Source: Mailhella massiliensis
GTDB lineage: Bacteria > Desulfobacterota > Desulfovibrionia > Desulfovibrionales > Desulfovibrionaceae
Reading direction: 5' to 3'
DNA: 64,000 nucleotides
NCBI RefSeq assembly: GCF_900155525.1
Contig: NZ_LT706951.1
Span: 194,129 to 258,128, forward strand
Shown: piece after piece, positions 1 through 64,000 of the stretch
Layout: each line of letters begins with the position of its first letter
Position numbering within the stretch: the first letter of the stretch is position 1
Translations under genes and position numbers: made by a program
Notes under the pieces: generated by a model
The model's input: the letters and a program-made list of their open reading frames with translations, nothing else
Databases searched by the model: none
Told to the model about the DNA's origin: nothing

Positions 1-1
1 G

Positions 2-1183
2 CCCGTGGCCGTGTATGTGACGGGCTTTGTGAACCAGCCGGGCCGTTATGCGGGCAGCCCCGTGGATTCCGTGATGTCGTACCTCGACAGGGCGGGGGGC
101 ATTACGCCGAACCGGGGCACCTTCCGCAACGTGAAGGTAAAGCGAGGCAACAAGGTGGTGGCGAGCCTTGATCTTTATGATTTCGCCCTCAACGGCAACA
201 TGCCCGACATCCGGTTGAAGGAAGGCGACGTCATCCTTGTGGGAGAACGCGGGGTGAGTGTGGCGGCCTGCGGCATGTTGCGTCAGGAGGCCCGGTATGA
301 GTTCAAGGGGCAGGCCACGGGCTCGCAGCTCATCGCCTACGGCAGCCCCCTTGCCGGTGCCACGCATGTGAGCGTTACGGGCATCCGGGGCGGCAGGCCC
401 TTCAATGAATACATGACCATGCAGGAATTTTCCTCCATGCGTCTTGCCGACGGGGACAGCGTGGAATTCGTGGCCGATACGCGGGGCCGCACCATCATGG
501 CCTCGGTGAGCGGCGCCATACGCGGAGCATCGCGTTTCCCGGTAAAGAACAGCACCACGCTGCGGGCCCTGCTTGCCTATGTGGAGGTGGACCCGGCCCT
601 TGCCGACGTTTCCGCCGTGTATGTGCGCCGCCAGAGCGTGGCGCGCCAGCAGAAGACCATACTGGAAGATTCGCTGCACCGCCTGGAGCGTTCCGCGCTC
701 ACGGCCACGTCCGCCACGGCGGAGGAGGCCGAGATCCGCGTGCGCGAGGCGGAACTGGTGCAGGACTTCATCCATCGTGCGGCAAGCCTCACGCCCGACG
801 GCGTGGTGGTGGTGAGCCGGGGCGGGCAGGTGCGCGACCTGTTGCTGGAAGACGGCGACGAAGTGGTCATTCCGCAGAAGAGCGACGTGGTGCAGGTGTC
901 CGGCGAGGTGCTTCTGCCCAAGGCCGTGACCTTCGATGCCGCCATGAAGGCGGAAGACTATGTGAAGAGCGCGGGCGGCCTTACCGACCGTGCGGATGAG
1001 GACAACATCCTTGTTGCGCGCATGAACGGGGAGGTCGGCCCCATTGCGGAACTGGGGGTTCATGCCGGGGACCGCATTCTGGTCATGCCCCGCGTGGATA
1101 CCAAGAATCTGGAACTGGCCAAGGGCATCACGCAGATACTCTACCAGATTGCCGTGGCCACCAAGGTGGCTGTGGGGCTGTAG
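2..1183 (+). CDS. SLBB-domain polysaccharide export protein (5' end outside window)
   Basis: The reading frame is open to the left edge of the window, so the N-terminus (signal peptide and export domain) is missing; the visible part is about 393 codons. It starts directly in an SLBB-type repeat with the pattern VxVTGFVNQPGRY, and further SLBB-like beta-grasp units appear near residues 85-160, 165-220 and 295-360 (VSGEVLLPKAV). A charged helical stretch (about 215-260) separates the last two. The C-terminus ends in a hydrophobic/amphipathic helix, as in Wza-type outer-membrane export channels. Family knowledge: such proteins form the periplasmic/outer-membrane conduit for capsule or exopolysaccharide. 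The following glycosyltransferase gene starts 2 bases after the stop, so both are probably cotranscribed. Composition is GC-rich, unlike the genes that follow. Confidence 0.85.
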   Translation, partial: PVAVYVTGFVNQPGRYAGSPVDSVMSYLDRAGGITPNRGTFRNVKVKRGNKVVASLDLYDFALNGNMPDIRLKEGDVILVGERGVSVAACGMLRQEARYEFKGQATGSQLIAYGSPLAGATHVSVTGIRGGRPFNEYMTMQEFSSMRLADGDSVEFVADTRGRTIMASVSGAIRGASRFPVKNSTTLRALLAYVEVDPALADVSAVYVRRQSVARQQKTILEDSLHRLERSALTATSATAEEAEIRVREAELVQDFIHRAASLTPDGVVVVSRGGQVRDLLLEDGDEVVIPQKSDVVQVSGEVLLPKAVTFDAAMKAEDYVKSAGGLTDRADEDNILVARMNGEVGPIAELGVHAGDRILVMPRVDTKNLELAKGITQILYQIAVATKVAVGL

Positions 1184-1185
1184 CC

Positions 1186-2118
1186 ATGGACGTGAAGATT
1201 TCTGTCGTCGTTCCCATCTATAATATGGAGAAGTTCATCCTCCATGCCGTAACCTGTTTGAAAGAACAGGATATGGAGGATGTTGAATTTCTCCTTATCA
1301 ATGATGGTTCTACAGACAGAACAATGGAAATACTTACGGAACTTGTGGAAGGCGACTCGAGATTCCGCATTCTCTCCATAGAAAACCACGGCTATGGTTA
1401 TGCCTGCAACTACGGCATGAAGCATGCACGCGGTGTTTACACTGCCATTTATGAACCTGATGATTCCATAGATAGCGATTTTTATTCCACATTATATGAA
1501 TATGCTGAACGCTATCCCCACGCCGATGTTATCCGGTACAACGGATTTTATAAAAATATAAACGGCGTAAAAAGCAGATTATATATGTGGGAAGAAAAAT
1601 ATACGGATCAGATACTGGATAAGTATCAGATGAAGCGCTTCTGGCGTTCTCACCCATCCGTATATAACGGCATGTATCGCACGGAATTTCTCAGAACAAA
1701 GAATGTTGTTTTTTGTGAAAGCCCCGGGGCATCCTTTCAGGATGTCACGTTCATGATTTCTCTTTTTTATAGCAATCCTTCAATTTATATCATCAATAAG
1801 TTGAAGTATTACTATACAATTCATGATAAACAATCTATAAATAATATTTATTCAAAAATAGATAATATTATTATGAATTGGAACAGCGAATATAATTGGA
1901 TAAAAGAAAAAGGTATAAATGATAAATCGTTTTTTACATATAAAATTTGTATGCAAGCATATAGTATTTTAAAAAAAATAAAAGATAGAAATATAAAAAA
2001 TAAAATATATAAAGCGGTCAATATTTTTTTTTGTGATGGCTTGGTGGACTGCGGCGTGGCGACATTGAAGCAGAAATGTATTTGTCGTTTGTTATTTATA
2101 AAAACATTTATCAGGTAG
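1186..2118 (+). CDS. Family 2 glycosyltransferase
   Basis: 310 residues. The N-terminus has the GT2 nucleotide-binding start (ISVVVPIYNME), the INDGSTD motif near residue 40 and an acidic EPDDSID metal-binding motif near residue 95. It should transfer a sugar from a nucleotide-sugar donor during glycan repeat-unit assembly at the cytoplasmic membrane face; donor and acceptor cannot be told from sequence. The gene is a compositional mosaic: 1381-1440 has 31 G/C in 60 bases, while 1981-2040 has only 12 in 60. The catalytic half looks ameliorated and the C-terminal half foreign. Start ATG lies 2 bases after the export gene; the next gene begins within 10 bases of the stop, consistent with an operon. 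Confidence 0.9.
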   Translation: MDVKISVVVPIYNMEKFILHAVTCLKEQDMEDVEFLLINDGSTDRTMEILTELVEGDSRFRILSIENHGYGYACNYGMKHARGVYTAIYEPDDSIDSDFYSTLYEYAERYPHADVIRYNGFYKNINGVKSRLYMWEEKYTDQILDKYQMKRFWRSHPSVYNGMYRTEFLRTKNVVFCESPGASFQDVTFMISLFYSNPSIYIINKLKYYYTIHDKQSINNIYSKIDNIIMNWNSEYNWIKEKGINDKSFFTYKICMQAYSILKKIKDRNIKNKIYKAVNIFFCDGLVDCGVATLKQKCICRLLFIKTFIR

Positions 2119-2124
2119 GGATGG

Positions 2125-4278
2125 ATGATGGAACTTTTTAAAGATGTAAATGTTGGCGTTGATAACCCATGTCTCACAGAGGACGCGCTGTTTTTTTTCA
2201 AAGGTATGCAGCTTGATACCCGGTCCATAATGCCGACACTTGATGTCAGCAGACTTGCTGAGGAAGGAGGGCAGGTTTCCAGAAATATTTCGTTTGTTGG
2301 TGAAATCGTTGTCAGAATGGGAATCTGGAGGGATTTCTATTCCTATACTTGGATTTTCGAAAAGACCTTGAAGAGTGACACGATTACTACGGAATCTCTG
2401 AGTATTGACCTTCATGGGCTGACGTCGGGTAGTCTTGAAATTAAAATTTATGCCAGAGAAGACAGTGCAGTATTTTTTGCTGAAAATAAAGCTGAACGTA
2501 TAGATAACGTACAAAATGAGCATGTGCTGTACAGATTTATTTTCCCCTCGTTGGAGTATTGTTCTGAAGAAGAAATATACTGCAAGCACTCTGGAAAGGG
2601 TATTTATTACTCCTTTGAAGATAAGTATGTGCATTTCGACGAAAAAGGAACGCTGGACCTCTTGACCTATTTTAATGCATTTAGTGCATGTAAATGGTCG
2701 AAGTATACCAATATTGAACATCTTTCTCTGTTTTTTGACTTTCAGGGCAAGGCGTTGGTGTCTCTTGTCCAGCAGACGGAACAGGGACAAGTTGTACTGG
2801 ATAAGTTCGTCCTTTCTTCGGAAGAGCGTGCCAGTTTCCTGTATCCTCTGGCGATGCTTCCCAAGGAGGGCATTCTCGGTTGCCGCATAGAAGCGGAAGA
2901 GGGTAGTGCCCTTTTCGGAGGCGGTTATCTTTCGGAAGATGTACCTGTGCAGGAAGTGAAGCTGGGTATCGGTATTACTTCTTTCCGGCGTGAACAAGCC
3001 GTGACCAGTGCGGTATCCCGTTTAACTAGAGCTATTGCAGCGCATCCCGTCTATCATGATAAAATTGCCGTGACTGTCGTTGACAACGGACAGACGCTCA
3101 GTGCCGAACAACTGCCGGGAGCTACTCTTATTCCCAACAGAAACCTTGGGGGGACGGGCGGCTTCATGCGGAACCTACTCCATTATAAGGATGAGGGAAG
3201 TTTCACTCACTGCCTGTTTATGGACGATGACGCCAGCTGTGAGGCCGAGTCCATTTTTCGCAGTATGCGCTTCATGGAGCATGCCAAAGATGCATCCATG
3301 GCCATAAGCGGAGCCATGCTTTCGGAGAACGTGAAGTTCATGCAGTGGGAAAATGGTGCGTGGTTTGACAAGTGCTGCCATCCGCTGCATTGCAATTACG
3401 ATTTGCGCAAGCCGGAAGTGCTGCTTGACAATGAAAAAGAAGATGCTCCAGAGCCTACCTACGGAGCCTGGTGGTTCTTTATGTTCCCTATTAGGAAAGT
3501 TTCCATGTACTCCTTCCCTTTCTTTGTGCGTGGGGATGATATTGAATTTTCTTATACCAACAAGTTTCAGATTGCCCGCATGAATGGCATCGCTACATGG
3601 CAGGAAGATTTCAAAATCAAGGAATCTCCCATGACATTGTATCTTGATGTCCGTTCTCATGTGCTTCATCATCTTGTTCTGGAACATATTGACCACGGTC
3701 CTGCCCAGATACTGAAAATGGTGTGGGCCTTTTTCCATCGTTTTAACTGGGCGTATCAGTATGATACGGCCAATGCCATTGCCATGTCGTTTTCCGATAT
3801 GCTGGAAGGTCCGAAATATTGGCTGGACAATATGGATACTGGAAAAATCAGGGCGAAAATCAAGGAAAAGTACACTATGGAGGCCTCACGGCCCCTGCGT
3901 AAAAATTACCTGGACGTGCCGGAAGCCGTGGAAAATGTGCGCCTTCCGTTCTGCACCAAATTCATCCGCCGAGTGTCGTTGAACGGACATTTGTTGCCCG
4001 GTTGCATGGTACGCAAAGGAATCAGTCGCCTGAACAAATATCAGGTTCCGTTCATAGATCGTGTCTTTTTGCGTGATGAAGTTCTTGTATGCAATGAAAT
4101 CAGCAAGATGGAAATAGTACTGAAGCGCAACCCCAGATACTTTATTAGAAATATTTTTTGGATGATTAAAAATTCCATAATTTTTTTGAATAATTATAGT
4201 AAATTAAAGACTGAATATAGAAAATTTTTAATTTCATTGAAGGAAGATAGATTTTGGAGAAATACATTCAGTATATGA
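2125..4278 (+). CDS. GlfT2-like galactofuranosyltransferase
   Basis: 717 residues. An N-terminal beta-rich region (about 1-275) is followed by a GT-A catalytic domain beginning with GIGITSFRRE near residue 280. Diagnostic motifs are NRNLGGTGGFMR near 338, MDDDA near 366 (DxD-type metal site), a WWFF motif near 449 in the position of the GlfT2 GWW motif, RGDDIEF near 470 and a histidine cluster near 512. This order matches the polymerising galactofuranosyltransferase GlfT2 of mycobacteria and related O-antigen/capsule enzymes using UDP-Galf. glf (8283) and galE (9794) in the same locus supply that donor, which strengthens the call. ATGs at 2121, 2125 and 2128 are clustered after an AGG-type ribosome site, so the exact start is uncertain by one or two codons. 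The last 45 codons are markedly AT-rich. Confidence 0.8.
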   Translation: MMELFKDVNVGVDNPCLTEDALFFFKGMQLDTRSIMPTLDVSRLAEEGGQVSRNISFVGEIVVRMGIWRDFYSYTWIFEKTLKSDTITTESLSIDLHGLTSGSLEIKIYAREDSAVFFAENKAERIDNVQNEHVLYRFIFPSLEYCSEEEIYCKHSGKGIYYSFEDKYVHFDEKGTLDLLTYFNAFSACKWSKYTNIEHLSLFFDFQGKALVSLVQQTEQGQVVLDKFVLSSEERASFLYPLAMLPKEGILGCRIEAEEGSALFGGGYLSEDVPVQEVKLGIGITSFRREQAVTSAVSRLTRAIAAHPVYHDKIAVTVVDNGQTLSAEQLPGATLIPNRNLGGTGGFMRNLLHYKDEGSFTHCLFMDDDASCEAESIFRSMRFMEHAKDASMAISGAMLSENVKFMQWENGAWFDKCCHPLHCNYDLRKPEVLLDNEKEDAPEPTYGAWWFFMFPIRKVSMYSFPFFVRGDDIEFSYTNKFQIARMNGIATWQEDFKIKESPMTLYLDVRSHVLHHLVLEHIDHGPAQILKMVWAFFHRFNWAYQYDTANAIAMSFSDMLEGPKYWLDNMDTGKIRAKIKEKYTMEASRPLRKNYLDVPEAVENVRLPFCTKFIRRVSLNGHLLPGCMVRKGISRLNKYQVPFIDRVFLRDEVLVCNEISKMEIVLKRNPRYFIRNIFWMIKNSIIFLNNYSKLKTEYRKFLISLKEDRFWRNTFSI

Positions 4279-4325
4279 TATTATATATAAAATAGTAAAA
4301 GTAAACTTCAATAATGGAGAATGTT

Positions 4326-7061
4326 ATGTTCAATAATTCCATAGTTACGGTTGCATCTTCTCTTTGTACAGGATGCTCTGCATGCTATAACGTGTGTCCA
4401 AAGAATGCTATTCGAATGGACTATGATGATGAGGGATTCTGGCATCCTGTTATACAGGAATCTCTTTGTGTAAATTGTGGCCTTTGTAAAAAGGTATGTC
4501 CTGCCGATGATGTGTTAAAGATGCATAAAGACAGGCCAGACTGCTTTGCTGTAATGGCTGCAGATGAGGTACTTAGAAAAAAAAGCTCTTCTGGAGGGAT
4601 GTTCGGCTTGCTTGCTGACTTTGTGCGTCAGCAGGGAGGTTACGTCTGTGGTGCGGCCTTTTCCAGCGAGCTGACTCTGCAACATGTTGTAGTATCAGCT
4701 CAAGAGAGCCTTGAACCATTGCTGGGCAGTAAATATGTACAAAGCTATGTAGGAAGAATTTTCAGGGAAGTAAAGGAACTTCTTGAGAAAAATCAGTGGG
4801 TTCTTTTTTGCGGAACTCCCTGTCAGGTCGCCGGTCTTAATAAGTTTTTGAATAAGGAATATGATAAGCTGATAACGGCCGACTTGATGTGTCATGGAGG
4901 GCCTTCTCCCAAAGCTTTTAAAAAGTATGTAGCAGAGGCATTTCCTCATGAAACAGTCGTTGATTACCGTTTTCGTGAAAAGACTCTTCATGGTTGGGGA
5001 CATTCAGAAACTGTATATTTAAAAAATAAAAAAGAAATTCGCAGGATAAAGGGACCTAGTTCTTTTTTCAGAATTTTTCGTTCTTGCATTTCCGTGAGAG
5101 AAAGCTGCGGTACATGTAAGGCTGCTAGCCTTCCACGTCAGGGAGATTTTACCCTTGCTGACGCATGGCTGATTAGACAGATTTCTTCATCCTTCGATGA
5201 TGGACACGGCACTTCTATCGTGAGTGTCAACAGTGCCAAGGCTGAAAAACTTTTTGATGTCCTGAAAGGTAGGATGAAACTTTGTGAGCCTATTCCTCTG
5301 GACTGGGTACTGACTCATGGTCAGCCGATGAATCGTCCGTTTAAAGCGACACCATTTCATCATAAGAGGTTTTTTGAGCTTCTGCGCTCCAATACTTTTG
5401 AAAGAGCAGCATCTTATACGTTGCAGGGAAAGTTTGATGTCGCTGTAGTTGGTGTCTGGTATGGATGTAACTACGGTAGTCTCCTTACATATTACTCTTT
5501 ATACAGCTATTTAAAATCATTGGGACTTCTTGTGTTGATGGTGGATAAATCGCCAATTGCCAAAGGAGACCCGGAGCTGAATCCCAAGTTCCACTCTCGC
5601 AAGTTCTGTATTCGTCATTATGGAGACAGGATGAGCCATCCTCGTCTCCCTGAAAAAATGTTTGAACTCAATAAATTTGCCGATACCTTTATTCTCGGAT
5701 CTGACCAGGTATTACATAAAAATTGTCTAGAATTTACAAAAAATTCTTTTCTGCTGAATTTTGTTGATGATACAAAAAAGAAAATAGCTTTTTCTTCTTC
5801 TTTTGGTCATGAGACTGATTCCAATCCGCCGGAAAAGCGTGCTGAAATCGGTCATCTGTTGCGACGGTTTGACCATATAGGCTTGCGGGAAGAAACGGGC
5901 GTTCAGATTCTTAGGGATAATTATGGCGTTAATGATGCGACAACCGTTGTTGATGCTATTTTTCTTAATGATGCTGCATTTTATAAAAAATTATCAGAAG
6001 AATCTTTACTTACTGAAAAAGAACCTTTCATTGTTACATATATTCTTGACCCTAACCCTGAAATCAAAAAAGCCTTGCTTCATATTTCCAGTCAGCTGAA
6101 GTGTAAGCTCATTAATTTGCTGGATGGTGCTACGTTCAGATTTGCAAAGAATGCGGAAGCTCTTGGATTGGACGCAGTGGAAAATCTGGAAGTACAGGAC
6201 TGGTTATATTATTTCTGTAATGCCAGATTTGTTGTTACCGATTCGTATCACGGGACTTGCTTCTCTGTACTTTTAAATAAGGATTTCATTACGTTTGCCA
6301 ATCCAAAAAGAGGGCTTGCCCGATTTAAAACTATTCTGACAATGACTGGTTTGGAAAGCAGAATTGTTTTTGACCCTAAAGATGTATTACATAATAAAAA
6401 GCTGTTTGAGTCTATTGATTATACACCTGTTAATAGTGTAATGGCGAACCAAATCGACAGGACAAAGTCTTGGCTGCAGAATGCACTCTTTTCTCCAAAG
6501 AGAATTGTCAATGATGCCAAGTGGAGTCTTGAAGTGGTAAATACTATAGAAAATACAAATAATGAATATGAGCATTATTTGACCTTGACTTCTGGTGAAG
6601 ATGCTCTTGTGCGACATACAGAGCTTTCTGATTATTTAGACAGATTGAGGAGCGATATATCTAGGTATCTTATTTTGATATCGGTCAAGGATACTCCCGG
6701 TCTCGCTTTAAATAAGAGAATTGCTGTAAAGCTTAATGACATAGGGGTGGTCAACGATCTTGTAAATAAACATTGGCATGGATTTATTTCTGTTATTAAT
6801 GGTGGAAAGAATATATTTGAATCGCTTGCTGATAATAAAGTGGTTCATTATTCTGGATATATAGAAGGAAACTATATTGATATTGACAGTAAACCATTTA
6901 AACAAGGAAATGTTTCAAGAATACTTATTAATGGAAAAAATTTCTCATTGAATAGGAGAGGATTAAACTTTGTTATTTTTGATATTGCAAAAAATAAAGT
7001 AGTGGATATAGTTAATTTTGATACTCATATGAATGAATGTTATTGCACTAGAGTTGAATAG
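4326..7061 (+). CDS. Fusion: 4Fe-4S/F420-hydrogenase-beta-like protein with polysaccharide pyruvyltransferase
   Basis: About 911 residues. Residues 14-24 and 48-58 carry two CxxCxxCxxxC clusters for two [4Fe-4S] centres. They are followed by an FrhB-like N/C domain pair (SSGGMFGLLADF, CGTPCQVAGL, MCHGGPSP; about 75-350). From residue 370 a polysaccharide pyruvyltransferase domain begins (VVGVWYGCNYGSLL; LGSDQVL; TDSYHGTCF near 638). Residues about 700-911 match nothing I recognise. FrhB-like proteins are often encoded beside pyruvyltransferases in surface-glycan loci; here they are one chain. Likely role: ketal-pyruvate or related redox-linked decoration of the glycan (inference). ATG 4326 is preferred over in-frame ATG 4314, because GGAG at 4316-4319 sits 6 bases before 4326 and nothing suitable precedes 4314. 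Confidence 0.85.
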   Translation: MFNNSIVTVASSLCTGCSACYNVCPKNAIRMDYDDEGFWHPVIQESLCVNCGLCKKVCPADDVLKMHKDRPDCFAVMAADEVLRKKSSSGGMFGLLADFVRQQGGYVCGAAFSSELTLQHVVVSAQESLEPLLGSKYVQSYVGRIFREVKELLEKNQWVLFCGTPCQVAGLNKFLNKEYDKLITADLMCHGGPSPKAFKKYVAEAFPHETVVDYRFREKTLHGWGHSETVYLKNKKEIRRIKGPSSFFRIFRSCISVRESCGTCKAASLPRQGDFTLADAWLIRQISSSFDDGHGTSIVSVNSAKAEKLFDVLKGRMKLCEPIPLDWVLTHGQPMNRPFKATPFHHKRFFELLRSNTFERAASYTLQGKFDVAVVGVWYGCNYGSLLTYYSLYSYLKSLGLLVLMVDKSPIAKGDPELNPKFHSRKFCIRHYGDRMSHPRLPEKMFELNKFADTFILGSDQVLHKNCLEFTKNSFLLNFVDDTKKKIAFSSSFGHETDSNPPEKRAEIGHLLRRFDHIGLREETGVQILRDNYGVNDATTVVDAIFLNDAAFYKKLSEESLLTEKEPFIVTYILDPNPEIKKALLHISSQLKCKLINLLDGATFRFAKNAEALGLDAVENLEVQDWLYYFCNARFVVTDSYHGTCFSVLLNKDFITFANPKRGLARFKTILTMTGLESRIVFDPKDVLHNKKLFESIDYTPVNSVMANQIDRTKSWLQNALFSPKRIVNDAKWSLEVVNTIENTNNEYEHYLTLTSGEDALVRHTELSDYLDRLRSDISRYLILISVKDTPGLALNKRIAVKLNDIGVVNDLVNKHWHGFISVINGGKNIFESLADNKVVHYSGYIEGNYIDIDSKPFKQGNVSRILINGKNFSLNRRGLNFVIFDIAKNKVVDIVNFDTHMNECYCTRVE

Positions 7062-7078
7062 ATATAATAGGAGATAAA

Positions 7079-7825
7079 ATGAGTACAGCTGTTATTTTTT
7101 CCTGTGATAATAATTATAGTGTTGGTGTTTATATTAATATTATTGCAATCGAAAAGAATAATCATGTATTAATAGATAAATATATAGTGTATGCAGATTC
7201 GTGGGATGAGGAAAATATTGCTAAAATAAAATCAATTTCTAATAAAGTTGAAATAATTTCATTTGATAAAAATAGTTTTTTAATGGAGAATGAAAAATTT
7301 AATAATCATGCCATTTCTTCTTTTATAGATAAATGGGGACATTTTAAATTAGGATTTTCAATTTATTTATTACAACTTAATAATTTTGATCGTATTATAT
7401 TTCTTGATGCAGATGTTTTAGTTCTTTCCGATATCTCTTATTTGAATACTATTGAATCCATAGGATGGAGATCTGGTATTTTAACGTATGATTATAATAA
7501 AGAAAAGTTGCAAAGACCTAATGCTGGTGTATTAGTTTTTCATAAGTCAATTCCTTATGAGCTTATGGCTCAAAAGTATTGTGAATATGTTTTAAAATTT
7601 AAATCTGATGAGTTAGCATTACTTATACTTGCATATGATTTAAATATTAATGTTATAAATTTAAATTTTGAATATAATTATGTTTATATAGCAAGAAATT
7701 TATTAAATACTAAAGAAGATATAAAAATATATCATTGTGTAGGAGATAAAAAAATATGGAATAGTGCTTTTTTAAGAATGCTTTTTCCTGAATTTAATCA
7801 TGATTTAAAAACTTTGGAAGAATAG
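7079..7825 (+). CDS. Family 8 glycosyltransferase
   Basis: 248 residues. GT8 hallmarks are an N-terminal NNYSVG-type nucleotide pocket, the LDADVLVL metal-binding motif with D110 and D112, and the PNAGVLVF motif about 45 residues later. Such enzymes are retaining transferases using UDP-glucose or UDP-galactose. A TAGGAG ribosome site precedes ATG 7079 at good spacing, 17 bases after the previous stop. The gene is very AT-rich. At its 3' end, 7804-7810 reads T TTA AAA in the gene's own frame, a canonical -1 slippery heptamer; a -1 shift there enters the frame of the next ORF, which is open from 7804. The protein may therefore exist in a short and an extended form, or the gene may carry a frameshift. 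Confidence 0.85.
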   Translation: MSTAVIFSCDNNYSVGVYINIIAIEKNNHVLIDKYIVYADSWDEENIAKIKSISNKVEIISFDKNSFLMENEKFNNHAISSFIDKWGHFKLGFSIYLLQLNNFDRIIFLDADVLVLSDISYLNTIESIGWRSGILTYDYNKEKLQRPNAGVLVFHKSIPYELMAQKYCEYVLKFKSDELALLILAYDLNINVINLNFEYNYVYIARNLLNTKEDIKIYHCVGDKKIWNSAFLRMLFPEFNHDLKTLEE

Positions 7826-7875
7826 AATGTCAAAAAGATGAAATTTTTAGTACAAGAGCTGATTTTATTAAACAT

Positions 7876-8301
7876 ATGCATGAATTTAATTTATATAAAA
7901 AAATTATTTCATCAATAGATATATATAATAAAAATATTTGCTTTGATTTTAAATTAATATCAGAAAATATATATGTATGGTATTATAAGGATTATAAGTC
8001 TTTAAGATTTAGAATAAGAAATACAAAATTTTATAGTTTTAGATGTTATTTTGACATTACAAATAAAAATAATAATTTTATAGAATATATAAAAATTAAA
8101 TGTAATTTATTATATTTGAATAAATATACATATCATAAATATAATAATGAAAAAAGTACATTATATATAGATTGTGAATATAAAAATATAAATAAAATAT
8201 TTAATGATATGATAGCAGATTTTACTTCTATTATAGAAGAATATAATAAAGAATGTGTTTATAATTTGGTTAGGAGTTCACTATGCAATACCTTATCGTA
8301 G
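7876..8301 (+). CDS. Unknown very AT-rich ORF, possibly the C-terminal extension of the GT8 gene
   Basis: 141 residues from ATG 7876, rich in Lys, Asn, Ile and Tyr, with no family I recognise. The frame is actually open from 7804, inside the end of the GT8 gene. Stretches in it reach extreme AT content (7 G/C among the 60 bases 8101-8160); staying open for about 500 bases in such DNA, where TAA/TAG/TGA are frequent, argues that it is coding. There is no convincing Shine-Dalgarno before ATG 7876, which fits translation by coupling or by -1 frameshift from the GT8 gene. The 3' end overlaps the start of glf by 19 bases. It may instead be a decaying gene remnant. Confidence 0.5.
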   Translation: MHEFNLYKKIISSIDIYNKNICFDFKLISENIYVWYYKDYKSLRFRIRNTKFYSFRCYFDITNKNNNFIEYIKIKCNLLYLNKYTYHKYNNEKSTLYIDCEYKNINKIFNDMIADFTSIIEEYNKECVYNLVRSSLCNTLS

Positions 8302-9413
8302 GTTCCGGTTTCTGGGGGGCTACCATTGCCGAGCGCATTGCTACGGTGATGAAAGAGCCTGTGACGGTCATCGACAAGCGCGGCCATATCGGCGGCAACT
8401 GCCATTCCTCGCTGGATGAGGAAACGGGCATTGAATGCCACCGCTACGGTTCGCACATCTTCCACACCTCGCTTCCCGAGGTATGGGAATACATCAACAA
8501 GTTCGGAGAATTCACCAGCTATCAGCACAAGGTGTTCATTACCTACAAGGGCAGGGTGTACACCATGCCCATCAACCTGAGCACCATCAATGCCTTTTAC
8601 GACAAAAACTTCCGCCCTGCGGAGGCAGCGGCGTTTCTGGAAGCGGAAATTGCGCGCGACTTCATTGCGGAGCCGAAGAATCTTGAGGAAAAGGCCATAT
8701 CCCTTATCGGACGCCCTTTGTATGAGGCGTTCATCAAGGGCTATACGCACAAGCAGTGGGAACACGACCCGCGCGAACTGCCCGCGTCCATCATCAGCCG
8801 CCTGCCGTTCCGCACCACCTACAATGCCAACTACTTCAACGATACCTGGCAGGGGGTGCCGAAGGACGGCTACTTCAGCATCTTCAAGCGCATGCTGGAA
8901 AACCCGCTCATCACGCTGAAGCTGAACTGCGATTACGAGAGGATCAAGGCGCAGATTCCTTCCGACTGCACGGTCATTTACACCGGTATGCCGGACCAGC
9001 TTTTCCAGTACAGGTACGGGGAACTGGAATGGCGTTCCCTGCGCTTTGAATGGGAAACGCTGCCGGTGCAGGATTACCAGGGCACCACGGTGATGAACTA
9101 TGCGGATGTGGAAGTGCCCTTCACGCGGCTGCATGAATTCAAGCACTATCACCCGGAACGCAAAGAACCCTTTGCGTTGAACAAAACGGTGATCTGCCGG
9201 GAATACTCCAAAACCTACAAGAAGGGCGACGAAGCCTACTATCCCGTAAACAACGCGCGCAACAACGAAATGTACGCGAAGTATGCGGAAGAAGCGGCGA
9301 AGGTGCCGAATCTCATCCTCGGCGGACGCCTCGGCGCGTACCGCTACTGGGATATGGACAAGGCCATTGCCGATGCTTTGAAGGTGTTTGAAACCCGCAT
9401 TCTGAAGAAGTAA
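8283..9413 (+). CDS. glf: UDP-galactopyranose mutase
   Basis: 376 residues, the usual length. An FAD-binding Rossmann start (IVGSGFWGATIAE, residues 5-17) is followed by the GHIGGN loop and the mutase-specific HRYGSHIFHT segment. It interconverts UDP-galactopyranose and UDP-galactofuranose using reduced FAD; the ring contraction makes the donor for the GlfT2-like enzyme at 2125. A TAGGAG site precedes ATG 8283. The gene marks a sharp compositional boundary: the 450 bases upstream are among the most AT-rich in the window, and from the glf start codon on the DNA is GC-rich like the core genome. It overlaps the preceding ORF by 19 bases. Confidence 0.95.
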   Translation: MQYLIVGSGFWGATIAERIATVMKEPVTVIDKRGHIGGNCHSSLDEETGIECHRYGSHIFHTSLPEVWEYINKFGEFTSYQHKVFITYKGRVYTMPINLSTINAFYDKNFRPAEAAAFLEAEIARDFIAEPKNLEEKAISLIGRPLYEAFIKGYTHKQWEHDPRELPASIISRLPFRTTYNANYFNDTWQGVPKDGYFSIFKRMLENPLITLKLNCDYERIKAQIPSDCTVIYTGMPDQLFQYRYGELEWRSLRFEWETLPVQDYQGTTVMNYADVEVPFTRLHEFKHYHPERKEPFALNKTVICREYSKTYKKGDEAYYPVNNARNNEMYAKYAEEAAKVPNLILGGRLGAYRYWDMDKAIADALKVFETRILKK

Positions 9414-9418
9414 TGCCC

Positions 9419-9450
9419 AGCCCCGCTTCCGGCTTTCCGGGAGCGGGGCT
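9419..9450 (+). terminator. Perfect hairpin after glf
   Basis: A 14-bp stem (arms 9419-9432 and 9437-9450, one G-U pair) with a CTTT loop begins 6 bases after the glf stop codon. There is no T-tract after it, so it may be a weak terminator or an mRNA 3'-end stabiliser. Confidence 0.5.
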
Positions 9451-9793
9451 CTTGAGATGGGTATGCCCGTTTGACGGGCACGGGTGGTTCGCAATCCTTT
9501 TCCCTTCGTCTTTTTATATATTGTGGCCGGTATTCTGCGCAGCTTTTCCTCACTTCCCTGTGACGGAAGGCTGCCCGGCGGAGTTTTTAAAGCCGTATGC
9601 ATACCTATGCTGTAACGCTGCCGGCCACAGTCAAAGAGGCGGGCTTTCTTTGCGCTGCGAGTCTTTCGGCAGAAGTCTGCCGCGCAGGGGCTGGAGGCAG
9701 GTTGAGGAAGGATGCCATGTCTGCCGTCCATGCAGGCTCGGGCAGGGAATTGCGAATGCCGGGAAAATTTTCGTATCCTTATAAGGAGACCTC
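9451..9793. other. Non-coding interval between glf and galE
   Basis: About 340 bases between the post-glf hairpin and galE. I see no ORF with a ribosome site and no RNA gene. The galE ribosome site (AAGGAG) lies at its right end. A TTGCGA/TATCCT pair at 9750-9779 is too close to the galE ribosome site to be a convincing promoter. Confidence 0.5.
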
Positions 9794-10810
9794 ATGAACA
9801 TCTTGCTGGCCGGCGGGGCCGGATACATAGGTTCGCACACGGCGGTGAGTCTGCTGGAAGCAGGTCACGGCGTGGTGATAGCGGACAACTACCGCAACAG
9901 CAGCCCGGAAGTGGTGAAGCGGGTGGAAAAGCTCACGGGCAGGAGCGTGCCCGCGTACAACGTGGACGTGCGCGACGGCGCAGCCCTTCTTGCCGTGATG
10001 GAAAAGCATCCTGTGGACTGCGTGATCCATTTTGCGGGCCTGAAGGCCGTGGGCGAATCGGTAAAAAAGCCCGTGGAATATTACCGCAACAACATCGACA
10101 CCACGCTGACGCTGCTGGAATGCATGAAGAAGACCGGGGTGCGGAACTTCGTGTTTTCCTCTTCCGCCACGGTGTACGGTGAGGAAAACCCCGTTCCCTA
10201 TGTGGAGACCATGAAGAAAGGTTCCTGTTCCAACCCTTACGGGTGGACCAAGTCCATGATGGAGCAGATTCTTGAAGATGCGGCCGTGGCGGACGGGGAG
10301 CTTTCCGTAGTGCTGCTGCGCTACTTCAACCCCATAGGGGCGCACGCTTCGGGCGAAATAGGGGAAGACCCGCAGGGTATTCCGAACAATCTCATGCCCT
10401 ACATCGCGCAGGTGGCCGTGGGCAGGCGCGATCATCTGACCATATTCGGCAACGACTATCCCACGCCGGACGGAACCTGCCGCCGCGACTACATTCATGT
10501 GGCGGATCTTGCGGAAGGCCATGTGAAGGCGGTGGAGTTCGCCGCGGCGCACAAGGGGCTGGAAGTGTTCAACCTCGGCACGGGAACTCCGTACAGCGTG
10601 CTGGAAATAGTGAAGGCCTTTGAACGCAACAGCCATGTTGCGGTGAAGTACGAGTTCGGCCCCCGCCGTGCGGGCGATCTGCCCGAGTTCTGGGCCGATG
10701 CCGGGAAGGCGCGGACCATGCTGGGCTGGCAGGCAAGGCGCAGCCTTGACGACATGTGCCGCGATACCTGGAACTGGCAGAAAAAGAATCCCCAGGGCTA
10801 CCGCGCGTAA
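9794..10810 (+). CDS. galE: UDP-glucose 4-epimerase
   Basis: 338 residues, standard GalE length. It is an extended short-chain dehydrogenase: GGAGYIGSH NAD-binding motif at residues 7-15, HFAGLKAVGES, SSSATVYGE and the catalytic Y149-x3-K153 (YGWTK). It interconverts UDP-glucose and UDP-galactose and so feeds UDP-Galp to Glf upstream. AAGGAG sits at good distance from ATG 9794. A strong intrinsic terminator follows, so galE closes the polysaccharide locus. Composition is GC-rich and typical of the core genome. Confidence 0.95.
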   Translation: MNILLAGGAGYIGSHTAVSLLEAGHGVVIADNYRNSSPEVVKRVEKLTGRSVPAYNVDVRDGAALLAVMEKHPVDCVIHFAGLKAVGESVKKPVEYYRNNIDTTLTLLECMKKTGVRNFVFSSSATVYGEENPVPYVETMKKGSCSNPYGWTKSMMEQILEDAAVADGELSVVLLRYFNPIGAHASGEIGEDPQGIPNNLMPYIAQVAVGRRDHLTIFGNDYPTPDGTCRRDYIHVADLAEGHVKAVEFAAAHKGLEVFNLGTGTPYSVLEIVKAFERNSHVAVKYEFGPRRAGDLPEFWADAGKARTMLGWQARRSLDDMCRDTWNWQKKNPQGYRA

Positions 10811-10831
10811 CGTGCTGTGGAAAGCAGAAAA

Positions 10832-10868
10832 GAAGCCGGAATCTCACGCAGGTTCCGGCTTCTTTTTT
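10832..10868 (+). terminator. Intrinsic terminator after galE
   Basis: Perfect 10-bp inverted repeat (GAAGCCGGAA at 10832-10841, TTCCGGCTTC at 10853-10862) with an 11-base loop, followed by six T at 10863-10868. Confidence 0.95.
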
Positions 10869-11038
10869 AATCTTCCATGTGCAGGAAGCGGGAGAAAGGC
10901 TGCAGGAACTTTGGCGGAACAAGGGCGCAGCCCTTGAGGGAAGGGGGAAGTGCAGGCTTTGCCGGGAACATGCGGCGCTTTTGCGGCGAGCCGGAAAAAG
11001 AGCGTGTTGCCGACCTCCCGCACACGGAAGAAAAATGC

Positions 11039-11088
11039 TTGACAGAGGGAGAGGGATTTTTCTATTTTTAAAAATAGAATAATTCTAA
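11039..11088 (+). promoter_or_regulatory. perR promoter overlapped by palindromic operators
   Basis: The -35 is TTGACA at 11039-11044 and the -10 TATTTT at 11063-11068 (18-bp spacing). A perfect 18-bp palindrome (TCTATTTTTAAAAATAGA, 11061-11078) covers the -10. A second 7-1-7 dyad (ATAGAATAATTCTAA, 11074-11088) agrees with the known PerR-box consensus TTATAATnATTATAA at 12 of 14 positions. The repressor gene starts at 11105, so autoregulation by the Fur/PerR-type protein is the natural reading. Confidence 0.75.
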
Positions 11089-11104
11089 TTTTCAGGTAAC
11101 AAAT

Positions 11105-11485
11105 ATGCGCTATGAAAAAAGTATTCTGGACATGGTTCATACGGCCAACACGCATATGACGGCGGAGCAGGTATTTCTTGCCTTGAAGCAGCGCTTCCCC
11201 TCCGTAGTGCTGGCCACGGTTTATAATAATCTGAACAGTCTCCTTCAGCAGGGAAAGATTCGTAAAATCAGTGTGGAGGGCGGGGCGGACCGATATGACG
11301 GCAATACGCGGCACGATCATCTGGTCTGCCTGCGCTGCGGGGAACTTCAGGATATTTCTCTTGCCGACATCACGGCGGAGCTTGAGCGGCAGACGGGCTT
11401 TCCCATTGAAGGGTACGATCTCAAAGTCCGCTATCTCTGCCCCCGGTGCCGGAAGGAGCAGGGCGGAACCTCCGGCGCGGACTGA
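11105..11485 (+). CDS. perR: PerR-like Fur-family repressor
   Basis: 126 residues, about 20 shorter at the N-terminus than typical Fur/PerR. It keeps the recognition helix (LATVYNNLNSLLQQGKI) and a dimerisation domain with two CxxC zinc pairs (C75/C78 and C112/C115). Residues matching the PerR regulatory metal site are visible: H17, D65, H70 and H72 in the THMTAEQ and DRYDGNTRHDH segments. PerR senses hydrogen peroxide by metal-catalysed oxidation and derepresses peroxide-defence genes. PerR-box-like sequence upstream supports this over Fur or Zur. The redox repair genes ccdA-thioredoxin and msrAB lie downstream, although a 468-base gap separates them, so shared regulation is only a suggestion. 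Confidence 0.8.
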   Translation: MRYEKSILDMVHTANTHMTAEQVFLALKQRFPSVVLATVYNNLNSLLQQGKIRKISVEGGADRYDGNTRHDHLVCLRCGELQDISLADITAELERQTGFPIEGYDLKVRYLCPRCRKEQGGTSGAD

Positions 11486-11953
11486 CCGGGGCGCAGGAGA
11501 GAGGAAAGCCTGCATGGTAAGGAAACGGCCGGAATTTCCGCATGATTCCCGAATGATGCCTGCCGAAAGGGGCTGCCGCAACCAGTTCCCCTTCCTTCGC
11601 CTGATCCGGGAGGGCAAGAAAGCACGCCCGGCCGCCTGCCGCAAGGAAAACGCCCGCTCCTGCGAAAGGGGGAGGAAAACAGAGGAGAGGATATTTCTGA
11701 AAGCCGGGCCTTCTCGCCGCACCATGCGGTAAAGGCGGGCAGACAGAGGGGGACATTTTTTCGGCGGGCATATCCGCCTTCTGAAGTTGCCGGGCAGAAC
11801 TACGGCGTCGTCATGTTTTCTGCCGGATGCCCGGAACGGAGAAAGAGGCGCATATTCCGCCCGGCAAAGTGCTGTACGGCAGGTCTGCAACCTGCCGCTT
11901 CGGGTAAAACATTCAGCGCCTGCATGTCAGGCTTTCCTCCGGGAGGTGATTCT
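11486..11953. other. Non-coding interval upstream of the CcdA-thioredoxin gene
   Basis: No credible gene. It holds one clear inverted repeat, CGGCAGGT/ACCTGCCG at 11877-11897 with a 5-base loop and no T-tract, about 57 bases before the TTG start of the next gene. I recognise no riboswitch class. It could be part of the 5' leader of the ccdA-msrAB operon. Confidence 0.4.
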
Positions 11954-13054
11954 TTGGATCTTCATTTCGGACTCTGCGCGGCGGTATTTTCCGCAGGAAT
12001 ATTTTCTTTCTTTTCGCCATGCATCCTGCCGCTTCTGCCGCTGTATTTCGGCTATTTTTCTTCCGACGGGCAGGCCCTTTCTCCCTTTGCCGACAGAATG
12101 AAGAAAACATTCGCCTTTGTGGCGGGCGTTTCCACGGTATTTTTTCTCATGGGGCTTGGGGCCGGTTTTGCCGGGGCCCTTTTTCAGAACAAAATGTTCC
12201 TGGTGTTCTGCGGCGCGCTCATTGTCCTTATGGGCATACATCAGACAGGGCTGCTGGAAATTCCCCTGCTGAACCGCACGCGGGCCTTTTCTTCTCCCGT
12301 GGCTCCCGGAAAGGGACTGCTCGGCGCGTTTGCACTCGGCTTTTTCTTTTCCTTCGGGTGGACGCCGTGCGTGGGGCCTGCGCTGGCCATGGTGCTCGGG
12401 ATTTCCCTTCAGCAGGGCGATGCGCTGACGGGCGGCATTCTGCTCCTCTTCTATGTGGCGGGATTCACCCTGCCGTTTCTGCTGCTGGCGGCGGGTTCCC
12501 GGGTGCTTTTAACCAGAATCCGCGGTCTGTACCCGTATCTCGACAAGATCAAGGTTGCGGGCGGCCTGCTGGTGATGACCATGGGCATATGGATGATTGC
12601 CGCCCAGCTCATCACGCCCCCGCAGCAGATGGAAGGCAATACGCTCAGCGGAGCCACAGTTTCCCGGGAGGACTGGGCGGGCAAACCCGTCTATCTGAAG
12701 TTCTGGGCCACCTGGTGCCCGGCCTGTCTTGCAGGCCTTGGGGAATTTCAGGAACTTGCGGAGGAATACGCCGGTCGTGACGATGTAGTCATTTATTCCG
12801 TAATAGCGCCCGGCATTCATAACGAAATGGACCGGAAAACCTTTTCCGACTGGGCAAACGGCCAGAAGTTCACGTTTCCCGTTCTTTTCGATGAAGGCGG
12901 AAGCATGGGGATGCAATACGGCATAAGGGCCTATCCCACCTCGGTATTTCTGGACGGAAAAGGCAATGTGGCCTTTGTCCGCATCGGGCACATGGGAAAT
13001 GAGGAAATCCGCAACCGCCTTGCAGAACTGGCAAAGAAGGAGGCACAGGAATGA
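11954..13054 (+). CDS. CcdA/DsbD-type membrane reductase fused to thioredoxin domain
   Basis: 366 residues from TTG 11954, chosen because GGGAGG (11941-11946) lies 7 bases upstream. The N-terminal half has about six membrane segments with two conserved cysteine-proline sites (FFSPCILP near residue 20 and FGWTPCVGP near 135), as in CcdA/DsbD. A C-terminal TlpA-like thioredoxin domain carries WCPAC (C255, C258) and the cis-proline segment [10 protein letters not shown]. It should pass electrons from cytoplasmic thioredoxin across the membrane to an extracytoplasmic partner. The ATGA overlap with msrAB (13051-13054) makes MsrAB the obvious client. It is a compact alternative to the three-domain DsbD. 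Confidence 0.88.
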
Positions 13055-14184
13055 AACGCGCGTTGTTGATGCTGGCTGCGGCCGGCTGCCTGCTGTGTTC
13101 CTTTGCCGGTGGGGCCGTTGCCGTTACGAAGGAGGCTCCCATCATGAAAAACGACATACATGCGGCTGCAACGATTGAGGATCAGAACTGGAGAACGTGG
13201 AACGATGCGCCGCGCCTGAGGGAAATTTTCTATGCGGGCGGCTGCTTCTGGGGCGTGGAAGCCTATTTTTCCCAGATTCCCGGAGTGCGGGACGTGACGG
13301 TGGGCTATGCCAACGGCACGACGGAGCGCCCCTCCTACGAGCAGGTATGCAGCGGCCGGACGGGCCATGCGGAAACCGTTCATGTGATTTATGACCCGGA
13401 AGTGATCGGCCTGAAAAAGCTGACCGAACACTTTTTCAAAATCATCAACCCGCTTTCGTCGAACCGGCAGGGAAACGATGTGGGCAGTCAGTACCGGAGC
13501 GGCATCTACTATACCGATGAGGCGGATCGTCAACTTCTGCGCGCCGTACTGGATGCAGAGCAGAAAAAGTATGCTTCTCCCATTGTGACGGAGCTGCTCC
13601 CCCTGAAGAATTATTACCTGGCGGAAGACTATCATCAGGACTATCTGGTCAAGAATCCGGGAGGCTACTGCCATATCGACTTTTCCGGTCTGTCCGAGTT
13701 CGGCCGGATGGTCGATCCTGCCGACTACGCAAAACCTTCGGATGAGGTCCTCCGGGCCAGACTTACCGGGGAACAGTACATGGTCACGCAGAAGGGGCAT
13801 ACCGAACATGCGTATTCGGGCGAGTACGATCATCTCTTTGAGCCCGGCATCTATGTGGATATCGTGACGGGGGAACCGCTGTTCCTTTCTTCCGACAAGT
13901 TCGATTCCGGCTGCGGGTGGCCCAGCTTTTCCCGCCCCATTGAACCGGAAGTGATTGTGGAATACCCCGACAACAGCTACGGCCTGAGGCGTACGGAGGT
14001 ACGCAGCCGCGTGGGCGACAGCCATCTTGGTCATGTCTTCAACGACGGTCCGGCCAGACTGGGCGGTCTGCGTTACTGCATCAACAGCGCTTCTCTGCGC
14101 TTCATTCCCTATGAGGATATGGAAAAAGAAGGGTACGGGAAGTTCAAAAGTCTGGTGACGGACGCGGCTGTCCGGGAGAAGTAG
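13051..14184 (+). CDS. msrAB: Secreted bifunctional methionine sulfoxide reductase MsrA-MsrB
   Basis: 377 residues. An N-terminal signal peptide (about 1-25, with an [18 protein letters not shown] core) is followed by an MsrA domain with GCFWG and catalytic C65, then an MsrB domain from about residue 240 with [15 protein letters not shown] and catalytic C343 in [11 protein letters not shown]. The usual structural-zinc CxxC pairs of many MsrB proteins are absent, as in PilB-type fusions. It reduces both epimers of protein methionine sulfoxide outside the cytoplasm. Reducing power likely comes from the CcdA-thioredoxin protein encoded immediately upstream with a 4-base overlap. The layout parallels the Neisseria PilB strategy but with the membrane relay as a separate chain. 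Confidence 0.93.
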
Positions 14185-14222
14185 CTCCGGAACAGCCTCG
14201 GCATTTCGAGTTCATCCCTGCA

Positions 14223-14252
14223 GGCCGCGGAGATTGTTCCCGCGGCCTTTTC
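14223..14252 (+). terminator. Intrinsic terminator after msrAB
   Basis: GGCCGCGG (14223-14230) pairs with CCGCGGCC (14240-14247), followed by TTTTCT. It lies 39 bases after the msrAB stop. Confidence 0.85.
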
Positions 14253-14688
14253 TTATCTGATGCTTTGCCGAAGGGATGTGCTGCCTTACCGCAGGTTACT
14301 TTCCCTGGAAAAATCGCGGTGTTTTTCTGGAAGGCGTGGGGAATCCGCTTCCTGCAAGCCAGAGAGGCCGGGCGCATGCAGCCGTATTCCGTGCCGAAAA
14401 GAGATACTCCGTGCAGGAAGCGCTGGTGATCGAGGCTGAGGGGACGGGCTGAAACTGCCATGCGGACGGATTGTCTTCCCGGCCGGGGAGACTCGCCTGT
14501 AAAGAACTGCGTGGTGACCGTTTTGTTCCGAAGGGGCGGGTGTGCCTCGCGGGAAGCGCGTTTGTCAGCGGACACCCGGCCGGGGGCAGGAGCTTGCGGC
14601 AATACGGTATGAAGCCTCCGTTGCTCTGTTTGAAAGGAACGAGGCGGTCCGCCCCGCCATCTTTGGGGGAAGCGGCGGTTTGGCGTTT
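14253..14688. other. Non-coding interval between convergent genes
   Basis: About 435 bases between the msrAB terminator and the 3' end of the minus-strand phosphoesterase. Frames here lack ribosome sites and look like chance GC-rich ORFs. Nothing else recognised. Confidence 0.4.
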
Positions 14689-15900
14689 TCAGCTTTGGGA
14701 AGAGGCGGGGGCGTGCCTGAGCGTAAGAAGGGTTATTTCCGCCGCCACGCCGAGGCGCATGGGCACATAGCCCCACATGCCCGTGCCGGGGCTGACGTAA
14801 AGCGGCATGGAACCCGCCCGGTAAAGGCCGGAGCGGAATCCCCTGTTCATACGGGAAACAAGGGGAAAGAGGAAAAAGAACTGCCCTCCGTGCGTATGGC
14901 CGGAAAGCTGAAGGTGGCAGCCCAGTGCGGCGTTCTGTTCCGCGTTGCCCGGCCGGTGGGCCATGAGTATGCGCAGGCCTTCCCCTGCGCCCTGAAGCGC
15001 CTTTTGTGTATCGGGCGCGCCGAGGGAGGGATCTAGGCTGCGGAAAAGCACGGCGCACGGATCGGTTACCCCGGCGATGACGACGTTTCTCCCATGAACC
15101 TGATATTCCCGGTGTTCATTGACGAGTACGGTGAGTCCCCATGCGCGCCAGGTGTCCACCCAGTCGCGCAGGCCGGAATAATAGTCGTGGTTGCCGACGC
15201 TTACGGCAACGCCGAAGCGGGCGCGGAGCTTGGTAACGGGGTGGAGGAAGCGGCCGATGCGTTCGGGGGTGCCGTCCGCAAGGTCGCCGGTGATGAGCGT
15301 GAAATCCGGCTCCAGCGCATTGGTTCTGCGTACCACTTCCTCAAGCCATTCTCCGGTGAAGGTGGAACCTATGTGCAGGTCGCTCAGGTGTGCGATGGTA
15401 AGTCCTTCAAGCTCTTTCGGAAGGCCGCGTATGGTTACGTCCACCCTGTGCACGGAGGGGACGGCCAGCGCCCTTGTCATGCCGAAGGCCGCAGCCGCAA
15501 AGCTGAACAGCGCCATGCCGAGTTCCATGGGAACGGACAGGAGCGACGAAAAAAGCGCCTCCACGGCAGGGACGGGGCCGGGAAGAAACAGCGAGAGGGC
15601 AAAGGCAAGGGCAAGAAAAAGGTCGCGTACAAGTACGAGCCAGGAAAGTACCATGAACGCGGAGGAAATAAAGCCGCCCGCACGCATCAGGCGCAGGGGC
15701 AGGTTCGGCCGGAACGTAACGAGCAGGCGCATGCCCGTGATGGTCTGGGAAACAAGCAGCAGAAGAGCGGTGAGCGCCATTCTCCAGACCATGGGAACCG
15801 GTTCGTGCCACAGCAGGCTGAACGACATGTAGCCGGCCACGGCCAGCATGAAGGTGGTGCTTGATGCAAAGAACATGCGGTTGCGCGTGTAGTCGGCCAT
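14689..15900 (-). CDS. Membrane-anchored metallophosphoesterase
   Basis: 403 residues from ATG 15900, preferred because CAGGAC lies 6 bases upstream; an in-frame ATG at 15960 is possible. Four or more hydrophobic segments occupy residues 10-150. A calcineurin-like phosphoesterase domain follows with LSDLHIG, TGDLADG, GNHDYY and SGHTHGGQ, the complete metal-binding set. Relatives (YkuE-like) hydrolyse phosphodiesters, for instance in lipid or UDP-sugar precursors; the substrate here is unknown. It is the last gene of a minus-strand run with the 140-residue unknown, the Nudix gene and tsaC. Confidence 0.85.
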   Translation of the reverse strand: MADYTRNRMFFASSTTFMLAVAGYMSFSLLWHEPVPMVWRMALTALLLLVSQTITGMRLLVTFRPNLPLRLMRAGGFISSAFMVLSWLVLVRDLFLALAFALSLFLPGPVPAVEALFSSLLSVPMELGMALFSFAAAAFGMTRALAVPSVHRVDVTIRGLPKELEGLTIAHLSDLHIGSTFTGEWLEEVVRRTNALEPDFTLITGDLADGTPERIGRFLHPVTKLRARFGVAVSVGNHDYYSGLRDWVDTWRAWGLTVLVNEHREYQVHGRNVVIAGVTDPCAVLFRSLDPSLGAPDTQKALQGAGEGLRILMAHRPGNAEQNAALGCHLQLSGHTHGGQFFFLFPLVSRMNRGFRSGLYRAGSMPLYVSPGTGMWGYVPMRLGVAAEITLLTLRHAPASSQS

Positions 15901-15962
15901 GGTATGTCCTGCACGGCGCGCGGCGCGAGAATCCGCGTGGATGATGTTGGGCAAAGGCATGG

Positions 15963-15997
15963 CCCCTGCGGCGGCCCGTGAAGAGCGGCCGCAGGGG
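15963..15997 (-). other. Strong hairpin between two minus-strand genes
   Basis: Ten-base perfect arms CCCCTGCGGC (15963-15972) and GCCGCAGGGG (15988-15997) lie just after the stop of the unknown gene at 16004. No T-tract follows on the minus strand, so it is more likely a processing or attenuation structure than a full terminator. Confidence 0.45.
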
Positions 15998-16003
15998 GAA
16001 GAC

Positions 16004-16426
16004 TTATTTGACGGCGATGTATTTTTCCATGGCCTGCGCGGAGCAGGTCTGCCCCCGCCAGAAGGCCGATGCCCAGAGTATGAGCACGGAGGCCTGCGCG
16101 TCGTCGAGCTGGCGGAACTTGGTTTCCAAGCTGCGGGGGCTGCAGCCGTATTTCTTGTACAGTTCCTTTCTGTCGCACTGCTCCATCACATGCAGCAGAA
16201 GGTGGGTGAGGCGCAGGTGAGAGGTGTCGATGACGAGGTTCTTGTGCGCTTCAATAATGGTTTTCAGTTCTGCGGGAGTGAACAGCGATTTCAGCGCGGT
16301 GACGGTGCCGAACCAGAGATCTATGGTCCAGGGAAGCATGAATTCCGCGCCTGCCGTGCGGCTGCGGAAATGTTCCCTGAGCCAGACATCCTGTTCTTCG
16401 GCTGAGTTGCGGCCGTAGTGGAACAT
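16004..16426 (-). CDS. Conserved-looking protein of unknown function
   Basis: 140 residues, family not recognised. It is soluble, with Trp/His/Leu-rich helical segments (WTIDLWFGTV near 35; LTHLLLHVMEQCDRKELYKKYG near 75) and no signal peptide or membrane helix. It begins 14 bases after the Nudix stop, so it is very likely translated from the same mRNA as tsaC and the Nudix gene. That, and the clean frame, are the reasons to accept it. No function can be assigned. Confidence 0.65.
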   Translation of the reverse strand: MFHYGRNSAEEQDVWLREHFRSRTAGAEFMLPWTIDLWFGTVTALKSLFTPAELKTIIEAHKNLVIDTSHLRLTHLLLHVMEQCDRKELYKKYGCSPRSLETKFRQLDDAQASVLILWASAFWRGQTCSAQAMEKYIAVK

Positions 16427-16440
16427 GGCGACTCCGAATG

Positions 16441-16962
16441 CTAGAAGGGGCGGGTATAGGCAATGTCGCCGTAGGCGAGGGAAGGATCTTCCGCACAGGG
16501 CAGAAGCGGGCGGCGTCCTTCCAGCCAGTCGCGGAAATGCCCGATGATGCGGCTGTGATCGAAGCAGAGCGGACCGGGCAGCGCATCCAGCGGATAGAAT
16601 GCGGCGTCTGCCGCGTCGTCTCCGGCCTGCAGCAGCTCGGGCTGCGCGGCGCGGCCCACGAACACCGTGGTGAGGGTATGGCAGCGCATGTCGCGCAGCG
16701 GCCAGGAATAAACGCCGAGAAGACCGATGAGCTCCACATCGAGCCCGGTTTCTTCCTTCATTTCGCGTACGGCGGCGTGTTCCGCGCTTTCGCCTTCTTC
16801 AATGAAACCTCCGGGCAGGGCCATGCCGAGAGGGGGCGTTCCGCGCCTGACCAGCACGATGCCGCGCGTTTCATCGTAAATGATGACGTCGGCCGTAGGC
16901 AGGGGATTGCTGTATTTGACGACGAGCGTGCCGCAGGAAGGGCAGTAACGGGGATGATTCAT
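16441..16962 (-). CDS. Nudix hydrolase with N-terminal zinc-ribbon motif
   Basis: 173 residues. The Nudix box is complete: GGFIEEGESAEHAAVREMKE followed by ETGL, containing the REVKEE-type metal-binding glutamates. A CPSCG half-ribbon at residues 7-11 resembles NudC-like or ADP-ribose pyrophosphatase relatives that carry a zinc finger. It should hydrolyse a nucleoside diphosphate linked to another moiety; the exact substrate is not predictable. An AAGGAT ribosome site precedes the ATG. It lies 18 bases downstream of tsaC and 14 bases upstream of the next unknown gene. Confidence 0.88.
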   Translation of the reverse strand: MNHPRYCPSCGTLVVKYSNPLPTADVIIYDETRGIVLVRRGTPPLGMALPGGFIEEGESAEHAAVREMKEETGLDVELIGLLGVYSWPLRDMRCHTLTTVFVGRAAQPELLQAGDDAADAAFYPLDALPGPLCFDHSRIIGHFRDWLEGRRPLLPCAEDPSLAYGDIAYTRPF

Positions 16963-16980
16963 GCGTGATCCTTGAAGGTG

Positions 16981-17607
16981 TCAGAAGGTAAAGCCTGCGT
17001 CCTCCAGAGAGGAGGCGGGAAGCGCGCCCTGCCTGAGCAGGCGCAGACGGCGGTGCCCCAGCGGTTCCACAATGGTGCTGGCCTCGCCCCCGCCGGGAGC
17101 GGGGAGAGCGTCGAATACGCCGTCGGTTTCCGGGTTCAGGGAGGCGACAAGCTCCGCGTCGAGGGCGTCTGCGGAGGTCACGGCCGGTCTGCCGCTGATG
17201 TTGGCGCTTGTGGATACGATGGGAAAACCGCAGGCAAGCGCCAGTTCCCGGGCGGCGGGGTGCGAGCTTACGCGGGCGGCGATACGGCCGCTGCCGCCGG
17301 TAAGCGCTTCGGGCAGGCCGGAAACGACCGGCAGCAGCAGGGTGAGGGGGCCGGGCCAGAAGCGGCTGAGGATATCAAGATCTCCGGCAAGCTCGGGGCC
17401 GGGGCAGGCCACAAGGCCGAGCTGTTCCGCACTGCCGAGAATGACGGGCAGAGGCATGGACAGGGAACGGCGCTTGCACCGGAACACGCGCACGACGGCC
17501 GCTTCGTCGTCGGCACGGCAGCCTATGCCGAAAAAGGTTTCCGTGGGATAAATGAGCAGGCCGCCCATGTGTATGCGGCGGAATGCTTCCTGCCTGGTAA
17601 GAGTCAC
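16981..17607 (-). CDS. tsaC: Threonylcarbamoyl-AMP synthase (Sua5/YrdC family)
   Basis: 208 residues, a YrdC-like domain without the extra Sua5 domain. Motifs include LLIYPTETFFGIGC, KRRSLSMPLPVI, FWPGPLTLLLP and SANISG near residue 140. The enzyme makes threonylcarbamoyl-AMP from threonine, bicarbonate and ATP for the t6A37 modification of ANN-decoding tRNAs. The start is GTG 17607, with GGAGG five bases upstream. It is divergent from rlmH with only 37 bases between start codons, and its ribosome site overlaps the predicted rlmH -35 element. Confidence 0.9.
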   Translation of the reverse strand: MTLTRQEAFRRIHMGGLLIYPTETFFGIGCRADDEAAVVRVFRCKRRSLSMPLPVILGSAEQLGLVACPGPELAGDLDILSRFWPGPLTLLLPVVSGLPEALTGGSGRIAARVSSHPAARELALACGFPIVSTSANISGRPAVTSADALDAELVASLNPETDGVFDALPAPGGGEASTIVEPLGHRRLRLLRQGALPASSLEDAGFTF

Positions 17608-17609
17608 GC

Positions 17610-17645
17610 TTGCCTCCGTGGAAAGCTGGGCCTATAGTGAACAAA
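17610..17645 (+). promoter_or_regulatory. rlmH promoter predicting a leaderless mRNA
   Basis: TTGCCT (17610-17615), a 17-base spacer and TATAGT (17633-17638). Counting from the -10 places the transcription start on the A of the rlmH ATG (17645). No Shine-Dalgarno is present before that ATG. Confidence 0.6.
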
Positions 17646-18121
17646 TGAGTTTGAAACCTTTGCGAATCATGACGGTCGGCAGGCCGCACGCAACTTTCTG
17701 GAAGGATGCTGCGGCCCATTACATGGAACGGCTTTCCCGCTGGAGGCGGATGACGGAAACCATCATCCGCGATTCCGATCCCGCCCTGCCGGTGGCCCGG
17801 CGCGTGGAGGAAGAGGGCAAGCGCATCCTTGCGGCGCTTACGCCACAGGATATCGTGGTCTGCCTCGACGAGAAGGGGCGCTCCATGACGTCCAGAGAAT
17901 TTTCACGCTTTTTGGACGGAATGTCTACCGATGCGACGCGGCGTCCGTGCTTTATCGTGGGCGGCCCCTTCGGTCTGCACGACAGCGTGAGGGAAAAGGC
18001 GCGTCACCTCATCGCCTTCGGCCCGCAGACGCTTCCCCACGAACTGGCCCGCGTGGTTCTGCTGGAACAGCTTTACCGGGCGGAAACGCTGCTGCGGAAC
18101 ATGCCGTATCATCATGACTGA
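17645..18121 (+). CDS. rlmH: 23S rRNA pseudouridine-1915 N3-methyltransferase
   Basis: 158 residues, the usual RlmH size. A SPOUT/trefoil-knot fold is indicated by LKPLRIMTVGRPH at the start, FIVGGPFGLHDSV near residue 105 and the C-terminal LPHELARVVLLEQLYRAETL plus the final PYHH motif binding S-adenosylmethionine. It methylates pseudouridine 1915 in helix 69 of 23S rRNA. ATG 17645 is chosen because the following residues match the family N-terminus; no ribosome site precedes it, and a well-spaced promoter places +1 at this codon. Upstream in-frame codons would run back through the promoter. Confidence 0.93.
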   Translation: MSLKPLRIMTVGRPHATFWKDAAAHYMERLSRWRRMTETIIRDSDPALPVARRVEEEGKRILAALTPQDIVVCLDEKGRSMTSREFSRFLDGMSTDATRRPCFIVGGPFGLHDSVREKARHLIAFGPQTLPHELARVVLLEQLYRAETLLRNMPYHHD

Positions 18122-18424
18122 CCCTTGCGGGGATGTTTTCCGGCTCCCGGCGAAAAAGTCGGCGTGGCTGCGGAACATGCCTGCCTTCAGGCGCTTTTTG
18201 TGGAAAAGCCCCCTTGCCCTCTCCGGGTCCGGGCTTTTCAGGCCGTATGCTTCCCCTCGGTGTGTCTTTTCACGGTATTGAGCCTGATTCCCCGTTTCTC
18301 ACGGCGGGGAGCCTCTTCCCGGTTCACGGGCCATATCCAGGAAGCGCTCCTGTCGCAGGGCTTTTTCCGGGAACGGGAAGAAGGCCGCGGCGGGCCGCGT
18401 TTTCCGCCGTGCGAAAAAAGACCG
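18122..18424. other. Non-coding interval between rlmH and the CAT-like gene
   Basis: About 300 GC-rich bases between convergent genes. No gene, RNA or clear terminator was recognised. Confidence 0.4.
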
Positions 18425-19054
18425 CTACTGCGGCGCGTCAAGAAAACGTTGCAGGTCGTCGGCCAGTTTTCCGAGATGGATGCCGTCCACAAAGGAATGA
18501 TGCACCTGCACGGAGAAGGGCAGAAGCGTCCTTCCCTCTCTCACATGGTATTTTCCCCAGTCGAACAACGGATTCGCGCAGTCTTTCCTGCCGGAAATGG
18601 TGTGGGAAATGTGGGCGTAGGAGATCCACGGCATGGGGGAGAAGAGGAAGACGTCGTCATCGGGCGGGCCGGTGAAGTATTCCTTCTGCGCCCGCGCCTT
18701 TTCTCCGGCATCCTGCACATATTCCGCCATGTCGTCTTTCATGTCGGCCCGGACGAACTTGAAAAGTTCCGTTTCCCTGTCCAGCCAGGTGAAGGACGTA
18801 TGAATCTGATCGAAGAGGACGACCTCTCCGTTCACAAAACGGTAGCGGAATTCCTCCACGAGGTTGGCGCATCGCGTCACGGCGTAGATGAGGGCAAGGG
18901 TGAAGGAATAGCCCCGGCCGCGGACAAAGGGCAGAAAATGCGAGATGTCCAGTTCAAAGCTGATGCAGTACTGCGGTTCCAGCGCGTGGCGGAAGAGCCG
19001 GCAATGCCCGGCACGCTTCCATGTCGCCATGTTCATGATGTGATAACCGGCCAT
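18425..19054 (-). CDS. Chloramphenicol acetyltransferase-like (type A CAT) protein
   Basis: 209 residues, full CAT length. The catalytic signature HHSFVDGIH near residue 185 matches the HHxxxDGxH motif with the general-base histidine, and ISFELDISHF plus PLFDWGKY match other conserved CAT segments. Family members acetylate chloramphenicol, or, in many anaerobes, unknown hydroxyl substrates; resistance cannot be asserted from sequence. A GGGAGG ribosome site precedes ATG 19054. The gene stands alone, with the 3' end of recN about 230 bases to its right and no mobile-element genes beside it, which argues against recent acquisition as a resistance cassette. Confidence 0.82.
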   Translation of the reverse strand: MAGYHIMNMATWKRAGHCRLFRHALEPQYCISFELDISHFLPFVRGRGYSFTLALIYAVTRCANLVEEFRYRFVNGEVVLFDQIHTSFTWLDRETELFKFVRADMKDDMAEYVQDAGEKARAQKEYFTGPPDDDVFLFSPMPWISYAHISHTISGRKDCANPLFDWGKYHVREGRTLLPFSVQVHHSFVDGIHLGKLADDLQRFLDAPQ

Positions 19055-19281
19055 GGTATGCCTCCCTGTTCGGGCATGAATCGTCGGTCAGGACGGAATA
19101 TGTATACGAAAAGGCGGCATATTCCGTCAAATCCGGCTGCCTTTCCGGGAAAGTGGCCCCCGGTCCTCCGGCGGGAGCCGGCGCTTCGGGGAGGCGGGGC
19201 GCAAAATGGCGGCGCGTGCGGAACACAGCTTGGGAATGCCCGGAAGGGCGGAAGAGCAGAGAATTTTTGCACCGGCAGGCT

Positions 19282-20889
19282 TCAGTTTTCCTTTCCGGCC
19301 ATCCTTTTCAACTCTTCGGCGCGGGCGCGTTCGTCCAGCGGGCGGCAGAGGGTGAAGGTTTCGTTGCCGCGTTCTTCCTTGCATACATGGAAATGCTGGG
19401 CTGCGCGGGCGGCAAGCTGCGGCCAGTGGGTGATGATGAGAAGCTGACGGCGGGAGGCGAGTTCGTTCAGGCGGTCGGACACGCGGTTCAGCGTCATACC
19501 GCCCACGCCTGCGTCGACTTCATCGAAAATGAGCGTGGCGTCTTCGCCGGTGGCCTGCACCCCCACCACGGCCAGCAGAAAGCGGGAAAGTTCGCCGCCC
19601 GAGGCGATCTTGTCCAGCGGCTGCGGATGCTGCCCCGGGTTGGGCGCCCAGAGCAGGCGGTAGCGGTCTTCCACACAGGCGGGACAGATGACCTTTACCT
19701 TGTCTTCCACCTGCGGCCATACCTCGTGGGGCGTGGCTTCCGGTTCCACATGAACACGCTCGGAAAAGCCGAGACCGGACAATTCCTTTTCCAGCGCGAG
19801 GCAGAAGCGGGTGGCGGCGTCTTTGCGGAGCGCGTTGCATTCTTCAAGTATCGCATGAAGTTTTTTGGAAAGTTCGCGTTCCTGCTTTTCCAGACGGTGC
19901 AGGTCCAGACCGCAGGCATCGAGAAAGGAAAGGTTTTCCGTGATTTCATCGCGCAGGCGCAGAATTTCCGGGATGCTCCGGCGCATACGGCGCTTGAGCT
20001 GGGAAAGCTCGTACAGGCGTTCTTCCAGCTCGTTGGCGTCGTACTCGCAGTCGGAAGAAGGGGTGGTGCGGAAACGGCGCGTCAGTTCCCGGGCTTCTTC
20101 CTCAAAGTTGAGCAGCGCTTCCAGCGAGGGGGAAAAGCTTTCATCGTCCTGGGAAAGGGCGTGCAGCAGGCGTTCCAGCTCACCGAGCTGCGCGGCAAGG
20201 CCTGCGCCTTCTCCGCCCAGCATGAGTTCCAGCCCCTGTTCGTACCGGCTGCGCAGATGTTCCACATTCTTCAGCTCCGCCCGGGCCTGTTCCAGGCGTT
20301 CTTCCTCTCCCTCTTCAGGGGCGACCTTTTCAATCTCCTTCTGCTGCATTTCCAGAAGTTCCCTCTTCTCGCTCAGCATGTCCATGCGGGCAAGAAGCGC
20401 ACGCCGCTGTTCCGCCACGTTTCTGAGTTCCCGGATAAGGGCGTCCTTGCGGGCGATGATGCCGGGATCGGGCAGAAAGGAATCAATGAGCGAAGCCTGA
20501 TACGAGGGCTGAAGCAGGCGCTGCTGTCCGTGTTGACTGACGTGAAAGAGCAGCCCCGGGCGCAGCGCGCGCACCGTATCCTGCGAGGTGAGGGAACCGT
20601 TGAGAAAGAAGTGACTTCTGCCGGAAGCGGCGGAAAGTTCGCGGCGGAGCACCACTTCCTCTTCTCCTTCCGGTCCCTTGCGGGTGAACAGAGCCTCTAC
20701 CTGTGCCTTGTCGCGGCCGGGGCGCACCATGTCGGTGGCGAGCTTGTCCCCGAGAACGAAGTTGATGGCCTTGAGAATGAAGCTTTTCCCTGCGCCGGTT
20801 TCGCCCGTAAGAGCGTTCATCCCTTCGCCGAATTCCAGCTCCATGTCGTCTATCAGGGCAAGGCCGCGTATGCGCAGGTATTCCAGCAT
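19282..20889 (-). CDS. recN: DNA repair ATPase RecN
   Basis: 535 residues, an SMC-like repair protein. Residues 1-40 contain LRIRGLALIDDMELEFGEGMN and the Walker A motif TGETGAGKSFIL. Long coiled-coil arms (about 150-360) follow, and near the C-terminus comes the signature plus Walker B region (ASGGELSRFLLAV, LIFDEVDAGVGG). RecN tethers DNA ends in recombinational double-strand-break repair. ATG 20889 (MLEYLRIRG) matches the family start; an in-frame ATG at 20934 lacks a ribosome site. The region upstream is AT-rich with a perfect inverted repeat, a possible control site. Confidence 0.95.
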   Translation of the reverse strand: MLEYLRIRGLALIDDMELEFGEGMNALTGETGAGKSFILKAINFVLGDKLATDMVRPGRDKAQVEALFTRKGPEGEEEVVLRRELSAASGRSHFFLNGSLTSQDTVRALRPGLLFHVSQHGQQRLLQPSYQASLIDSFLPDPGIIARKDALIRELRNVAEQRRALLARMDMLSEKRELLEMQQKEIEKVAPEEGEEERLEQARAELKNVEHLRSRYEQGLELMLGGEGAGLAAQLGELERLLHALSQDDESFSPSLEALLNFEEEARELTRRFRTTPSSDCEYDANELEERLYELSQLKRRMRRSIPEILRLRDEITENLSFLDACGLDLHRLEKQERELSKKLHAILEECNALRKDAATRFCLALEKELSGLGFSERVHVEPEATPHEVWPQVEDKVKVICPACVEDRYRLLWAPNPGQHPQPLDKIASGGELSRFLLAVVGVQATGEDATLIFDEVDAGVGGMTLNRVSDRLNELASRRQLLIITHWPQLAARAAQHFHVCKEERGNETFTLCRPLDERARAEELKRMAGKEN

Positions 20890-21433
20890 GATATCACCAG
20901 TAAAGAAAAGGTTGGGGCAGAAGCCCGATAGCACATCTTTCGTTGAAAAGTATTAAAAAGTCAAGAATAAATTTATTTTGTAAATAAATTGAAAATTGAA
21001 TTTTGTTGCCGAAGAAGAAGGTGACGGGGAGAAGAAACCGGCTGCGGGACGCCGGGAAACACCTCCCCCGTGGAGAAGGCGGAAAGATGTACCGGCGCCG
21101 TCATCTCAGGTGTCGGGGCTGAACAGGCGGGAAAGCCTTGCCAATGTTCTTTTCTTCTGTGTGTCGCGGAGCTGCGGGCTTGGAGGTTCGGACAGGTGTT
21201 TTCTGCGCGGAAGGACCGCCGGTATCCTATGGCCCGAAGCATGAAAACGGATGGGAAAAGACGGGAGAGAAGAAGAGGCGGCGCGGCGGGCGGATCATGC
21301 CGGGAACGGGGAATTCCCGGTCATGGACGGCGGAAGAAGAAACGGGGCGAAGGGCGCGCTCTGCTCCAAGAGGGGGGCTTCCGGGCGGCGTCCATATGAG
21401 AAAGGGGGAGATGAAGAGCAGGTCGGAAAACGC
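20890..21433. other. Non-coding interval upstream of recN
   Basis: About 540 bases. The part next to recN (about 20941-21005) is AT-rich and is probably the recN promoter region; TTGACT is present on the minus strand around 20960 but no good -10 is spaced from it. The rest is GC-rich without a credible gene; plus-strand frames crossing it are shadows of the minus-strand genes. Confidence 0.45.
20970..20990. promoter_or_regulatory. AT-rich inverted repeat upstream of recN
   Basis: Perfect 9-bp arms AATTTATTT (20970-20978) and AAATAAATT (20982-20990) separated by 3 bases, about 80 bases upstream of the recN start in an otherwise GC-rich neighbourhood. It resembles an operator dyad. It does not match the E. 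coli LexA box, and the protein binding it is unknown. Confidence 0.4.
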
Positions 21434-21469
21434 AAAAACGCGCCGGAGCGTTTGCCCCGGCGCGTTTTT
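21434..21469 (-). terminator. Intrinsic terminator of the purM-cbiK/aminotransferase operon
   Basis: 13-bp perfect stem (21434-21446 with 21457-21469, 10-base loop) whose ends are AAAAA and TTTTT, so it can act in both directions. It lies 19 bases after the aminotransferase stop on the minus strand. Confidence 0.9.
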
Positions 21470-21488
21470 ATCGGCAGGTTGCGGAAGG

Positions 21489-23630
21489 TCAGCCTTTCAG
21501 CGCCTTGCGGAAGCCTTCGGCCGAACGCTCGATGACGGCGTCTTCCACGGCAAACGAGAGGCGGAAATAGCCGGGATAGCCGAAGCCGGAACTCGGCACG
21601 GCAAGAACGAGGTTCTGCGTAAGGCGTTCCACAATGGCCTTGTCGTCGCCGCCCGGGGCCTTGGGGAAGAAGTAGAAGGTGCCCTTCGGCAGCGTGAATT
21701 CGTAGCCTGCGTCGGACAGAATGGCGGCAAGGCGGTTGCGGCGGCGGGTATAGACGGCGAGAGCCTCTTCGGTGGAGGTGCCGAGGCATTCCGCCATGAG
21801 GTACTGGCCCACCACGGGCGGGTTGACGAAGCCGAGCACGCGGTTGGAGAAGATAAGGCCGTCCATGAGCTTGTCCGCATCGTCCATGGCGGGATTTATG
21901 GCGATGTAGCCCACTCTTTCCCCGGCCATGCCGTAATTCTTGGCAAAGGAGCTGATGACCACGGCGTGCTTGTAGAGCGGAAGCGCGGCGGGAACTTCCA
22001 GGCCGTCGTAGGCAAGGAAGCGGTAGGGTTCGTCGGCAATGAGGTAGATGACGCGCCCGATGCGCTTCGAGGCTTCCTCAAGCATGGCGGCGAGGGCGGC
22101 AATGTCTTCCTTCGTGTACACCGCGCCGGAAGGGTTGTTGGGCGAGTTGATGATGACGGCCCGGGTGCGCGGCGTGACGGCGGCGGCAAGGGCCTCCACG
22201 TCGGGGCCGAAGTCTTCCGCCCGGCAGGGCACGGGCCGCAGCGTTCCGCCGTGATTGCTCACATAGAAGCGGTATTCGCCGAAGAAGGGCGCGACGGTGA
22301 GCACCTCGTCGCCGGGTTCCAGCACGGTATGGAAAAAGGCGTTCATCACGCCTGCCGCGCCGCAGCCGAGCATGACGTGCCTTGCCTCAAGGGCGGTCTG
22401 CTGCTGGAGACTCAGCCATGCGGCCAGCTTTTCCCGCGCCCAGGCGAAGCCGCCGTTGGGCATGTAGCCGAGAATGCCCGGCTCGGAAAGGCGGGCGGCA
22501 AGGGCGCTCATGGCGCGCCTGGCTTCCGCAGGCGGGGCGAGATCGGGATTGCCGAGGCTGAAGTCGCACACGGCGTCGGCCCCGTATTTTTTGCGAAGTT
22601 CGATGCCGGCCTCGAACATGCGCCGGATCATGGAACCCTGGGAAAGGTTTTGCTCCATGGCGGAGCTGATAACGGAAGCGGACATGGCAGACTCCTTGAA
22701 GGTTGGGAGGGAAACGGAGAGCGTGGGGGCGATTCCGGCCTCCGGGGCGTCGGAATCGTTGCTCTGCGGAAAAAGAGGCGGACAGGGGAGGGGCAGGGCC
22801 GGATCGTCCAGCGCGGCAAGGGCTTCATCGAGCCTGTCCAGCCAGAGGTCGATGAAGGCCGGATCGTCGGCAAGACCGCGCAGTTCCGCCTGGCAGCGGT
22901 ATCCGGCGGCTTCAATGCGGCTTTTCCAGGAACCGGGAGCCGTGCCCGCCATATCTTCCAGCGTATGACGCCCCACAAGGGAAAGCAGGGGCATGAGCCA
23001 CACGCGGCGGGAGGGAGGCGCTTCCTGCGCCAGGGCGGGCAGAAGAATGTCGAGCCCGTCGGAGGGGAGGGCATTTTCTTCCGCGCGGCGCAGGCCCCGG
23101 CCCACCATGCAGGCGATATGGATATGAGCGTCCAGTTCCCGCACGGCGTCCGCCAGGCGTCGGTAAAGGATGTCGCACTCGTGACGGCTGCCGTGAGCCA
23201 TGTATATCACGGGCTCGTCGGGGGCGCGGAGCGGGGAAAGATGGCGGATGAGCGTGTGCGCGGCACAGGCGATGGCATGATCGCCTGGCCCGGAAAGCAG
23301 GGGCATACCGAGACTGACGGCAAGCCCGTCATCCTCCATGCCCGCGCGGCACTCGGCGGCCACGGCTCCGTATTCCATGCCGGGAATAAGGTGCAGGGGC
23401 TGCACGGCCACATGGGTGTAGCGTTCAAAACGCATACGCTTCAGCGCCTTGATGACGGAATCGGATTTGGTGCGGGAGCTGGCAAGGCGCATCCGCATGG
23501 TTTCCGACGTGAAGGCCCAGCGCACGGGCAGGGAGAAACGTGCCTCCGCAGCAGCCTGCACGGCGCGCAGGGCGCTCGCCCCGCGTATGTTGCCGAAACC
23601 GTAGGCCGCGAGGAGAATACCGCGTTTCAT
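21489..23630 (-). CDS. Fusion: CbiK-type sirohydrochlorin cobaltochelatase with PLP aminotransferase
   Basis: 713 residues. Residues 1 to about 270 match CbiK: ILLAAYGFGN start, WAFTSETMRMRL, VQPLHLIPGMEY, MAHGSRHE and LLSLVGRHTLEDMAG, with the two metal-site histidines present. CbiK inserts Co2+ (or Fe2+) into sirohydrochlorin for cobalamin or siroheme. Residues 316-713 form a complete fold-type I aminotransferase: FSLGNPDLAPP, GYMPNGGFAWAREKLA, INSPNNPSG, ADEPYRF and PLP lysine K564 in SSFAKNYGMAGERVGY. A disordered linker joins them. A strong internal AAGGAG lies 6 bases before the in-frame ATG 22685, so the aminotransferase may also be made alone. The start overlaps the DUF523 gene by ATGA. 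Confidence 0.88.
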   Translation of the reverse strand: MKRGILLAAYGFGNIRGASALRAVQAAAEARFSLPVRWAFTSETMRMRLASSRTKSDSVIKALKRMRFERYTHVAVQPLHLIPGMEYGAVAAECRAGMEDDGLAVSLGMPLLSGPGDHAIACAAHTLIRHLSPLRAPDEPVIYMAHGSRHECDILYRRLADAVRELDAHIHIACMVGRGLRRAEENALPSDGLDILLPALAQEAPPSRRVWLMPLLSLVGRHTLEDMAGTAPGSWKSRIEAAGYRCQAELRGLADDPAFIDLWLDRLDEALAALDDPALPLPCPPLFPQSNDSDAPEAGIAPTLSVSLPTFKESAMSASVISSAMEQNLSQGSMIRRMFEAGIELRKKYGADAVCDFSLGNPDLAPPAEARRAMSALAARLSEPGILGYMPNGGFAWAREKLAAWLSLQQQTALEARHVMLGCGAAGVMNAFFHTVLEPGDEVLTVAPFFGEYRFYVSNHGGTLRPVPCRAEDFGPDVEALAAAVTPRTRAVIINSPNNPSGAVYTKEDIAALAAMLEEASKRIGRVIYLIADEPYRFLAYDGLEVPAALPLYKHAVVISSFAKNYGMAGERVGYIAINPAMDDADKLMDGLIFSNRVLGFVNPPVVGQYLMAECLGTSTEEALAVYTRRRNRLAAILSDAGYEFTLPKGTFYFFPKAPGGDDKAIVERLTQNLVLAVPSSGFGYPGYFRLSFAVEDAVIERSAEGFRKALKG
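22686..22698 (-). promoter_or_regulatory. Internal ribosome-binding site for the aminotransferase half
   Basis: On the minus strand AAGGAG is followed by TCTGCC and ATG 22685. The sequence downstream of that ATG matches a full-length aminotransferase N-terminus, so this site could direct a separate 398-residue product from the same frame. Confidence 0.7.
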
Positions 23631-24079
23631 GCCTGTTCCGAGGAAAAGGTTTCTTCGGTAAAGAGCTGGAAGCCCTTTTTACGCAGAAGTTCGGCGAAGA
23701 GGCCGTCGCCGTCGATAAGGGTATGGGTGAAGGTGCCGTCGTAAATGCGCCCGCACCCGCAGGAAGGGGACCGCGCCTTGAGTATGGCGGCCGAACAGCC
23801 GCATTCTTCCGCAATGTAGAGCGCGGCTTCCGCTCCGGCGGCAAAGGCTTCCGTCACGTCCTCCCCGGTGGCGAAGCAGACCCGTCCGCCCTTGCGTTCG
23901 CTGGGCGTACGCGGCGTGGGCAGGCCCCCCAGCACTTCGGGGCATACGGGTACGGCCTCTCCCGCTTCCACAAGCGCGGCCACTTCCGCCCTCAGGTTGG
24001 AGCGGCCGTCGTAACGGCAGCACTGGCCCGCAAGGCAGGCGCTCACCACATAGCGGCAGGGCTTTTTCAGCTCAGTCAA
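23627..24079 (-). CDS. DUF523 (YbbK-like) cysteine-rich protein
   Basis: 150 residues. It carries the DUF523 signature: VVSACLAGQCCRYDG at residues 11-25, PVCPEVLGGLPTPR near 44, and KARSPSCGCGRIYDG near 101. The conserved cysteines suggest a metal or Fe-S site; the function is unknown, with a possible link to thiol or 2-thiouridine chemistry in the literature on related families. It overlaps purM by 8 bases at its start and the cbiK fusion by 4 bases at its end, so translation is coupled across all three genes. Confidence 0.9.
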   Translation of the reverse strand: MTELKKPCRYVVSACLAGQCCRYDGRSNLRAEVAALVEAGEAVPVCPEVLGGLPTPRTPSERKGGRVCFATGEDVTEAFAAGAEAALYIAEECGCSAAILKARSPSCGCGRIYDGTFTHTLIDGDGLFAELLRKKGFQLFTEETFSSEQA

Positions 24080-25124
24080 AGGAAATCTCCACCTGTTCCT
24101 GATGTTCCTTGCGGCGGACTATGGTGCCTATCTCCCAGGCTTCCGTGTGCATGGACTTGAAGCGGGGGAGCATGTCGTCGGCCGTGGCCCTGTCGGTGAT
24201 CATGATGTAGCCTATGCCGCAGTTGAAGATCTGGAGCATTTCCGGCCAGGTGAGATTCCCCTGTTCCCTGATCCAGTCGAAAATGGCGGGGTGTTCCCAG
24301 CTGTTGAAGCGGATGTTCGCACATACGGAAGGCGAAAGCACGCGGGGAATGTTGTCGTAGAAGCCGCCGCCCGTGATGTGGACCATGCCCTTGATGGGCA
24401 GATCGCGCATGATGGATTTGACCTGATCGGCATAGATGACCGTGGGCGTGAGCAGCACGTCGGCAAAGGTGCGGTCCGTTCCGGGAACGATGTCGTCGCC
24501 CTTGACGCCGCTTTCCTCATAGATTCTGCGTACCAGCGAATAGCCGTTGGAATGAAGCCCGGAGGAGGCGAGACCGATGATCACGTCGCCTACGCTGATG
24601 GTGGAGCCGTCCACTATCCTGGGGCCGTCCACGATGCCTACGCAGAAGCCTGCGAGATCGTAGTCGCCCCTGGCGTACATGCCGGGCATTTCCGCCGTTT
24701 CTCCGCCGAGAAGCGTGCAGCCGCTCTGGCGGCAGCCTTCCACGATGCCGCCCACCACCGTGGCGGCAAGGTCGACGTCAAGCTCGCCGCAGGAAAAGTA
24801 GTCGAGGAAAAAGAGAGGCTTGGCTCCGAGCACCAGGCAGTCGTTCACGCTCATGGCCACAAGGTCTATGCCTACGGTGTCGTGCCGGTTGAAAAGAGAG
24901 GCCATTTTGAGCTTCGTGCCGACGCCATCGGTACCGGACACGAGAACCGGCGACTGCATACCCGTGATGTCGGGACGGAACAGGCCGCCGAAGCCGCCTA
25001 TGTCCGAAAGGACGCCATGGGTCTGCGTGCTGGCCACCATGTCTTTAATGCGGGCGACCAGTTCGTTGCCCGCGTTGATGTTCACACCCGCTGAGGTGTA
25101 TGCGTCGGACCGGGAAACACTCAT
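24072..25124 (-). CDS. purM: Phosphoribosylformylglycinamidine cyclo-ligase
   Basis: 350 residues, normal PurM length. Motifs: SAGVNINAGNELV at the start, GGFGGLFRP, SGTDGVGTKLKMA, DLVAMSVNDCLVLGAKPLFF, GGETAEMPGMY and GLASSGLHSNGYSLVR. It closes the imidazole ring (FGAM to AIR, ATP-dependent) in purine synthesis. GGAG lies about 9 bases before ATG 25124. It heads an operon with DUF523 and the cbiK-aminotransferase gene, linked by overlapping start/stop codons, and has its own well-formed promoter upstream. Confidence 0.96.
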   Translation of the reverse strand: MSVSRSDAYTSAGVNINAGNELVARIKDMVASTQTHGVLSDIGGFGGLFRPDITGMQSPVLVSGTDGVGTKLKMASLFNRHDTVGIDLVAMSVNDCLVLGAKPLFFLDYFSCGELDVDLAATVVGGIVEGCRQSGCTLLGGETAEMPGMYARGDYDLAGFCVGIVDGPRIVDGSTISVGDVIIGLASSGLHSNGYSLVRRIYEESGVKGDDIVPGTDRTFADVLLTPTVIYADQVKSIMRDLPIKGMVHITGGGFYDNIPRVLSPSVCANIRFNSWEHPAIFDWIREQGNLTWPEMLQIFNCGIGYIMITDRATADDMLPRFKSMHTEAWEIGTIVRRKEHQEQVEISFD

Positions 25125-25499
25125 CTTCTTATCTCCTCAATGAAAGCGGGCGTACCCGCCGGGCGAAAGCCCCTTTGATTGCGCCCCCTGCGCGCCCCGG
25201 AAAAGGGAAATCCCCCGCTTCCGGGCATGTTCCGCCCCAGGGGCGCAAACAGGTGCCCCATATTAATAGTCACTTCCTCCGCGTTTGCCAAGTTTTTTTA
25301 GCGGAGGCGTCTTCGGAAAGAGAGGTCGACATCATCTTCGTTTTTCTGTCCGGCAGAGAAGGCGAGGGCACGACCCGGAGGGGTATTTTTTCCCGCACGG
25401 TGAGCGGAGGAGCTTTTTCATGCCCTTGCTTTTCCCCGCGGAAGCCTTAGAACATGGCAGGTAACGCAGCATCAGCACGCAAACATTGAGGCGGTTGTC
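25125..25499. other. Divergent intergenic region between purM and the Smr gene
   Basis: 375 bases holding the purM promoter and leader and the upstream region of the Smr-domain gene. No gene seen. Confidence 0.5.
25263..25291 (-). promoter_or_regulatory. Promoter of the purM operon
   Basis: On the minus strand, TTGGCA (25291-25286), 17 bases, TATTAA (25268-25263). The predicted start near 25256 gives a leader of about 130 bases. No purine riboswitch core was recognised in it. Confidence 0.6.
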
Positions 25500-26546
25500 A
25501 TGAGCAAAGATCCTTCCAATCCGTTTTCCATGCTTAATGCGCGGGATTTTCCCTCCCGCAACAACAGAGAAAATACCCGGAAATCGCGCCAGCCCAAGAC
25601 GGTGGTGAAGAACAGGGATGCCGAAGCGGCCGCACAGGATGCCGATGAGGCGCTTTTCCTGCAGGCCATGGGCGGCAACGTGCGGGCGCTCGAGCCTGCG
25701 GGTGGCCCGCATTCCGGCAGACAGAAGGCGAAGGGCGCGGGCGAAGCGGAAAGCGACAACGACATGTTCGCCCGAGAGCTGGAGAAGAAGGGCGTGAAGC
25801 GTATGCTCAGAAAAAGCTCCGCACCGGAAGAGTCCGCGCCGCAGAAGAAGGAAAAGGAAGAATCCGCACCCGCCACGCTTACGGCCATGGCGCTTGCCGG
25901 CGCCCGCATAGGCGGAAGCGACGACGCCTCGCTGCTGAACGAGGCCGCGGGGCAGGCGGATGAAAAGGACGACAGCCGGGATTTCTTTTCCGCCATCAAG
26001 GGAACCGTTCCTTTGAACGGCAGGGGCCGCGACGTGCCCGTGGAACCCGAAGCCCCCGTTGTTCCCGTGACGGACCCGAGGCACCCTCTGCAGGACTTCA
26101 TGGAGGGCAAGGTGGAATTTTCCGTGGCCAGCACCGACGAGTATGCGGAAGGCCATGTGGTGGGGCTCGACCTCATGATCGTGTCTCAGCTGCAGTCCCG
26201 CCAGTTCAGCCCGGAGGCGCACATCGACCTTCACGGCCTGAACTGCGAGCAGGCGTTTCAGAATCTGGTGGGCTTTTTCCGCAGTTCCTACTACAAGGGC
26301 GTGCGTACGGCTCTGGTGGTGACGGGGCGCGGGCTCAATTCCTTCAACGGCGTGCCGGTGCTGCGCTTCCGCGTGCAGCAGTGGTTCACGCAGGATCCCT
26401 TCAAGCGCGTGGTGCTCGCCTTCTGCACGGCGAAACAGGAGGACGGCGGAGCCGGGGCCTTTTATGTGCTCCTGCGCAAGTACAAGAAAAGTTCCGGGAA
26501 AATCCGCTGGGACGTCATGCCCTCCGATCCTGATCTGTATCTCTGA
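25500..26546 (+). CDS. Smr-domain protein with long disordered N-terminus
   Basis: 348 residues. The first 185 or so are low-complexity, charged and Ala/Glu/Lys-rich, likely disordered. The C-terminal domain (about 235-335) is an Smr/MutS2-type domain: HIDLHGLNCEQAF, then VVTGRGLNSFNGVPVLRFRVQ, with the DLHG and TGRG motifs typical of this endonuclease/RNA-binding fold. Smr domains act in nucleic-acid cleavage or in rescue of collided ribosomes; the role of stand-alone versions in this group is undefined. It is followed by an intrinsic terminator, so it is a single-gene unit divergent from purM. Confidence 0.85.
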   Translation: MSKDPSNPFSMLNARDFPSRNNRENTRKSRQPKTVVKNRDAEAAAQDADEALFLQAMGGNVRALEPAGGPHSGRQKAKGAGEAESDNDMFARELEKKGVKRMLRKSSAPEESAPQKKEKEESAPATLTAMALAGARIGGSDDASLLNEAAGQADEKDDSRDFFSAIKGTVPLNGRGRDVPVEPEAPVVPVTDPRHPLQDFMEGKVEFSVASTDEYAEGHVVGLDLMIVSQLQSRQFSPEAHIDLHGLNCEQAFQNLVGFFRSSYYKGVRTALVVTGRGLNSFNGVPVLRFRVQQWFTQDPFKRVVLAFCTAKQEDGGAGAFYVLLRKYKKSSGKIRWDVMPSDPDLYL

Positions 26547-26610
26547 TCCGAAAGGACGCTTTTTTCGCACCGGGAAAAGGGCGGCGTATCTTTTCGACAC
26601 GGATTCTCAT

Positions 26611-26647
26611 GCCCCGTTGACGCGTTCCGCGCCGGCGGGGCTTTTTT
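26611..26647 (+). terminator. Intrinsic terminator after the Smr gene
   Basis: GCCCCG (26611-26616) pairs with CGGGGC (26636-26641), with additional inner pairing, followed by six T. Confidence 0.8.
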
Positions 26648-26836
26648 CCTGCATGATTTTTCCGGGAGAAAGCGGAATTTCGGTAAAAAGTCATGCCGGA
26701 ATCAGGCAGGACTGCACGCCCCGCACGGTACGAGTTCTTTCGGCGGCGGAAAAGAACGGGATATACGGGGAATATTGCAAAATCTTGCAGCCTTTTTTCA
26801 AGCAGGGCTTTAACTTTACACGGCGACCTTTTACTC
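26648..26836. other. Non-coding interval before the glpX promoter
   Basis: Between the Smr terminator and the glpX promoter I see no gene; with the terminator and the glpX leader the gap between coding regions is about 380 bases. Confidence 0.4.
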
Positions 26837-26865
26837 TTGATGAAAAATCCGTGCTCGGCTATAGT
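26837..26865 (+). promoter_or_regulatory. glpX promoter
   Basis: TTGATG (26837-26842), 17-base spacer, TATAGT (26860-26865). The predicted start near 26872 gives a leader of about 57 bases ahead of glpX. Confidence 0.75.
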
Positions 26866-26928
26866 TGCTTGACTGCGGCCTGTATTTGGGCCTTCATGCA
26901 AACAACCCCCTTTCCGAGGAAGGACGAT

Positions 26929-27912
26929 ATGCAAGCTCCTGAAAAAAATCTGGCATTTGATCTGCTCCGTGTAACGGAATCCGCGGCTCTTTCGGCGGCG
27001 CGCTGGCTGGGAAAGGGCGCCAAGGAGGACGGCGACGGAGCGGCCGTGGACGCCATGCGTCTTTCCTTTGATTCCCTCTCCATCCGCGGGCGCGTCGTCA
27101 TCGGCGAAGGCGCCAAGGATGAGGCTCCCATGCTGTACAACGGCGAGGAGGTGGGGGACGGAACCGGGCCTGAGATCGACATCGCCGTCGATCCCGTGGA
27201 AGGCACCAACCTGCTGGCGCTGGGCCGTCCCAACGCCATAGCGGTGATAGGCGCCTGCAAATCGGGCTACATGTACAACCCCGGTTCCAGCTATTACATG
27301 AAGAAGCTCGTGGTGGGCCGCGAAGCCCGCGACGTGGTGGATATCGACGCCCCCGTGGCCGACAACCTGCACGCCGTGGCCCGCGCCGTGGGCAAGGACA
27401 TCAACGATCTTGTGGTCTTCGTGCTCGACAAGCCCCGTCACAAGGGCCTCATTGAGGAAATCCGCAAAACGGGCGCGCGCATCACGCTGCATACCGACGG
27501 CGACGTCGCCGGTTCGCTCATGGTGGCCGACCCCAGCGTGGACGTGGATGTCATGATGGGAACCGGCGGTACGCCGGAAGGCGTGATTTCCGCCTGCGCC
27601 ATCAAGGGCGTGGGCGGGCAGATGTTCGGCCGCTTCGATCCGCAGTCCGAGGCCGAACGTCAGGCCATGATCGCGGAAGGCACGCGGCTCGATGAAATCC
27701 TTACCGTGGATTCCATCATCCGTGCCGACGACGCCTTCTTTGCCGCCACCGGTATTTCCGGCGGAACCTTCCTCGGCGGAGTGAGCTACTCCGGGCGGGG
27801 TGCGGTGACCCATTCTCTGGTCATCCGCGCCAAGACCGGCACCTTCCGCTACATCGAGTCGCATCATAACTGGGAGAGACTGATGAAGTTCAGCTCCGTC
27901 CGTTACGACTAG
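26929..27912 (+). CDS. glpX: Class II fructose-1,6-bisphosphatase
   Basis: 327 residues, the usual GlpX size. Motifs: RVTESAALSAARWLGKG, VIGEGAKDEAPMLYNGE, the metal-binding DPVEGTN, a GTGGTPEGVISACAIKG loop and the C-terminal FRYIESHHNWERL. It dephosphorylates fructose-1,6-bisphosphate in gluconeogenesis, the expected route in an organism growing on organic acids. ATG 26929 is chosen because GAGGAAGG precedes it and the protein then starts in the family manner; longer frames run back through the promoter and the Smr terminator. Confidence 0.95.
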   Translation: MQAPEKNLAFDLLRVTESAALSAARWLGKGAKEDGDGAAVDAMRLSFDSLSIRGRVVIGEGAKDEAPMLYNGEEVGDGTGPEIDIAVDPVEGTNLLALGRPNAIAVIGACKSGYMYNPGSSYYMKKLVVGREARDVVDIDAPVADNLHAVARAVGKDINDLVVFVLDKPRHKGLIEEIRKTGARITLHTDGDVAGSLMVADPSVDVDVMMGTGGTPEGVISACAIKGVGGQMFGRFDPQSEAERQAMIAEGTRLDEILTVDSIIRADDAFFAATGISGGTFLGGVSYSGRGAVTHSLVIRAKTGTFRYIESHHNWERLMKFSSVRYD

Positions 27913-27976
27913 ACGTTTCCCGGAAAGAACCGGCAATCGCGCCGTCCGACGTTTTGTGGCGGGCGGCGCAAACCAT

Positions 27977-28042
27977 GGGGAGCGTATGCCGTCTCCCCCG
28001 AAAGGTTGAGAATGAAGGGCCCCGCCCCAAGGGCGGCGGCCC
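27977..28042 (+). other. Tandem hairpins in the fabD leader
   Basis: GGGGAG/CTCCCC at 27977-27998, then an 11-bp stem with one bulge at 28017-28042. Neither has a T-tract. They sit between glpX and the fabD ribosome site (28068-28073) and could limit read-through or tune translation. Confidence 0.4.
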
Positions 28043-28079
28043 GTGTGTTATGACCCATAATCCATTCAAGGAGTATGGA

Positions 28080-29039
28080 ATGAGCAGTGTTCAGACTGCC
28101 ATCCTGTTCCCCGGTCAGGGGGCGCAGGCATCCGGCATGGGGCGGCGTCTTGCCGAGGCGTCCGCCGATATCATGGATCTCTGGAAGAAGGCGGAAAGCA
28201 TCAGCGGCCTGCCTCTGCGTGAAATATACTGGGAAAGCGAAGACGCCACTCTCATGGCCGAAACCCGCAATCTTCAGCCCGCCATCACGGTGGTGAACCT
28301 CGCTCTGTGGATGAGCGTGGCCGATCGCCTTTCTCCCGCCTGCGCGGCGGGGCACAGCCTCGGTGAATTCAGCGCTCTGGCCGCTGCCCGCGTGCTCGAC
28401 ATGGACAAGGTGCTGGAACTTGTTTCCCTGCGCGGCCGCCTCATGGCCGACGTGGATCCGGAACACATAGGCACCATGTGCGCCATGATCCGCCTTTCCC
28501 AGGAGCAGGTGGAAACCGTGGCCAGGGAAGTTTCCGAAAGCACCGGCAAGCTCGTGCGCGTGGCCAATAAGAACACGCCCCTGCAGTTCGTGCTGAGCGG
28601 TCACCGCGAGGCCGTGGAAGCCGCCGCCGAACGCCTGAAGGCGGAAAACCCGCGCGCCAAGGGCTTCCCCCTGGCCGTGAGCGGCGCGTTCCATACCCCG
28701 ATGATGGCCGAAGCTTCCGCCGAATTCTCCAAGCTGCTGGACAAGCAGGACTGGCACGACGCCGCCTTCCCCATCTATTTCAACATCAACGGCGAACCTC
28801 TGAGCGATGCGGAATCCATCCACAGCGCCATGCGCCGTCAGATGACCTCTTCCGTATGCTGGGTGGACACCATCGCCCATCAGTGGCGCGACGGTGTGCG
28901 CCGCTGGGTGGAATTCGGCCCTCAGGGCGTGCTCACCCGCATGGTCCGGCCCATTCTCGTGGCCGCCGATGTTGCCGACGGCAGCTACACCACTGTTCAC
29001 ATCCCCAACAAAGACGCCGTGGATGCGTTTGAAGGATAA
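28080..29039 (+). CDS. fabD: Malonyl-CoA:ACP transacylase
   Basis: 319 residues from ATG 28080, chosen for AAGGAG six bases upstream. N-terminal LFPGQGAQASGMG, nucleophile elbow GHSLGEFSALAAA (Ser near 91), QPAITVVNLAL and catalytic His in SGAFHTPMM. It loads malonyl groups onto ACP for fatty-acid elongation. Unusually it is apart from the fabH-fabG-acpP-fabF cluster 3-8 kb downstream and sits directly before argS with a 2-base gap. Confidence 0.93.
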   Translation: MSSVQTAILFPGQGAQASGMGRRLAEASADIMDLWKKAESISGLPLREIYWESEDATLMAETRNLQPAITVVNLALWMSVADRLSPACAAGHSLGEFSALAAARVLDMDKVLELVSLRGRLMADVDPEHIGTMCAMIRLSQEQVETVAREVSESTGKLVRVANKNTPLQFVLSGHREAVEAAAERLKAENPRAKGFPLAVSGAFHTPMMAEASAEFSKLLDKQDWHDAAFPIYFNINGEPLSDAESIHSAMRRQMTSSVCWVDTIAHQWRDGVRRWVEFGPQGVLTRMVRPILVAADVADGSYTTVHIPNKDAVDAFEG

Positions 29040-29041
29040 CG

Positions 29042-30709
29042 ATGCGCGACATACTTCTCATTGAAAAGGCCCTGCGGGACATTGTGGCCGGTCAGGGCTG
29101 GGAATGGCCGGAAAAGGCCGTTCTGGAAATCCCCAGGGATGAAAAGCACGGGGATCTGGCCACCAACCTGGCCATGGTTCTCGCCAAACAGGCCAAGTCC
29201 GCTCCCCGCGCCGTGGCCGAAAAGCTTGTGGCTGCACTGTGCGAAAAGTTCCCCGGTCTCGTGACGGCCGAAATCGCCGGTCCGGGATTCATCAACATCA
29301 CCTTCGCCCCGTCGTTCTGGCAGGGAGTGGTGCTTGACGTGGAAGAGCAGGGCAGGGCCTTCGGTTCCTCGAAGAACGGCGGCGGTCGCCGCATCGTGGT
29401 GGAGTATGTTTCCGCCAACCCCACCGGTCCGCTGCACATCGGCCACGGGCGCGGCGCCGCCGTGGGCGATTCCCTCACCCGCCTGCTCCGTTTTGCCGGG
29501 TATGATGTTTCCACGGAATACTATATCAACGATGCGGGCAGGCAGATGCGCCTGCTCGGTGATTCCGTGTACCTTCGTATGCGCGAGCTGCTCAACCTGC
29601 CCGTGGTCTATCCCGAAGATCCCAAGGGCTGGTATCACGGCGACTACATCCGCGACATCGCCCGGGAGATGCTGGAAAAGGATCCCGAGCTGCCGAACCG
29701 TCCCGAGGCCGAGGCCAAGGACCTCTGCTATGAATATGCCTGCGCCACCATTCTGGCCGGCATTAAGGAAGACCTCAGGGAATTCCGCGTGGAGCATCAG
29801 GTCTGGTTTTCGGAAAAGAGCCTTGTGGACGCCGGCAAGGTGGAGGAAGCCTTCGACAAGCTGCGCGGCATGGGCCTTGTGTACGACAAGGACAACGCCG
29901 TCTGGCTGGCCACGGAGCAGTTCGGCGACGACAAGGACCGCGTGCTTCGCAAGAGCGACGGCTATCTGACCTACTTCGCCTCCGATATCGCCTATCATGC
30001 CAACAAGTTCGAACGCGGCTTCGATGAATGCATCGACGTGTGGGGCGCGGATCATCACGGCTATGTGCCCCGTATGAAGGCCGCCATCACCTGTATGCAG
30101 CACGACCCGGAAAACGACTTCCATGTGGTGCTCATCCAGATGGTGAACCTCATGCGCGGCGGGGAACCCGTGGCCATGTCCACGCGTTCCGGTGAATTCG
30201 TGACGCTGCGCGAGGTGCTCGACGACGTGGGCACGGATGCCGCCCGCTACATGTTCCTGTCCCGCAAGAGCGACAGCCCCCTGGACTTCGATCTTGACCT
30301 CGTGAAGCAGCGCAACATGGAAAACCCGGTGTACTATGTGCAGTACGCCCATGCCCGTGTGGCCGCGCTTCTGCGCCGTGCCGCCGACAGGGGCGTGACG
30401 GTTCCCGAGAAGAGCACGGCCGACATGCTGACTCCGCTTACCTCTGCGGACGATCTGGCGCTTCTGCGCGAAGTGGAACGCTTCCGCAACGTGGTGGAGG
30501 ACGCCGCCCGTGCCCGTGCCGCCCATCCCGTGAGCTTCTATCTTATGGATCTTGCCGGCAGACTGCACAGCTACTATGCCAACAATCCTGTCCTGAGCGG
30601 CGACGATGAAGCCGTGATGAAGGCCCGTCTGGTGCTTCTGCGTGCCGTGAGCGTGGTCATCGCCAACGGTCTTGATCTGCTCGGCGTGAGCGCGCCGGAA
30701 TCCATGTAG
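29042..30709 (+). CDS. argS: Arginyl-tRNA synthetase
   Basis: 555 residues, class I synthetase. An N-terminal Add-1 domain (about 1-110) precedes the HIGH motif in ANPTGPLHIGHGRG near residue 130. The Rossmann core contains WGADHHGYVPRM, a degenerate KMSKS equivalent near MSTRSGEFVTL, and a C-terminal anticodon-binding helical domain ends with ANGLDLLGVSAPESM. It charges tRNA-Arg. It starts 2 bases after fabD; the SPOR-domain gene starts 2 bases after its stop, indicating a tight operon. Confidence 0.96.
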   Translation: MRDILLIEKALRDIVAGQGWEWPEKAVLEIPRDEKHGDLATNLAMVLAKQAKSAPRAVAEKLVAALCEKFPGLVTAEIAGPGFINITFAPSFWQGVVLDVEEQGRAFGSSKNGGGRRIVVEYVSANPTGPLHIGHGRGAAVGDSLTRLLRFAGYDVSTEYYINDAGRQMRLLGDSVYLRMRELLNLPVVYPEDPKGWYHGDYIRDIAREMLEKDPELPNRPEAEAKDLCYEYACATILAGIKEDLREFRVEHQVWFSEKSLVDAGKVEEAFDKLRGMGLVYDKDNAVWLATEQFGDDKDRVLRKSDGYLTYFASDIAYHANKFERGFDECIDVWGADHHGYVPRMKAAITCMQHDPENDFHVVLIQMVNLMRGGEPVAMSTRSGEFVTLREVLDDVGTDAARYMFLSRKSDSPLDFDLDLVKQRNMENPVYYVQYAHARVAALLRRAADRGVTVPEKSTADMLTPLTSADDLALLREVERFRNVVEDAARARAAHPVSFYLMDLAGRLHSYYANNPVLSGDDEAVMKARLVLLRAVSVVIANGLDLLGVSAPESM

Positions 30710-30711
30710 TC

Positions 30712-31512
30712 ATGGCGAACGCGTTTTATCGCAATTCCTCTTCCAGCGCGAAGAAAAACAGCGACCGGGAACGCCGCCAGCCGGTGTTCTCGGCCTCTGA
30801 GGAAAGTTCTGAAGCCGCGGCCGGAGAGGCCGCGGCCGAGAACGAATCCTCCCCGCGCAGAAGCTCGGCCCCCCGTGCGGAAGGCCGCGGCGTGCTCATC
30901 TGGAAGGCGAATATCACGCCTTCCGCTCTGGTGACCATAAGCGTGCTCGCCCTGGTGCTTCTGGGGTTCAGCTTCCTTTCCGGCGTCATTGTGGGGCGCA
31001 GCAGTATGCCGCTGCCTCAGGCTCTGGAACTGGAAAGGCTTCTTGCGGACGAGACCCCGGCGGGCGAAGGGGAGGCTGAGGAGAAGGAGAAGATTCTTCC
31101 CAAGGAAGAGCTGCGCTTCATGACCAGTCTGAAGAGCGATCCTTCGGGCGGCGTGCTTTCCGATGCACAGCCGCAGGCCGCGTCCGCCGCTCCGGCGGTG
31201 ACGCAGGAGAAGCCGAAAGAGGAAAAGCCGAAGCAGGAAGTGCAGAAGCCGAAGGAACCGCAGTTCGACTATGTGCTCCGTGTGGCGGCGTTCAAGGAGC
31301 AGGCGCAGGCGAAGGCTCTGGCCGAGAGGCTGACGAAGGACGGCCTGAAGACGCGCCGCACCCAGACCAAGACCAAGCGCGGCACCTGGTACTATGTGCA
31401 GGTGCTCTTCCGGGGAAGCAAGGCCGATCTTCAGATGATGCGCCGCACGCTCGACAAATACGGTCTGCACGACGCCATGCTCGTGAGTGAAAAGGCCGTG
31501 AAGGGCAGATAG
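30712..31512 (+). CDS. Single-pass membrane protein with C-terminal SPOR domain
   Basis: 266 residues. A charged cytoplasmic N-terminus (1-60) precedes one transmembrane helix (about 72-95, VTISVLALVLLGFSFLSGVIVG). A Pro/Lys/Glu-rich linker (about 110-185) leads to a SPOR domain (about 188-262: YVLRVAAFKEQAQAKALAERL...YVQVLFRG). SPOR domains bind denuded glycan strands of septal peptidoglycan, so a division-site role is likely; DedD is the closest architectural analogue. Encoded immediately after argS. The next promoter starts at 31605. Confidence 0.85.
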   Translation: MANAFYRNSSSSAKKNSDRERRQPVFSASEESSEAAAGEAAAENESSPRRSSAPRAEGRGVLIWKANITPSALVTISVLALVLLGFSFLSGVIVGRSSMPLPQALELERLLADETPAGEGEAEEKEKILPKEELRFMTSLKSDPSGGVLSDAQPQAASAAPAVTQEKPKEEKPKQEVQKPKEPQFDYVLRVAAFKEQAQAKALAERLTKDGLKTRRTQTKTKRGTWYYVQVLFRGSKADLQMMRRTLDKYGLHDAMLVSEKAVKGR

Positions 31513-31604
31513 CGGCCGCCTGTTCCGATGGAGAGTCCCGTTTTCTTTTCGGAGGAAGGGGGCGGACGGAGCCGAAATTCCCTGCGGAAGCCGGGGACAG
31601 AGGC

Positions 31605-31633
31605 TTGACAAAGATGGCTGCCGTCGGTATTTT
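31605..31633 (+). promoter_or_regulatory. Promoter of the yceD-rpmF-plsX-fab cluster
   Basis: TTGACA (31605-31610), exact 17-base spacer, TATTTT (31628-31633). The predicted start near 31640 is 16 bases before the ATG of the DUF177 gene. Confidence 0.85.
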
Positions 31634-31655
31634 GTCATGTTTCCAGAGGTAAGGC

Positions 31656-32213
31656 ATGGATTTAAGACACATCGCACTGAATGAGATAGAGCCGCAGGGA
31701 CGCTCCATAACCGTTTCCGACAGGGACGTGTGGGAGAACCCGGCGAAGGAATATCATCTTTCCTGTCGCATGGTTGAGCCTGTGGTCGCGGAAGTGTTCG
31801 TGCTTCCGCAGCAGGACGGCTGCTTCATCCGGGGTACGATCAGGGGTGTGGTGGCCATGCCGTGCAACCGCTGCATGGAAGAAACTCTTGTGGTGCTGAA
31901 CCAGAGCTTCGACGAGTTCGAGGAGTATCCCTCGACTGCCGAAACCGAACCGGAAGAGAATGATCCCGCCGGACTTCTGGATGAATGTGTCGTGACCATG
32001 GAAGGCGGAGCGCCTTTCCTTGATCTGGCATCGCTTTTGTGGGAGGAGTTTTCGCTGGCCCTGCCGGTGAAGCCCCTCTGCCGGCCGGACTGCCGGGGTC
32101 TGTGCCCCGAGTGCGGCAAAAATCTTAATGAAGGTGCCTGCGGCTGTTCCCGCGACAGCGGTGATCCGCGGCTGGCTGCTCTGCGTCAACTGAAAGTGAA
32201 ACATCAGGGGTAA
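31656..32213 (+). CDS. DUF177/YceD family protein
   Basis: 185 residues. It has the family layout: an N-terminal beta region, a central CNRCMEETLVVLNQSFDEFE motif near 68-87, and a C-terminal cysteine cluster (CRPDCRGLCPECGKNLNEGAC, broken by a few residues) that looks zinc-binding. YceD proteins are encoded beside rpmF and plsX in many bacteria and are implicated in 23S rRNA accumulation. The same neighbourhood here (rpmF 33 bases downstream) confirms identity. First gene after the strong promoter at 31605. Confidence 0.88.
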   Translation: MDLRHIALNEIEPQGRSITVSDRDVWENPAKEYHLSCRMVEPVVAEVFVLPQQDGCFIRGTIRGVVAMPCNRCMEETLVVLNQSFDEFEEYPSTAETEPEENDPAGLLDECVVTMEGGAPFLDLASLLWEEFSLALPVKPLCRPDCRGLCPECGKNLNEGACGCSRDSGDPRLAALRQLKVKHQG

Positions 32214-32246
32214 CATCCCCCCGTTTCCGAGATAAGGAGAAACATC

Positions 32247-32432
32247 ATGGCCGTTCAGCAGAACAAAAAGTCCCACTCCAAAAAGTGCATGCGTCGTTCT
32301 CATGACCGTGTGGCCAAGCCCACCGTCATCTACTGCTCCTGCGGCGCTCCCACCAAGCCTCACAGCGTTTGCCCCTCCTGCGGCAAGTACGACGGCCGCC
32401 AGGTAGAACCTGTGGCCGCCGATGAGCAGTAG
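32247..32432 (+). CDS. rpmF: 50S ribosomal protein L32
   Basis: 61 residues, with the L32 start AVQQNKKSHSKKCMRRSHD and a CSCG...CPSCG zinc-ribbon pair, i.e. the zinc-binding (C+) form. AAGGAG precedes the ATG. plsX begins inside it (32422), 11 bases before its end. The yceD-rpmF-plsX order is a conserved coupling of ribosome and phospholipid synthesis. Confidence 0.97.
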   Translation: MAVQQNKKSHSKKCMRRSHDRVAKPTVIYCSCGAPTKPHSVCPSCGKYDGRQVEPVAADEQ

Positions 32433-33471
32433 TCGTCCAAGGCTGGCCGTGGACGCCATGGGGGGCGATTTCGGCCCTTCCGTGGTGGTCCCCGGCGCGC
32501 TTCAGGCCGCCCGCAACACGGGCGCGAAGGTCATCCTTGTCGGTATTGAGGAAGAGATCCGCAAGACGCTTGCCGATCTTTCCCAAGAGGACGGGGAAGG
32601 GGAACTTTTCGAGATCGTCAACGCCACGCAGCTGGTGGAGATGACCGACAAACCTTCCGAAGTTCTGCGTACCAAGAAGGATTCCTCCATGCAGGTGGCA
32701 TGCAGGCTGGTCCGCCAGGGGGAAGCCGACGCTTTCATCAGCGCCGGCCATTCCGGTGCGGCCTATGCCTGCGGCATGTTCATTCTCGGGCGCATTCCCG
32801 GGGTGGAACGTCCTGCGCTGGCTTCCGTGATTCCCACGGAGAAGTCGCCCATGCTGCTTCTCGACGTGGGCGCCAACGTGGAATGCCGCCCTCACCATCT
32901 TTTTCAGTTCGGCCTCATGGGGTCCACCTTCGTCAAGGATATCCTCGGCTATGAGGAACCCCGCGTCGGCATTCTGAGCATCGGTGAGGAGGAAGGGAAG
33001 GGCAATTCGCTCGTCAAGAGCAGTTATGAACTGCTCAAGCAGGCTTCCAACCTCAACTTCATCGGTAACGCCGAGGGCAGAGATCTGTTCACCGGCGATA
33101 TCGACGTCGCGGTCTGCGACGGCTTCGTGGGCAACATCGCCCTCAAGCTGAGCGAGGGGCTGGCTTCTTCCCTTACGCATCTTCTGAAAAGAGAGCTTCT
33201 GAACAACGGCGTTCTTCCCAAGATCGGCGCCATGCTTTCCATGAAGGCTTTCCAGAATTTCAAGAAGATGGTGGACTATGCGGAATACGGCGGCGCGCCG
33301 CTGCTCGGTCTGAAGGGCATTGCCATCGTCTGTCACGGCAAGTCCAACGCCAAGGCCATCACGAGCGCCGTGACCATGGCCAACACCTATGTGGTCAAGG
33401 GAACGCAGCAGCGTCTCGTGGAGACGATCAGCGCCAACGAGGAGCTGACGAGCTACGGCCGTTCCGTGTAA
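32422..33471 (+). CDS. plsX: Phosphate acyltransferase
   Basis: 349 residues. Family landmarks: LAVDAMGGDFGPSVVVPGAL at the start, AFISAGHSGAAYACG near 105, DVGANVECRPHHLFQFGLMG and SLVKSSYELLK. PlsX converts acyl-ACP to acyl-phosphate, the donor used by PlsY for glycerol-3-phosphate acylation. It overlaps rpmF by 11 bases, so translation is coupled. A 232-base interval with two T-rich tracts and no gene separates it from fabH. Confidence 0.95.
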   Translation: MSSSRPRLAVDAMGGDFGPSVVVPGALQAARNTGAKVILVGIEEEIRKTLADLSQEDGEGELFEIVNATQLVEMTDKPSEVLRTKKDSSMQVACRLVRQGEADAFISAGHSGAAYACGMFILGRIPGVERPALASVIPTEKSPMLLLDVGANVECRPHHLFQFGLMGSTFVKDILGYEEPRVGILSIGEEEGKGNSLVKSSYELLKQASNLNFIGNAEGRDLFTGDIDVAVCDGFVGNIALKLSEGLASSLTHLLKRELLNNGVLPKIGAMLSMKAFQNFKKMVDYAEYGGAPLLGLKGIAIVCHGKSNAKAITSAVTMANTYVVKGTQQRLVETISANEELTSYGRSV

Positions 33472-33703
33472 TCTCATGTATTTTTTTCACGCATCGCCTT
33501 CGCCTTCCGGCGGAGGCGGCGCGTGTCGTGTCGGCGGCGTATGTTCGCCGTCCGTCGAGACAAGGTGCTTTTTTTTTCACGCACCTGCCGGCCGCTTCGT
33601 CCCTGTGCGGAAAATGCGCGGCTTCTTTCGAGGCGGGGCCGTCGCGGCCCCCCTCGTCTCAACTGGGATCGGCTGCCTCCCGGGCGCCTCTCCGGACATC
33701 TTC
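33472..33703. other. Non-coding interval between plsX and fabH
   Basis: Two similar T-rich tracts each followed by CACGCA (about 33480-33495 and 33570-33584) flank a GC-rich hairpin-forming segment. No promoter or FapR-type site was recognised. The longer in-frame extension of fabH through here lacks family similarity. Confidence 0.4.
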
Positions 33704-34708
33704 ATGAATCATCCCTGTTACATTTGCGGACTCGGCACCTTCATTCCTCCCCGTGTCATGACCAATCACGACCTGGAAAAGCTGGTGGAGACTTCCGACG
33801 AGTGGATCACCACCAGAACGGGCATCAAGGAACGTCATATCCTTGACGAAGGCGTCAATCCTTCCGACTGCGGTGTGGAAGCCGCGCGTGCCGCTCTGGC
33901 GGAGGCCGGAGTGTCGCCGGAAGAAGTCACGCATATTTTCGTAGCCACCTGCACTCCCGACTATCTCTGCCCCAGCACGGCCTGCGTCATTGCGGGCAAG
34001 CTCGGTCTGTCCGCCCAGGATGGCCGCAGGGGGGATGTGATGTGCCTGGACTTCAATGCCGCGTGCACGGGCTTCGTGTACGGGCTTGAACTGGCGCGCG
34101 CCATTGCAGGCACGCATGACGACGCTGTGGTGCTGCTTGTGGCTGCGGAAGGTCTGAGCCGCCGCACCAATTTTTCCGACCGCACCACCTGCGTGCTTTT
34201 CGGCGACGCCGCCGGGGCCGTGGTGCTCCGTTCCTGCGGAAAGAATGCCCTCTGGAGGCTGAGCGACGTGGTCTGTTCTTCCGACGGCTCCCTGCATGAG
34301 CTTATTCAGATAGGCGGGGGCGCGGCCTGCAGCATGAGGGAGGGCGACCCCGTGGGCGCGGACTGGTTCATTTCCATGCAGGGCATGGCGGTGTTCAAGC
34401 ACGCCGTGCGCAGCATGGCGGAGGAGAGCCTCCGCATTCTGGAGCGCAACGGCATGAGCCTTGCGGAGCTCGATCTCTTCATTCCTCATCAGGCCAATCT
34501 CCGCATCATCAAAGCCGTGGGAGAAAGGCTGGGGCTGGATGAAGGCCATGTTTTCGCCAATGTGCAGCATTACGGCAACACCTCCGCCGCCACGCTTCCC
34601 GTGGCCATGGAGGACGCCCGCCGGACAGGCAGGCTGAAGCCGGGCATGAAGGTTCTTCTGACCAGCTTCGGCGGCGGCATGACCTGGGGTTCCGCGCTGC
34701 TGGCTTAG
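33704..34708 (+). CDS. fabH: Beta-ketoacyl-ACP synthase III
   Basis: 334 residues from ATG 33704 (MNHPCYICGLGTFIP), where family similarity begins; the ribosome site is weak. Thiolase-fold motifs: ETSDEWITTRTGIKER, active-site Cys in FNAACTGFVYGL near 115, catalytic His in IPHQANLRI and Asn in YGNTSAATLPVA. It condenses acetyl-CoA (or another primer) with malonyl-ACP to start fatty-acid synthesis. Followed by fabG with about 58 bases between. Confidence 0.94.
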   Translation: MNHPCYICGLGTFIPPRVMTNHDLEKLVETSDEWITTRTGIKERHILDEGVNPSDCGVEAARAALAEAGVSPEEVTHIFVATCTPDYLCPSTACVIAGKLGLSAQDGRRGDVMCLDFNAACTGFVYGLELARAIAGTHDDAVVLLVAAEGLSRRTNFSDRTTCVLFGDAAGAVVLRSCGKNALWRLSDVVCSSDGSLHELIQIGGGAACSMREGDPVGADWFISMQGMAVFKHAVRSMAEESLRILERNGMSLAELDLFIPHQANLRIIKAVGERLGLDEGHVFANVQHYGNTSAATLPVAMEDARRTGRLKPGMKVLLTSFGGGMTWGSALLA

Positions 34709-34766
34709 TTTCTCCGTTGTCATTTCCCCGGAAAACGCTTAGTATTCCCCTCATAGGAGCTTGAGC

Positions 34767-35510
34767 ATGAGCGAACTCTCCCCCACCGCGCTTGTCACCG
34801 GCGGTTCCCGCGGCATCGGCCGCACCGTGGCGCTTACCCTCGCCGCCGCCGGATACCAGATATATTTCACCTATGTGAGCCGTCCCGAAGCGGCCATGCA
34901 GACCGTGGCCGATATCGAGGCCATGGGCGGGCACGCCCGCGCCTTCTGCCTGGATTCCGGCGATTCCGAAGCCGTTTCCCGTTTCTTTGCCGAAGAGATC
35001 AAGGGCAAGGTGCATCTTTCCGTACTCGTGAACAACGCGGGCATCACCCGAGACGGCCTTGTGCTCCGCATGAAGGACGAGGACTTCGACGCCGTGGTCA
35101 ACACCAACCTGCGCGGCGCCTTCCTCTTTCTGCGTGAAGCGGCCAAGATCATGGCCCGTCAGCGCGAAGGCCGCATCATCAATATTTCCTCCGTGGTCGG
35201 TCAGATGGGCAATGCCGGTCAGATCAACTACGCCGCCGCCAAGGCGGGCCTCATAGGCATGACCAAATCCGCCGCCAAGGAACTGGGCGGGCGTTCCGTG
35301 ACCGTGAACGCCGTTGCGCCCGGCTTCATTGAAACCGACATGACCGCCGCCCTCACGGAGGAGACGAAGAAGGCCTACGCCGCCTCCATTCCTCTGGGCC
35401 GTCTCGGTTCCGCGCAGGATGTGGCCGACGCCGTGGCCTTCCTGGCTTCCGATAAGGCCGCGTACATCACGGGGCAGGTCATTGCCGTGAACGGCGGTTT
35501 GTACTGCTGA
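34767..35510 (+). CDS. fabG: 3-oxoacyl-ACP reductase
   Basis: 247 residues. Short-chain dehydrogenase with [10 protein letters not shown] cofactor loop, NNAG ([11 protein letters not shown]), catalytic Ser in [12 protein letters not shown] and YAAAK. FabG-specific C-terminus: [11 protein letters not shown] and [14 protein letters not shown]. It reduces 3-oxoacyl-ACP with NADPH. ATG 34767 has TAGGAG at 7-base spacing, better than the in-frame TTG at 34761. Confidence 0.95.
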
Positions 35511-35649
35511 AGATATTTCCGGAGCTATCCGGCTCCCCCCCCCTTCAGGTTCGCCGGAGGACGGGGAGTACTTTGAATGTGGTTGGCAGCCGGAGCAGCA
35601 GAGCTTCCGGCATGGATGTAGAAACCTGAAACACCCCCTGGAGGGAACC

Positions 35650-35886
35650 ATGGCCGCCGTTGAAGATAAAGTTAAGCAGATCATCGTCGAACAGCTTCAG
35701 CTTTCTGAAGAAGAAGTGACCCCCGAAGCTTCCTTCATCGAAGATCTGGGTGCCGACTCTCTCGATCTTACCGAACTCATCATGGCTTTTGAAGAAGCCT
35801 TCGGTGTGGAAATCGCCGACGAAGACGCCCAGAAGATCCTGAAGGTCAAGGACGCCATCAACTATATTGAAAGCAAGCAGAAATAA
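35650..35886 (+). CDS. acpP: Acyl carrier protein
   Basis: 78 residues, acidic, four-helix ACP. The phosphopantetheine attachment serine lies in [13 protein letters not shown] near residue 37. AcpP carries growing acyl chains for FabD, FabH, FabG and FabF and supplies PlsX. GGAGG precedes the ATG. The 139-base gap to fabG includes a run of nine C (35535-35543); a hairpin follows the stop. Confidence 0.97.
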
Positions 35887-36366
35887 GTCACTTCCTTTCA
35901 TCTTGTTTTCATGAAGATGCCGGGGAGCCTCGCGTTCCCCGGCGTATTCGAGTTTAGAGCGATGTTGTTCCTGATCGCTCAGGCTCCGCATGAGGCAGAG
36001 GCGTGAAGCGCCTTGCAGAAGCGGAGCCCTATGCTCGCGCAGCGTATTCCGGCTGACGAGATGTTTCACTATCACCGTTCGCGGCATGGCGGCCTGACTG
36101 GCGGGCCGGGCTGCGGAGCACGCCGGCTTTTTTGCCGCTTCGGCAAAGGCGGCAGGGCGTGCCGACGGTTCCAGGGCAAAACTCTGACGGCCCGCACGCG
36201 CGGGTCGAGGGGCGCCTCTGAACGACGCCGTGAAAGGAGAGGTTCGCGGTAAGGACGTGCCATGGTCCGCACAAGGCGTGCGGAAGGCGGAAGCGGATAT
36301 ACGCCGACGCTGCACGTCCCCGGCAGGGGCATTTTCCCGTCACCTATTCATATGGAGTGCTTTCGC
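35887..36366. other. Long non-coding interval between acpP and fabF
   Basis: 480 bases in an otherwise tight cluster. An 8-bp hairpin (GCCGGGGA/TCCCCGGC, 35919-35943) follows acpP without a T-tract, and a second, TTTGCCG/CGGCAAA, lies at 36131-36147. No ORF with a ribosome site and no known RNA family was recognised. Confidence 0.5.
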
Positions 36367-37614
36367 GTGGATCGTAAACGCATTGTCATCACCGGTCTTT
36401 CAGCCATCACGCCTCTGGGAACCAACCTGGAGAGCAGCTGGGAGGCCCTTCTTGCCGGCAAGTCCGGCATCGGCCGTATCTCCCAGTTTGATTCCACCGA
36501 ATTTCCCACGCATATCGCGGGCGAAGTGAAGGATTTTACCCCCGAAGAATTCATCCCGGCCAAGCAGTGCCGCAAGATGGACCGCTTCTGTCAGCTGGCC
36601 GTCTGCGCGGGTATGCAGCTTGTGCAGCATTCCGGTCTCAAGATCGACGAGAGCAACGCCGGTCGCGTGGGCGTGGTGCTGGGCGTCGGTCTCGGCGGGC
36701 TCAAGACCATTGAAGATTTCCACGAAAAGCTGCGTACTTCCGGCCCCAACCGCGTTTCTCCCTTCTACATTCCCATGCTGATTTCCAACATGGCTCCCGG
36801 CCAGGTGGCCATTTTCACGGGTGCGAAGGGTATCAACGTCGTTGCCACGAGCGCCTGCGCCTCCGCGCTGCACGCCATCGGCAGCGCCTATGATCAGCTT
36901 GTGCTCGGCCGCGCCGATGCCGTCATCACCGGCGGCGCCGAATCCACCATCACGGAAATGGGCATTTCCGGCTTCACCTCCATGAAGGCGCTCTGCACCA
37001 CCCATCAGGACGAGCCGGAAAAGGCCTCCCGTCCCTTCGATGCCGGTCGCGGCGGCTTCATCATGGGCGAGGGCGCGGGTATGCTCATGCTGGAAACCCT
37101 GGAACATGCCCAGGCCCGCGGTGCGAAGATCTATGCCGAAGTCGTGGGCTTCGGCGCTTCCGACGACGCCCACCACATGGTGGCGCCTCTGGAAACCGGC
37201 GAAGGCATGGCGGCCTGTATGCGCAACGCCCTGGCCGATGCGGGCCTCGCCCCTGAAGCCATCGACCATGTGAGCGCCCACGGCACCTCCACCCATGCCA
37301 ACGACGCGGCCGAAACCCGAGCGCTGCACGAAGTGTTCGGCGACCATGCGAAGAACCTGGCCATCACGGCCGTCAAGTCGCAGATCGGCCACCTTCTCGG
37401 TGCTTCCGGCGGCGCGTCCAGCGTGTTTGCCGCGCTTTCCCTGTTCACCGGCATGGTGCCCGGCACCATCAATCAGGAAACTCCTGATCCCGAGTGCGAT
37501 CTCAACTACATGGGCGAAGGATCGAAGAAGCTCGATCCCGGCTATGCCATGATAAATTCCTTCGGTTTCGGCGGCACCAACGCAAGCCTCATACTGAAGA
37601 AGTTTACCGCGTAA
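36367..37614 (+). CDS. fabF: Beta-ketoacyl-ACP synthase II
   Basis: 415 residues from GTG 36367. This start gives the usual FabF length and has GGAG (36354-36357) nine bases upstream; the alternative ATG 36352 overlaps that GGAG and has no ribosome site. Motifs: [14 protein letters not shown], catalytic Cys in [15 protein letters not shown] near 162, His in [14 protein letters not shown] and [12 protein letters not shown], and C-terminal [13 protein letters not shown]. It elongates acyl-ACP with malonyl-ACP. glyA follows after a hairpin. Confidence 0.95.
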
Positions 37615-37619
37615 TCTGC

Positions 37620-37646
37620 AGGGCCGGGGTACCGGCCCTCAATTTT
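37620..37646 (+). terminator. Hairpin between fabF and glyA
   Basis: 8-bp stem AGGGCCGG/CCGGCCCT (37620-37627 with 37632-37639) followed by CAATTTTC. A weak terminator or attenuator before glyA. Confidence 0.45.
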
Positions 37647-37661
37647 CAGGAACGGAGAACC

Positions 37662-38906
<1,245 letters not shown>

Positions 38907-38914
38907 AAAAGCAT

Positions 38915-38955
38915 GGGCGGCTTTGCGCACGGCATCTGCGCGGGGCCGCCCTTTT
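38915..38955 (+). terminator. Intrinsic terminator after glyA
   Basis: GGGCGGC (38915-38921) pairs with GCCGCCC (38945-38951), with inner GCGC/GCGC pairing, followed by TTTT. Confidence 0.85.
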
Positions 38956-39003
38956 CCTTGCTTGCAAACGGTGATACGTTCCCGGAATGAAACGGGAGGA
39001 TGT

Positions 39004-39549
39004 ATGATGCAAGGCAGCAGGGCCAGCTGGCCCAGATATTTCATGGACATAGCCTACCTTGTGGCGGAGCGCTCCACCTGTCTTCGCCGGAAGGTGGGAG
39101 CCGTGGCCGTGCTGGACAGGCGCATTCTGGCCACAGGATACAACGGGGCGCCTTCCGGCGTGCCGCACTGCCTTGAGGTCGGCTGTCTGCGCGCGACGCT
39201 GGGCATTCCCTCCGGTCAGCGCCACGAGATATGCCGGGGCATCCATGCCGAGCAGAACGTCATCATACAGGCCGCGGTGCACGGCATTTCCCTGCGCGGC
39301 GCGGAACTGTACTGCACCACCTATCCCTGCTTCATCTGTTCCAAGATGCTGATCAACTGCGGGGTGCGGCGGATATGGATTTCCGAGAACTATCCCGACG
39401 AACTTTCAAAGTCCATGCTCGCGGAAGCGGGGGTGGAGGTGATACACCTGCCGCACGGCGCCGACGGCCCGGAAGGTGTGGAAAACGGCGTTCCGGCCGA
39501 GGCCGCGCGGGCCGTGCCGGAAGGCGAAAAGGAAGGAGGCAGGGCATGA
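39004..39549 (+). CDS. Deoxycytidylate (dCMP) deaminase family protein
   Basis: 181 residues. The zinc site is complete: HAEQN (catalytic His/Glu) near residue 82 and [12 protein letters not shown] with the PCxxC pair near 105-109. N-terminal [19 protein letters not shown] and [18 protein letters not shown] match ComEB/dCMP deaminases, which make dUMP for thymidylate synthesis. GGGAGGA lies just upstream of ATG 39004. The C-terminal 25 residues are low-complexity. The stop overlaps ribD by ATGA (39546-39549). Confidence 0.9.
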
Positions 39550-40676
39550 ACCGGCACGAACCATTCATGAGGGCGGCCCTGGAGCTGGCCGAAAGAGGGC
39601 GCTGGAGCACTGCTCCCAACCCTGTGGTGGGTGCGGTTCTGGTGCGCGACGGCAATATTGTGGCCGAAGGCTGGCACGCGGTTTGCGGCGAGGGGCACGC
39701 CGAGGTGAACTGCCTGCGCGACGCGCGGGAGAAGGGCGTCGATCCTTCCTCGTGCACGCTGTATGTCACGCTGGAACCCTGCAACCATCAGGGAAAGACG
39801 CCCCCCTGCACGAAGGCCATTCTGGAGGCGGGCATTCCCCATGTGGTGGTCGGCATGGCCGACGTGAACGCCCAGGCTTCCGGCGGAGCGGAATTTCTGC
39901 GCGAACACGGAGTGCAGGTGGAGATGGGCGTTTTGGAGAAGGAGTGCCGCGATCTTGTGGCCGACTTCATCATCTGGCAGACCACGCGCAGGCCCTACGT
40001 CATTCTCAAAATGGCCTCCACGCTCGACGGCCGCATTGCGACGCGGGCGGGGCGGTCTCAGCGTATTTCCAACCGCGCCTCTCATGAAGAGGTGATGCGC
40101 CTGCGCGAGAACATCGCGCGGGCGGGCGGCGCCGTTCTTGTGGGCGGCAACACGTTTCTTCTGGACAATCCCCGTCTTACGGCAAGAACGCAGAGCGCCA
40201 CGCGCCAGCCTCTGGCGGCGGTGATGACTTCGCGCCTGCCGGGTGCCGATACCTCCTGTCATCTTCTGGACGAGCGCCCCGGCGACTGCGTGTTCTTCAG
40301 CACGGCGGCGCAGGCGGCCTCTCCCGCGGCAGTATCCCTGCGCAACCGGGGCGCGCGCGTGTACGGGGTGGACAGCGCGGCCGGCAGGCATACGCTGGAT
40401 GCGGAAGAAGTGCTCAACACCCTGAGAGAGCAGGAACACTGCCTGTATGTGCTCTGCGAAGGCGGCGGCAGGCTGGCGCTTTCCCTGCTGGAGCAGGGCC
40501 TTGTGGACGAATTCCATCTGCATCTGGCCCCTTCCATTCTCGGGGATGCGGACGCAACGCCCGTGTTTTCCGGCCGCACGGCGGACGATATGGAGGACGC
40601 GCTGCGTATGCGCGTGATGCGTACGTCCGTACTGGACGGCGACATTCATCTTTATTTTCGTGCGGACAGGGGCTGA
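39546..40676 (+). CDS. ribD: Bifunctional riboflavin deaminase/reductase RibD
   Basis: 376 residues. The N-terminal deaminase domain (1-145) has [18 protein letters not shown] and the zinc ligands in [13 protein letters not shown]. The C-terminal reductase (about 150-370) has [27 protein letters not shown] and [13 protein letters not shown]. It performs the second and third steps of riboflavin synthesis. It starts within the stop of the deaminase gene and ends 3 bases before ribE. No FMN riboswitch precedes the rib genes. Confidence 0.95.
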
Positions 40677-40679
40677 TCT

Positions 40680-41348
40680 ATGTTTACGGGGCTTATCGAG
40701 GGGCAGGGCCGCATCGAGAGCATGGAAAAGAGGGGAGGGGACGTACTCTTCCGCTTTCATCCGCTTTTCGCGTGGGATTCTCCCGAAATCGGCGAATCCG
40801 TGGCCTGTAACGGCGTATGCCTTACCATGGAAACCTGGATTCCCTCCGGGCCTGCGTTCACGGCCTTTGCTTCGGCGGAGACGCTCTCCTGTTCCAATCT
40901 CGGGGGGCTTGCCGTGGGGGGCCTTGTGAACATGGAACGCGCCATGGCCATGGGCGAACGCTTCGGCGGCCATATCGTGAGCGGACATGTGGATACCGTG
41001 GCCCGTGTGGAAAGCGTGCGTCCCGTGGGGGATTCCCGACGCATACGCCTCGTCTTCGACGAAGCGTGGAGCCTTCAGATCGTGCCCAAGGGGTCGGTGA
41101 CGCTGGACGGCATAAGTCTCACCGTGAATGAGTGCGGTCCGGGATTTCTGGAAGTGAACATCATTCCCGAAACCTGGCGCGTGACCACGGTGGCGTCGTG
41201 GAAGTCCGGCTCGGCGGTGAACCTGGAAACGGATGTCATCGGCAAGTATGTGAAGCATCTCATGCAGCCGTATGGGGGGAGCCGCGGAAGCGCTCCCGAA
41301 GAACGCGTGACCATGGATTTCCTGCGCCGCAACGGTTTCGGTTTTTAG
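40680..41348 (+). CDS. ribE: Riboflavin synthase alpha subunit
   Basis: 222 residues, two tandem lumazine-binding beta-barrel repeats. It begins MFTGLIEGQGRIES; each repeat has a VACNGVCLTM or VTLDGISLTV motif, and GHVDTVA is present near 102. It dismutates two 6,7-dimethyl-8-ribityllumazine molecules to riboflavin. Starts 3 bases after ribD; ribBA follows after 65 bases. Confidence 0.95.
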   Translation: MFTGLIEGQGRIESMEKRGGDVLFRFHPLFAWDSPEIGESVACNGVCLTMETWIPSGPAFTAFASAETLSCSNLGGLAVGGLVNMERAMAMGERFGGHIVSGHVDTVARVESVRPVGDSRRIRLVFDEAWSLQIVPKGSVTLDGISLTVNECGPGFLEVNIIPETWRVTTVASWKSGSAVNLETDVIGKYVKHLMQPYGGSRGSAPEERVTMDFLRRNGFGF

Positions 41349-41413
41349 CGCGTCCGGCTGCGGCGTCGTCCGTACCTTGCCGGTTCACCTTCACCCGTTC
41401 CTAAGGATAACGT

Positions 41414-42634
41414 ATGCCTCTGTGCAGTGTGGAGACGGCCCTTGACGATCTGAAAAAGGGCAGAATGATCATTCTTGTGGATGATGAGGACAGGGAGAAC
41501 GAAGGCGACCTTGTGGTCGCTGCGGAGTTCGTCACGCCGGAAATCATCAATTTCATGTCGCGGCAGGGGCGCGGACTCATCTGCCTTTCCCTTTCCGCCG
41601 CGCGTGCCGACGCGCTGGAACTTCCGCTCATGACGCGGCGCAACGGTTCCCGGTTCGGTACGAATTTCACCGTATCCATCGATGCCCGCCGCGGGGAGGC
41701 TCCCGCCATTTCTGCGGAAGGCCGCGCGCATACCGTGCGTACGGCCGTTGCCGACGGCGCCGTGCCTGCCGATCTCGTGTCGCCGGGCTGCATGTTCCCC
41801 CTGCGTGCGAGGCCCGGAGGGCTGCTGACCCGTGCCGGGCAGACGGAGGGCAGCGTCGATCTCTGCCGCATGGCGGGGCTCAAGGATGCCGCCGTGATCT
41901 GCGAGATCATGAAGGAAGACGGCACCATGGCCCGTATGCCCGACCTTGAGAAGTTCGCGGCCGAGCATGACCTGCATATTGCCGCCAACAGGGACATCAT
42001 CCGCTGGCGGCTGGAACACGGGGAAGTGGCCGTGAAGCGTGCCGCCGAGGCGGCCATGCCCACGAAGTACGGGAATTTCCGCATCATCGCCTACGAGAAT
42101 TCCGTGGACGGACGCACCCATGTGGCGCTGGTGAAGGGCGATGTGACCACGCCTGAGCCCGTGCTCGTGCGCGTGCACAGCGAATGCCTCACCGGCGACG
42201 TGTTCGGTTCCATGCGCTGCGACTGCGGCGGACAGCTTGCCGCAGCGCTTATGCAGATAGAGAAGGAAGGGCGGGGCGTTCTTCTGTACATGCGGCAGGA
42301 AGGGCGCGGCATAGGCCTTGCGAACAAGATCAAGGCCTACGCGCTTCAGGAACAGGGGCTGGACACGGTGGAGGCCAATATTCGTCTTGGCTTCCGGCCC
42401 GATTTGCGCGATTATGGCGTCGGCGCGCAGATTCTGGTGGATCTGGGCATACGCAAGCTGCGCCTGCTGACCAACAATCCCACCAAAATCGTGGGACTGG
42501 AAGGCTACGGTCTGGACATTGTGGAGCGTGTGCCCATAGAACAGGAACCCGGCCGCTACAACGAAAGCTATCTGCTGACGAAGAAAGAAAAAATGGGCCA
42601 CCTGCTCCGGCGGGTATGCCCCAAGACAGAGTGA
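41414..42634 (+). CDS. ribBA: Bifunctional DHBP synthase / GTP cyclohydrolase II
   Basis: 406 residues. RibB half (1-200): [39 protein letters not shown]. RibA half (205-400): zinc ligands in [18 protein letters not shown], then [30 protein letters not shown] and [15 protein letters not shown]. It supplies both riboflavin precursors, 3,4-dihydroxybutanone phosphate and the pyrimidine from GTP. ribH starts 7 bases later. Confidence 0.96.
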
Positions 42635-42641
42635 GGAAACC

Positions 42642-43112
42642 ATGTATTCCGTCAAGACCATAGAAGGACAGCTCAACGCACAGGGCCTGAAGATCGCCAT
42701 TGTGGCGTCGCGTTTCAACGACTTCATCGTCCAGCATCTGGTGGAGGGCGCCATTGACTACCTGACCCGTCATGGTGCCTCCCAGGAAGACATCACCGTC
42801 GTCCGCGTGCCCGGGGCCTATGAACTGCCCATCGTGTGCAAGAAGCTGGCCGCCTTTTCCCAGTACAACGGCATCATCGCCCTCGGCGCGGTGATCCGCG
42901 GAAGCACCCCTCATTTCGACTATGTCTGCGCCGAAGCCTCCAAGGGCATCGCCCAGGTTTCCCTGCAGTCCGGTCTGCCCGTGGGCTTCGGCCTTCTGAC
43001 CTGCGACACTCTGGAGCAGGCCATTGAACGCGCCGGCGCGCATGTGGGCAACAAGGGTGCGGAAACCGCTGCCGCCGTTGTGGAAACCATCCGCGTCATG
43101 GAGCAGATCTGA
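42642..43112 (+). CDS. ribH: 6,7-dimethyl-8-ribityllumazine synthase
   Basis: 156 residues. [50 protein letters not shown] and [18 protein letters not shown] with the catalytic His in TPHFDY. It condenses the RibA/RibD product with the RibB product; it typically forms an icosahedral or pentameric shell. Its stop overlaps the nusB start (TGATG). Confidence 0.96.
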
Positions 43113-43573
43113 TGTCCGCGAAAGAACCTTCCCGCCGCGCGCACCGTCTTCTGGCCTTTCAGGCTCTGTACGGTCAGGAATTTCAGGAATGCGCTTCCGT
43201 GGAAAAGCTCAAGGCCGCCTTCCTTGCGGTGCCCCGTCAGGACGAGGCCCTCGAACAGGAGGGAGAACCCTCCGGCTTTGCCTGGGAGCTGGTGTACGGC
43301 GTATGGCAGCACCGCGACGAACTGGACGCCATCATTGAAAAGTTCGCCCGCAACTGGAGGCTCGACCGCGTCGGCCGCGTGGAACTGAATCTTCTGCGTC
43401 TCGGCGTGTACGAAATGCTTTACCGTGCCGACGTGCCTTCCCGGGTTTCCATGAACGAAGCTCTGGAGCTGGACAAGCAGTACGGCGACGCCCGTTCCCA
43501 CACCTTTGTCAACGGCATACTCGATGCGGTGAGCAAGGCCGTGGACAAGGGGGAACTCACCATTCGCAACTGA
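43112..43573 (+). CDS. nusB: Transcription antitermination factor NusB
   Basis: 153 residues, all-helical. [17 protein letters not shown] at the N-terminus, [26 protein letters not shown] in the centre and [24 protein letters not shown] near the C-terminus match NusB. With NusE it binds boxA RNA in rRNA antitermination. Translationally coupled to ribH; the ribH-nusB pair is widely conserved. Confidence 0.94.
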
Positions 43574-43637
43574 CGGGTCTCATACCCGGAATGATTTATT
43601 GAAAGCGGGCGCAGGCCCGGAGATTCAAGGAACAGAA

Positions 43638-46142
43638 ATGGCACTCTCGTCTCGTTACGATCCTCATGCGCTGGAAGAAAAATGGCAGAAGATCTGGGCT
43701 GAAAAAGGCTCGTTCGACTGCGAGGTCGATCCTTCCCGTCCCAAGTATTTTCTGATGGAAATGTTCCCGTATCCGTCGGGCAACATCCACATGGGCCATG
43801 TCCGCAACTACTCCATAGGCGACGTCATGGCCCGCTTCCGCCGTATGCAGGGATACAATGTCCTGCATCCCATCGGCTGGGACGCCTTCGGTCTTCCCGC
43901 GGAAAACGCCGCCATCAAGCACGGCACGCACCCCGCGAAGTGGACGTATTCCAATATCGACAACATGCGCGTCCAGCTCCAGCGTATGGGCTATTCCTAC
44001 GACTGGCGCAGGGAAGTGGCGACCTGCCGCCCGGAATATTACCGCTGGGAACAGGAATTCTTCCTGAAGTGTCTGGAAAAGGGCCTCGTCTACCGCAAGA
44101 AGGCTCCGCAGAACTGGTGCCCGAGCTGCCACACCGTGCTGGCCAACGAACAGGTGGTGGACGGCCGCTGCTGGCGCTGCGACTCCGTGGTGGAACAGAA
44201 GGACCTGACGCAGTGGTTCTTCCGCATCACCGCCTATGCCGACGAGCTGCTCGCCGACCTTGAAAAGCTGGAAAAGGGCTGGCCTTCCCGCGTGCTCACC
44301 ATGCAGCACAACTGGATAGGCCGTTCCACCGGTGCGGAAATCGTGTTCCCGCTGGAAGGCCGCGAAGGCGAGATCAAGGTGTTCTCCACCCGCGCCGATA
44401 CCGTGTTCGGCGTCACCTTCATGACGCTGGCTCCTGAACATCCGCTGGTGGAATCCCTCATCGCCGGTCGTGAGAACGAGGCCGAGATCCGCGCCTTCAT
44501 CGAACGTACCCGCAACATGGACCGCCTGGACCGTCAGTCGGAAACGCTGGAAAAGGACGGCGTGTTCACGGGCGCGTACTGCCTGAACCCTTTCACCGGT
44601 CACCGTATTCCCATCTGGCTCGGCAACTTCGTGCTGGCCGACTACGGCACCGGCGCGGTCATGGCCGTGCCTGCGCACGATCAGCGCGACTTCGACTTCG
44701 CGCACAAGTTCGGCATCGACATCAAGGTCGTGGTGAGCCCCGAAGGGCAGGAGCTTGTTCCCTCCGAAATGACGGAAGCCTTCGTGGATGCGGGCGTTCT
44801 GGTGAATTCCGGTGAATTTACCGGTATGCCCAACGAAGAAGGCAGGGCCGCCATCATCAGCAAGCTTGAGGAAATGGGCAAGGGCCGCGCCACGGTGAAC
44901 TACCGCCTGCGCGACTGGAACATTTCCCGTCAGCGCTACTGGGGTGCTCCCATTCCCGTGGTGTACTGCGAAAAGTGCGGCGTGCAGCCCGTGAAGATCG
45001 AAGATCTGCCCGTGCGCCTGCCCCTGGACGTGAAGACCTGCGAGGACGGCCGTTCTCCTCTGCCCGACACGCCTTCCTTCGTGGAAACGGTATGCCCCTG
45101 CTGCGGAGGCCCCGCCCGCCGCGAGACGGATACCATGGATACCTTCGTGGAATCCTCCTGGTACTTCGCCCGCTACACCTCCGCCCGCAAGGACGACGCG
45201 CCCTTCGATATGGAGGCGCTCAGGTACTGGATGCCCGTGGATCAGTACATCGGCGGCGTGGAACATGCCATTCTGCATCTTCTCTACTCGCGTTTCTTCA
45301 CCAAGATGCTGCGCGACTTCGGCTATTTCCCCGCCGATATGGACGAACCCTTCAAGAATCTGCTCACGCAGGGCATGGTGCTGCTCGGCGGCAGCAAGAT
45401 GTCCAAGTCCAAGGGCAACATCGTCGACCCCGACGCCATGGTGAAGAAGTACGGCGCGGATACGGTGCGTCTGTTCTGCCTGTTCGCCGCTCCGCCGGAA
45501 CGCGACTTCGACTGGAGCGACAGCGGCATTGAAGGTTCCTACCGCTTCGTGAGCAGAGTGTGGCGCATGTTTGCCGAAATGCAGTCCGTGCTGAAGCCCG
45601 TGCTTCCCTGTTCCGACCTGACTCCCGCCGCGAGCGACGCCATTCGCGCTCTGCGCCTGAGCGAGCACGCCACGGTGAAGAAGGTGGGCGAGGACATTGC
45701 GGAACGCAATCAGTTCAATACCGCCATCGCCGCCATCATGGAGCTGGTGAATGCGGTGAACCAGTACCGCGAGGAACTTTCCGCCACGGAAGAAGGCCGC
45801 AATGCGCTGTCCTCCGCCATGGCCACGGTGCTTGCCATGCTCTTCCCCTTCACTCCGCACATGTGCGAGGAAGTCTGGCAGGAACTGGGACATGCCGACG
45901 CGCTGGACGACGTGAGCTGGCCTGCCTGGAGCGAGGAAGCCCTGAAGCGCGACGTGGTGACCGTGGTGGTGCAGGTGAACGGCAAGCTGCGCGGCAAGGT
46001 GGAAGTACCTGCCGGTTCCTCCCGTGAGGAGCTGGAAAAGGCCGCGCTCGCCGAGCGTTCCATCCAGAATCACATCGCCGGAAAGACGGTGCGCAAGGTC
46101 GTCGTGGTGCCCGGCAAGCTGGTCAACATCGTGGCCGGATAA
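43638..46142 (+). CDS. leuS: Leucyl-tRNA synthetase
   Basis: 834 residues, bacterial type. [20 protein letters not shown] carries the HIGH motif (HMGH) near 48. The editing domain (about 220-410) includes [12 protein letters not shown] and the [20 protein letters not shown] stretch. KMSKS appears as SKMSKSKGN near 588, preceded by a CEKCG...CPCCGGP zinc-module region. A C-terminal anticodon-binding domain and a Leu-specific domain complete it. AAGGA precedes ATG 43638. Confidence 0.97.
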
Positions 46143-46154
46143 ACAGTCTGTGCG

Positions 46155-46186
46155 GGCCTTCCCTTCTTCGCCGGGGGGAAGGCCCG
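46155..46186 (+). terminator. Hairpin after leuS
   Basis: Perfect 10-bp arms GGGCCTTCCC (46155-46164) and GGGAAGGCCC (46177-46186), 12 bases after the leuS stop. It lacks a T-tract. Confidence 0.55.
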
Positions 46187-46534
46187 TCATCCCGCCCTCA
46201 GTCCTGCGGGCGGACTCGCCCGGTACGTCCCGCCGGATGTCGGGGCGTTGTTTCGTTTTCGGAAGAATCCGTGCGATAAGGCGCGCCGGCAGAAGTCCCG
46301 TTCCGCCTGTTCTGCGGAGAAGGCCGGACCTCGCAGAAAAAGCAGTGCTCCGGGCGTGGCTTTTCCCCGGCGTTCGTGTCCGGTGAAGGGGCGGAAGAAA
46401 AACAATATTTCCCGCAGCGGCCCGCTGCGGACCGGCGGCCTGCCGTGCGGAAGTCTCCGTTCCGGCGAGCGACGGATGTGTTATTTGCGGAAATGTTCCC
46501 CGCCTGCGGGGAGGGGAATCATGAGGGAATGTCG
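46187..46534. other. Non-coding interval between leuS and lptE
   Basis: About 350 GC-rich bases; no ORF with a ribosome site and no recognisable RNA. An upstream extension of lptE through here has no family similarity. Confidence 0.4.
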
Positions 46535-47065
46535 ATGAAAGGACCCAGGGTAACGTGGAAAGGACTGGCGGCTGTCGTCTGCTGCCTCGGCCTTTTTGCC
46601 GGCGGCTGCGGCTATGAGCTGGATGGTTATTCCTCCGGCAGTTCGCGCGCCGTGAGCGTGCTCGGCGACGGAAACCAGACGCTCAGGATAGACAAGGTGG
46701 AGCAGGTCACCATGTACCCCTGGGTTCAGTATTATCTGCGCGGTCTCACGCGCGACGAAGTGAACCTGCGCCGTCTTGCCCGCTGGGTGGACAGTGGAAA
46801 CGCCGATTATCTTCTCACCATCACCATGCCCGGCTTCCGTGTGCGTTCCTCCATATCCAACAGCGTGGACAACACCCTGCTCAGCGATACCGAAGTGCAG
46901 CTGGAACTTATTGTCCGCAGCGGCAAATCGGGGACGGTGGTATGGCGTTCCGGCGTGGTTTCCTATTTCGACAGGTTCGAGACCGTGGATGAGGCAAGCG
47001 CCATACGCGACGGCCTGAAGGAGGCCCTGCGCCGCGCGCTTGACCGTATGCAGCAGAAATTCTGA
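46535..47065 (+). CDS. lptE: LPS-assembly lipoprotein LptE-like
   Basis: 176 residues from ATG 46535 (GAGGG seven bases upstream; ATG 46529 in frame is too close to it). A short signal peptide ends in LFAGGC|GYEL, a lipobox-like site followed by the CGYxL start typical of LptE. The body has alternating beta strands (LRIDKVEQVTMYPWVQYYLRG, YLLTITMPGFRVRS) as in LptE. It would plug the LptD barrel and guide LPS to the outer leaflet. Position between leuS and holA matches the conserved leuS-lptE-holA order, which strengthens a call that sequence alone makes only moderately. Confidence 0.82.
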   Translation: MKGPRVTWKGLAAVVCCLGLFAGGCGYELDGYSSGSSRAVSVLGDGNQTLRIDKVEQVTMYPWVQYYLRGLTRDEVNLRRLARWVDSGNADYLLTITMPGFRVRSSISNSVDNTLLSDTEVQLELIVRSGKSGTVVWRSGVVSYFDRFETVDEASAIRDGLKEALRRALDRMQQKF

Positions 47066-47154
47066 TCCTTCTGCCGGCCGGATTCTCCTTTTTTCTGCCT
47101 TCGGGGAGAAAAGGGGAGAGGTACGGGTACGGAACAAACGCTTCAGAGGCATTT

Positions 47155-48141
47155 ATGGACAGGCCCGGTTTCTTTTTCTGCATCTGCCCCGACGCTGCGC
47201 TGCTGCGCGAGTATGTGGAGGGGGAGCTTGTCGCCTCCTGCAGGGGAGACATGCCCGGTGTGCAGGTCTTCTGGTCGGATGAGGGACTGGACCGCCGTTT
47301 CTGGGACAAGCTGACCCTGATCGGCATGGACGGCCGTGCCCGCGTGCTTGTGGTCCGCGGTGCGGAACAGCTTCCGGCCGAAACGTGGAAGCGTCTTTCC
47401 GCGGCTCTGGGCACGCCGCGTTCCGGCGTGCTGCCCGTATTCTGCCTGGAAGGAGCGTGGGAAAAAGGGCAGCCCAAACTTCCGGCCCATATCGCCAAAC
47501 TCAAGTGTCTGGCCTTTGCCGACAAAAAGCAGTGGGTATGGCGTTCGGCAGGCATAGAGGCGCGGGCCCTCGGCCGCTATGTGCAGAAACAGGCTTCCGC
47601 CATGGGCCTGAGCATGACGCCGGAAGCGGTGAATACCCTTTCGGAAATGCTTATTCCCGATGCCTTTGCCGTTCACAACGCGCTGGAGCAGCTTTTTCTG
47701 GCTTCTCCCGACGGCGCCGTGGACGTGGATCTTGTACGGCAGATGACGGAATTCACGCCGGAAGCCGTCATTTTCGACATCATCCGTCAGCTTGAAGCGG
47801 GCAATGCCCGTTCCGTATGGAAGACGCTTCTGCAGGCGGGCGACGGCGGAGAGTCCCTGCTTTTTCCCCTGCTCACCCTTATGGCGCGCGAGGCCCGCAT
47901 TCTGTGGCAGATGAATGCCGGGGAAAAGGTGTTCGTGCCCCAGTATGTGGAAAATGAGAAGCGCCGTCTTGCCGCCCGTGTCGGTTTCGAGGGGCTTTCC
48001 CGCATTTTTTCCTCGCTGCGGAAGGCGGAATTCTCCGTGAAGAGCGGTGCGCGGCAGCCGCTGCAGGCCATGGAGGAACTGGTGGCCGATCTTTCCCTGA
48101 CTTTTGCCGCTTCCCGAGAAGAAGCGCCCCGTATGCGCTGA
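47155..48141 (+). CDS. holA: DNA polymerase III delta subunit
   Basis: 328 residues. The sequence is divergent, as is normal for HolA. AAA+-like N-terminal region (VLVVRGAEQLPAETWKRLSAAL), a helical middle (LSMTPEAVNTLSEMLIPDAFAVHNALEQLFL) and the C-terminal collar domain (VIFDIIRQLEAGNARSVWKTLLQAGDGGESLLFPLLTLMARE, described in parts) fit the clamp-loader delta subunit that opens the beta clamp. Context after lptE supports it. radC follows within 6 bases. Confidence 0.85.
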   Translation: MDRPGFFFCICPDAALLREYVEGELVASCRGDMPGVQVFWSDEGLDRRFWDKLTLIGMDGRARVLVVRGAEQLPAETWKRLSAALGTPRSGVLPVFCLEGAWEKGQPKLPAHIAKLKCLAFADKKQWVWRSAGIEARALGRYVQKQASAMGLSMTPEAVNTLSEMLIPDAFAVHNALEQLFLASPDGAVDVDLVRQMTEFTPEAVIFDIIRQLEAGNARSVWKTLLQAGDGGESLLFPLLTLMAREARILWQMNAGEKVFVPQYVENEKRRLAARVGFEGLSRIFSSLRKAEFSVKSGARQPLQAMEELVADLSLTFAASREEAPRMR

Positions 48142-48147
48142 CCCGCC

Positions 48148-48855
48148 ATGAAAAAGGACGATTCCCTTTCCGAGTCGGCTCTTCGTTCCGGGCACAGGAA
48201 GCGCCTTCGCGAACGCTTTCTTGCCGAACCTTCCGCGCTGCCCGACTATGAGCTGCTGGAACTGGCTCTGGGCTGCGTGTACCTTCGCCGCGACAATAAA
48301 ATTCTTGCCAAGCGTCTTCTGCAGCGCTTCGACGGTTTCGGCGCGCTGCTCCGGGCTTCGGCGGACGAGCTGGCCCAGGTGGAAGGCTGCGGTCCCGCCG
48401 TTGATAGTTTTCTTGCCGTCCTGCGGGAAATCATTGCCCGCGCTTCCCAAAGCAACGTACAAAGAAAAAGACCCGTGACGCTGCCCGATCTTGTCGAAAT
48501 GGGCAGGCTGCGTCTCGGCCATTGCGTTGTTGAAGAAGTATGGATCGCGCTTCTGGACAAACAGAACAGGCTGCTTATGTTTAAAAAGATCCGTCACGGT
48601 TCGCTCAACCATGTGGCTCTGGAACCGCTGGAAGTGGTGGAGCTCATGGTCAGGCACCATGCAAGCAGCATTGTTCTCATGCATAACCATCCCGGCGGGG
48701 CATACATGCCTTCGCAGGAGGATAAGGCGCTGACCGGGCGTATAGCCCTGGCGCTCCGGCATCTGGGCCTGTTGCTGCACGATCATGTGATCATCACTTC
48801 CGAGGCGTCCTACAGCATGATGCAGGACCGCCGGATCGAAGTGCCGAAAAGATAG
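48148..48855 (+). CDS. radC: RadC/JAB-domain protein
   Basis: 235 residues. An N-terminal UPF0758 helix-hairpin region (LPDYELLELALG...VEGCGPA) precedes a JAMM/MPN+ metalloprotease-like domain with VEEVWIALLDKQNRLL, the motif MHNHPGGAYMPSQED near 172-186 and the final HDHVIITSEASYSM. Metal ligands His-x-His and Asp are all present. The biochemical role of RadC is unsettled. It starts 6 bases after holA and precedes lon by 28 bases. Confidence 0.92.
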   Translation: MKKDDSLSESALRSGHRKRLRERFLAEPSALPDYELLELALGCVYLRRDNKILAKRLLQRFDGFGALLRASADELAQVEGCGPAVDSFLAVLREIIARASQSNVQRKRPVTLPDLVEMGRLRLGHCVVEEVWIALLDKQNRLLMFKKIRHGSLNHVALEPLEVVELMVRHHASSIVLMHNHPGGAYMPSQEDKALTGRIALALRHLGLLLHDHVIITSEASYSMMQDRRIEVPKR

Positions 48856-48883
48856 GTACGGGAACTGCCCGAACGAGGATAGC

Positions 48884-51376
48884 ATGAGCGATACGCAAAA
48901 GACGCTTTCCGCAGTGCCGGAAGACGACAAGAACAATATGCTGGAACAACAAGAGGAAGATTCCCCCGCGAAGGCCCGCGACAACGGGCATGACGGCGGC
49001 GGAGAAGAGCGGGACGGAAACGCCTCCGGCGAGACCGACGACCAGGCTCCCGCCATTCCCTCCGTATTGCCCGTACTGCCCCTGCGCGACAGCGTGGTGT
49101 TCAATTCCATGATCGTGCCTCTGTTTGAAGGCCGTGAAAAGGCCATGGACACCGTGGAATTCGCCCTGAACGGAAACAGGTATCTTCTGCTCTGCACCCA
49201 GCGCGAAGGCTCCACCGACGAACCCGGCCCGGAAGATCTGTATTCCGTGGGTTCCGTGGTCATGATTCTGCGCATGATCAAGATGAACGACGGGCAGGTC
49301 AAACTGCTGGTGCAGGGCCTTACGCGCGCCCATGTGGAGGAGTTCGACAGCGACGGCCCCATACTCCTGGCCCGCGTGCGCCTGCTGGAAGAGACGCAGA
49401 GCGAGGTTTCCGATGTGGAGCTTGAGGCCATGCTGCGTTCCGCAAGGGAGCAGAGCGACAGAATACTGCATCTGCGCGGGCTTCCTTCCGGCGAAATCAT
49501 GAATGTTCTCAACTCCGTGCATGAGCCGGGCCGTCTGGCCGACATCATTGCCGCCAATATGCGACTGCGCATTGAGGAGGCTCAGGCTCTTCTGGAATGT
49601 CTCGATCCCGTGGAGCGCCTGCGCCGGGTGAACGAGCACCTTCTGCGCGAGGTGGAGGTCGCCACCATGCAGGCGCGCATCCAGAGCATGGCGCGCGAGG
49701 GCATGGACAAGGCGCAGAGAGATTATTTCCTGCGCGAGCAGCTCAAGGCGATTCATAAGGAACTCGGCGACGGCGGCGATGAGGAGGACGAGAACGAAGC
49801 CCTGAAAAAGGCGCTGGACAAGGCCGGCCTTCCGCCCGAAGCCCGGCGTGAGGCCGACAAGCAGCTGCGCCGTCTCGCCTCCATGCACGGCGATTCCGCA
49901 GAAGCCACCGTGGTGCGCACCTACCTTGATCTGCTGGCGGAACTGCCGTGGAAGAAGATGTCCCGCGACCGGCTCGACATCGTGAAGGCTGCCGCCATTC
50001 TCGATGAAGATCATTTCGGCCTTGAAAAGGTCAAGGACAGGATTCTTGAATTCTTGAGCGTGCGCAAGCTGAACCCCGATTCCAAGGGGCCTGTGCTGTG
50101 TTTCGTGGGGCCTCCTGGCGTGGGCAAGACATCTCTCGGGCGTTCCATCGCCCGTGCGCTCGGCCGCAAGTTCCAGCGTATTTCCCTGGGCGGTATGCGC
50201 GACGAAGCGGAAATACGCGGGCACCGGCGTACCTACATCGGCGCCATGCCCGGGCGCATCATTCAGGCCATACGGCAGGCGGGCACGCGCAATCCCGTCA
50301 TCGTGCTGGATGAAATCGACAAACTCGGCAACGACTTCCGGGGCGATCCTTCTTCCGCGCTTCTGGAAACGCTGGACCCGGAACAGAATTCCCATTTCAG
50401 CGATCATTATCTGAATCTGGAATTCGACCTTTCCAAGGTGCTCTTTCTGTGTACGGCCAATCAGCTCGACACCATTCCTCCGGCACTGCTGGACCGGCTG
50501 GAGATCATTTCCCTTTCCGGCTATACGGAGCAGGAAAAGCTCTCCATCGCCCGCAGCTATCTCATACGGAGACAGGTGGCGGAAAACGGCCTGAAGGAAG
50601 GGGACGTGGTGTTCCGGGACAATGCCCTGGCCCGCGTGATCCGCGGATATACGCGTGAAGCCGGTCTGCGCGCTCTGGAGCGCCAGATAGGCGCCATCTG
50701 CCGCAAGCTTGCACGGCGCAAGGCGGAAGGGGAGAAGCCCCCGTTTACCGTGACGCCCGCGCTGGTGGGGAAACTTCTGGGCGCGCCGCGTTTCCTTGAC
50801 GAGGAAAAGGAAACGGAGCTTCTGCCCGGAGTGGCTCTGGGCCTTGCCTGGACTCAGGCCGGAGGCGAAGTGCTCCATGTCGAGGTGAGCACCATGCAGG
50901 GCAAGGGGGCGCTGCTGCTTACCGGGCAGCTCGGCGATGTGATGAAGGAAAGCGCGCAGGCCGCCGTGACCTACGCCCGTTCCCATGCGGAAGAGCTGGG
51001 CATCGATCCCGAGTTTTCCCAGAAACTGGACATTCATATCCATGTGCCTGCAGGCGCTACGCCCAAGGACGGGCCTTCCGCCGGTGTGACGCTGGTTTCC
51101 GCCCTGGTTTCCGCGCTTACCGGAAGATCCGTGCGCGGCGATACCTGCATGACCGGGGAAATCACGCTGCGAGGCAGGGTGCTGCCCGTGGGCGGCATCA
51201 AGGAAAAAATACTCGGTGCGGTGGCCAGAGGTCTGAAGAGGGCCGTCATTCCTGCACAGAATGCCAAGGATCTGGAAGAGATTCCGGCGGACCTGAGGCG
51301 CAGGATGGAAATCCATACCGTGGATACCATTGATGAGCTGCTCGGACTGGTGATGGAAGAGAAAAAGACCGCATGA
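48884..51376 (+). CDS. lon: ATP-dependent protease La
   Basis: 830 residues. An extra acidic, disordered N-terminus (about 1-60) precedes the Lon N domain (VLPVLPLRDSVVFNSMIVPL), coiled coil (ILREVEVATMQ region to 300), AAA+ module with Walker A VGPPGVGKTSLG near 409 and Walker B VIVLDEIDKLG, and the Ser-Lys protease domain with PKDGPSAGVTL (catalytic Ser near 732) and GGIKEK (Lys near 773). It degrades damaged and regulatory proteins in the cytoplasm. A strong terminator follows 22 bases after the stop, immediately before the IS element. Confidence 0.96.
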   Translation: MSDTQKTLSAVPEDDKNNMLEQQEEDSPAKARDNGHDGGGEERDGNASGETDDQAPAIPSVLPVLPLRDSVVFNSMIVPLFEGREKAMDTVEFALNGNRYLLLCTQREGSTDEPGPEDLYSVGSVVMILRMIKMNDGQVKLLVQGLTRAHVEEFDSDGPILLARVRLLEETQSEVSDVELEAMLRSAREQSDRILHLRGLPSGEIMNVLNSVHEPGRLADIIAANMRLRIEEAQALLECLDPVERLRRVNEHLLREVEVATMQARIQSMAREGMDKAQRDYFLREQLKAIHKELGDGGDEEDENEALKKALDKAGLPPEARREADKQLRRLASMHGDSAEATVVRTYLDLLAELPWKKMSRDRLDIVKAAAILDEDHFGLEKVKDRILEFLSVRKLNPDSKGPVLCFVGPPGVGKTSLGRSIARALGRKFQRISLGGMRDEAEIRGHRRTYIGAMPGRIIQAIRQAGTRNPVIVLDEIDKLGNDFRGDPSSALLETLDPEQNSHFSDHYLNLEFDLSKVLFLCTANQLDTIPPALLDRLEIISLSGYTEQEKLSIARSYLIRRQVAENGLKEGDVVFRDNALARVIRGYTREAGLRALERQIGAICRKLARRKAEGEKPPFTVTPALVGKLLGAPRFLDEEKETELLPGVALGLAWTQAGGEVLHVEVSTMQGKGALLLTGQLGDVMKESAQAAVTYARSHAEELGIDPEFSQKLDIHIHVPAGATPKDGPSAGVTLVSALVSALTGRSVRGDTCMTGEITLRGRVLPVGGIKEKILGAVARGLKRAVIPAQNAKDLEEIPADLRRRMEIHTVDTIDELLGLVMEEKKTA

Positions 51377-51398
51377 CGATTGCGGGAATGCTTTGATG

Positions 51399-51432
51399 AA
51401 GAGGAGGGAGGATTTTTCCTCCCTTCTTTTTT
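51399..51432 (+). terminator. Intrinsic terminator after lon
   Basis: Stem of about 11 bp around AGGGAGGA/TCCTCCCT (51405-51412 with 51417-51424), TTTT loop, then CTTTTTT ending at 51432. Confidence 0.9.
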
Positions 51433-51501
51433 GGTTAAAAGAAAACCCCCAGCTAGGCTGGGGGTTCCCGAAAACTTATAGTTATGGGTATGTGATAAAC
51501 A

Positions 51502-51567
51502 CTCCTTTTGATTTGCCAAGCAGGAGGTGCGGTCTGGCAATTGCGCCCACAAGCAAATCAAAAGGAG
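51502..51567 (+). promoter_or_regulatory. Leader hairpin sequestering the tnpA ribosome site
   Basis: Perfect 15-bp inverted repeat: CTCCTTTTGATTTGC (51502-51516) with GCAAATCAAAAGGAG (51553-51567). The right arm contains the AAAGGAG of the tnpA Shine-Dalgarno (start ATG 51574). Sequestering translation in a 5' stem is a known IS200 control feature. Confidence 0.85.
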
Positions 51568-51573
51568 GTCACA

Positions 51574-52032
51574 ATGGGTGACACAAAGAAGTTAGCGCAT
51601 ACGCAATGGAACTGTAAATATCACATAGTCTTTGCACCAAAATATCGCCGACAGGTTTTCTATGGAGAGAAGAAAAGGGCCATAGGAGAAATATTGCGGA
51701 AATTATGTGAGTGGAAGGGAGTGAGCATAGTAGAAGCAGAATGTTGTCCCGACCATATCCATATGTTGCTAGAGATACCGCCCAAGATGAGTGTATCGGC
51801 GTTTGTCGGATATTTGAAAGGAAAGAGCAGCCTGATGATATATGAGCAGTTCGGTGAGCTGAAGTTCAAATATCGTAATCGGGAGTTCTGGTGCCGTGGT
51901 TACTATGTCGACACGGTAGGTAAGAATAAGGCAAAGATAGCTGAGTACATCAGGCATCAACTGGCCGAGGATAAACACGGAGATCATCTGAGCATCCCAT
52001 ACGCCGGAAGCCCGTTTACGGGCCGCCGGTAA
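51574..52032 (+). CDS. tnpA: IS200-family Y1 transposase
   Basis: 152 residues, full IS200 TnpA length. The HUH motif is intact in CCPDHIHMLLE (H61, H63) and the catalytic tyrosine is Y125 in IAEYIRHQ; WNCKYHIVFAPKYRR at the N-terminus and FWCRGYYVDTVGKN are typical. It cuts and rejoins single-stranded ends during replication-fork passage. ATG 51574 follows a strong AAAGGAGGT, which is itself buried in a leader hairpin. No disabling mutation is visible, so the copy may be active. Confidence 0.95.
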   Translation: MGDTKKLAHTQWNCKYHIVFAPKYRRQVFYGEKKRAIGEILRKLCEWKGVSIVEAECCPDHIHMLLEIPPKMSVSAFVGYLKGKSSLMIYEQFGELKFKYRNREFWCRGYYVDTVGKNKAKIAEYIRHQLAEDKHGDHLSIPYAGSPFTGRR

Positions 52033-52137
52033 CAGAAATGCAGATGTCAGACCGTACATGCGCCTGCCAGGGCGCGGCTGGTAAGAAAGCCTTACAGGCG
52101 CACAAGAGGAACCACCGGCTATGCCGGTGGGACCCCA

Positions 52138-52468
52138 TTTATGTCGCGTTCGTGGGGCTGCGGCACTGCCCTTGCGCAAAACGGCCGGGAAACGGGAACG
52201 GGCATTTGCCGATGCCGGTGTGAGAGGCTTTTCAAAAGAAGGGGATGCCCGCCGGAGCAGGGCAGGTTCCGTCGCCCGGAAGGATTGCAGGCTTTTCATG
52301 CGATCCGGCCGGTCGGGAGGAGCAGGCTGAGGGAATGCTTCCGTCGGGGGCTGAAATGAGCCGGAAGCTTGGGCGTCGGATATGATATTGAGAGCTGTTT
52401 CACGAAGTTCCGGCGAAATCTTTCCAGCCGCCGTCGTTTGGCATAGGGTGGAGGGAAGGAGTCAGACC
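52138..52468. other. Non-coding interval between the IS element and the MFS gene
   Basis: 330 bases. I see no gene, regulator or RNA; the MFS ribosome site (AAGGAG) is at its right end. Confidence 0.4.
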
Positions 52469-53863
52469 ATGTTCGATATTCAGCAGAATCCTTCGTCGTT
52501 GCATTTAAAAAGTGTCATTGCCGCCCTCTGGACGGGAAATCTGTTCGCCCCCTTTCTCATGAGCGGCGTGGCCGCCATGCTGCCTTCCATAGGCGAGTCG
52601 CTGGGAGCTTCGGCCGTTGCGCTTTCTCTCGTGATGGTGTGCTATAATCTCGGCCAGTCCATTTCCCACATGTTGAGCGGCAGGGTTGCCGACATGTTCG
52701 GCGTCAAGCGTACGCTGCTTGTGGGAGTGGGGTGTTTCTGTCTGTTCTGCGCCTGCATGGGGCTTGCCCCCGCCATGGGGGTGCTTGTTCCCCTGCGTTT
52801 TGCCCAGGGTGTGGCCGCCGCAACCATTTCCTGCGCCGTCACCACGCTGAGTGTGACGCTGGCCCCCGCGAATATCCGGGGGCAGGTGATCAGCATCGTG
52901 GTATCGGCGGTGTACCTGGGGCTGGCCATAGGGCCTCTGGCCTGCGGCGGACTTTCGGAACTTTTCGGCTGGCGTCTGGTGTTCTTCATCATCGCTTCGC
53001 TCAGTCTGGTGGAGTGGACGCTATTGCGATACGTCATTCCCGAAATGCCCAGAGAAGGGGCGCGCCGTTCCTTCGACGTGAAAAGTGCAGCTCTCGGCGC
53101 AGGCGGGCTTTTCTGTGTGACCATGGGGGCGACCTGTTCCTTTCTGCACCCTGCGGTGGTCGCGCTGCTGCCCGCAGGGCTGTGCCTCATGGCCGTTTTC
53201 GTACGGAGAGAATGGACGGCGGCCGATCCCATGCTCGATTTGAAGCTGCTGGCCAAGGTCCCCGGCCTGCCCGACGGCATGGCGGCCGTGTTCATCAACT
53301 ACGGTTCCTTCATGGGGCTTTCCCTCTTCTTTTCCCTGTATCTTCAGCAGATTCTGGGCCTCAACGCCTTTCATGCAGGCATGGTGCTCATGGTGCAGAG
53401 CCTGTGCCAGACCGTGTTTTCTCCGCTGGCCGGAAGGCTGGCCGACAAATATCACCCCGGCATTGTATCCACGGCGGGCATGGCGGGGTGCGGCGTGAGC
53501 ATCCTGAGCCTCATGCTGCTCGGCGAACACAGTCCCGTATGGCAGGTGGTGGTCAGTCAGGCGGTGCTTGGCGTGGGGGCGGCCTTTTTTGCGGCCCCCA
53601 ACATGGCGGCCACGCTGGGCAACGTGCCCAGAGAGGAAATGTCGGTGGCTTCCGGTCTGCTCGGCTGCCTCCGCACCATGGGGGGGCTGATGAGCCATAT
53701 CATCATGTCCTGCACCATAGGTCTGTTCATGGGCGATACCGCCGTGACGCTGGAAAGCGCAGGTCTGTTTCTTCATGCCATGCGTTACGCGCTGCTGCTT
53801 TTCGGCTCCCTCAACATTCTGGGGGTGATTCTCAGTCTGCGCGCCCTGCGTCATCACCGGTAA
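52469..53863 (+). CDS. MFS drug/metabolite exporter (DHA2-like)
   Basis: 464 residues with 13-14 predicted hydrophobic segments. N-terminal half: LPSIGESLGASAVALSLVMVCYNLG and the motif-A loop GRVADMFGVKRTLLVG; motif C-like GLAIGPLACGGLSELFGWRLVF. The second half has a related loop GRLADKYHPG. These fit DHA2-type proton-driven exporters of the major facilitator superfamily; the substrate is unknown. ATG 52469 follows AAGGAG at 7 bases. No regulator is adjacent. Confidence 0.88.
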   Translation: MFDIQQNPSSLHLKSVIAALWTGNLFAPFLMSGVAAMLPSIGESLGASAVALSLVMVCYNLGQSISHMLSGRVADMFGVKRTLLVGVGCFCLFCACMGLAPAMGVLVPLRFAQGVAAATISCAVTTLSVTLAPANIRGQVISIVVSAVYLGLAIGPLACGGLSELFGWRLVFFIIASLSLVEWTLLRYVIPEMPREGARRSFDVKSAALGAGGLFCVTMGATCSFLHPAVVALLPAGLCLMAVFVRREWTAADPMLDLKLLAKVPGLPDGMAAVFINYGSFMGLSLFFSLYLQQILGLNAFHAGMVLMVQSLCQTVFSPLAGRLADKYHPGIVSTAGMAGCGVSILSLMLLGEHSPVWQVVVSQAVLGVGAAFFAAPNMAATLGNVPREEMSVASGLLGCLRTMGGLMSHIIMSCTIGLFMGDTAVTLESAGLFLHAMRYALLLFGSLNILGVILSLRALRHHR

Positions 53864-54047
53864 GGGACTTTTCGCCGGAAACGATTGCGTGTACCATACG
53901 TCTTCGCCGGAATGCAGGCGTAGAAAGAAGGCGACATGCGGCCGTCTTCAGCGCCCCGGCCAAGACGGGACGCTTTACGGCCAAAAGTCCGTATCCTTTC
54001 CTGCAGCATACCGTTTCAAAGCCATCCCTTGAAGAGAAGGAGAGATC

Positions 54048-55022
54048 ATGGCCATATCGGGCAAGTTTTTCGGAGGCCGCAGACACAGCAGCACGACGGC
54101 GAAACAGCCTCTGATCAGAAACAACACCTCCAGCGATTCCGCTCCCGACAACGAAGGGCCTTCCTCGGCCTTCATGGGCAGGCATTTCGAGGGACTCGGC
54201 GATGTATGGTCTGCTTTTTTCCCGGGGGGAAGCAGGGAATATGTGGGTATGCTGCAGGGGCTGTTTGAAAAAAGTACGGCCCGGGGACCGGTCATGCACA
54301 GAAAGGACGGTTCCAGCGTGCTGCTTCTCGCTTCTCCTTCGTCGGGGGGCATCAGCATTCATTCCCACATCGTCATGGGGCAGGGCAAGGGCAAGGCGGA
54401 CTTCGTGGGCGGATATCCGGCTTTCGAAGGGCTTCCCGTGGAGTCCCGCATAGAGCAGGCGCATATATGGTCCAACGGTATTTCCGGTGTGGTGGCCGCG
54501 CGCGACACGCGCCTTCAGACTCCGCTGGCTTTTTTCCTTTCCGGTTTCTTTCAGCATGTTCCGCAGTTGCAGTTCGGGGCGAAGGCCGTGTTCCATGTGG
54601 CTGCGCTGGCCTTTTCCCTGCGTAAGGCGGAAAGGGAGGAAGTGGAGCTCGTGCCGGGAACGGCGGCCTGCGATGCCGCGCTGAAGGTCTTTCTCCGTGC
54701 GCACCCCGAGAAGAAGGCTGGCGATTTTCATCCCGAGGAGCTGTCGTTCCACGGCAAGGGCGCCATGCTGCCTACGGAAGTGGTGGGGGTCTGGGCGTTT
54801 CAGGGGCCGGTCCTCGCCATGGAGGAAGTGGAGTTCCTGGGGAGACGTTTTCTTCGGCTGCTTACGCTCTTCGCAGGGGCCGGCGAGCGTTCCGTGCAGG
54901 GATATGTTTATGCGGCGGAACATACGCTGAAAGGCTATGTCCCGCAGATCGGCGACGATCTGGTCGGCGTTTTGTGGCTTCAGGGTTCCATGGAAAATTA
55001 TCCGGGAGAGGAAAACGGATAG
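54048..55022 (+). CDS. Unknown protein, 324 residues
   Basis: Not recognised. A Ser/Asn/Arg-rich N-terminal 40 residues precede a soluble mixed alpha/beta body with segments such as GSSVLLLASPSSGGISIHSHIVMG, QTPLAFFLSGFFQHVPQLQFGAKAVFHVAALAFSL (read in parts) and GVLWLQGSMENYPGEENG. No signal peptide, no clear membrane helix, few cysteines. GAAGGAG precedes ATG 54048 and a terminator follows, so it looks like a genuine single-gene unit with core-like composition. No function proposed. Confidence 0.7.
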   Translation: MAISGKFFGGRRHSSTTAKQPLIRNNTSSDSAPDNEGPSSAFMGRHFEGLGDVWSAFFPGGSREYVGMLQGLFEKSTARGPVMHRKDGSSVLLLASPSSGGISIHSHIVMGQGKGKADFVGGYPAFEGLPVESRIEQAHIWSNGISGVVAARDTRLQTPLAFFLSGFFQHVPQLQFGAKAVFHVAALAFSLRKAEREEVELVPGTAACDAALKVFLRAHPEKKAGDFHPEELSFHGKGAMLPTEVVGVWAFQGPVLAMEEVEFLGRRFLRLLTLFAGAGERSVQGYVYAAEHTLKGYVPQIGDDLVGVLWLQGSMENYPGEENG

Positions 55023-55073
55023 CCCCCGGAGGGGGAATTTCTGACGGGCGTTTTCCGTGCAGGCGGGGCGTTC

Positions 55074-55113
55074 AGGCCGGTTCCGGGCATTCCGGTTCCG
55101 GCCTCGCTTTTTT
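55074..55113 (+). terminator. Intrinsic terminator after the 324-residue unknown
   Basis: AGGCCGG (55074-55080) pairs with CCGGCCT (55098-55104); six T at 55108-55113 after CGC. Confidence 0.65.
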
Positions 55114-55408
55114 GGCAACGGACCGGTGCGCGTTTTCCCATACCGGCCGCCTCCTGCCTCAGATGAGCGCGGGGCATGTTTTCCCCGGAAAGCGCATCTG
55201 CCGCCTGGGGAAAAAGGGGGCCGCCCCGGCAGAGAGGAAAAAACATCATATCCCTGTGCGCGTCTTTCCGGTACGATGCAGCCGGAACTTCACGGAAAGA
55301 CTTTGCAAGGCGATGTTACAGATCTCGCCGCGTTGAAAGAAAGAGGCCAACAATCCGGTTTTCATGGATATTTTGTTCGTGTTCCGGAAAGGCGCGTTTT
55401 TTCGCCGC
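55114..55408. other. Non-coding interval
   Basis: About 300 bases between the terminator and the next promoter. Plus-strand frames here lack ribosome sites. Nothing recognised. Confidence 0.4.
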
Positions 55409-55468
55409 TTGCTAAACATGTGGCCGTGGAGTATTAAATCACTATCCTGTCCGCCCTGAAAACAGGAT
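55409..55468 (+). promoter_or_regulatory. Promoter and leader hairpin of the Tat-peptide/lipoprotein operon
   Basis: TTGCTA (55409-55414), 17 bases, TATTAA (55432-55437). The early transcript then has a 7-bp hairpin ATCCTGT/ACAGGAT (55444-55468) ending right before the AGGTGA ribosome site of the gene at 55480. Confidence 0.6.
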
Positions 55469-55479
55469 GAGGTGAAGTT

Positions 55480-55668
55480 ATGGCTATGAACAGACGTACC
55501 TTTCTTTGTTCGCTGGCCGGTCTGATCGCTGCCGGTATGACGGCTCCTCTGCTGCCTCTTCGTGCGGATGCGGCTCCGCCTCCCCCTCCGCCTCCTCCGG
55601 GCCCCCGCCCCGGAAGGCCGGGGCCGCGCCCTGCGCTAATGTCTTTTTTGCGGGAGAAGAAATCATGA
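55480..55668 (+). CDS. Small proline-rich exported protein with Tat-type signal
   Basis: 62 residues. The N-terminus NRRTFLCSLAGLIAAGM has the twin-arginine pattern followed by a hydrophobic core and an Ala-rich cleavage region (ADAA). The mature part is only about 30 residues, dominated by eight consecutive prolines and PGPRPGRPGPRP repeats, ending in basic residues. Tat export of such a short peptide is odd; it may serve as a carrier or be a decayed secreted protein. It overlaps the lipoprotein gene by ATGA and has its own promoter. Confidence 0.65.
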   Translation: MAMNRRTFLCSLAGLIAAGMTAPLLPLRADAAPPPPPPPPGPRPGRPGPRPALMSFLREKKS

Positions 55669-55916
55669 AGAAAATCCCCGTTATTGTTCTGATCGGCGCC
55701 CTGGCCTTCGGCTTTACGGGCTGCACCAACATGACAAGGACGCAGCAGGGCGCGCTGGCCGGGTCAGCCGGCATCGAGCTGATCGGCGGCGGCATCAGCG
55801 CACTGACAGGCGGCAGCGGCACCACCGGCGCGCTTATCGGCGGCGGCCTCGGCGCTCTGGCGGGCGGTATTTACGGCAATCAGCAGGAACGGAATCATGA
55901 CGACCGCCACTGGTGA
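55665..55916 (+). CDS. Small glycine-zipper lipoprotein
   Basis: 83 residues. Signal peptide MKKIPVIVLIGALAFGFTGC with a lipobox-like end (FTGC), then a glycine-zipper segment (GALAGSAGIELIGGGISALTG and GALIGGGLGALAGGIYG) of the type that inserts into or spans membranes (SlyB/YmgG-like). A short charged His/Asp tail follows. It is translationally coupled to the Tat-signal peptide gene through an ATGA overlap and ends before a bidirectional terminator. Envelope integrity role is only an inference. Confidence 0.8.
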   Translation: MKKIPVIVLIGALAFGFTGCTNMTRTQQGALAGSAGIELIGGGISALTGGSGTTGALIGGGLGALAGGIYGNQQERNHDDRHW

Positions 55917-55937
55917 TGTTTTTCTACGCTGCTTATG

Positions 55938-55967
55938 AAAAAAGCCCCCGGAAAGGGGGCTTTTTTT
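55938..55967. terminator. Bidirectional terminator
   Basis: A-run, GCCCCC (55944-55949), 5-base loop, GGGGGC (55955-55960), T-run to 55967. It serves the lipoprotein on the plus strand and the ABC permease operon on the minus strand. Confidence 0.92.
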
Positions 55968-55981
55968 GTGGGGAAAAGCGG

Positions 55982-56806
55982 CTAGCGTTCCCTCAGCCTC
56001 GGGTCCAGCATGTCGCGCAGGCTTTCGCCGAGCAGATTGTAGCCGAGTACGGTGACGAGTATGGCAAGGCCGGGATACAGAGAGAGCCAGGGGGCTATTT
56101 CCAGCGTGTTCTTGCCGTCCATGAGCATGTTGCCCCAGCTTGCGTCGGGAGGCTGTACCCCGAGGCCCAGAAAGCTGAGGGAGGATTCTACAAGGATGGC
56201 CCCGGCAACGCCCAGCGTGGCGGAAACCAGCACGGGGGCGAGGGCATTGGGCAGAATATGCACGAACAGCAGGCGGACGGAGGAGGCTCCGGCAAGTCTG
56301 GAAGCGGCGATGAAGTCCCGTTCCCGCAGCGAAAGCGTTTCGGCCCGCACAAGACGCGCCACCCCCATCCACGAGGTAAGTCCTATGACCACCATGATGT
56401 TGGTCAGGCTCGGTTCCAGAAAGGCGATGACGGCAAGAATGAGAAAGAAGGACGGAAAGCAGAGCATCACGTCCACACCGCGCATGATGAGTTCATCGGT
56501 CCAGCCGCCGAAGTAGCCTGAGGCAAGCCCCAGCACAATGCCGATGGCGGTGGAAATGCCCACGGCCACAAAGCCCACCCACAGAGAGACGCGCGCGCCG
56601 TAAAGCAGGCGGGAGAGCACGTCGCGGCCGAGTTCGTCGGTACCGAGGAGGTGCTCCGCCGAAGGAGGCATGAGTATCTGGTCGAGGTTCAAGGCTGCGG
56701 GGTCGAAGGGGGCCAGCCAGGGGGCGAGCAGGGCGAGAACGCTCATGGTGAGCACGATGGCGAGCCCGGTAAGGAACATACCGTGGCGTTTCAGACCGGT
56801 CTTCAT
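55982..56806 (-). CDS. Peptide/nickel-type ABC transporter permease (OppC/DppC-like)
   Basis: 274 residues with six hydrophobic segments. N-terminal OppC-type region including [31 protein letters not shown] (read in parts), and the EAA-type loop [25 protein letters not shown] that contacts the ATPase. It forms a heterodimeric channel with the OppB-like protein encoded upstream, overlapping by ATGA (56803-56806). No substrate-binding protein or ATPase gene is visible on either side, so the partners must lie elsewhere. Confidence 0.9.
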
Positions 56807-57843
56807 GCCTTGCCCCCCTGTTTTGCCGTGGCCCGGATGCGCGGATCGGCCAGGCTGTAGCCCGCGTCGGCCAGCATGTTGCCGAGCAGGGTAAGCACGG
56901 CGCCGAGAACGAGGTTCCCCATGATGAGGGGATAGTCGCGCGCCATGACGGCGGCATAGAAGAGCTGGCCGAGCCCCGGAAGGGCGAAGATGGTTTCAAT
57001 GATGACGCTGCCGCCGATGAGTCCCGGAACGGAAAGCCCGAGCATGGTGATGACGGGCAGAAGAGCGTTGCGCAGGGCGTGGCGGCCTATGACCAGCCTT
57101 GCGGGCAGGCCCTTGGCGCGGGCCGTGGTCATATAGTCCTGACGCAGCACTTCCAGCATGGAGGAACGCAGAAAGCGCGACGTTCCCGCAATGCTGCCCA
57201 CAAGGCCCACAAGAATGGGCAGGGTGAGGTGCTTTGCTATGTCCAGCACCTTACCCAGAGGGGAAAGCTGCGCGTAATCGAGAGAGGTGAGGCCGGAAAG
57301 GGGCAGCCAGCCGAGATCAATGCCGAAGTAGAGCATGAGCAGCATGGCCAGCCAGAAGCTGGGCATGGCAAAGCCCAGAAAAACGAGCACGGTGAGCGCC
57401 CTGTCGAGCAGAGAACCGCGCTTCACCGCCGAGACGATGCCGATGGGAATGGAAACAAGCAGGGTGAGCAGCAGGGAAATCACGTTCATGCCCACGGTAA
57501 GGGGCAGGCGTTCCATGATTTTTTCCATAACCGGGCGCGCATCGCTGGAAAGGGAAATGCCGAAGTCGAGCCGGATGAGACGGCTCAGCCAGTCCACATA
57601 CTGTTCCCAGAGCGGCCGGTCCAGTCCGTACAGCGCGTTCAGGCGTTCGCGCACCATATCGCCCGCCAGCGGGTTCAGGCTGGTCTGCATGTCGGTGGGC
57701 GTGCCCGGAGCAAGATGGATGACGAAGAAGCTCACCAGCGTGATGCCCCACAGCACAAGCAGCATCCACAGCGTTTTGCGGGCGGCGCGGACGGCCAGAG
57801 CCTTCCAGCGTGAGGTTCCGCCTGAAATCGGGGTGTTCTTCAT
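56803..57843 (-). CDS. Peptide/nickel-type ABC transporter permease (OppB/DppB-like)
   Basis: 346 residues from ATG 57843 (MKNTPIS), with AAAGGAAA upstream; a longer in-frame start at 57942 lacks a ribosome site. OppB landmarks: N-terminal membrane helix [43 protein letters not shown], and the EAA loop [26 protein letters not shown]. Together with the downstream permease it would import peptides, nickel or similar solutes. The pair is bounded by terminators on both sides. Confidence 0.9.
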
Positions 57844-58001
57844 AGGTTGTTTCCTTTGGAGCGTTTTACCTTTGAAAAGTAAAGCGCAAGGCGGCGCAGC
57901 GCCGCCCGGCCAGTGAGCGGAAAAACCGCGCTTTTTCCGCAAAAACGACAGGCCGCATGGTTTGAAAGACGAAGCACTTCAAACGAAAAATGCTCTAAGA
58001 A

Positions 58002-58027
58002 GACCGGCGCGCAGAAGCGCGCCGGTC
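58002..58027 (-). terminator. Perfect hairpin ending the 58038-58607 gene
   Basis: 11-bp stem GACCGGCGCGC/GCGCGCCGGTC (58002-58012 with 58017-58027) and AGAA loop. On the minus strand it is followed by TCTT and later a T-rich stretch; it separates the RdgC-like gene from the permeases. Confidence 0.75.
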
Positions 58028-58037
58028 ACGGCAAAAC

Positions 58038-58607
58038 TCAGTCTCCGGGTTGCATGCTCCCCCGGCTGATGTCGTGGCGCATCCATTCGGCAACGGCCTT
58101 TGCCTCGGTCTGCCAGGCGGCGGGGGAGAGGCGCAGCGTAAGGAACTGCCGGAACATTTCATCCAGCATGTCCAGCGCCTGATCGAGCAGATAGATTTTT
58201 TCCAGAAAAACGGCGTCCGGGTCTTCGGCTGCGTCTTCCTTGGAAATGGGGGGCGTACGCAGGGAATTGATGCTGAAGTCCTCAGCCTTCAGCGTGACCT
58301 GCCAGTCCATGCCGTCCTTTTCCAGCCGTACCAGGGCGCGGACGACCTGCTTGCCCGTCAGCAGTCCGAGCCTGGCTTCGCGCAGGGGAGAGAAGGAACC
58401 CACCACGGTGGCGGTTTCCTGGTTTTCGCCTTCGCCGCCGCGCACCACGATGCGCTGTTCCATGGCCACGGTGAAGGGTTCTCCGCGGTGTTCCGGCGTT
58501 TCCATGCGGAACACGTTGCCGGTTTCACTGCGGAACCACAGCCAGGTAAGGAATTCCTGGCCCAGAATGAGATCGGTATTTTCTCCGATGTAACCTATTT
58601 CTGCCAT
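58038..58607 (-). CDS. RdgC-like protein, C-terminal-type half
   Basis: 189 residues. EFLTWLWFRSETG near residue 18, the segment LLTGKQVVRALVRLEKDGMDWQVTL near 83 and a C-terminal helical part (FLEKIYLLDQALDMLDEMF) resemble the C-terminal portion of RdgC, where a TGK(Q/L)V segment precedes beta strands and a final helix. RdgC binds double-stranded DNA as a ring and modulates RecA. The N-terminal-type partner is encoded 250 bases upstream. Similarity was judged by eye, so the assignment is provisional; it could be an uncharacterised companion protein. Confidence 0.55.
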   Translation of the reverse strand: MAEIGYIGENTDLILGQEFLTWLWFRSETGNVFRMETPEHRGEPFTVAMEQRIVVRGGEGENQETATVVGSFSPLREARLGLLTGKQVVRALVRLEKDGMDWQVTLKAEDFSINSLRTPPISKEDAAEDPDAVFLEKIYLLDQALDMLDEMFRQFLTLRLSPAAWQTEAKAVAEWMRHDISRGSMQPGD

Positions 58608-58856
58608 AACGGGATGCCTTTGAAAGAGTTTTCAGATGAAGGTGCGTATGCGCGGGCAAAAGCCCGCCGGAGGGACGGGACACGTCGTGCGGCCACGCCG
58701 GTTCTTCGGAGAGCACTTCTTCCGGTATGACAAGGCAGGTCGAAGTGTGCTGTTCATGCCGGAAAGGATGCCGCCCATGCGGAAAGCGTGATGATGCGTC
58801 CTTCGGGTCTTTCCGTGCCGGGCCGTATGCGTCGCCCGCGTTCGACGGAGCGGAGG
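58608..58856. other. Spacer between the two RdgC-like genes
   Basis: 249 bases with no coding continuation joining the two genes in any frame. No terminator seen; a ribosome site for the downstream gene is weak. Confidence 0.4.
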
Positions 58857-59480
58857 CTACTCGCCCTGAATGAACCGCGTGCCTTCCACGGCGTCCAGCT
58901 TGTCGGAACACTGTTCGCCGAGCAGGGAAAGCGCCAGGGCGCAGGGAACAAGCTGCTCAAGACGCAGATCGAAGCAGCGGGTGAAGAGGTCGAGGAAAAG
59001 CTCGATCATCTTCGTCTGCGTAGAGGCGAAATACACTCTTCCCGTACGCGTGTTCCACACAACCTGAAATTCTGCGGGAATGGGCAGGAAACGCCCCATG
59101 AGGCGCAGCTTCACCTGTTCGCCGATTTCCTTTTTCCGGTCGCGCGGAATGAACTTCTTGCCCAGTTCCTTGATGCGGGCTTCTTCTTCCCTGAGCGCTA
59201 TGCGCGTATGCTTGCGCAGTACGGCAGGGGGAATGCGCCGGGTGTCGAGCCGCAGGGAAAAGGTCAGGTAATCGGCTTTTTCCGGCGGGCTCAGCTTCCA
59301 TTCCGTATCGAGCATGTCGTCGAAATTGGTCCAGCCGAAGGCGCGCTCCTCGGCAATGTCGTCGATGTCCAGAAAGGCGAACTGACGGAGCTTTTCGGGA
59401 ATGGCGGGCCACAGGTCGGCGGGGACGTCGTCAATGATGCGAAAGCGTGTGAAGCTGGTGCTTGCTTTGAGAAAACTCAT
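58857..59480 (-). CDS. RdgC-like protein, N-terminal-type half
   Basis: 207 residues from ATG 59480, preceded by AAGGAAGG. The layout follows the RdgC N-terminal two-thirds: SFLKASTSFTRFRIIDDVP start, AFGWTNFDDMLDTEW (the GW motif), LRLDTRRIPPAVLRKHTRIAL, and a basic helix ARIKELGKKFIPRDRKKEIGEQVKL (read in parts) followed by FQVVWNTRTGRVYFASTQTKMIELFLDLF. In typical RdgC (about 300 residues) this is continuous with the C-terminal part; here it ends and the rest appears to be a separate gene. Assignment by eye, moderate confidence. Confidence 0.62.
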   Translation of the reverse strand: MSFLKASTSFTRFRIIDDVPADLWPAIPEKLRQFAFLDIDDIAEERAFGWTNFDDMLDTEWKLSPPEKADYLTFSLRLDTRRIPPAVLRKHTRIALREEEARIKELGKKFIPRDRKKEIGEQVKLRLMGRFLPIPAEFQVVWNTRTGRVYFASTQTKMIELFLDLFTRCFDLRLEQLVPCALALSLLGEQCSDKLDAVEGTRFIQGE

Positions 59481-59746
59481 ATCTTCCTTCCTTTTGCGCG
59501 GGAAGGAATCTTCCCGCAGGCCGGGCAATGGTACGATAAGCGGGCATCTCGCGCAAGACCGCGCCGCGCGTCGCCCCGGGGGAGAAGAGGGCGGCTCTGC
59601 CGCAAGGGAACGCTTTGCAGGCCGCCCGCAAGGCGGCAGAGGCGGGGAACGCAGCTTTTACGGCGCGCATGCTGCCGTTTTCCGGGGGCACGGCCTCCAT
59701 GAACCGTTCGACCCTTTGCCGGGCCCGGGCAGGCAGGGGGGAAGTA

Positions 59747-60256
59747 TTATTTTTTTCTGCTTTCGGGCTGCTTTTTTTCTTCCTTTTCTTCATGGGCATG
59801 CAAGGGTTCGCCCATGTGCCCGGCAATGCGGCATTGCCGGGAGTCGCAGAAGGGGCAGGGATCACCGTGGTTCAGGCTGTGAATAATGCCGCACCCCTCG
59901 CCCCGGTCGCCCCCGCAGCTCAGGCGCAGCGCTTCCAGATGCCTTTTGAGGTGCTCAAGGGAGGCTATCTGTTCCTCGACGTCGGCAATGTGTTTTTCCA
60001 CCAGGTCGTTGATCCACGCGCAGCTTACCGTGGGGTTGTCCTTGAAGGCGAGCAGATCGCGTATTTCGGCCAGATTCATGCCGTGGAGTCGGCAGCGGCG
60101 GATGAAGTGAAGCCGCTCCACGTCTTCCTCCCCGTACAGGCGGTAATTGGAGCCCGTGCGTTCCGGCCGGGGAAGAAGTCCTTCCTTTTCATAGTAGCGT
60201 ATGGTGACGACCTGGCAGCCCGTAGCTTTGGCAAGTTCTCCGATTTTCAGCGGCAT
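59747..60256 (-). CDS. cadR: MerR-family heavy-metal regulator (CadR/PbrR-like)
   Basis: 169 residues. MerR DNA-binding start KIGELAKATGCQVVTIRYYEKEGLL, dimerisation coiled coil (about 85-112) and the metal-site cysteines C79, C114 and C122, spaced as in Cd/Pb-responsive CadR/PbrR (SCAWINDLVEKHI; LSCGGDRGEGCGIIHSL). An unusual C-terminal tail holds more Cys/His (CPFC, QC, HMGEPLHAH), possibly a second metal site. Divergent from the P-type ATPase gene with a MerR-type operator between. GAGGG precedes the ATG. Confidence 0.88.
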   Translation of the reverse strand: MPLKIGELAKATGCQVVTIRYYEKEGLLPRPERTGSNYRLYGEEDVERLHFIRRCRLHGMNLAEIRDLLAFKDNPTVSCAWINDLVEKHIADVEEQIASLEHLKRHLEALRLSCGGDRGEGCGIIHSLNHGDPCPFCDSRQCRIAGHMGEPLHAHEEKEEKKQPESRKK

Positions 60257-60384
60257 GGCATCCCTCTGATGATGGAATGATAATGATTCATGATAGCTGC
60301 GGAAGCCTCGAAGTCAAGCGGAGAGTTTTTTTCCATGCTTGTGCGAACGAAATGTTCCGTGTGAAAAAAAATTTTGAAAAATGC

Positions 60385-60415
60385 TTGACTCTATAGTCCC
60401 TATAGACACTACGTT
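60385..60415 (+). promoter_or_regulatory. MerR-type operator/promoter of the metal ATPase gene
   Basis: -35 TTGACT (60385-60390), 19-base spacer, weak -10 TACGTT (60410-60415). Within the long spacer lies a perfect 7-3-7 dyad TCTATAG/CTATAGA (60390-60406). Over-long spacing with a central dyad is the hallmark of MerR-family activation by DNA distortion. Confidence 0.85.
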
Positions 60416-60437
60416 GAATCCAACAAGGAGCATCAGT

Positions 60438-62777
60438 ATGAACGACAAACAGATATCTTCCGGCGAAGCGGGCGGCTGCGCCTGTGCACAGGCCTTCACC
60501 CTGAGGCCTTTTGCCGAAGAAAAGGAACGGCTGGATAAGGACGCACATCACGTTCACGATCATCACGCGCATGACGGTCATCAGCATGAAGGCTGTACCT
60601 GCGGGCACGATCATGCCGCAGCGGAGCCTGTGGATGCATCCGTGCTGGCGGCGGCCTCAGACACGGTGGCCGTGTACCGCATCATGAACATGGACTGCCC
60701 CATGGAAGAGGCACTCATACGAAAGCGCCTTTCCTCCGTACAGGGAATTACGGAGCTGGAGTTCAATCTCATGCAGCGGGTGCTTACCGTACGCCACACG
60801 CTGCCTTCCACCCATGTCATTGAAGAGGCGCTTGTTTCCATAGACATGGTTCCCGAAAAGCTGGGAAAGGCCGGGGCCGGCCCCTCTCCCGTGGCGGAAA
60901 CGCCCATTGCCTGGAAGCGGCTTGCCGCAGCGGGCGTATTCGCGGCGCTTTCCGAAGCCACGGAGCTTGCCCTTGCATGGACGGAAAGCGCGGAATCCTC
61001 TTCCTTTACGGGGGCGCTGCCGCTGCTGTTCGCCTTGGCGGCCATACTTCTCGGCGGCCTCGGCACCTATCGCAAGGGCTGGCTGGCCGTTTCCAACCTC
61101 AACCTCAACATCAACGCCCTCATGTCCGTGGCCGTTACCGGCGCCGTGCTCATCGGGCAGTACCCCGAAGCCGCCATGGTCATGGTGCTTTTCAACATAT
61201 CCGAGGCCATCGAAGCCCGTGCCCTCAACAAGGCGCGCCGTGCCATAGGCAAACTTCTGGCGCTTTCCCCGGAAAAGGCCACCATGCGCCGTGCCGACGG
61301 TTCCTGGGTGGAAACGGACATACGCTCCATTCCCATGGGGAGCCTCGTCCGGGTACGGCCCGGCGAGAGGGTGGCGCTGGACGGCGTGATCCGCAGCGGT
61401 CATTCCGCCGTGAATCAGGCTCCCATCACCGGGGAAAGCATTCCCGTGGAGAAGTGCGAGGGCGATACCGTGTTTGCCGGAACCATCAATACATCGGGTT
61501 CCTTTGAATTCGAGGTGACGGCGGCCGCGTCGGATACCACGCTGGCCCGCATCATCCATGCGGTGGAAGAAGCTCAGGGGAGACGTGCGCCCATGCAGCG
61601 CTTCGTGGATGCCTTTGCCCGCTGGTACACCCCGGCAGTCTTTCTGCTTTCCCTGCTGACGGCGGTGTTTCTGCCCCTCGGCATGGGCTGGGCCTGGCGC
61701 GACGCCGTGTACACCGCCCTGGTGCTTCTGGTCATAGGGTGCCCCTGTGCGCTGGTGATTTCCACCCCCGTCAGCATCGTGAGCGGCATGGCTGCGGCCA
61801 CGCGCAGCGGCATACTGGTGAAGGGCGGCATGTTTCTGGAACAGGGGAGGCTGCTGCGCTGCCTTGCCCTCGACAAAACGGGCACGCTTACCCATGGCCG
61901 TCCGCGCCTGACGGATACGGTTCCCTGGGGCGGGGAAGAGGATAGTCGGACCTTCCTTGTTGCCGCAAGTCTTGCCGCACGGTCGGATCATCCCGTTTCC
62001 CGCGCCGTGGCGGAGGGCCGGGAGAGCGACCTTCTGAACGTGGAGGAATTTGAAGCCGTTCCCGGGCAGGGCGTGCGCGGAAAGGTGGACGGCACGCTCT
62101 ATCATCTCGGCAGCTACCGCATGATGACGGGGCTGGGGCTGAATGCTCCCGAGCTTGAGGCGCGCGTTTCGTCTCTGGAAGAACAGGGCAGGACCGTGGT
62201 GCTTCTTGCCGGTGCAAAGGGTGTGCTTGCGCTTTTCGCCGTGGCCGACACCATGCGGGAGAGCAGCAGGCAGGCGGTGCGGGAACTGAAGGAACTTGGC
62301 GTGCATACCGTCATGCTTACCGGCGATAACGAGAAGGTGGCGCGCGTCATCGCCTCGCAGGCCGGGGTGGAGGAATATTTCGCCGGTCTTCTGCCGGAAG
62401 ACAAGCTGCACGCCGTGGAAAAACTTGCGTCCCGCGGGGGCAAGGTGGGCATGGCGGGCGACGGCATCAACGATGCTCCGGCTCTGGCCCGTGCGGACAT
62501 AGGCTTCGCCATGGCGGGCGGAGGTACCGATACCGCCATGGAAACCGCCGATGTGGCCCTTATGGACGACGATTTGCGCAAAATTCCCAGGTTCATCCGT
62601 CTCTCGCGGGCAACCTATGCCATTCTTGTGCAGAATATCGCTCTGGCCCTGGGCGTGAAGGCGCTGTTCTTCGTCCTTACCTTCAGCGGCTGCGCCACCA
62701 TGTGGATGGCCGTGTTCGCCGACGTGGGCACCGCTCTTGTCGTGGTGGCCAACGGTCTGCGGGCGGCAAGGAAATAG
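60438..62777 (+). CDS. zntA: Zn/Cd/Pb-translocating P1B-type ATPase
   Basis: 779 residues from ATG 60438 (AAGGAG seven bases upstream). N-terminus: CAC motif, a His-rich stretch (about residues 37-62) ending in CTCGHDH, then one HMA-like domain with NMDCPMEEAL. Eight membrane segments; TGES actuator loop, CPC ion site (C435-P436-C437 in GCPCALVIS), phosphorylation site DKTGT (D479), HP locus (SDHPVSRAV) and GDGINDAPALA. Exports Zn2+, Cd2+ or Pb2+ at ATP cost. The CadR-like regulator and operator upstream match that ion class. Confidence 0.95.
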   Translation: MNDKQISSGEAGGCACAQAFTLRPFAEEKERLDKDAHHVHDHHAHDGHQHEGCTCGHDHAAAEPVDASVLAAASDTVAVYRIMNMDCPMEEALIRKRLSSVQGITELEFNLMQRVLTVRHTLPSTHVIEEALVSIDMVPEKLGKAGAGPSPVAETPIAWKRLAAAGVFAALSEATELALAWTESAESSSFTGALPLLFALAAILLGGLGTYRKGWLAVSNLNLNINALMSVAVTGAVLIGQYPEAAMVMVLFNISEAIEARALNKARRAIGKLLALSPEKATMRRADGSWVETDIRSIPMGSLVRVRPGERVALDGVIRSGHSAVNQAPITGESIPVEKCEGDTVFAGTINTSGSFEFEVTAAASDTTLARIIHAVEEAQGRRAPMQRFVDAFARWYTPAVFLLSLLTAVFLPLGMGWAWRDAVYTALVLLVIGCPCALVISTPVSIVSGMAAATRSGILVKGGMFLEQGRLLRCLALDKTGTLTHGRPRLTDTVPWGGEEDSRTFLVAASLAARSDHPVSRAVAEGRESDLLNVEEFEAVPGQGVRGKVDGTLYHLGSYRMMTGLGLNAPELEARVSSLEEQGRTVVLLAGAKGVLALFAVADTMRESSRQAVRELKELGVHTVMLTGDNEKVARVIASQAGVEEYFAGLLPEDKLHAVEKLASRGGKVGMAGDGINDAPALARADIGFAMAGGGTDTAMETADVALMDDDLRKIPRFIRLSRATYAILVQNIALALGVKALFFVLTFSGCATMWMAVFADVGTALVVVANGLRAARK

Positions 62778-62964
62778 CTTTTTGACAGAAAAAGAACCGC
62801 AGCCCCCGGTATGCGCCGGAAGGGAGGCCCGCTTCCGCCTTTCTCCGTACAGAAAGCGGAGAAAGCCGGAAAGCAGGGGGCTGCGAAGAGAAGGGGCGTT
62901 TTCCTCGTCCGGCGGAAACCGTCCGCTCACAGCGCGGACATACACTTCATTCAGGAGAAAGAAC

Positions 62965-63747
62965 ATGACGTTTCAGCAGATACGCGGTGCAACCGCCATT
63001 ATCGATTTCAAGGGCAGCCGTTTTCTCATTGATCCGTTCTTCGCCCGGAAGGGAACGCTTCCTGCCGTCCCCTCTCCGTGCAACAATACTCCCAATCCGC
63101 TGGTGGAGCTTCCTCTGCCCGTCAAGGATATTGTTGCCGTGGACGCCGTCATCGTCACGCACATGCACCATTTCGATCACTTTGACGAGGCGGCGCGCGA
63201 TGCGCTCGATAAGGAGCTGCCCGTCTTCACGCAGGATGAGTCCGAGGCCGGGGATATGCGGGCCGCAGGCTTTAAGCATGTCACGGCGCTTACGCCCGAA
63301 GGCGTGGAGTTCTGCGGGGTGAAGCTGTACCGGACTTCGGCGCTGCACGGCGCCGGAGAGGCAGCGGAACGCAACTACGCGGCTATTGGTCTGCCCTCGA
63401 AGGCCTGCGGCGTGGTGTTCTGCGCGGAAGGGGAAAAAACATTCTACCTTGCGGGGGATACGGTGTGGTTTCAGGGGGTGGTTGACGCGCTGGCCACATT
63501 CCGGCCGGAAATCGTGGCGCTGAATGCGGCCTGGGCACAGTTTTACGACGGTACGCCCATACTCATGGGACCGGAGGAACTGGCCGCGGTGGCGGCTTCT
63601 GCTCCTTATGCGAAGCTCATCGCCACGCATATGGACGCCGTGAACCATGCAAGACTCGACAGAGCACATCTGCGCGACTTCATACGGGAACATGGGTTTG
63701 AGGAACGCTTTCTCATTCCCGAGGACGGGGAAAGCGTACAGCTTTGA
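62965..63747 (+). CDS. Metallo-beta-lactamase-fold hydrolase
   Basis: 260 residues. The metal motif HMHHFDHFD near residue 67 (HxHxDH type), a downstream LAGDTVWF (Asp ligand) and a late IATHMDAVNH (His ligand) define the MBL fold, most like UPF0173/YtnP-L type lactonase or L-ascorbate-6-P lactonase-like proteins. Start ATG 62965 follows CAGGAG. It lies 187 bases after the metal ATPase; whether it shares the metal-induced transcript is unclear. Substrate unknown. Confidence 0.85.
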   Translation: MTFQQIRGATAIIDFKGSRFLIDPFFARKGTLPAVPSPCNNTPNPLVELPLPVKDIVAVDAVIVTHMHHFDHFDEAARDALDKELPVFTQDESEAGDMRAAGFKHVTALTPEGVEFCGVKLYRTSALHGAGEAAERNYAAIGLPSKACGVVFCAEGEKTFYLAGDTVWFQGVVDALATFRPEIVALNAAWAQFYDGTPILMGPEELAAVAASAPYAKLIATHMDAVNHARLDRAHLRDFIREHGFEERFLIPEDGESVQL

Positions 63748-63876
63748 GTCGCCCGGGAAGACGCTCTCAGGCCGGAAGGCTGGCGGCCTTCCGTGCTGCA
63801 GGGCGTTTTCCGGTCAGAAAAAAGGAAGAACCATCTCCGGTAATACGAAGGTGAAAAAAGAGTATTTTGCCGGCTG

Positions 63877-63906
63877 AGGCCCCGGAATATATTCCGGGGC
63901 CTTTTT
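63877..63906 (+). terminator. Intrinsic terminator near right edge
   Basis: A fully palindromic 26-base stem (63877-63902, arms AGGCCCCGGAAT and ATTCCGGGGCCT) followed by TTTT. It lies about 130 bases after the hydrolase stop. The last 94 bases of the window contain no gene I can support. Confidence 0.9.
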
Positions 63907-64000
63907 GCGCAGGCGTTTTTCCGCGTTTCTTTGCAGATATGGTTTGTTCCGGGGAGTGCGGCGCAGAACAAGTGTTATGGTCATGTTCTGACAGTGTACA

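Follow-up and report, generated by a model that had tools for sequence, protein, structure and literature searches.

An in-frame fusion of a CbiK-family chelatase and a PLP aminotransferase in Mailhella, with a conserved internal ribosome site

The closest described chelatases are the periplasmic CbiK of Desulfovibrio vulgaris (2xvx) and the CbiK of Salmonella (1qgo). According to the available part of PMC4063343, Salmonella CbiK inserts cobalt or iron with a preference for cobalt, and the "CbiX" of Paracoccus pantotrophus is a ferrochelatase that carries a cobalt name; two histidines are essential in it, and the acidic residues tested are replaceable and dispensable. For the aminotransferase, the reference is 3ele from Eubacterium rectale, a PRK06836-family protein of 398 residues that stands alone as a free chain. 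One frame with a full-length product and a C-terminal product from an internal start has been described for yscQ/sctQ, where assembly of the long form depends on the short one (PMC4295842, in the part available). Translationally coupled gene pairs are treated in the accessible parts of PMC12548453 and PMC10666635. Fusions are also found in tetrapyrrole synthesis, where CysG and CobA-HemD join steps of one pathway (PMC4921024, in the portion available).

Here, we analyzed a 64,000-nucleotide stretch of the Mailhella massiliensis genome (3,465,670 bases), called the window below, in which a CbiK-family chelatase and an aminotransferase share one reading frame. The chelatase half resembles 2xvx and 1qgo in fold and in its two active-site histidines but has valine, isoleucine, or lysine in Mailhella at a glutamate of 2xvx, shows no visible signal peptide, continues into a C-terminal aminotransferase, and occurs in fused species that lack cobalamin markers. 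The P. pantotrophus protein belongs to another subfamily and is unfused, and the ferrochelatase activity of the Mailhella half is putative. The aminotransferase half is 35% identical to 3ele but is preceded in frame by the chelatase. Unlike those of yscQ/sctQ, the two starts in Mailhella belong to what would be two formerly separate genes. Some unfused relatives resemble coupled pairs in that stop and start, or stop and Shine-Dalgarno sequence, overlap, whereas the fused species have no stop between the genes; several other unfused relatives have gaps of 30–77 nt, where the available text of PMC10666635 would lead one to expect little coupling. Unlike CysG and CobA-HemD, this fusion pairs the chelatase with an enzyme that appears unrelated. 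Among the papers listed in the literature searched, judged by titles and abstract openings, we found no description of a CbiK-aminotransferase fusion. With fair confidence, we read the locus as a lineage-specific, operon-derived fusion that yields two products and carries a siroheme-type chelatase.

The fused gene and its relatives in Mailhella

The gene lies on the minus strand (Table 1) and, in the list of open reading frames and their translations, runs uninterrupted from ATG to stop without an internal stop codon. The earlier note, made from the letters alone, had read it as a CbiK and a PLP aminotransferase joined by a Pro/Ser-rich linker, and profile searches agreed. The Pfam CbiK family matched residues 21–271 of the 713-residue protein (PF06180, 113.3 bits against a curated cut-off of 26.2), Aminotran_1_2 matched residues 355–705 above its cut-off, and the NCBIfam equivalog PRK06836 (NF005305) matched near full-length at residues 320–712, with 518.6 bits against 376. 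The fused protein was modeled with a mean pLDDT of 76.4 and a pTM of 0.54; the chelatase is mostly well ordered, the aminotransferase is of mixed confidence, and the linker of about 40 residues is disordered in the model (pLDDT below 50 at 279–315). A Foldseek comparison of the predicted model places the chelatase half in the two-domain chelatase fold of 2xvx (TMt 0.95, R.M.S.D. 1.4), with 34% identity over 277 alignment columns. The nearest solved structure to the aminotransferase half by Foldseek is 3ele, and the motif SSFAKNYG, picked out without an alignment, is presumably the PLP lysine motif. By calculation, the fusion weighs 77.2 kDa and the product that starts at Met316 weighs 43.0 kDa, close to the roughly 75 and 43 kDa proposed earlier.

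Table 1. Features of the fused gene and the genes upstream of it, in window coordinates
Feature	Position	Strand	Remarks
Fused ORF, chelatase-linker-aminotransferase	21489..23630	-	713 codons; same fusion in 7 other species
CbiK-family class II chelatase domain, residues 1-274	22809..23630	-	PF06180; 2xvx fold; both His
Linker, residues 275-315, Pro/Ser-rich	22686..22808	-	sequence and length vary between species
Internal Shine-Dalgarno AAGGAG	22692..22697	-	6 nt 5' of ATG
PLP aminotransferase (PRK06836 type), residues 316-713	21489..22685	-	own ATG at 22685; free form 398 aa
DUF523 / 2-thiouracil desulfurase family gene, upstream	23627..24079	-	PF04463, 155.9 bits
purM, first gene of the run purM-DUF523-cbiK-aminotransferase	24072..25124	-	TIGR00878, 401 bits against 236; same order in relatives

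Two further features of the locus were noted. The plus strand carries an 868-residue antisense ORF across the whole fused gene (21138–23744), which we read as an effect of composition. The TGA of the DUF523 gene overlaps the cbiK ATG (ATGA, 23627–23630), and translation is probably coupled there as well.

We searched 19 genomes of the genus, including the window's own, of which 16 have a readable junction. Two genomes without a match (G005 and G006) and one whose contig begins inside the aminotransferase (G018) were left out of the junction, linker, and tree work. The same in-frame fusion is present in 8 of the 16 (the window's own genome and G010–G016); the other eight carry two adjoining separate genes. 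A search of the genus for the fusion, which the earlier note had proposed for Desulfovibrionaceae, thus returned seven further species. The note had also held that close relatives with two separate genes would make the fusion a local mutation or an error; such relatives exist, but a local origin is not borne out. Because seven other species carry it, the fusion is, on these genomes, a lineage trait of crown Mailhella (Desulfovibrionaceae) and not a local read-through mutation.

Internal ribosome site, linker, and origin

The internal start is marked by AAGGAGTCTGCCATG at 22697–22683 on the minus strand, an AAGGAG-N6-ATG arrangement whose ATG encodes Met316. Matches to AAGGAGN4-9ATG number 11 in the window against 2.84 expected, and of the other ten, nine stand at the start of apparent genes, a judgment from ORF length and visual inspection, and one is intragenic. 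This last match (13129–13146) is a second internal AAGGAG..ATG, 31 codons into an MsrA/MsrB-type ORF (13051–14181) with a signal-like N-terminus, where an internal start could give an unexported form. In the fused gene, CAAGGAG and the ATG are invariant in all eight fused species, while most upstream linker bases vary. AAG makes up 57% of lysine codons and GAG only 28% of glutamate codons in the coding sequences of fused species. Since CAAGGAG is invariant although AAG-GAG is not the favored spelling of Lys-Glu, conservation of the internal start has strong support from the alignment. Unfused orthologues start their aminotransferase at the ATG matching Met316, and the ribosome-binding site is purine-rich at all 16 junctions (AAGGAG in 15, AGGGAG in G009). 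Accessibility of the site by folding (means of 0.52 in fused species, 0.46 in separate genes, and 0.43 in controls) is not clearly above controls, and for single fused species a fraction of 0.08–0.65 of the controls was equally high. Given the invariant AAGGAG and ATG, the aminotransferase is very likely still made in free form alongside the fusion. The earlier proposal of a strong internal site therefore stands, and its corollary, one gene with a fused and a free product, is probably right, judging from this invariance amid a variable linker.

The linker evolves quickly. Measured from a conserved tryptophan to the aminotransferase ATG, it spans 159, 153, 117, 159, 159, 150, 159, and 129 nt in the eight fused species, five different lengths that are all multiples of three; at the separate junctions, the remainders modulo 3 are 0, 1, 2, 2, 2, 2, 2, and 0. 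A parsimony count on the tree of both proteins requires at least four changes of linker length, all in frame, an outcome with a chance of about 1% if a third of indels were multiples of three. Weighed with the linker substitutions and base composition described below, these counts lend modest support to retention of the reading frame across the linker.

The most serious rival explanation is that the long frame is a near-neutral by-product of the loss of the cbiK stop, tolerated rather than selected, with the aminotransferase start in frame by chance and nearly all useful enzyme made from the internal start. This would be compatible with two products, and we regard it as a substantial possibility, albeit one that we lean against. 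It fits the strongly kept internal site, the rapid change of the linker, and the lack of an obvious metabolic connection between chelatase and aminotransferase. It also fits the base composition: the linkers are pyrimidine-rich and 37–84% of shuffled linkers are free of stops, so the missing stops are only mildly surprising. A coding signature of the linker was considered and rejected, as the cbiK frame was the most coding-like in 8 of 8 species when the scored stretch took in most of the chelatase tail but in only 4 of 8 once that tail and the ribosome-binding site were trimmed, which again suits a near-neutral history. At the level of residues, in the more distant comparison of G000 with G014, the linker shows 14.5 synonymous and 22.5 nonsynonymous substitutions, and because its pN/pS of about 0.54 compares with 0.14 for CbiK, the constraint on linker residues appears weak. 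Against neutrality stand the in-frame length changes and the G016/G015 linker, with four synonymous changes (one of them in the chelatase tail) and no nonsynonymous change.

Gene order points to where the fusion came from. The run purM-DUF523-cbiK-aminotransferase occurs in 15 of 80 CbiK loci, all from congeners or close kin, including Desulfovibrio sp. RGIG8338 (L065). The remaining 65 have no close aminotransferase homologue adjoining CbiK in the flanks examined, some of which were short; in one of the loci (L090), a homologue lies 2.5 kb from CbiK on the opposite strand. In the sister genus g40, the run is present as separate genes in G274 and G276, where the TAG stop of cbiK lies inside TAGGAG. 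The gap between cbiK and the aminotransferase is about 440 nt in G275, and the genes appear linked in G272 and G273 from coordinates alone. Two unfused Mailhella (G017 and G008) likewise have the cbiK stop in or at the aminotransferase ribosome-binding site (TAAGGAG and TGAAGGAG). A quick tree that included a small number of other genera, whose loci were the best-scoring 13 and not a broad sample, places the g40 aminotransferases as the sister group of the Mailhella ones (SH-aLRT 99). Because this sister genus has the same unfused run, gene order indicates that separate genes are the older state.

Trees were built from the 16 genus genomes plus L065; the CbiK tree and motif table covered 33 of the 80 loci. 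In the joint tree of both proteins, the fused rows fall on one side of one branch (80/83), so that one change is needed, and the CbiK tree agrees with a single fusion (SH-aLRT 90). The aminotransferase-only tree disagrees and places the separate G003 and G004 among the fused species (71/81). As two trees fit and the third does not, the fusion most simply arose once on this evidence, and on the third tree a later fission is conceivable.

Taken together, we propose the following sequence of events. The ancestor would have had the run purM-DUF523-cbiK-aminotransferase, with the cbiK stop in or beside the aminotransferase Shine-Dalgarno sequence in some lines, an arrangement that would couple translation of the two genes. 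An in-frame loss of the cbiK stop, most simply once, would then have created a CbiK-linker-aminotransferase protein, with the internal AAGGAG and ATG retained. Each mRNA would most likely give a 77 kDa fusion from the cbiK start and a 43 kDa free aminotransferase from the internal start.

The metal of the chelatase half

The two active-site histidines (His145 and His207 of Salmonella CbiK) are kept in all 16 genus rows, in the motifs MAHG/MGHG and GxHxxxDM, and in all three g40 rows. The glutamate of the 2xvx VEG motif, which we take to be a third acidic residue with a role in class II chelatases, is replaced by valine, isoleucine, or lysine in 16 of 16 Mailhella rows, fused or not, and is present in two of the three g40 rows. 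Among the unfused CbiK loci L070–L091, mostly from Desulfovibrionaceae, this position is N, D, S, A, K, or E, and both histidines are kept. We therefore rejected the idea that fusion caused the loss of the glutamate, as unfused Mailhella have the replacement too and the L070–L091 loci differ among themselves at this position.

The earlier note had called this half a cobalt chelatase with a possible cobamide role, and the genomes point elsewhere. A profile search found CbiD in only 3 of the 19 genus genomes (G001, G002, and G007) and not in the other 16, which include all eight fused species. The same three genomes carry five or six PF00590 methylases and a second CbiK whose N-terminus, on visual inspection, resembles a signal peptide. 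The other 16 have zero to two PF00590 matches; identities were assigned in the window's genome, whose two matches are CobA-HemD and RsmI, an rRNA enzyme, so that the PF00590 search found no cobalamin methylases there. A role in cobalamin synthesis was rejected on these grounds. The CbiK half also scores only 102 bits against the cut-off of 400 for the sirohydrochlorin cobaltochelatase family NF047852, although the second CbiKs of G001, G002, and G007 fall below it as well (177–187 bits).

By contrast, the siroheme and heme branch is present. A precorrin-2 dehydrogenase-type protein (CysG-type N-terminal) was found in 18 of 19 genomes, missing in the fused G011, which is 76% complete, and the siroheme decarboxylase family in all 19, with two proteins in the window's genome. 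The CbiX profile matched in one of the 19, in G007, where it overlaps the CbiK match; the window's genome gave no CbiX match. The CbiK and CbiX profiles, the two that our search for chelatases covered, detected no further class II chelatase in the fused species. As CbiD is absent, the siroheme genes remain, and these species have no other CbiK or CbiX match, the CbiK half is most likely a sirohydrochlorin ferrochelatase, as predicted from genome context. It would then most likely insert Fe2+ into sirohydrochlorin to give siroheme, rather than Co2+ for cobalamin; the siroheme would supply DsrAB in species that have it and feed heme synthesis via siroheme decarboxylase. The literature searched has no paper on Mailhella with siroheme and none on DVU1364, DVU0650, or PRK06836; DVU1365 is described as a putative heme-binding protein in the available part of PMC11784015.

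The window's genome has dsrA. There was no dsrA match in 5 of the 19 genomes (G008 and G010–G013), four of them fused, of which G012 is listed as 100% and G013 as 96% complete, and dissimilatory sulfite reduction may have disappeared from part of the genus. In the genomes without a match, siroheme would serve heme synthesis.

A competing explanation is that siroheme is also a product of the precorrin-2 dehydrogenase and that the CbiK-like half carries heme or metal or is inactive. We judge this unlikely, though by no means far-fetched. The dehydrogenase-type protein is nearly universal in the genus and could, like CysG, have ferrochelatase activity as a second function. The 2xvx glutamate is missing from the CbiK half, which scores far below the cobaltochelatase cut-off, and the heme-binding protein FetB belongs to the CbiK family. 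The dehydrogenase explanation has more trouble with the two histidines, kept in every genus and g40 row, two of the latter with the glutamate. It also has to account for the absence of another CbiK or CbiX match in the fused species and for the presence of a CbiK match in 275 of 288 Desulfovibrionaceae genomes.

As a separate observation, tandem or close pairs of CbiK homologues occur at L097, L113 (5001–6820), and L132 (2300–4093), on Mangrovibacterium, Carboxylicivirga, and Prolixibacteraceae contigs.

The aminotransferase half and the meaning of the pairing

At E ≤ 1e-90, the aminotransferase is present in 266 of 288 family genomes and therefore appears to be a core Desulfovibrionaceae enzyme. 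Its linkage to cbiK is absent in most genomes compared and was seen only in Mailhella, G095 (the genome of L065), and g40 among the matches listed. The NCBIfam match, the comparison with 3ele, and the available part of PMC5764234 gave no assignment of its substrate, and we found no tie to tetrapyrroles beyond the shared gene run. Because the aminotransferase is a core enzyme that is unlinked to cbiK in most genomes compared, the simplest reading of the gene orders is that the pairing is operon-derived rather than metabolic and involves two independent enzymes. The two activities would probably be unrelated and joined only via descent from a shared operon. The earlier note had found the pairing unexpected; it is less so, since the genes were already neighbors in an operon-like run.

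The idea that a cobaltochelatase and an aminotransferase cooperate in synthesis of a cobamide side chain or nucleotide loop is very improbable. Membership of the CbiK family and the cobalt preference of the Salmonella enzyme, in the available part of PMC4063343, would suit it, but none of the eight fused species has CbiD, the window's genome has no cobalamin methylases, and the aminotransferase is widespread while adjoining cbiK only in the few lineages just named. Least of all do we credit an assembly or sequencing error that erased a true stop between codons 270 and 316, where the earlier note had suggested looking: the frame is open there, and the chance of such a fault is negligible because eight species are fused in frame with differing linkers, the six fused contigs checked in public records are different isolates and assemblies, and the fused G016 is a single-contig genome.

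Class I aminotransferases are usually dimers, and fused and free chains could therefore pair. It is conceivable, though we think it rather improbable, that the fusion itself has a function and is retained for it, as fused:free heterodimers that hold a siroheme chelatase on an aminotransferase scaffold. If this were true, siroheme supply would be tied to amino-nitrogen metabolism, and one internal ribosome site would set the ratio.

On the favored reading of an operon-derived fusion, its formation would be traceable step by step within one genus and its sister, from separate genes, through stops placed in the Shine-Dalgarno sequence, to an in-frame fusion in which the former start is retained. 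A "cobalt chelatase" gene in a lineage without cobalamin markers is better read as belonging to siroheme or heme synthesis. This reading would correct the automatic gene labels of Mailhella and perhaps those of other Desulfovibrionaceae from the gut.
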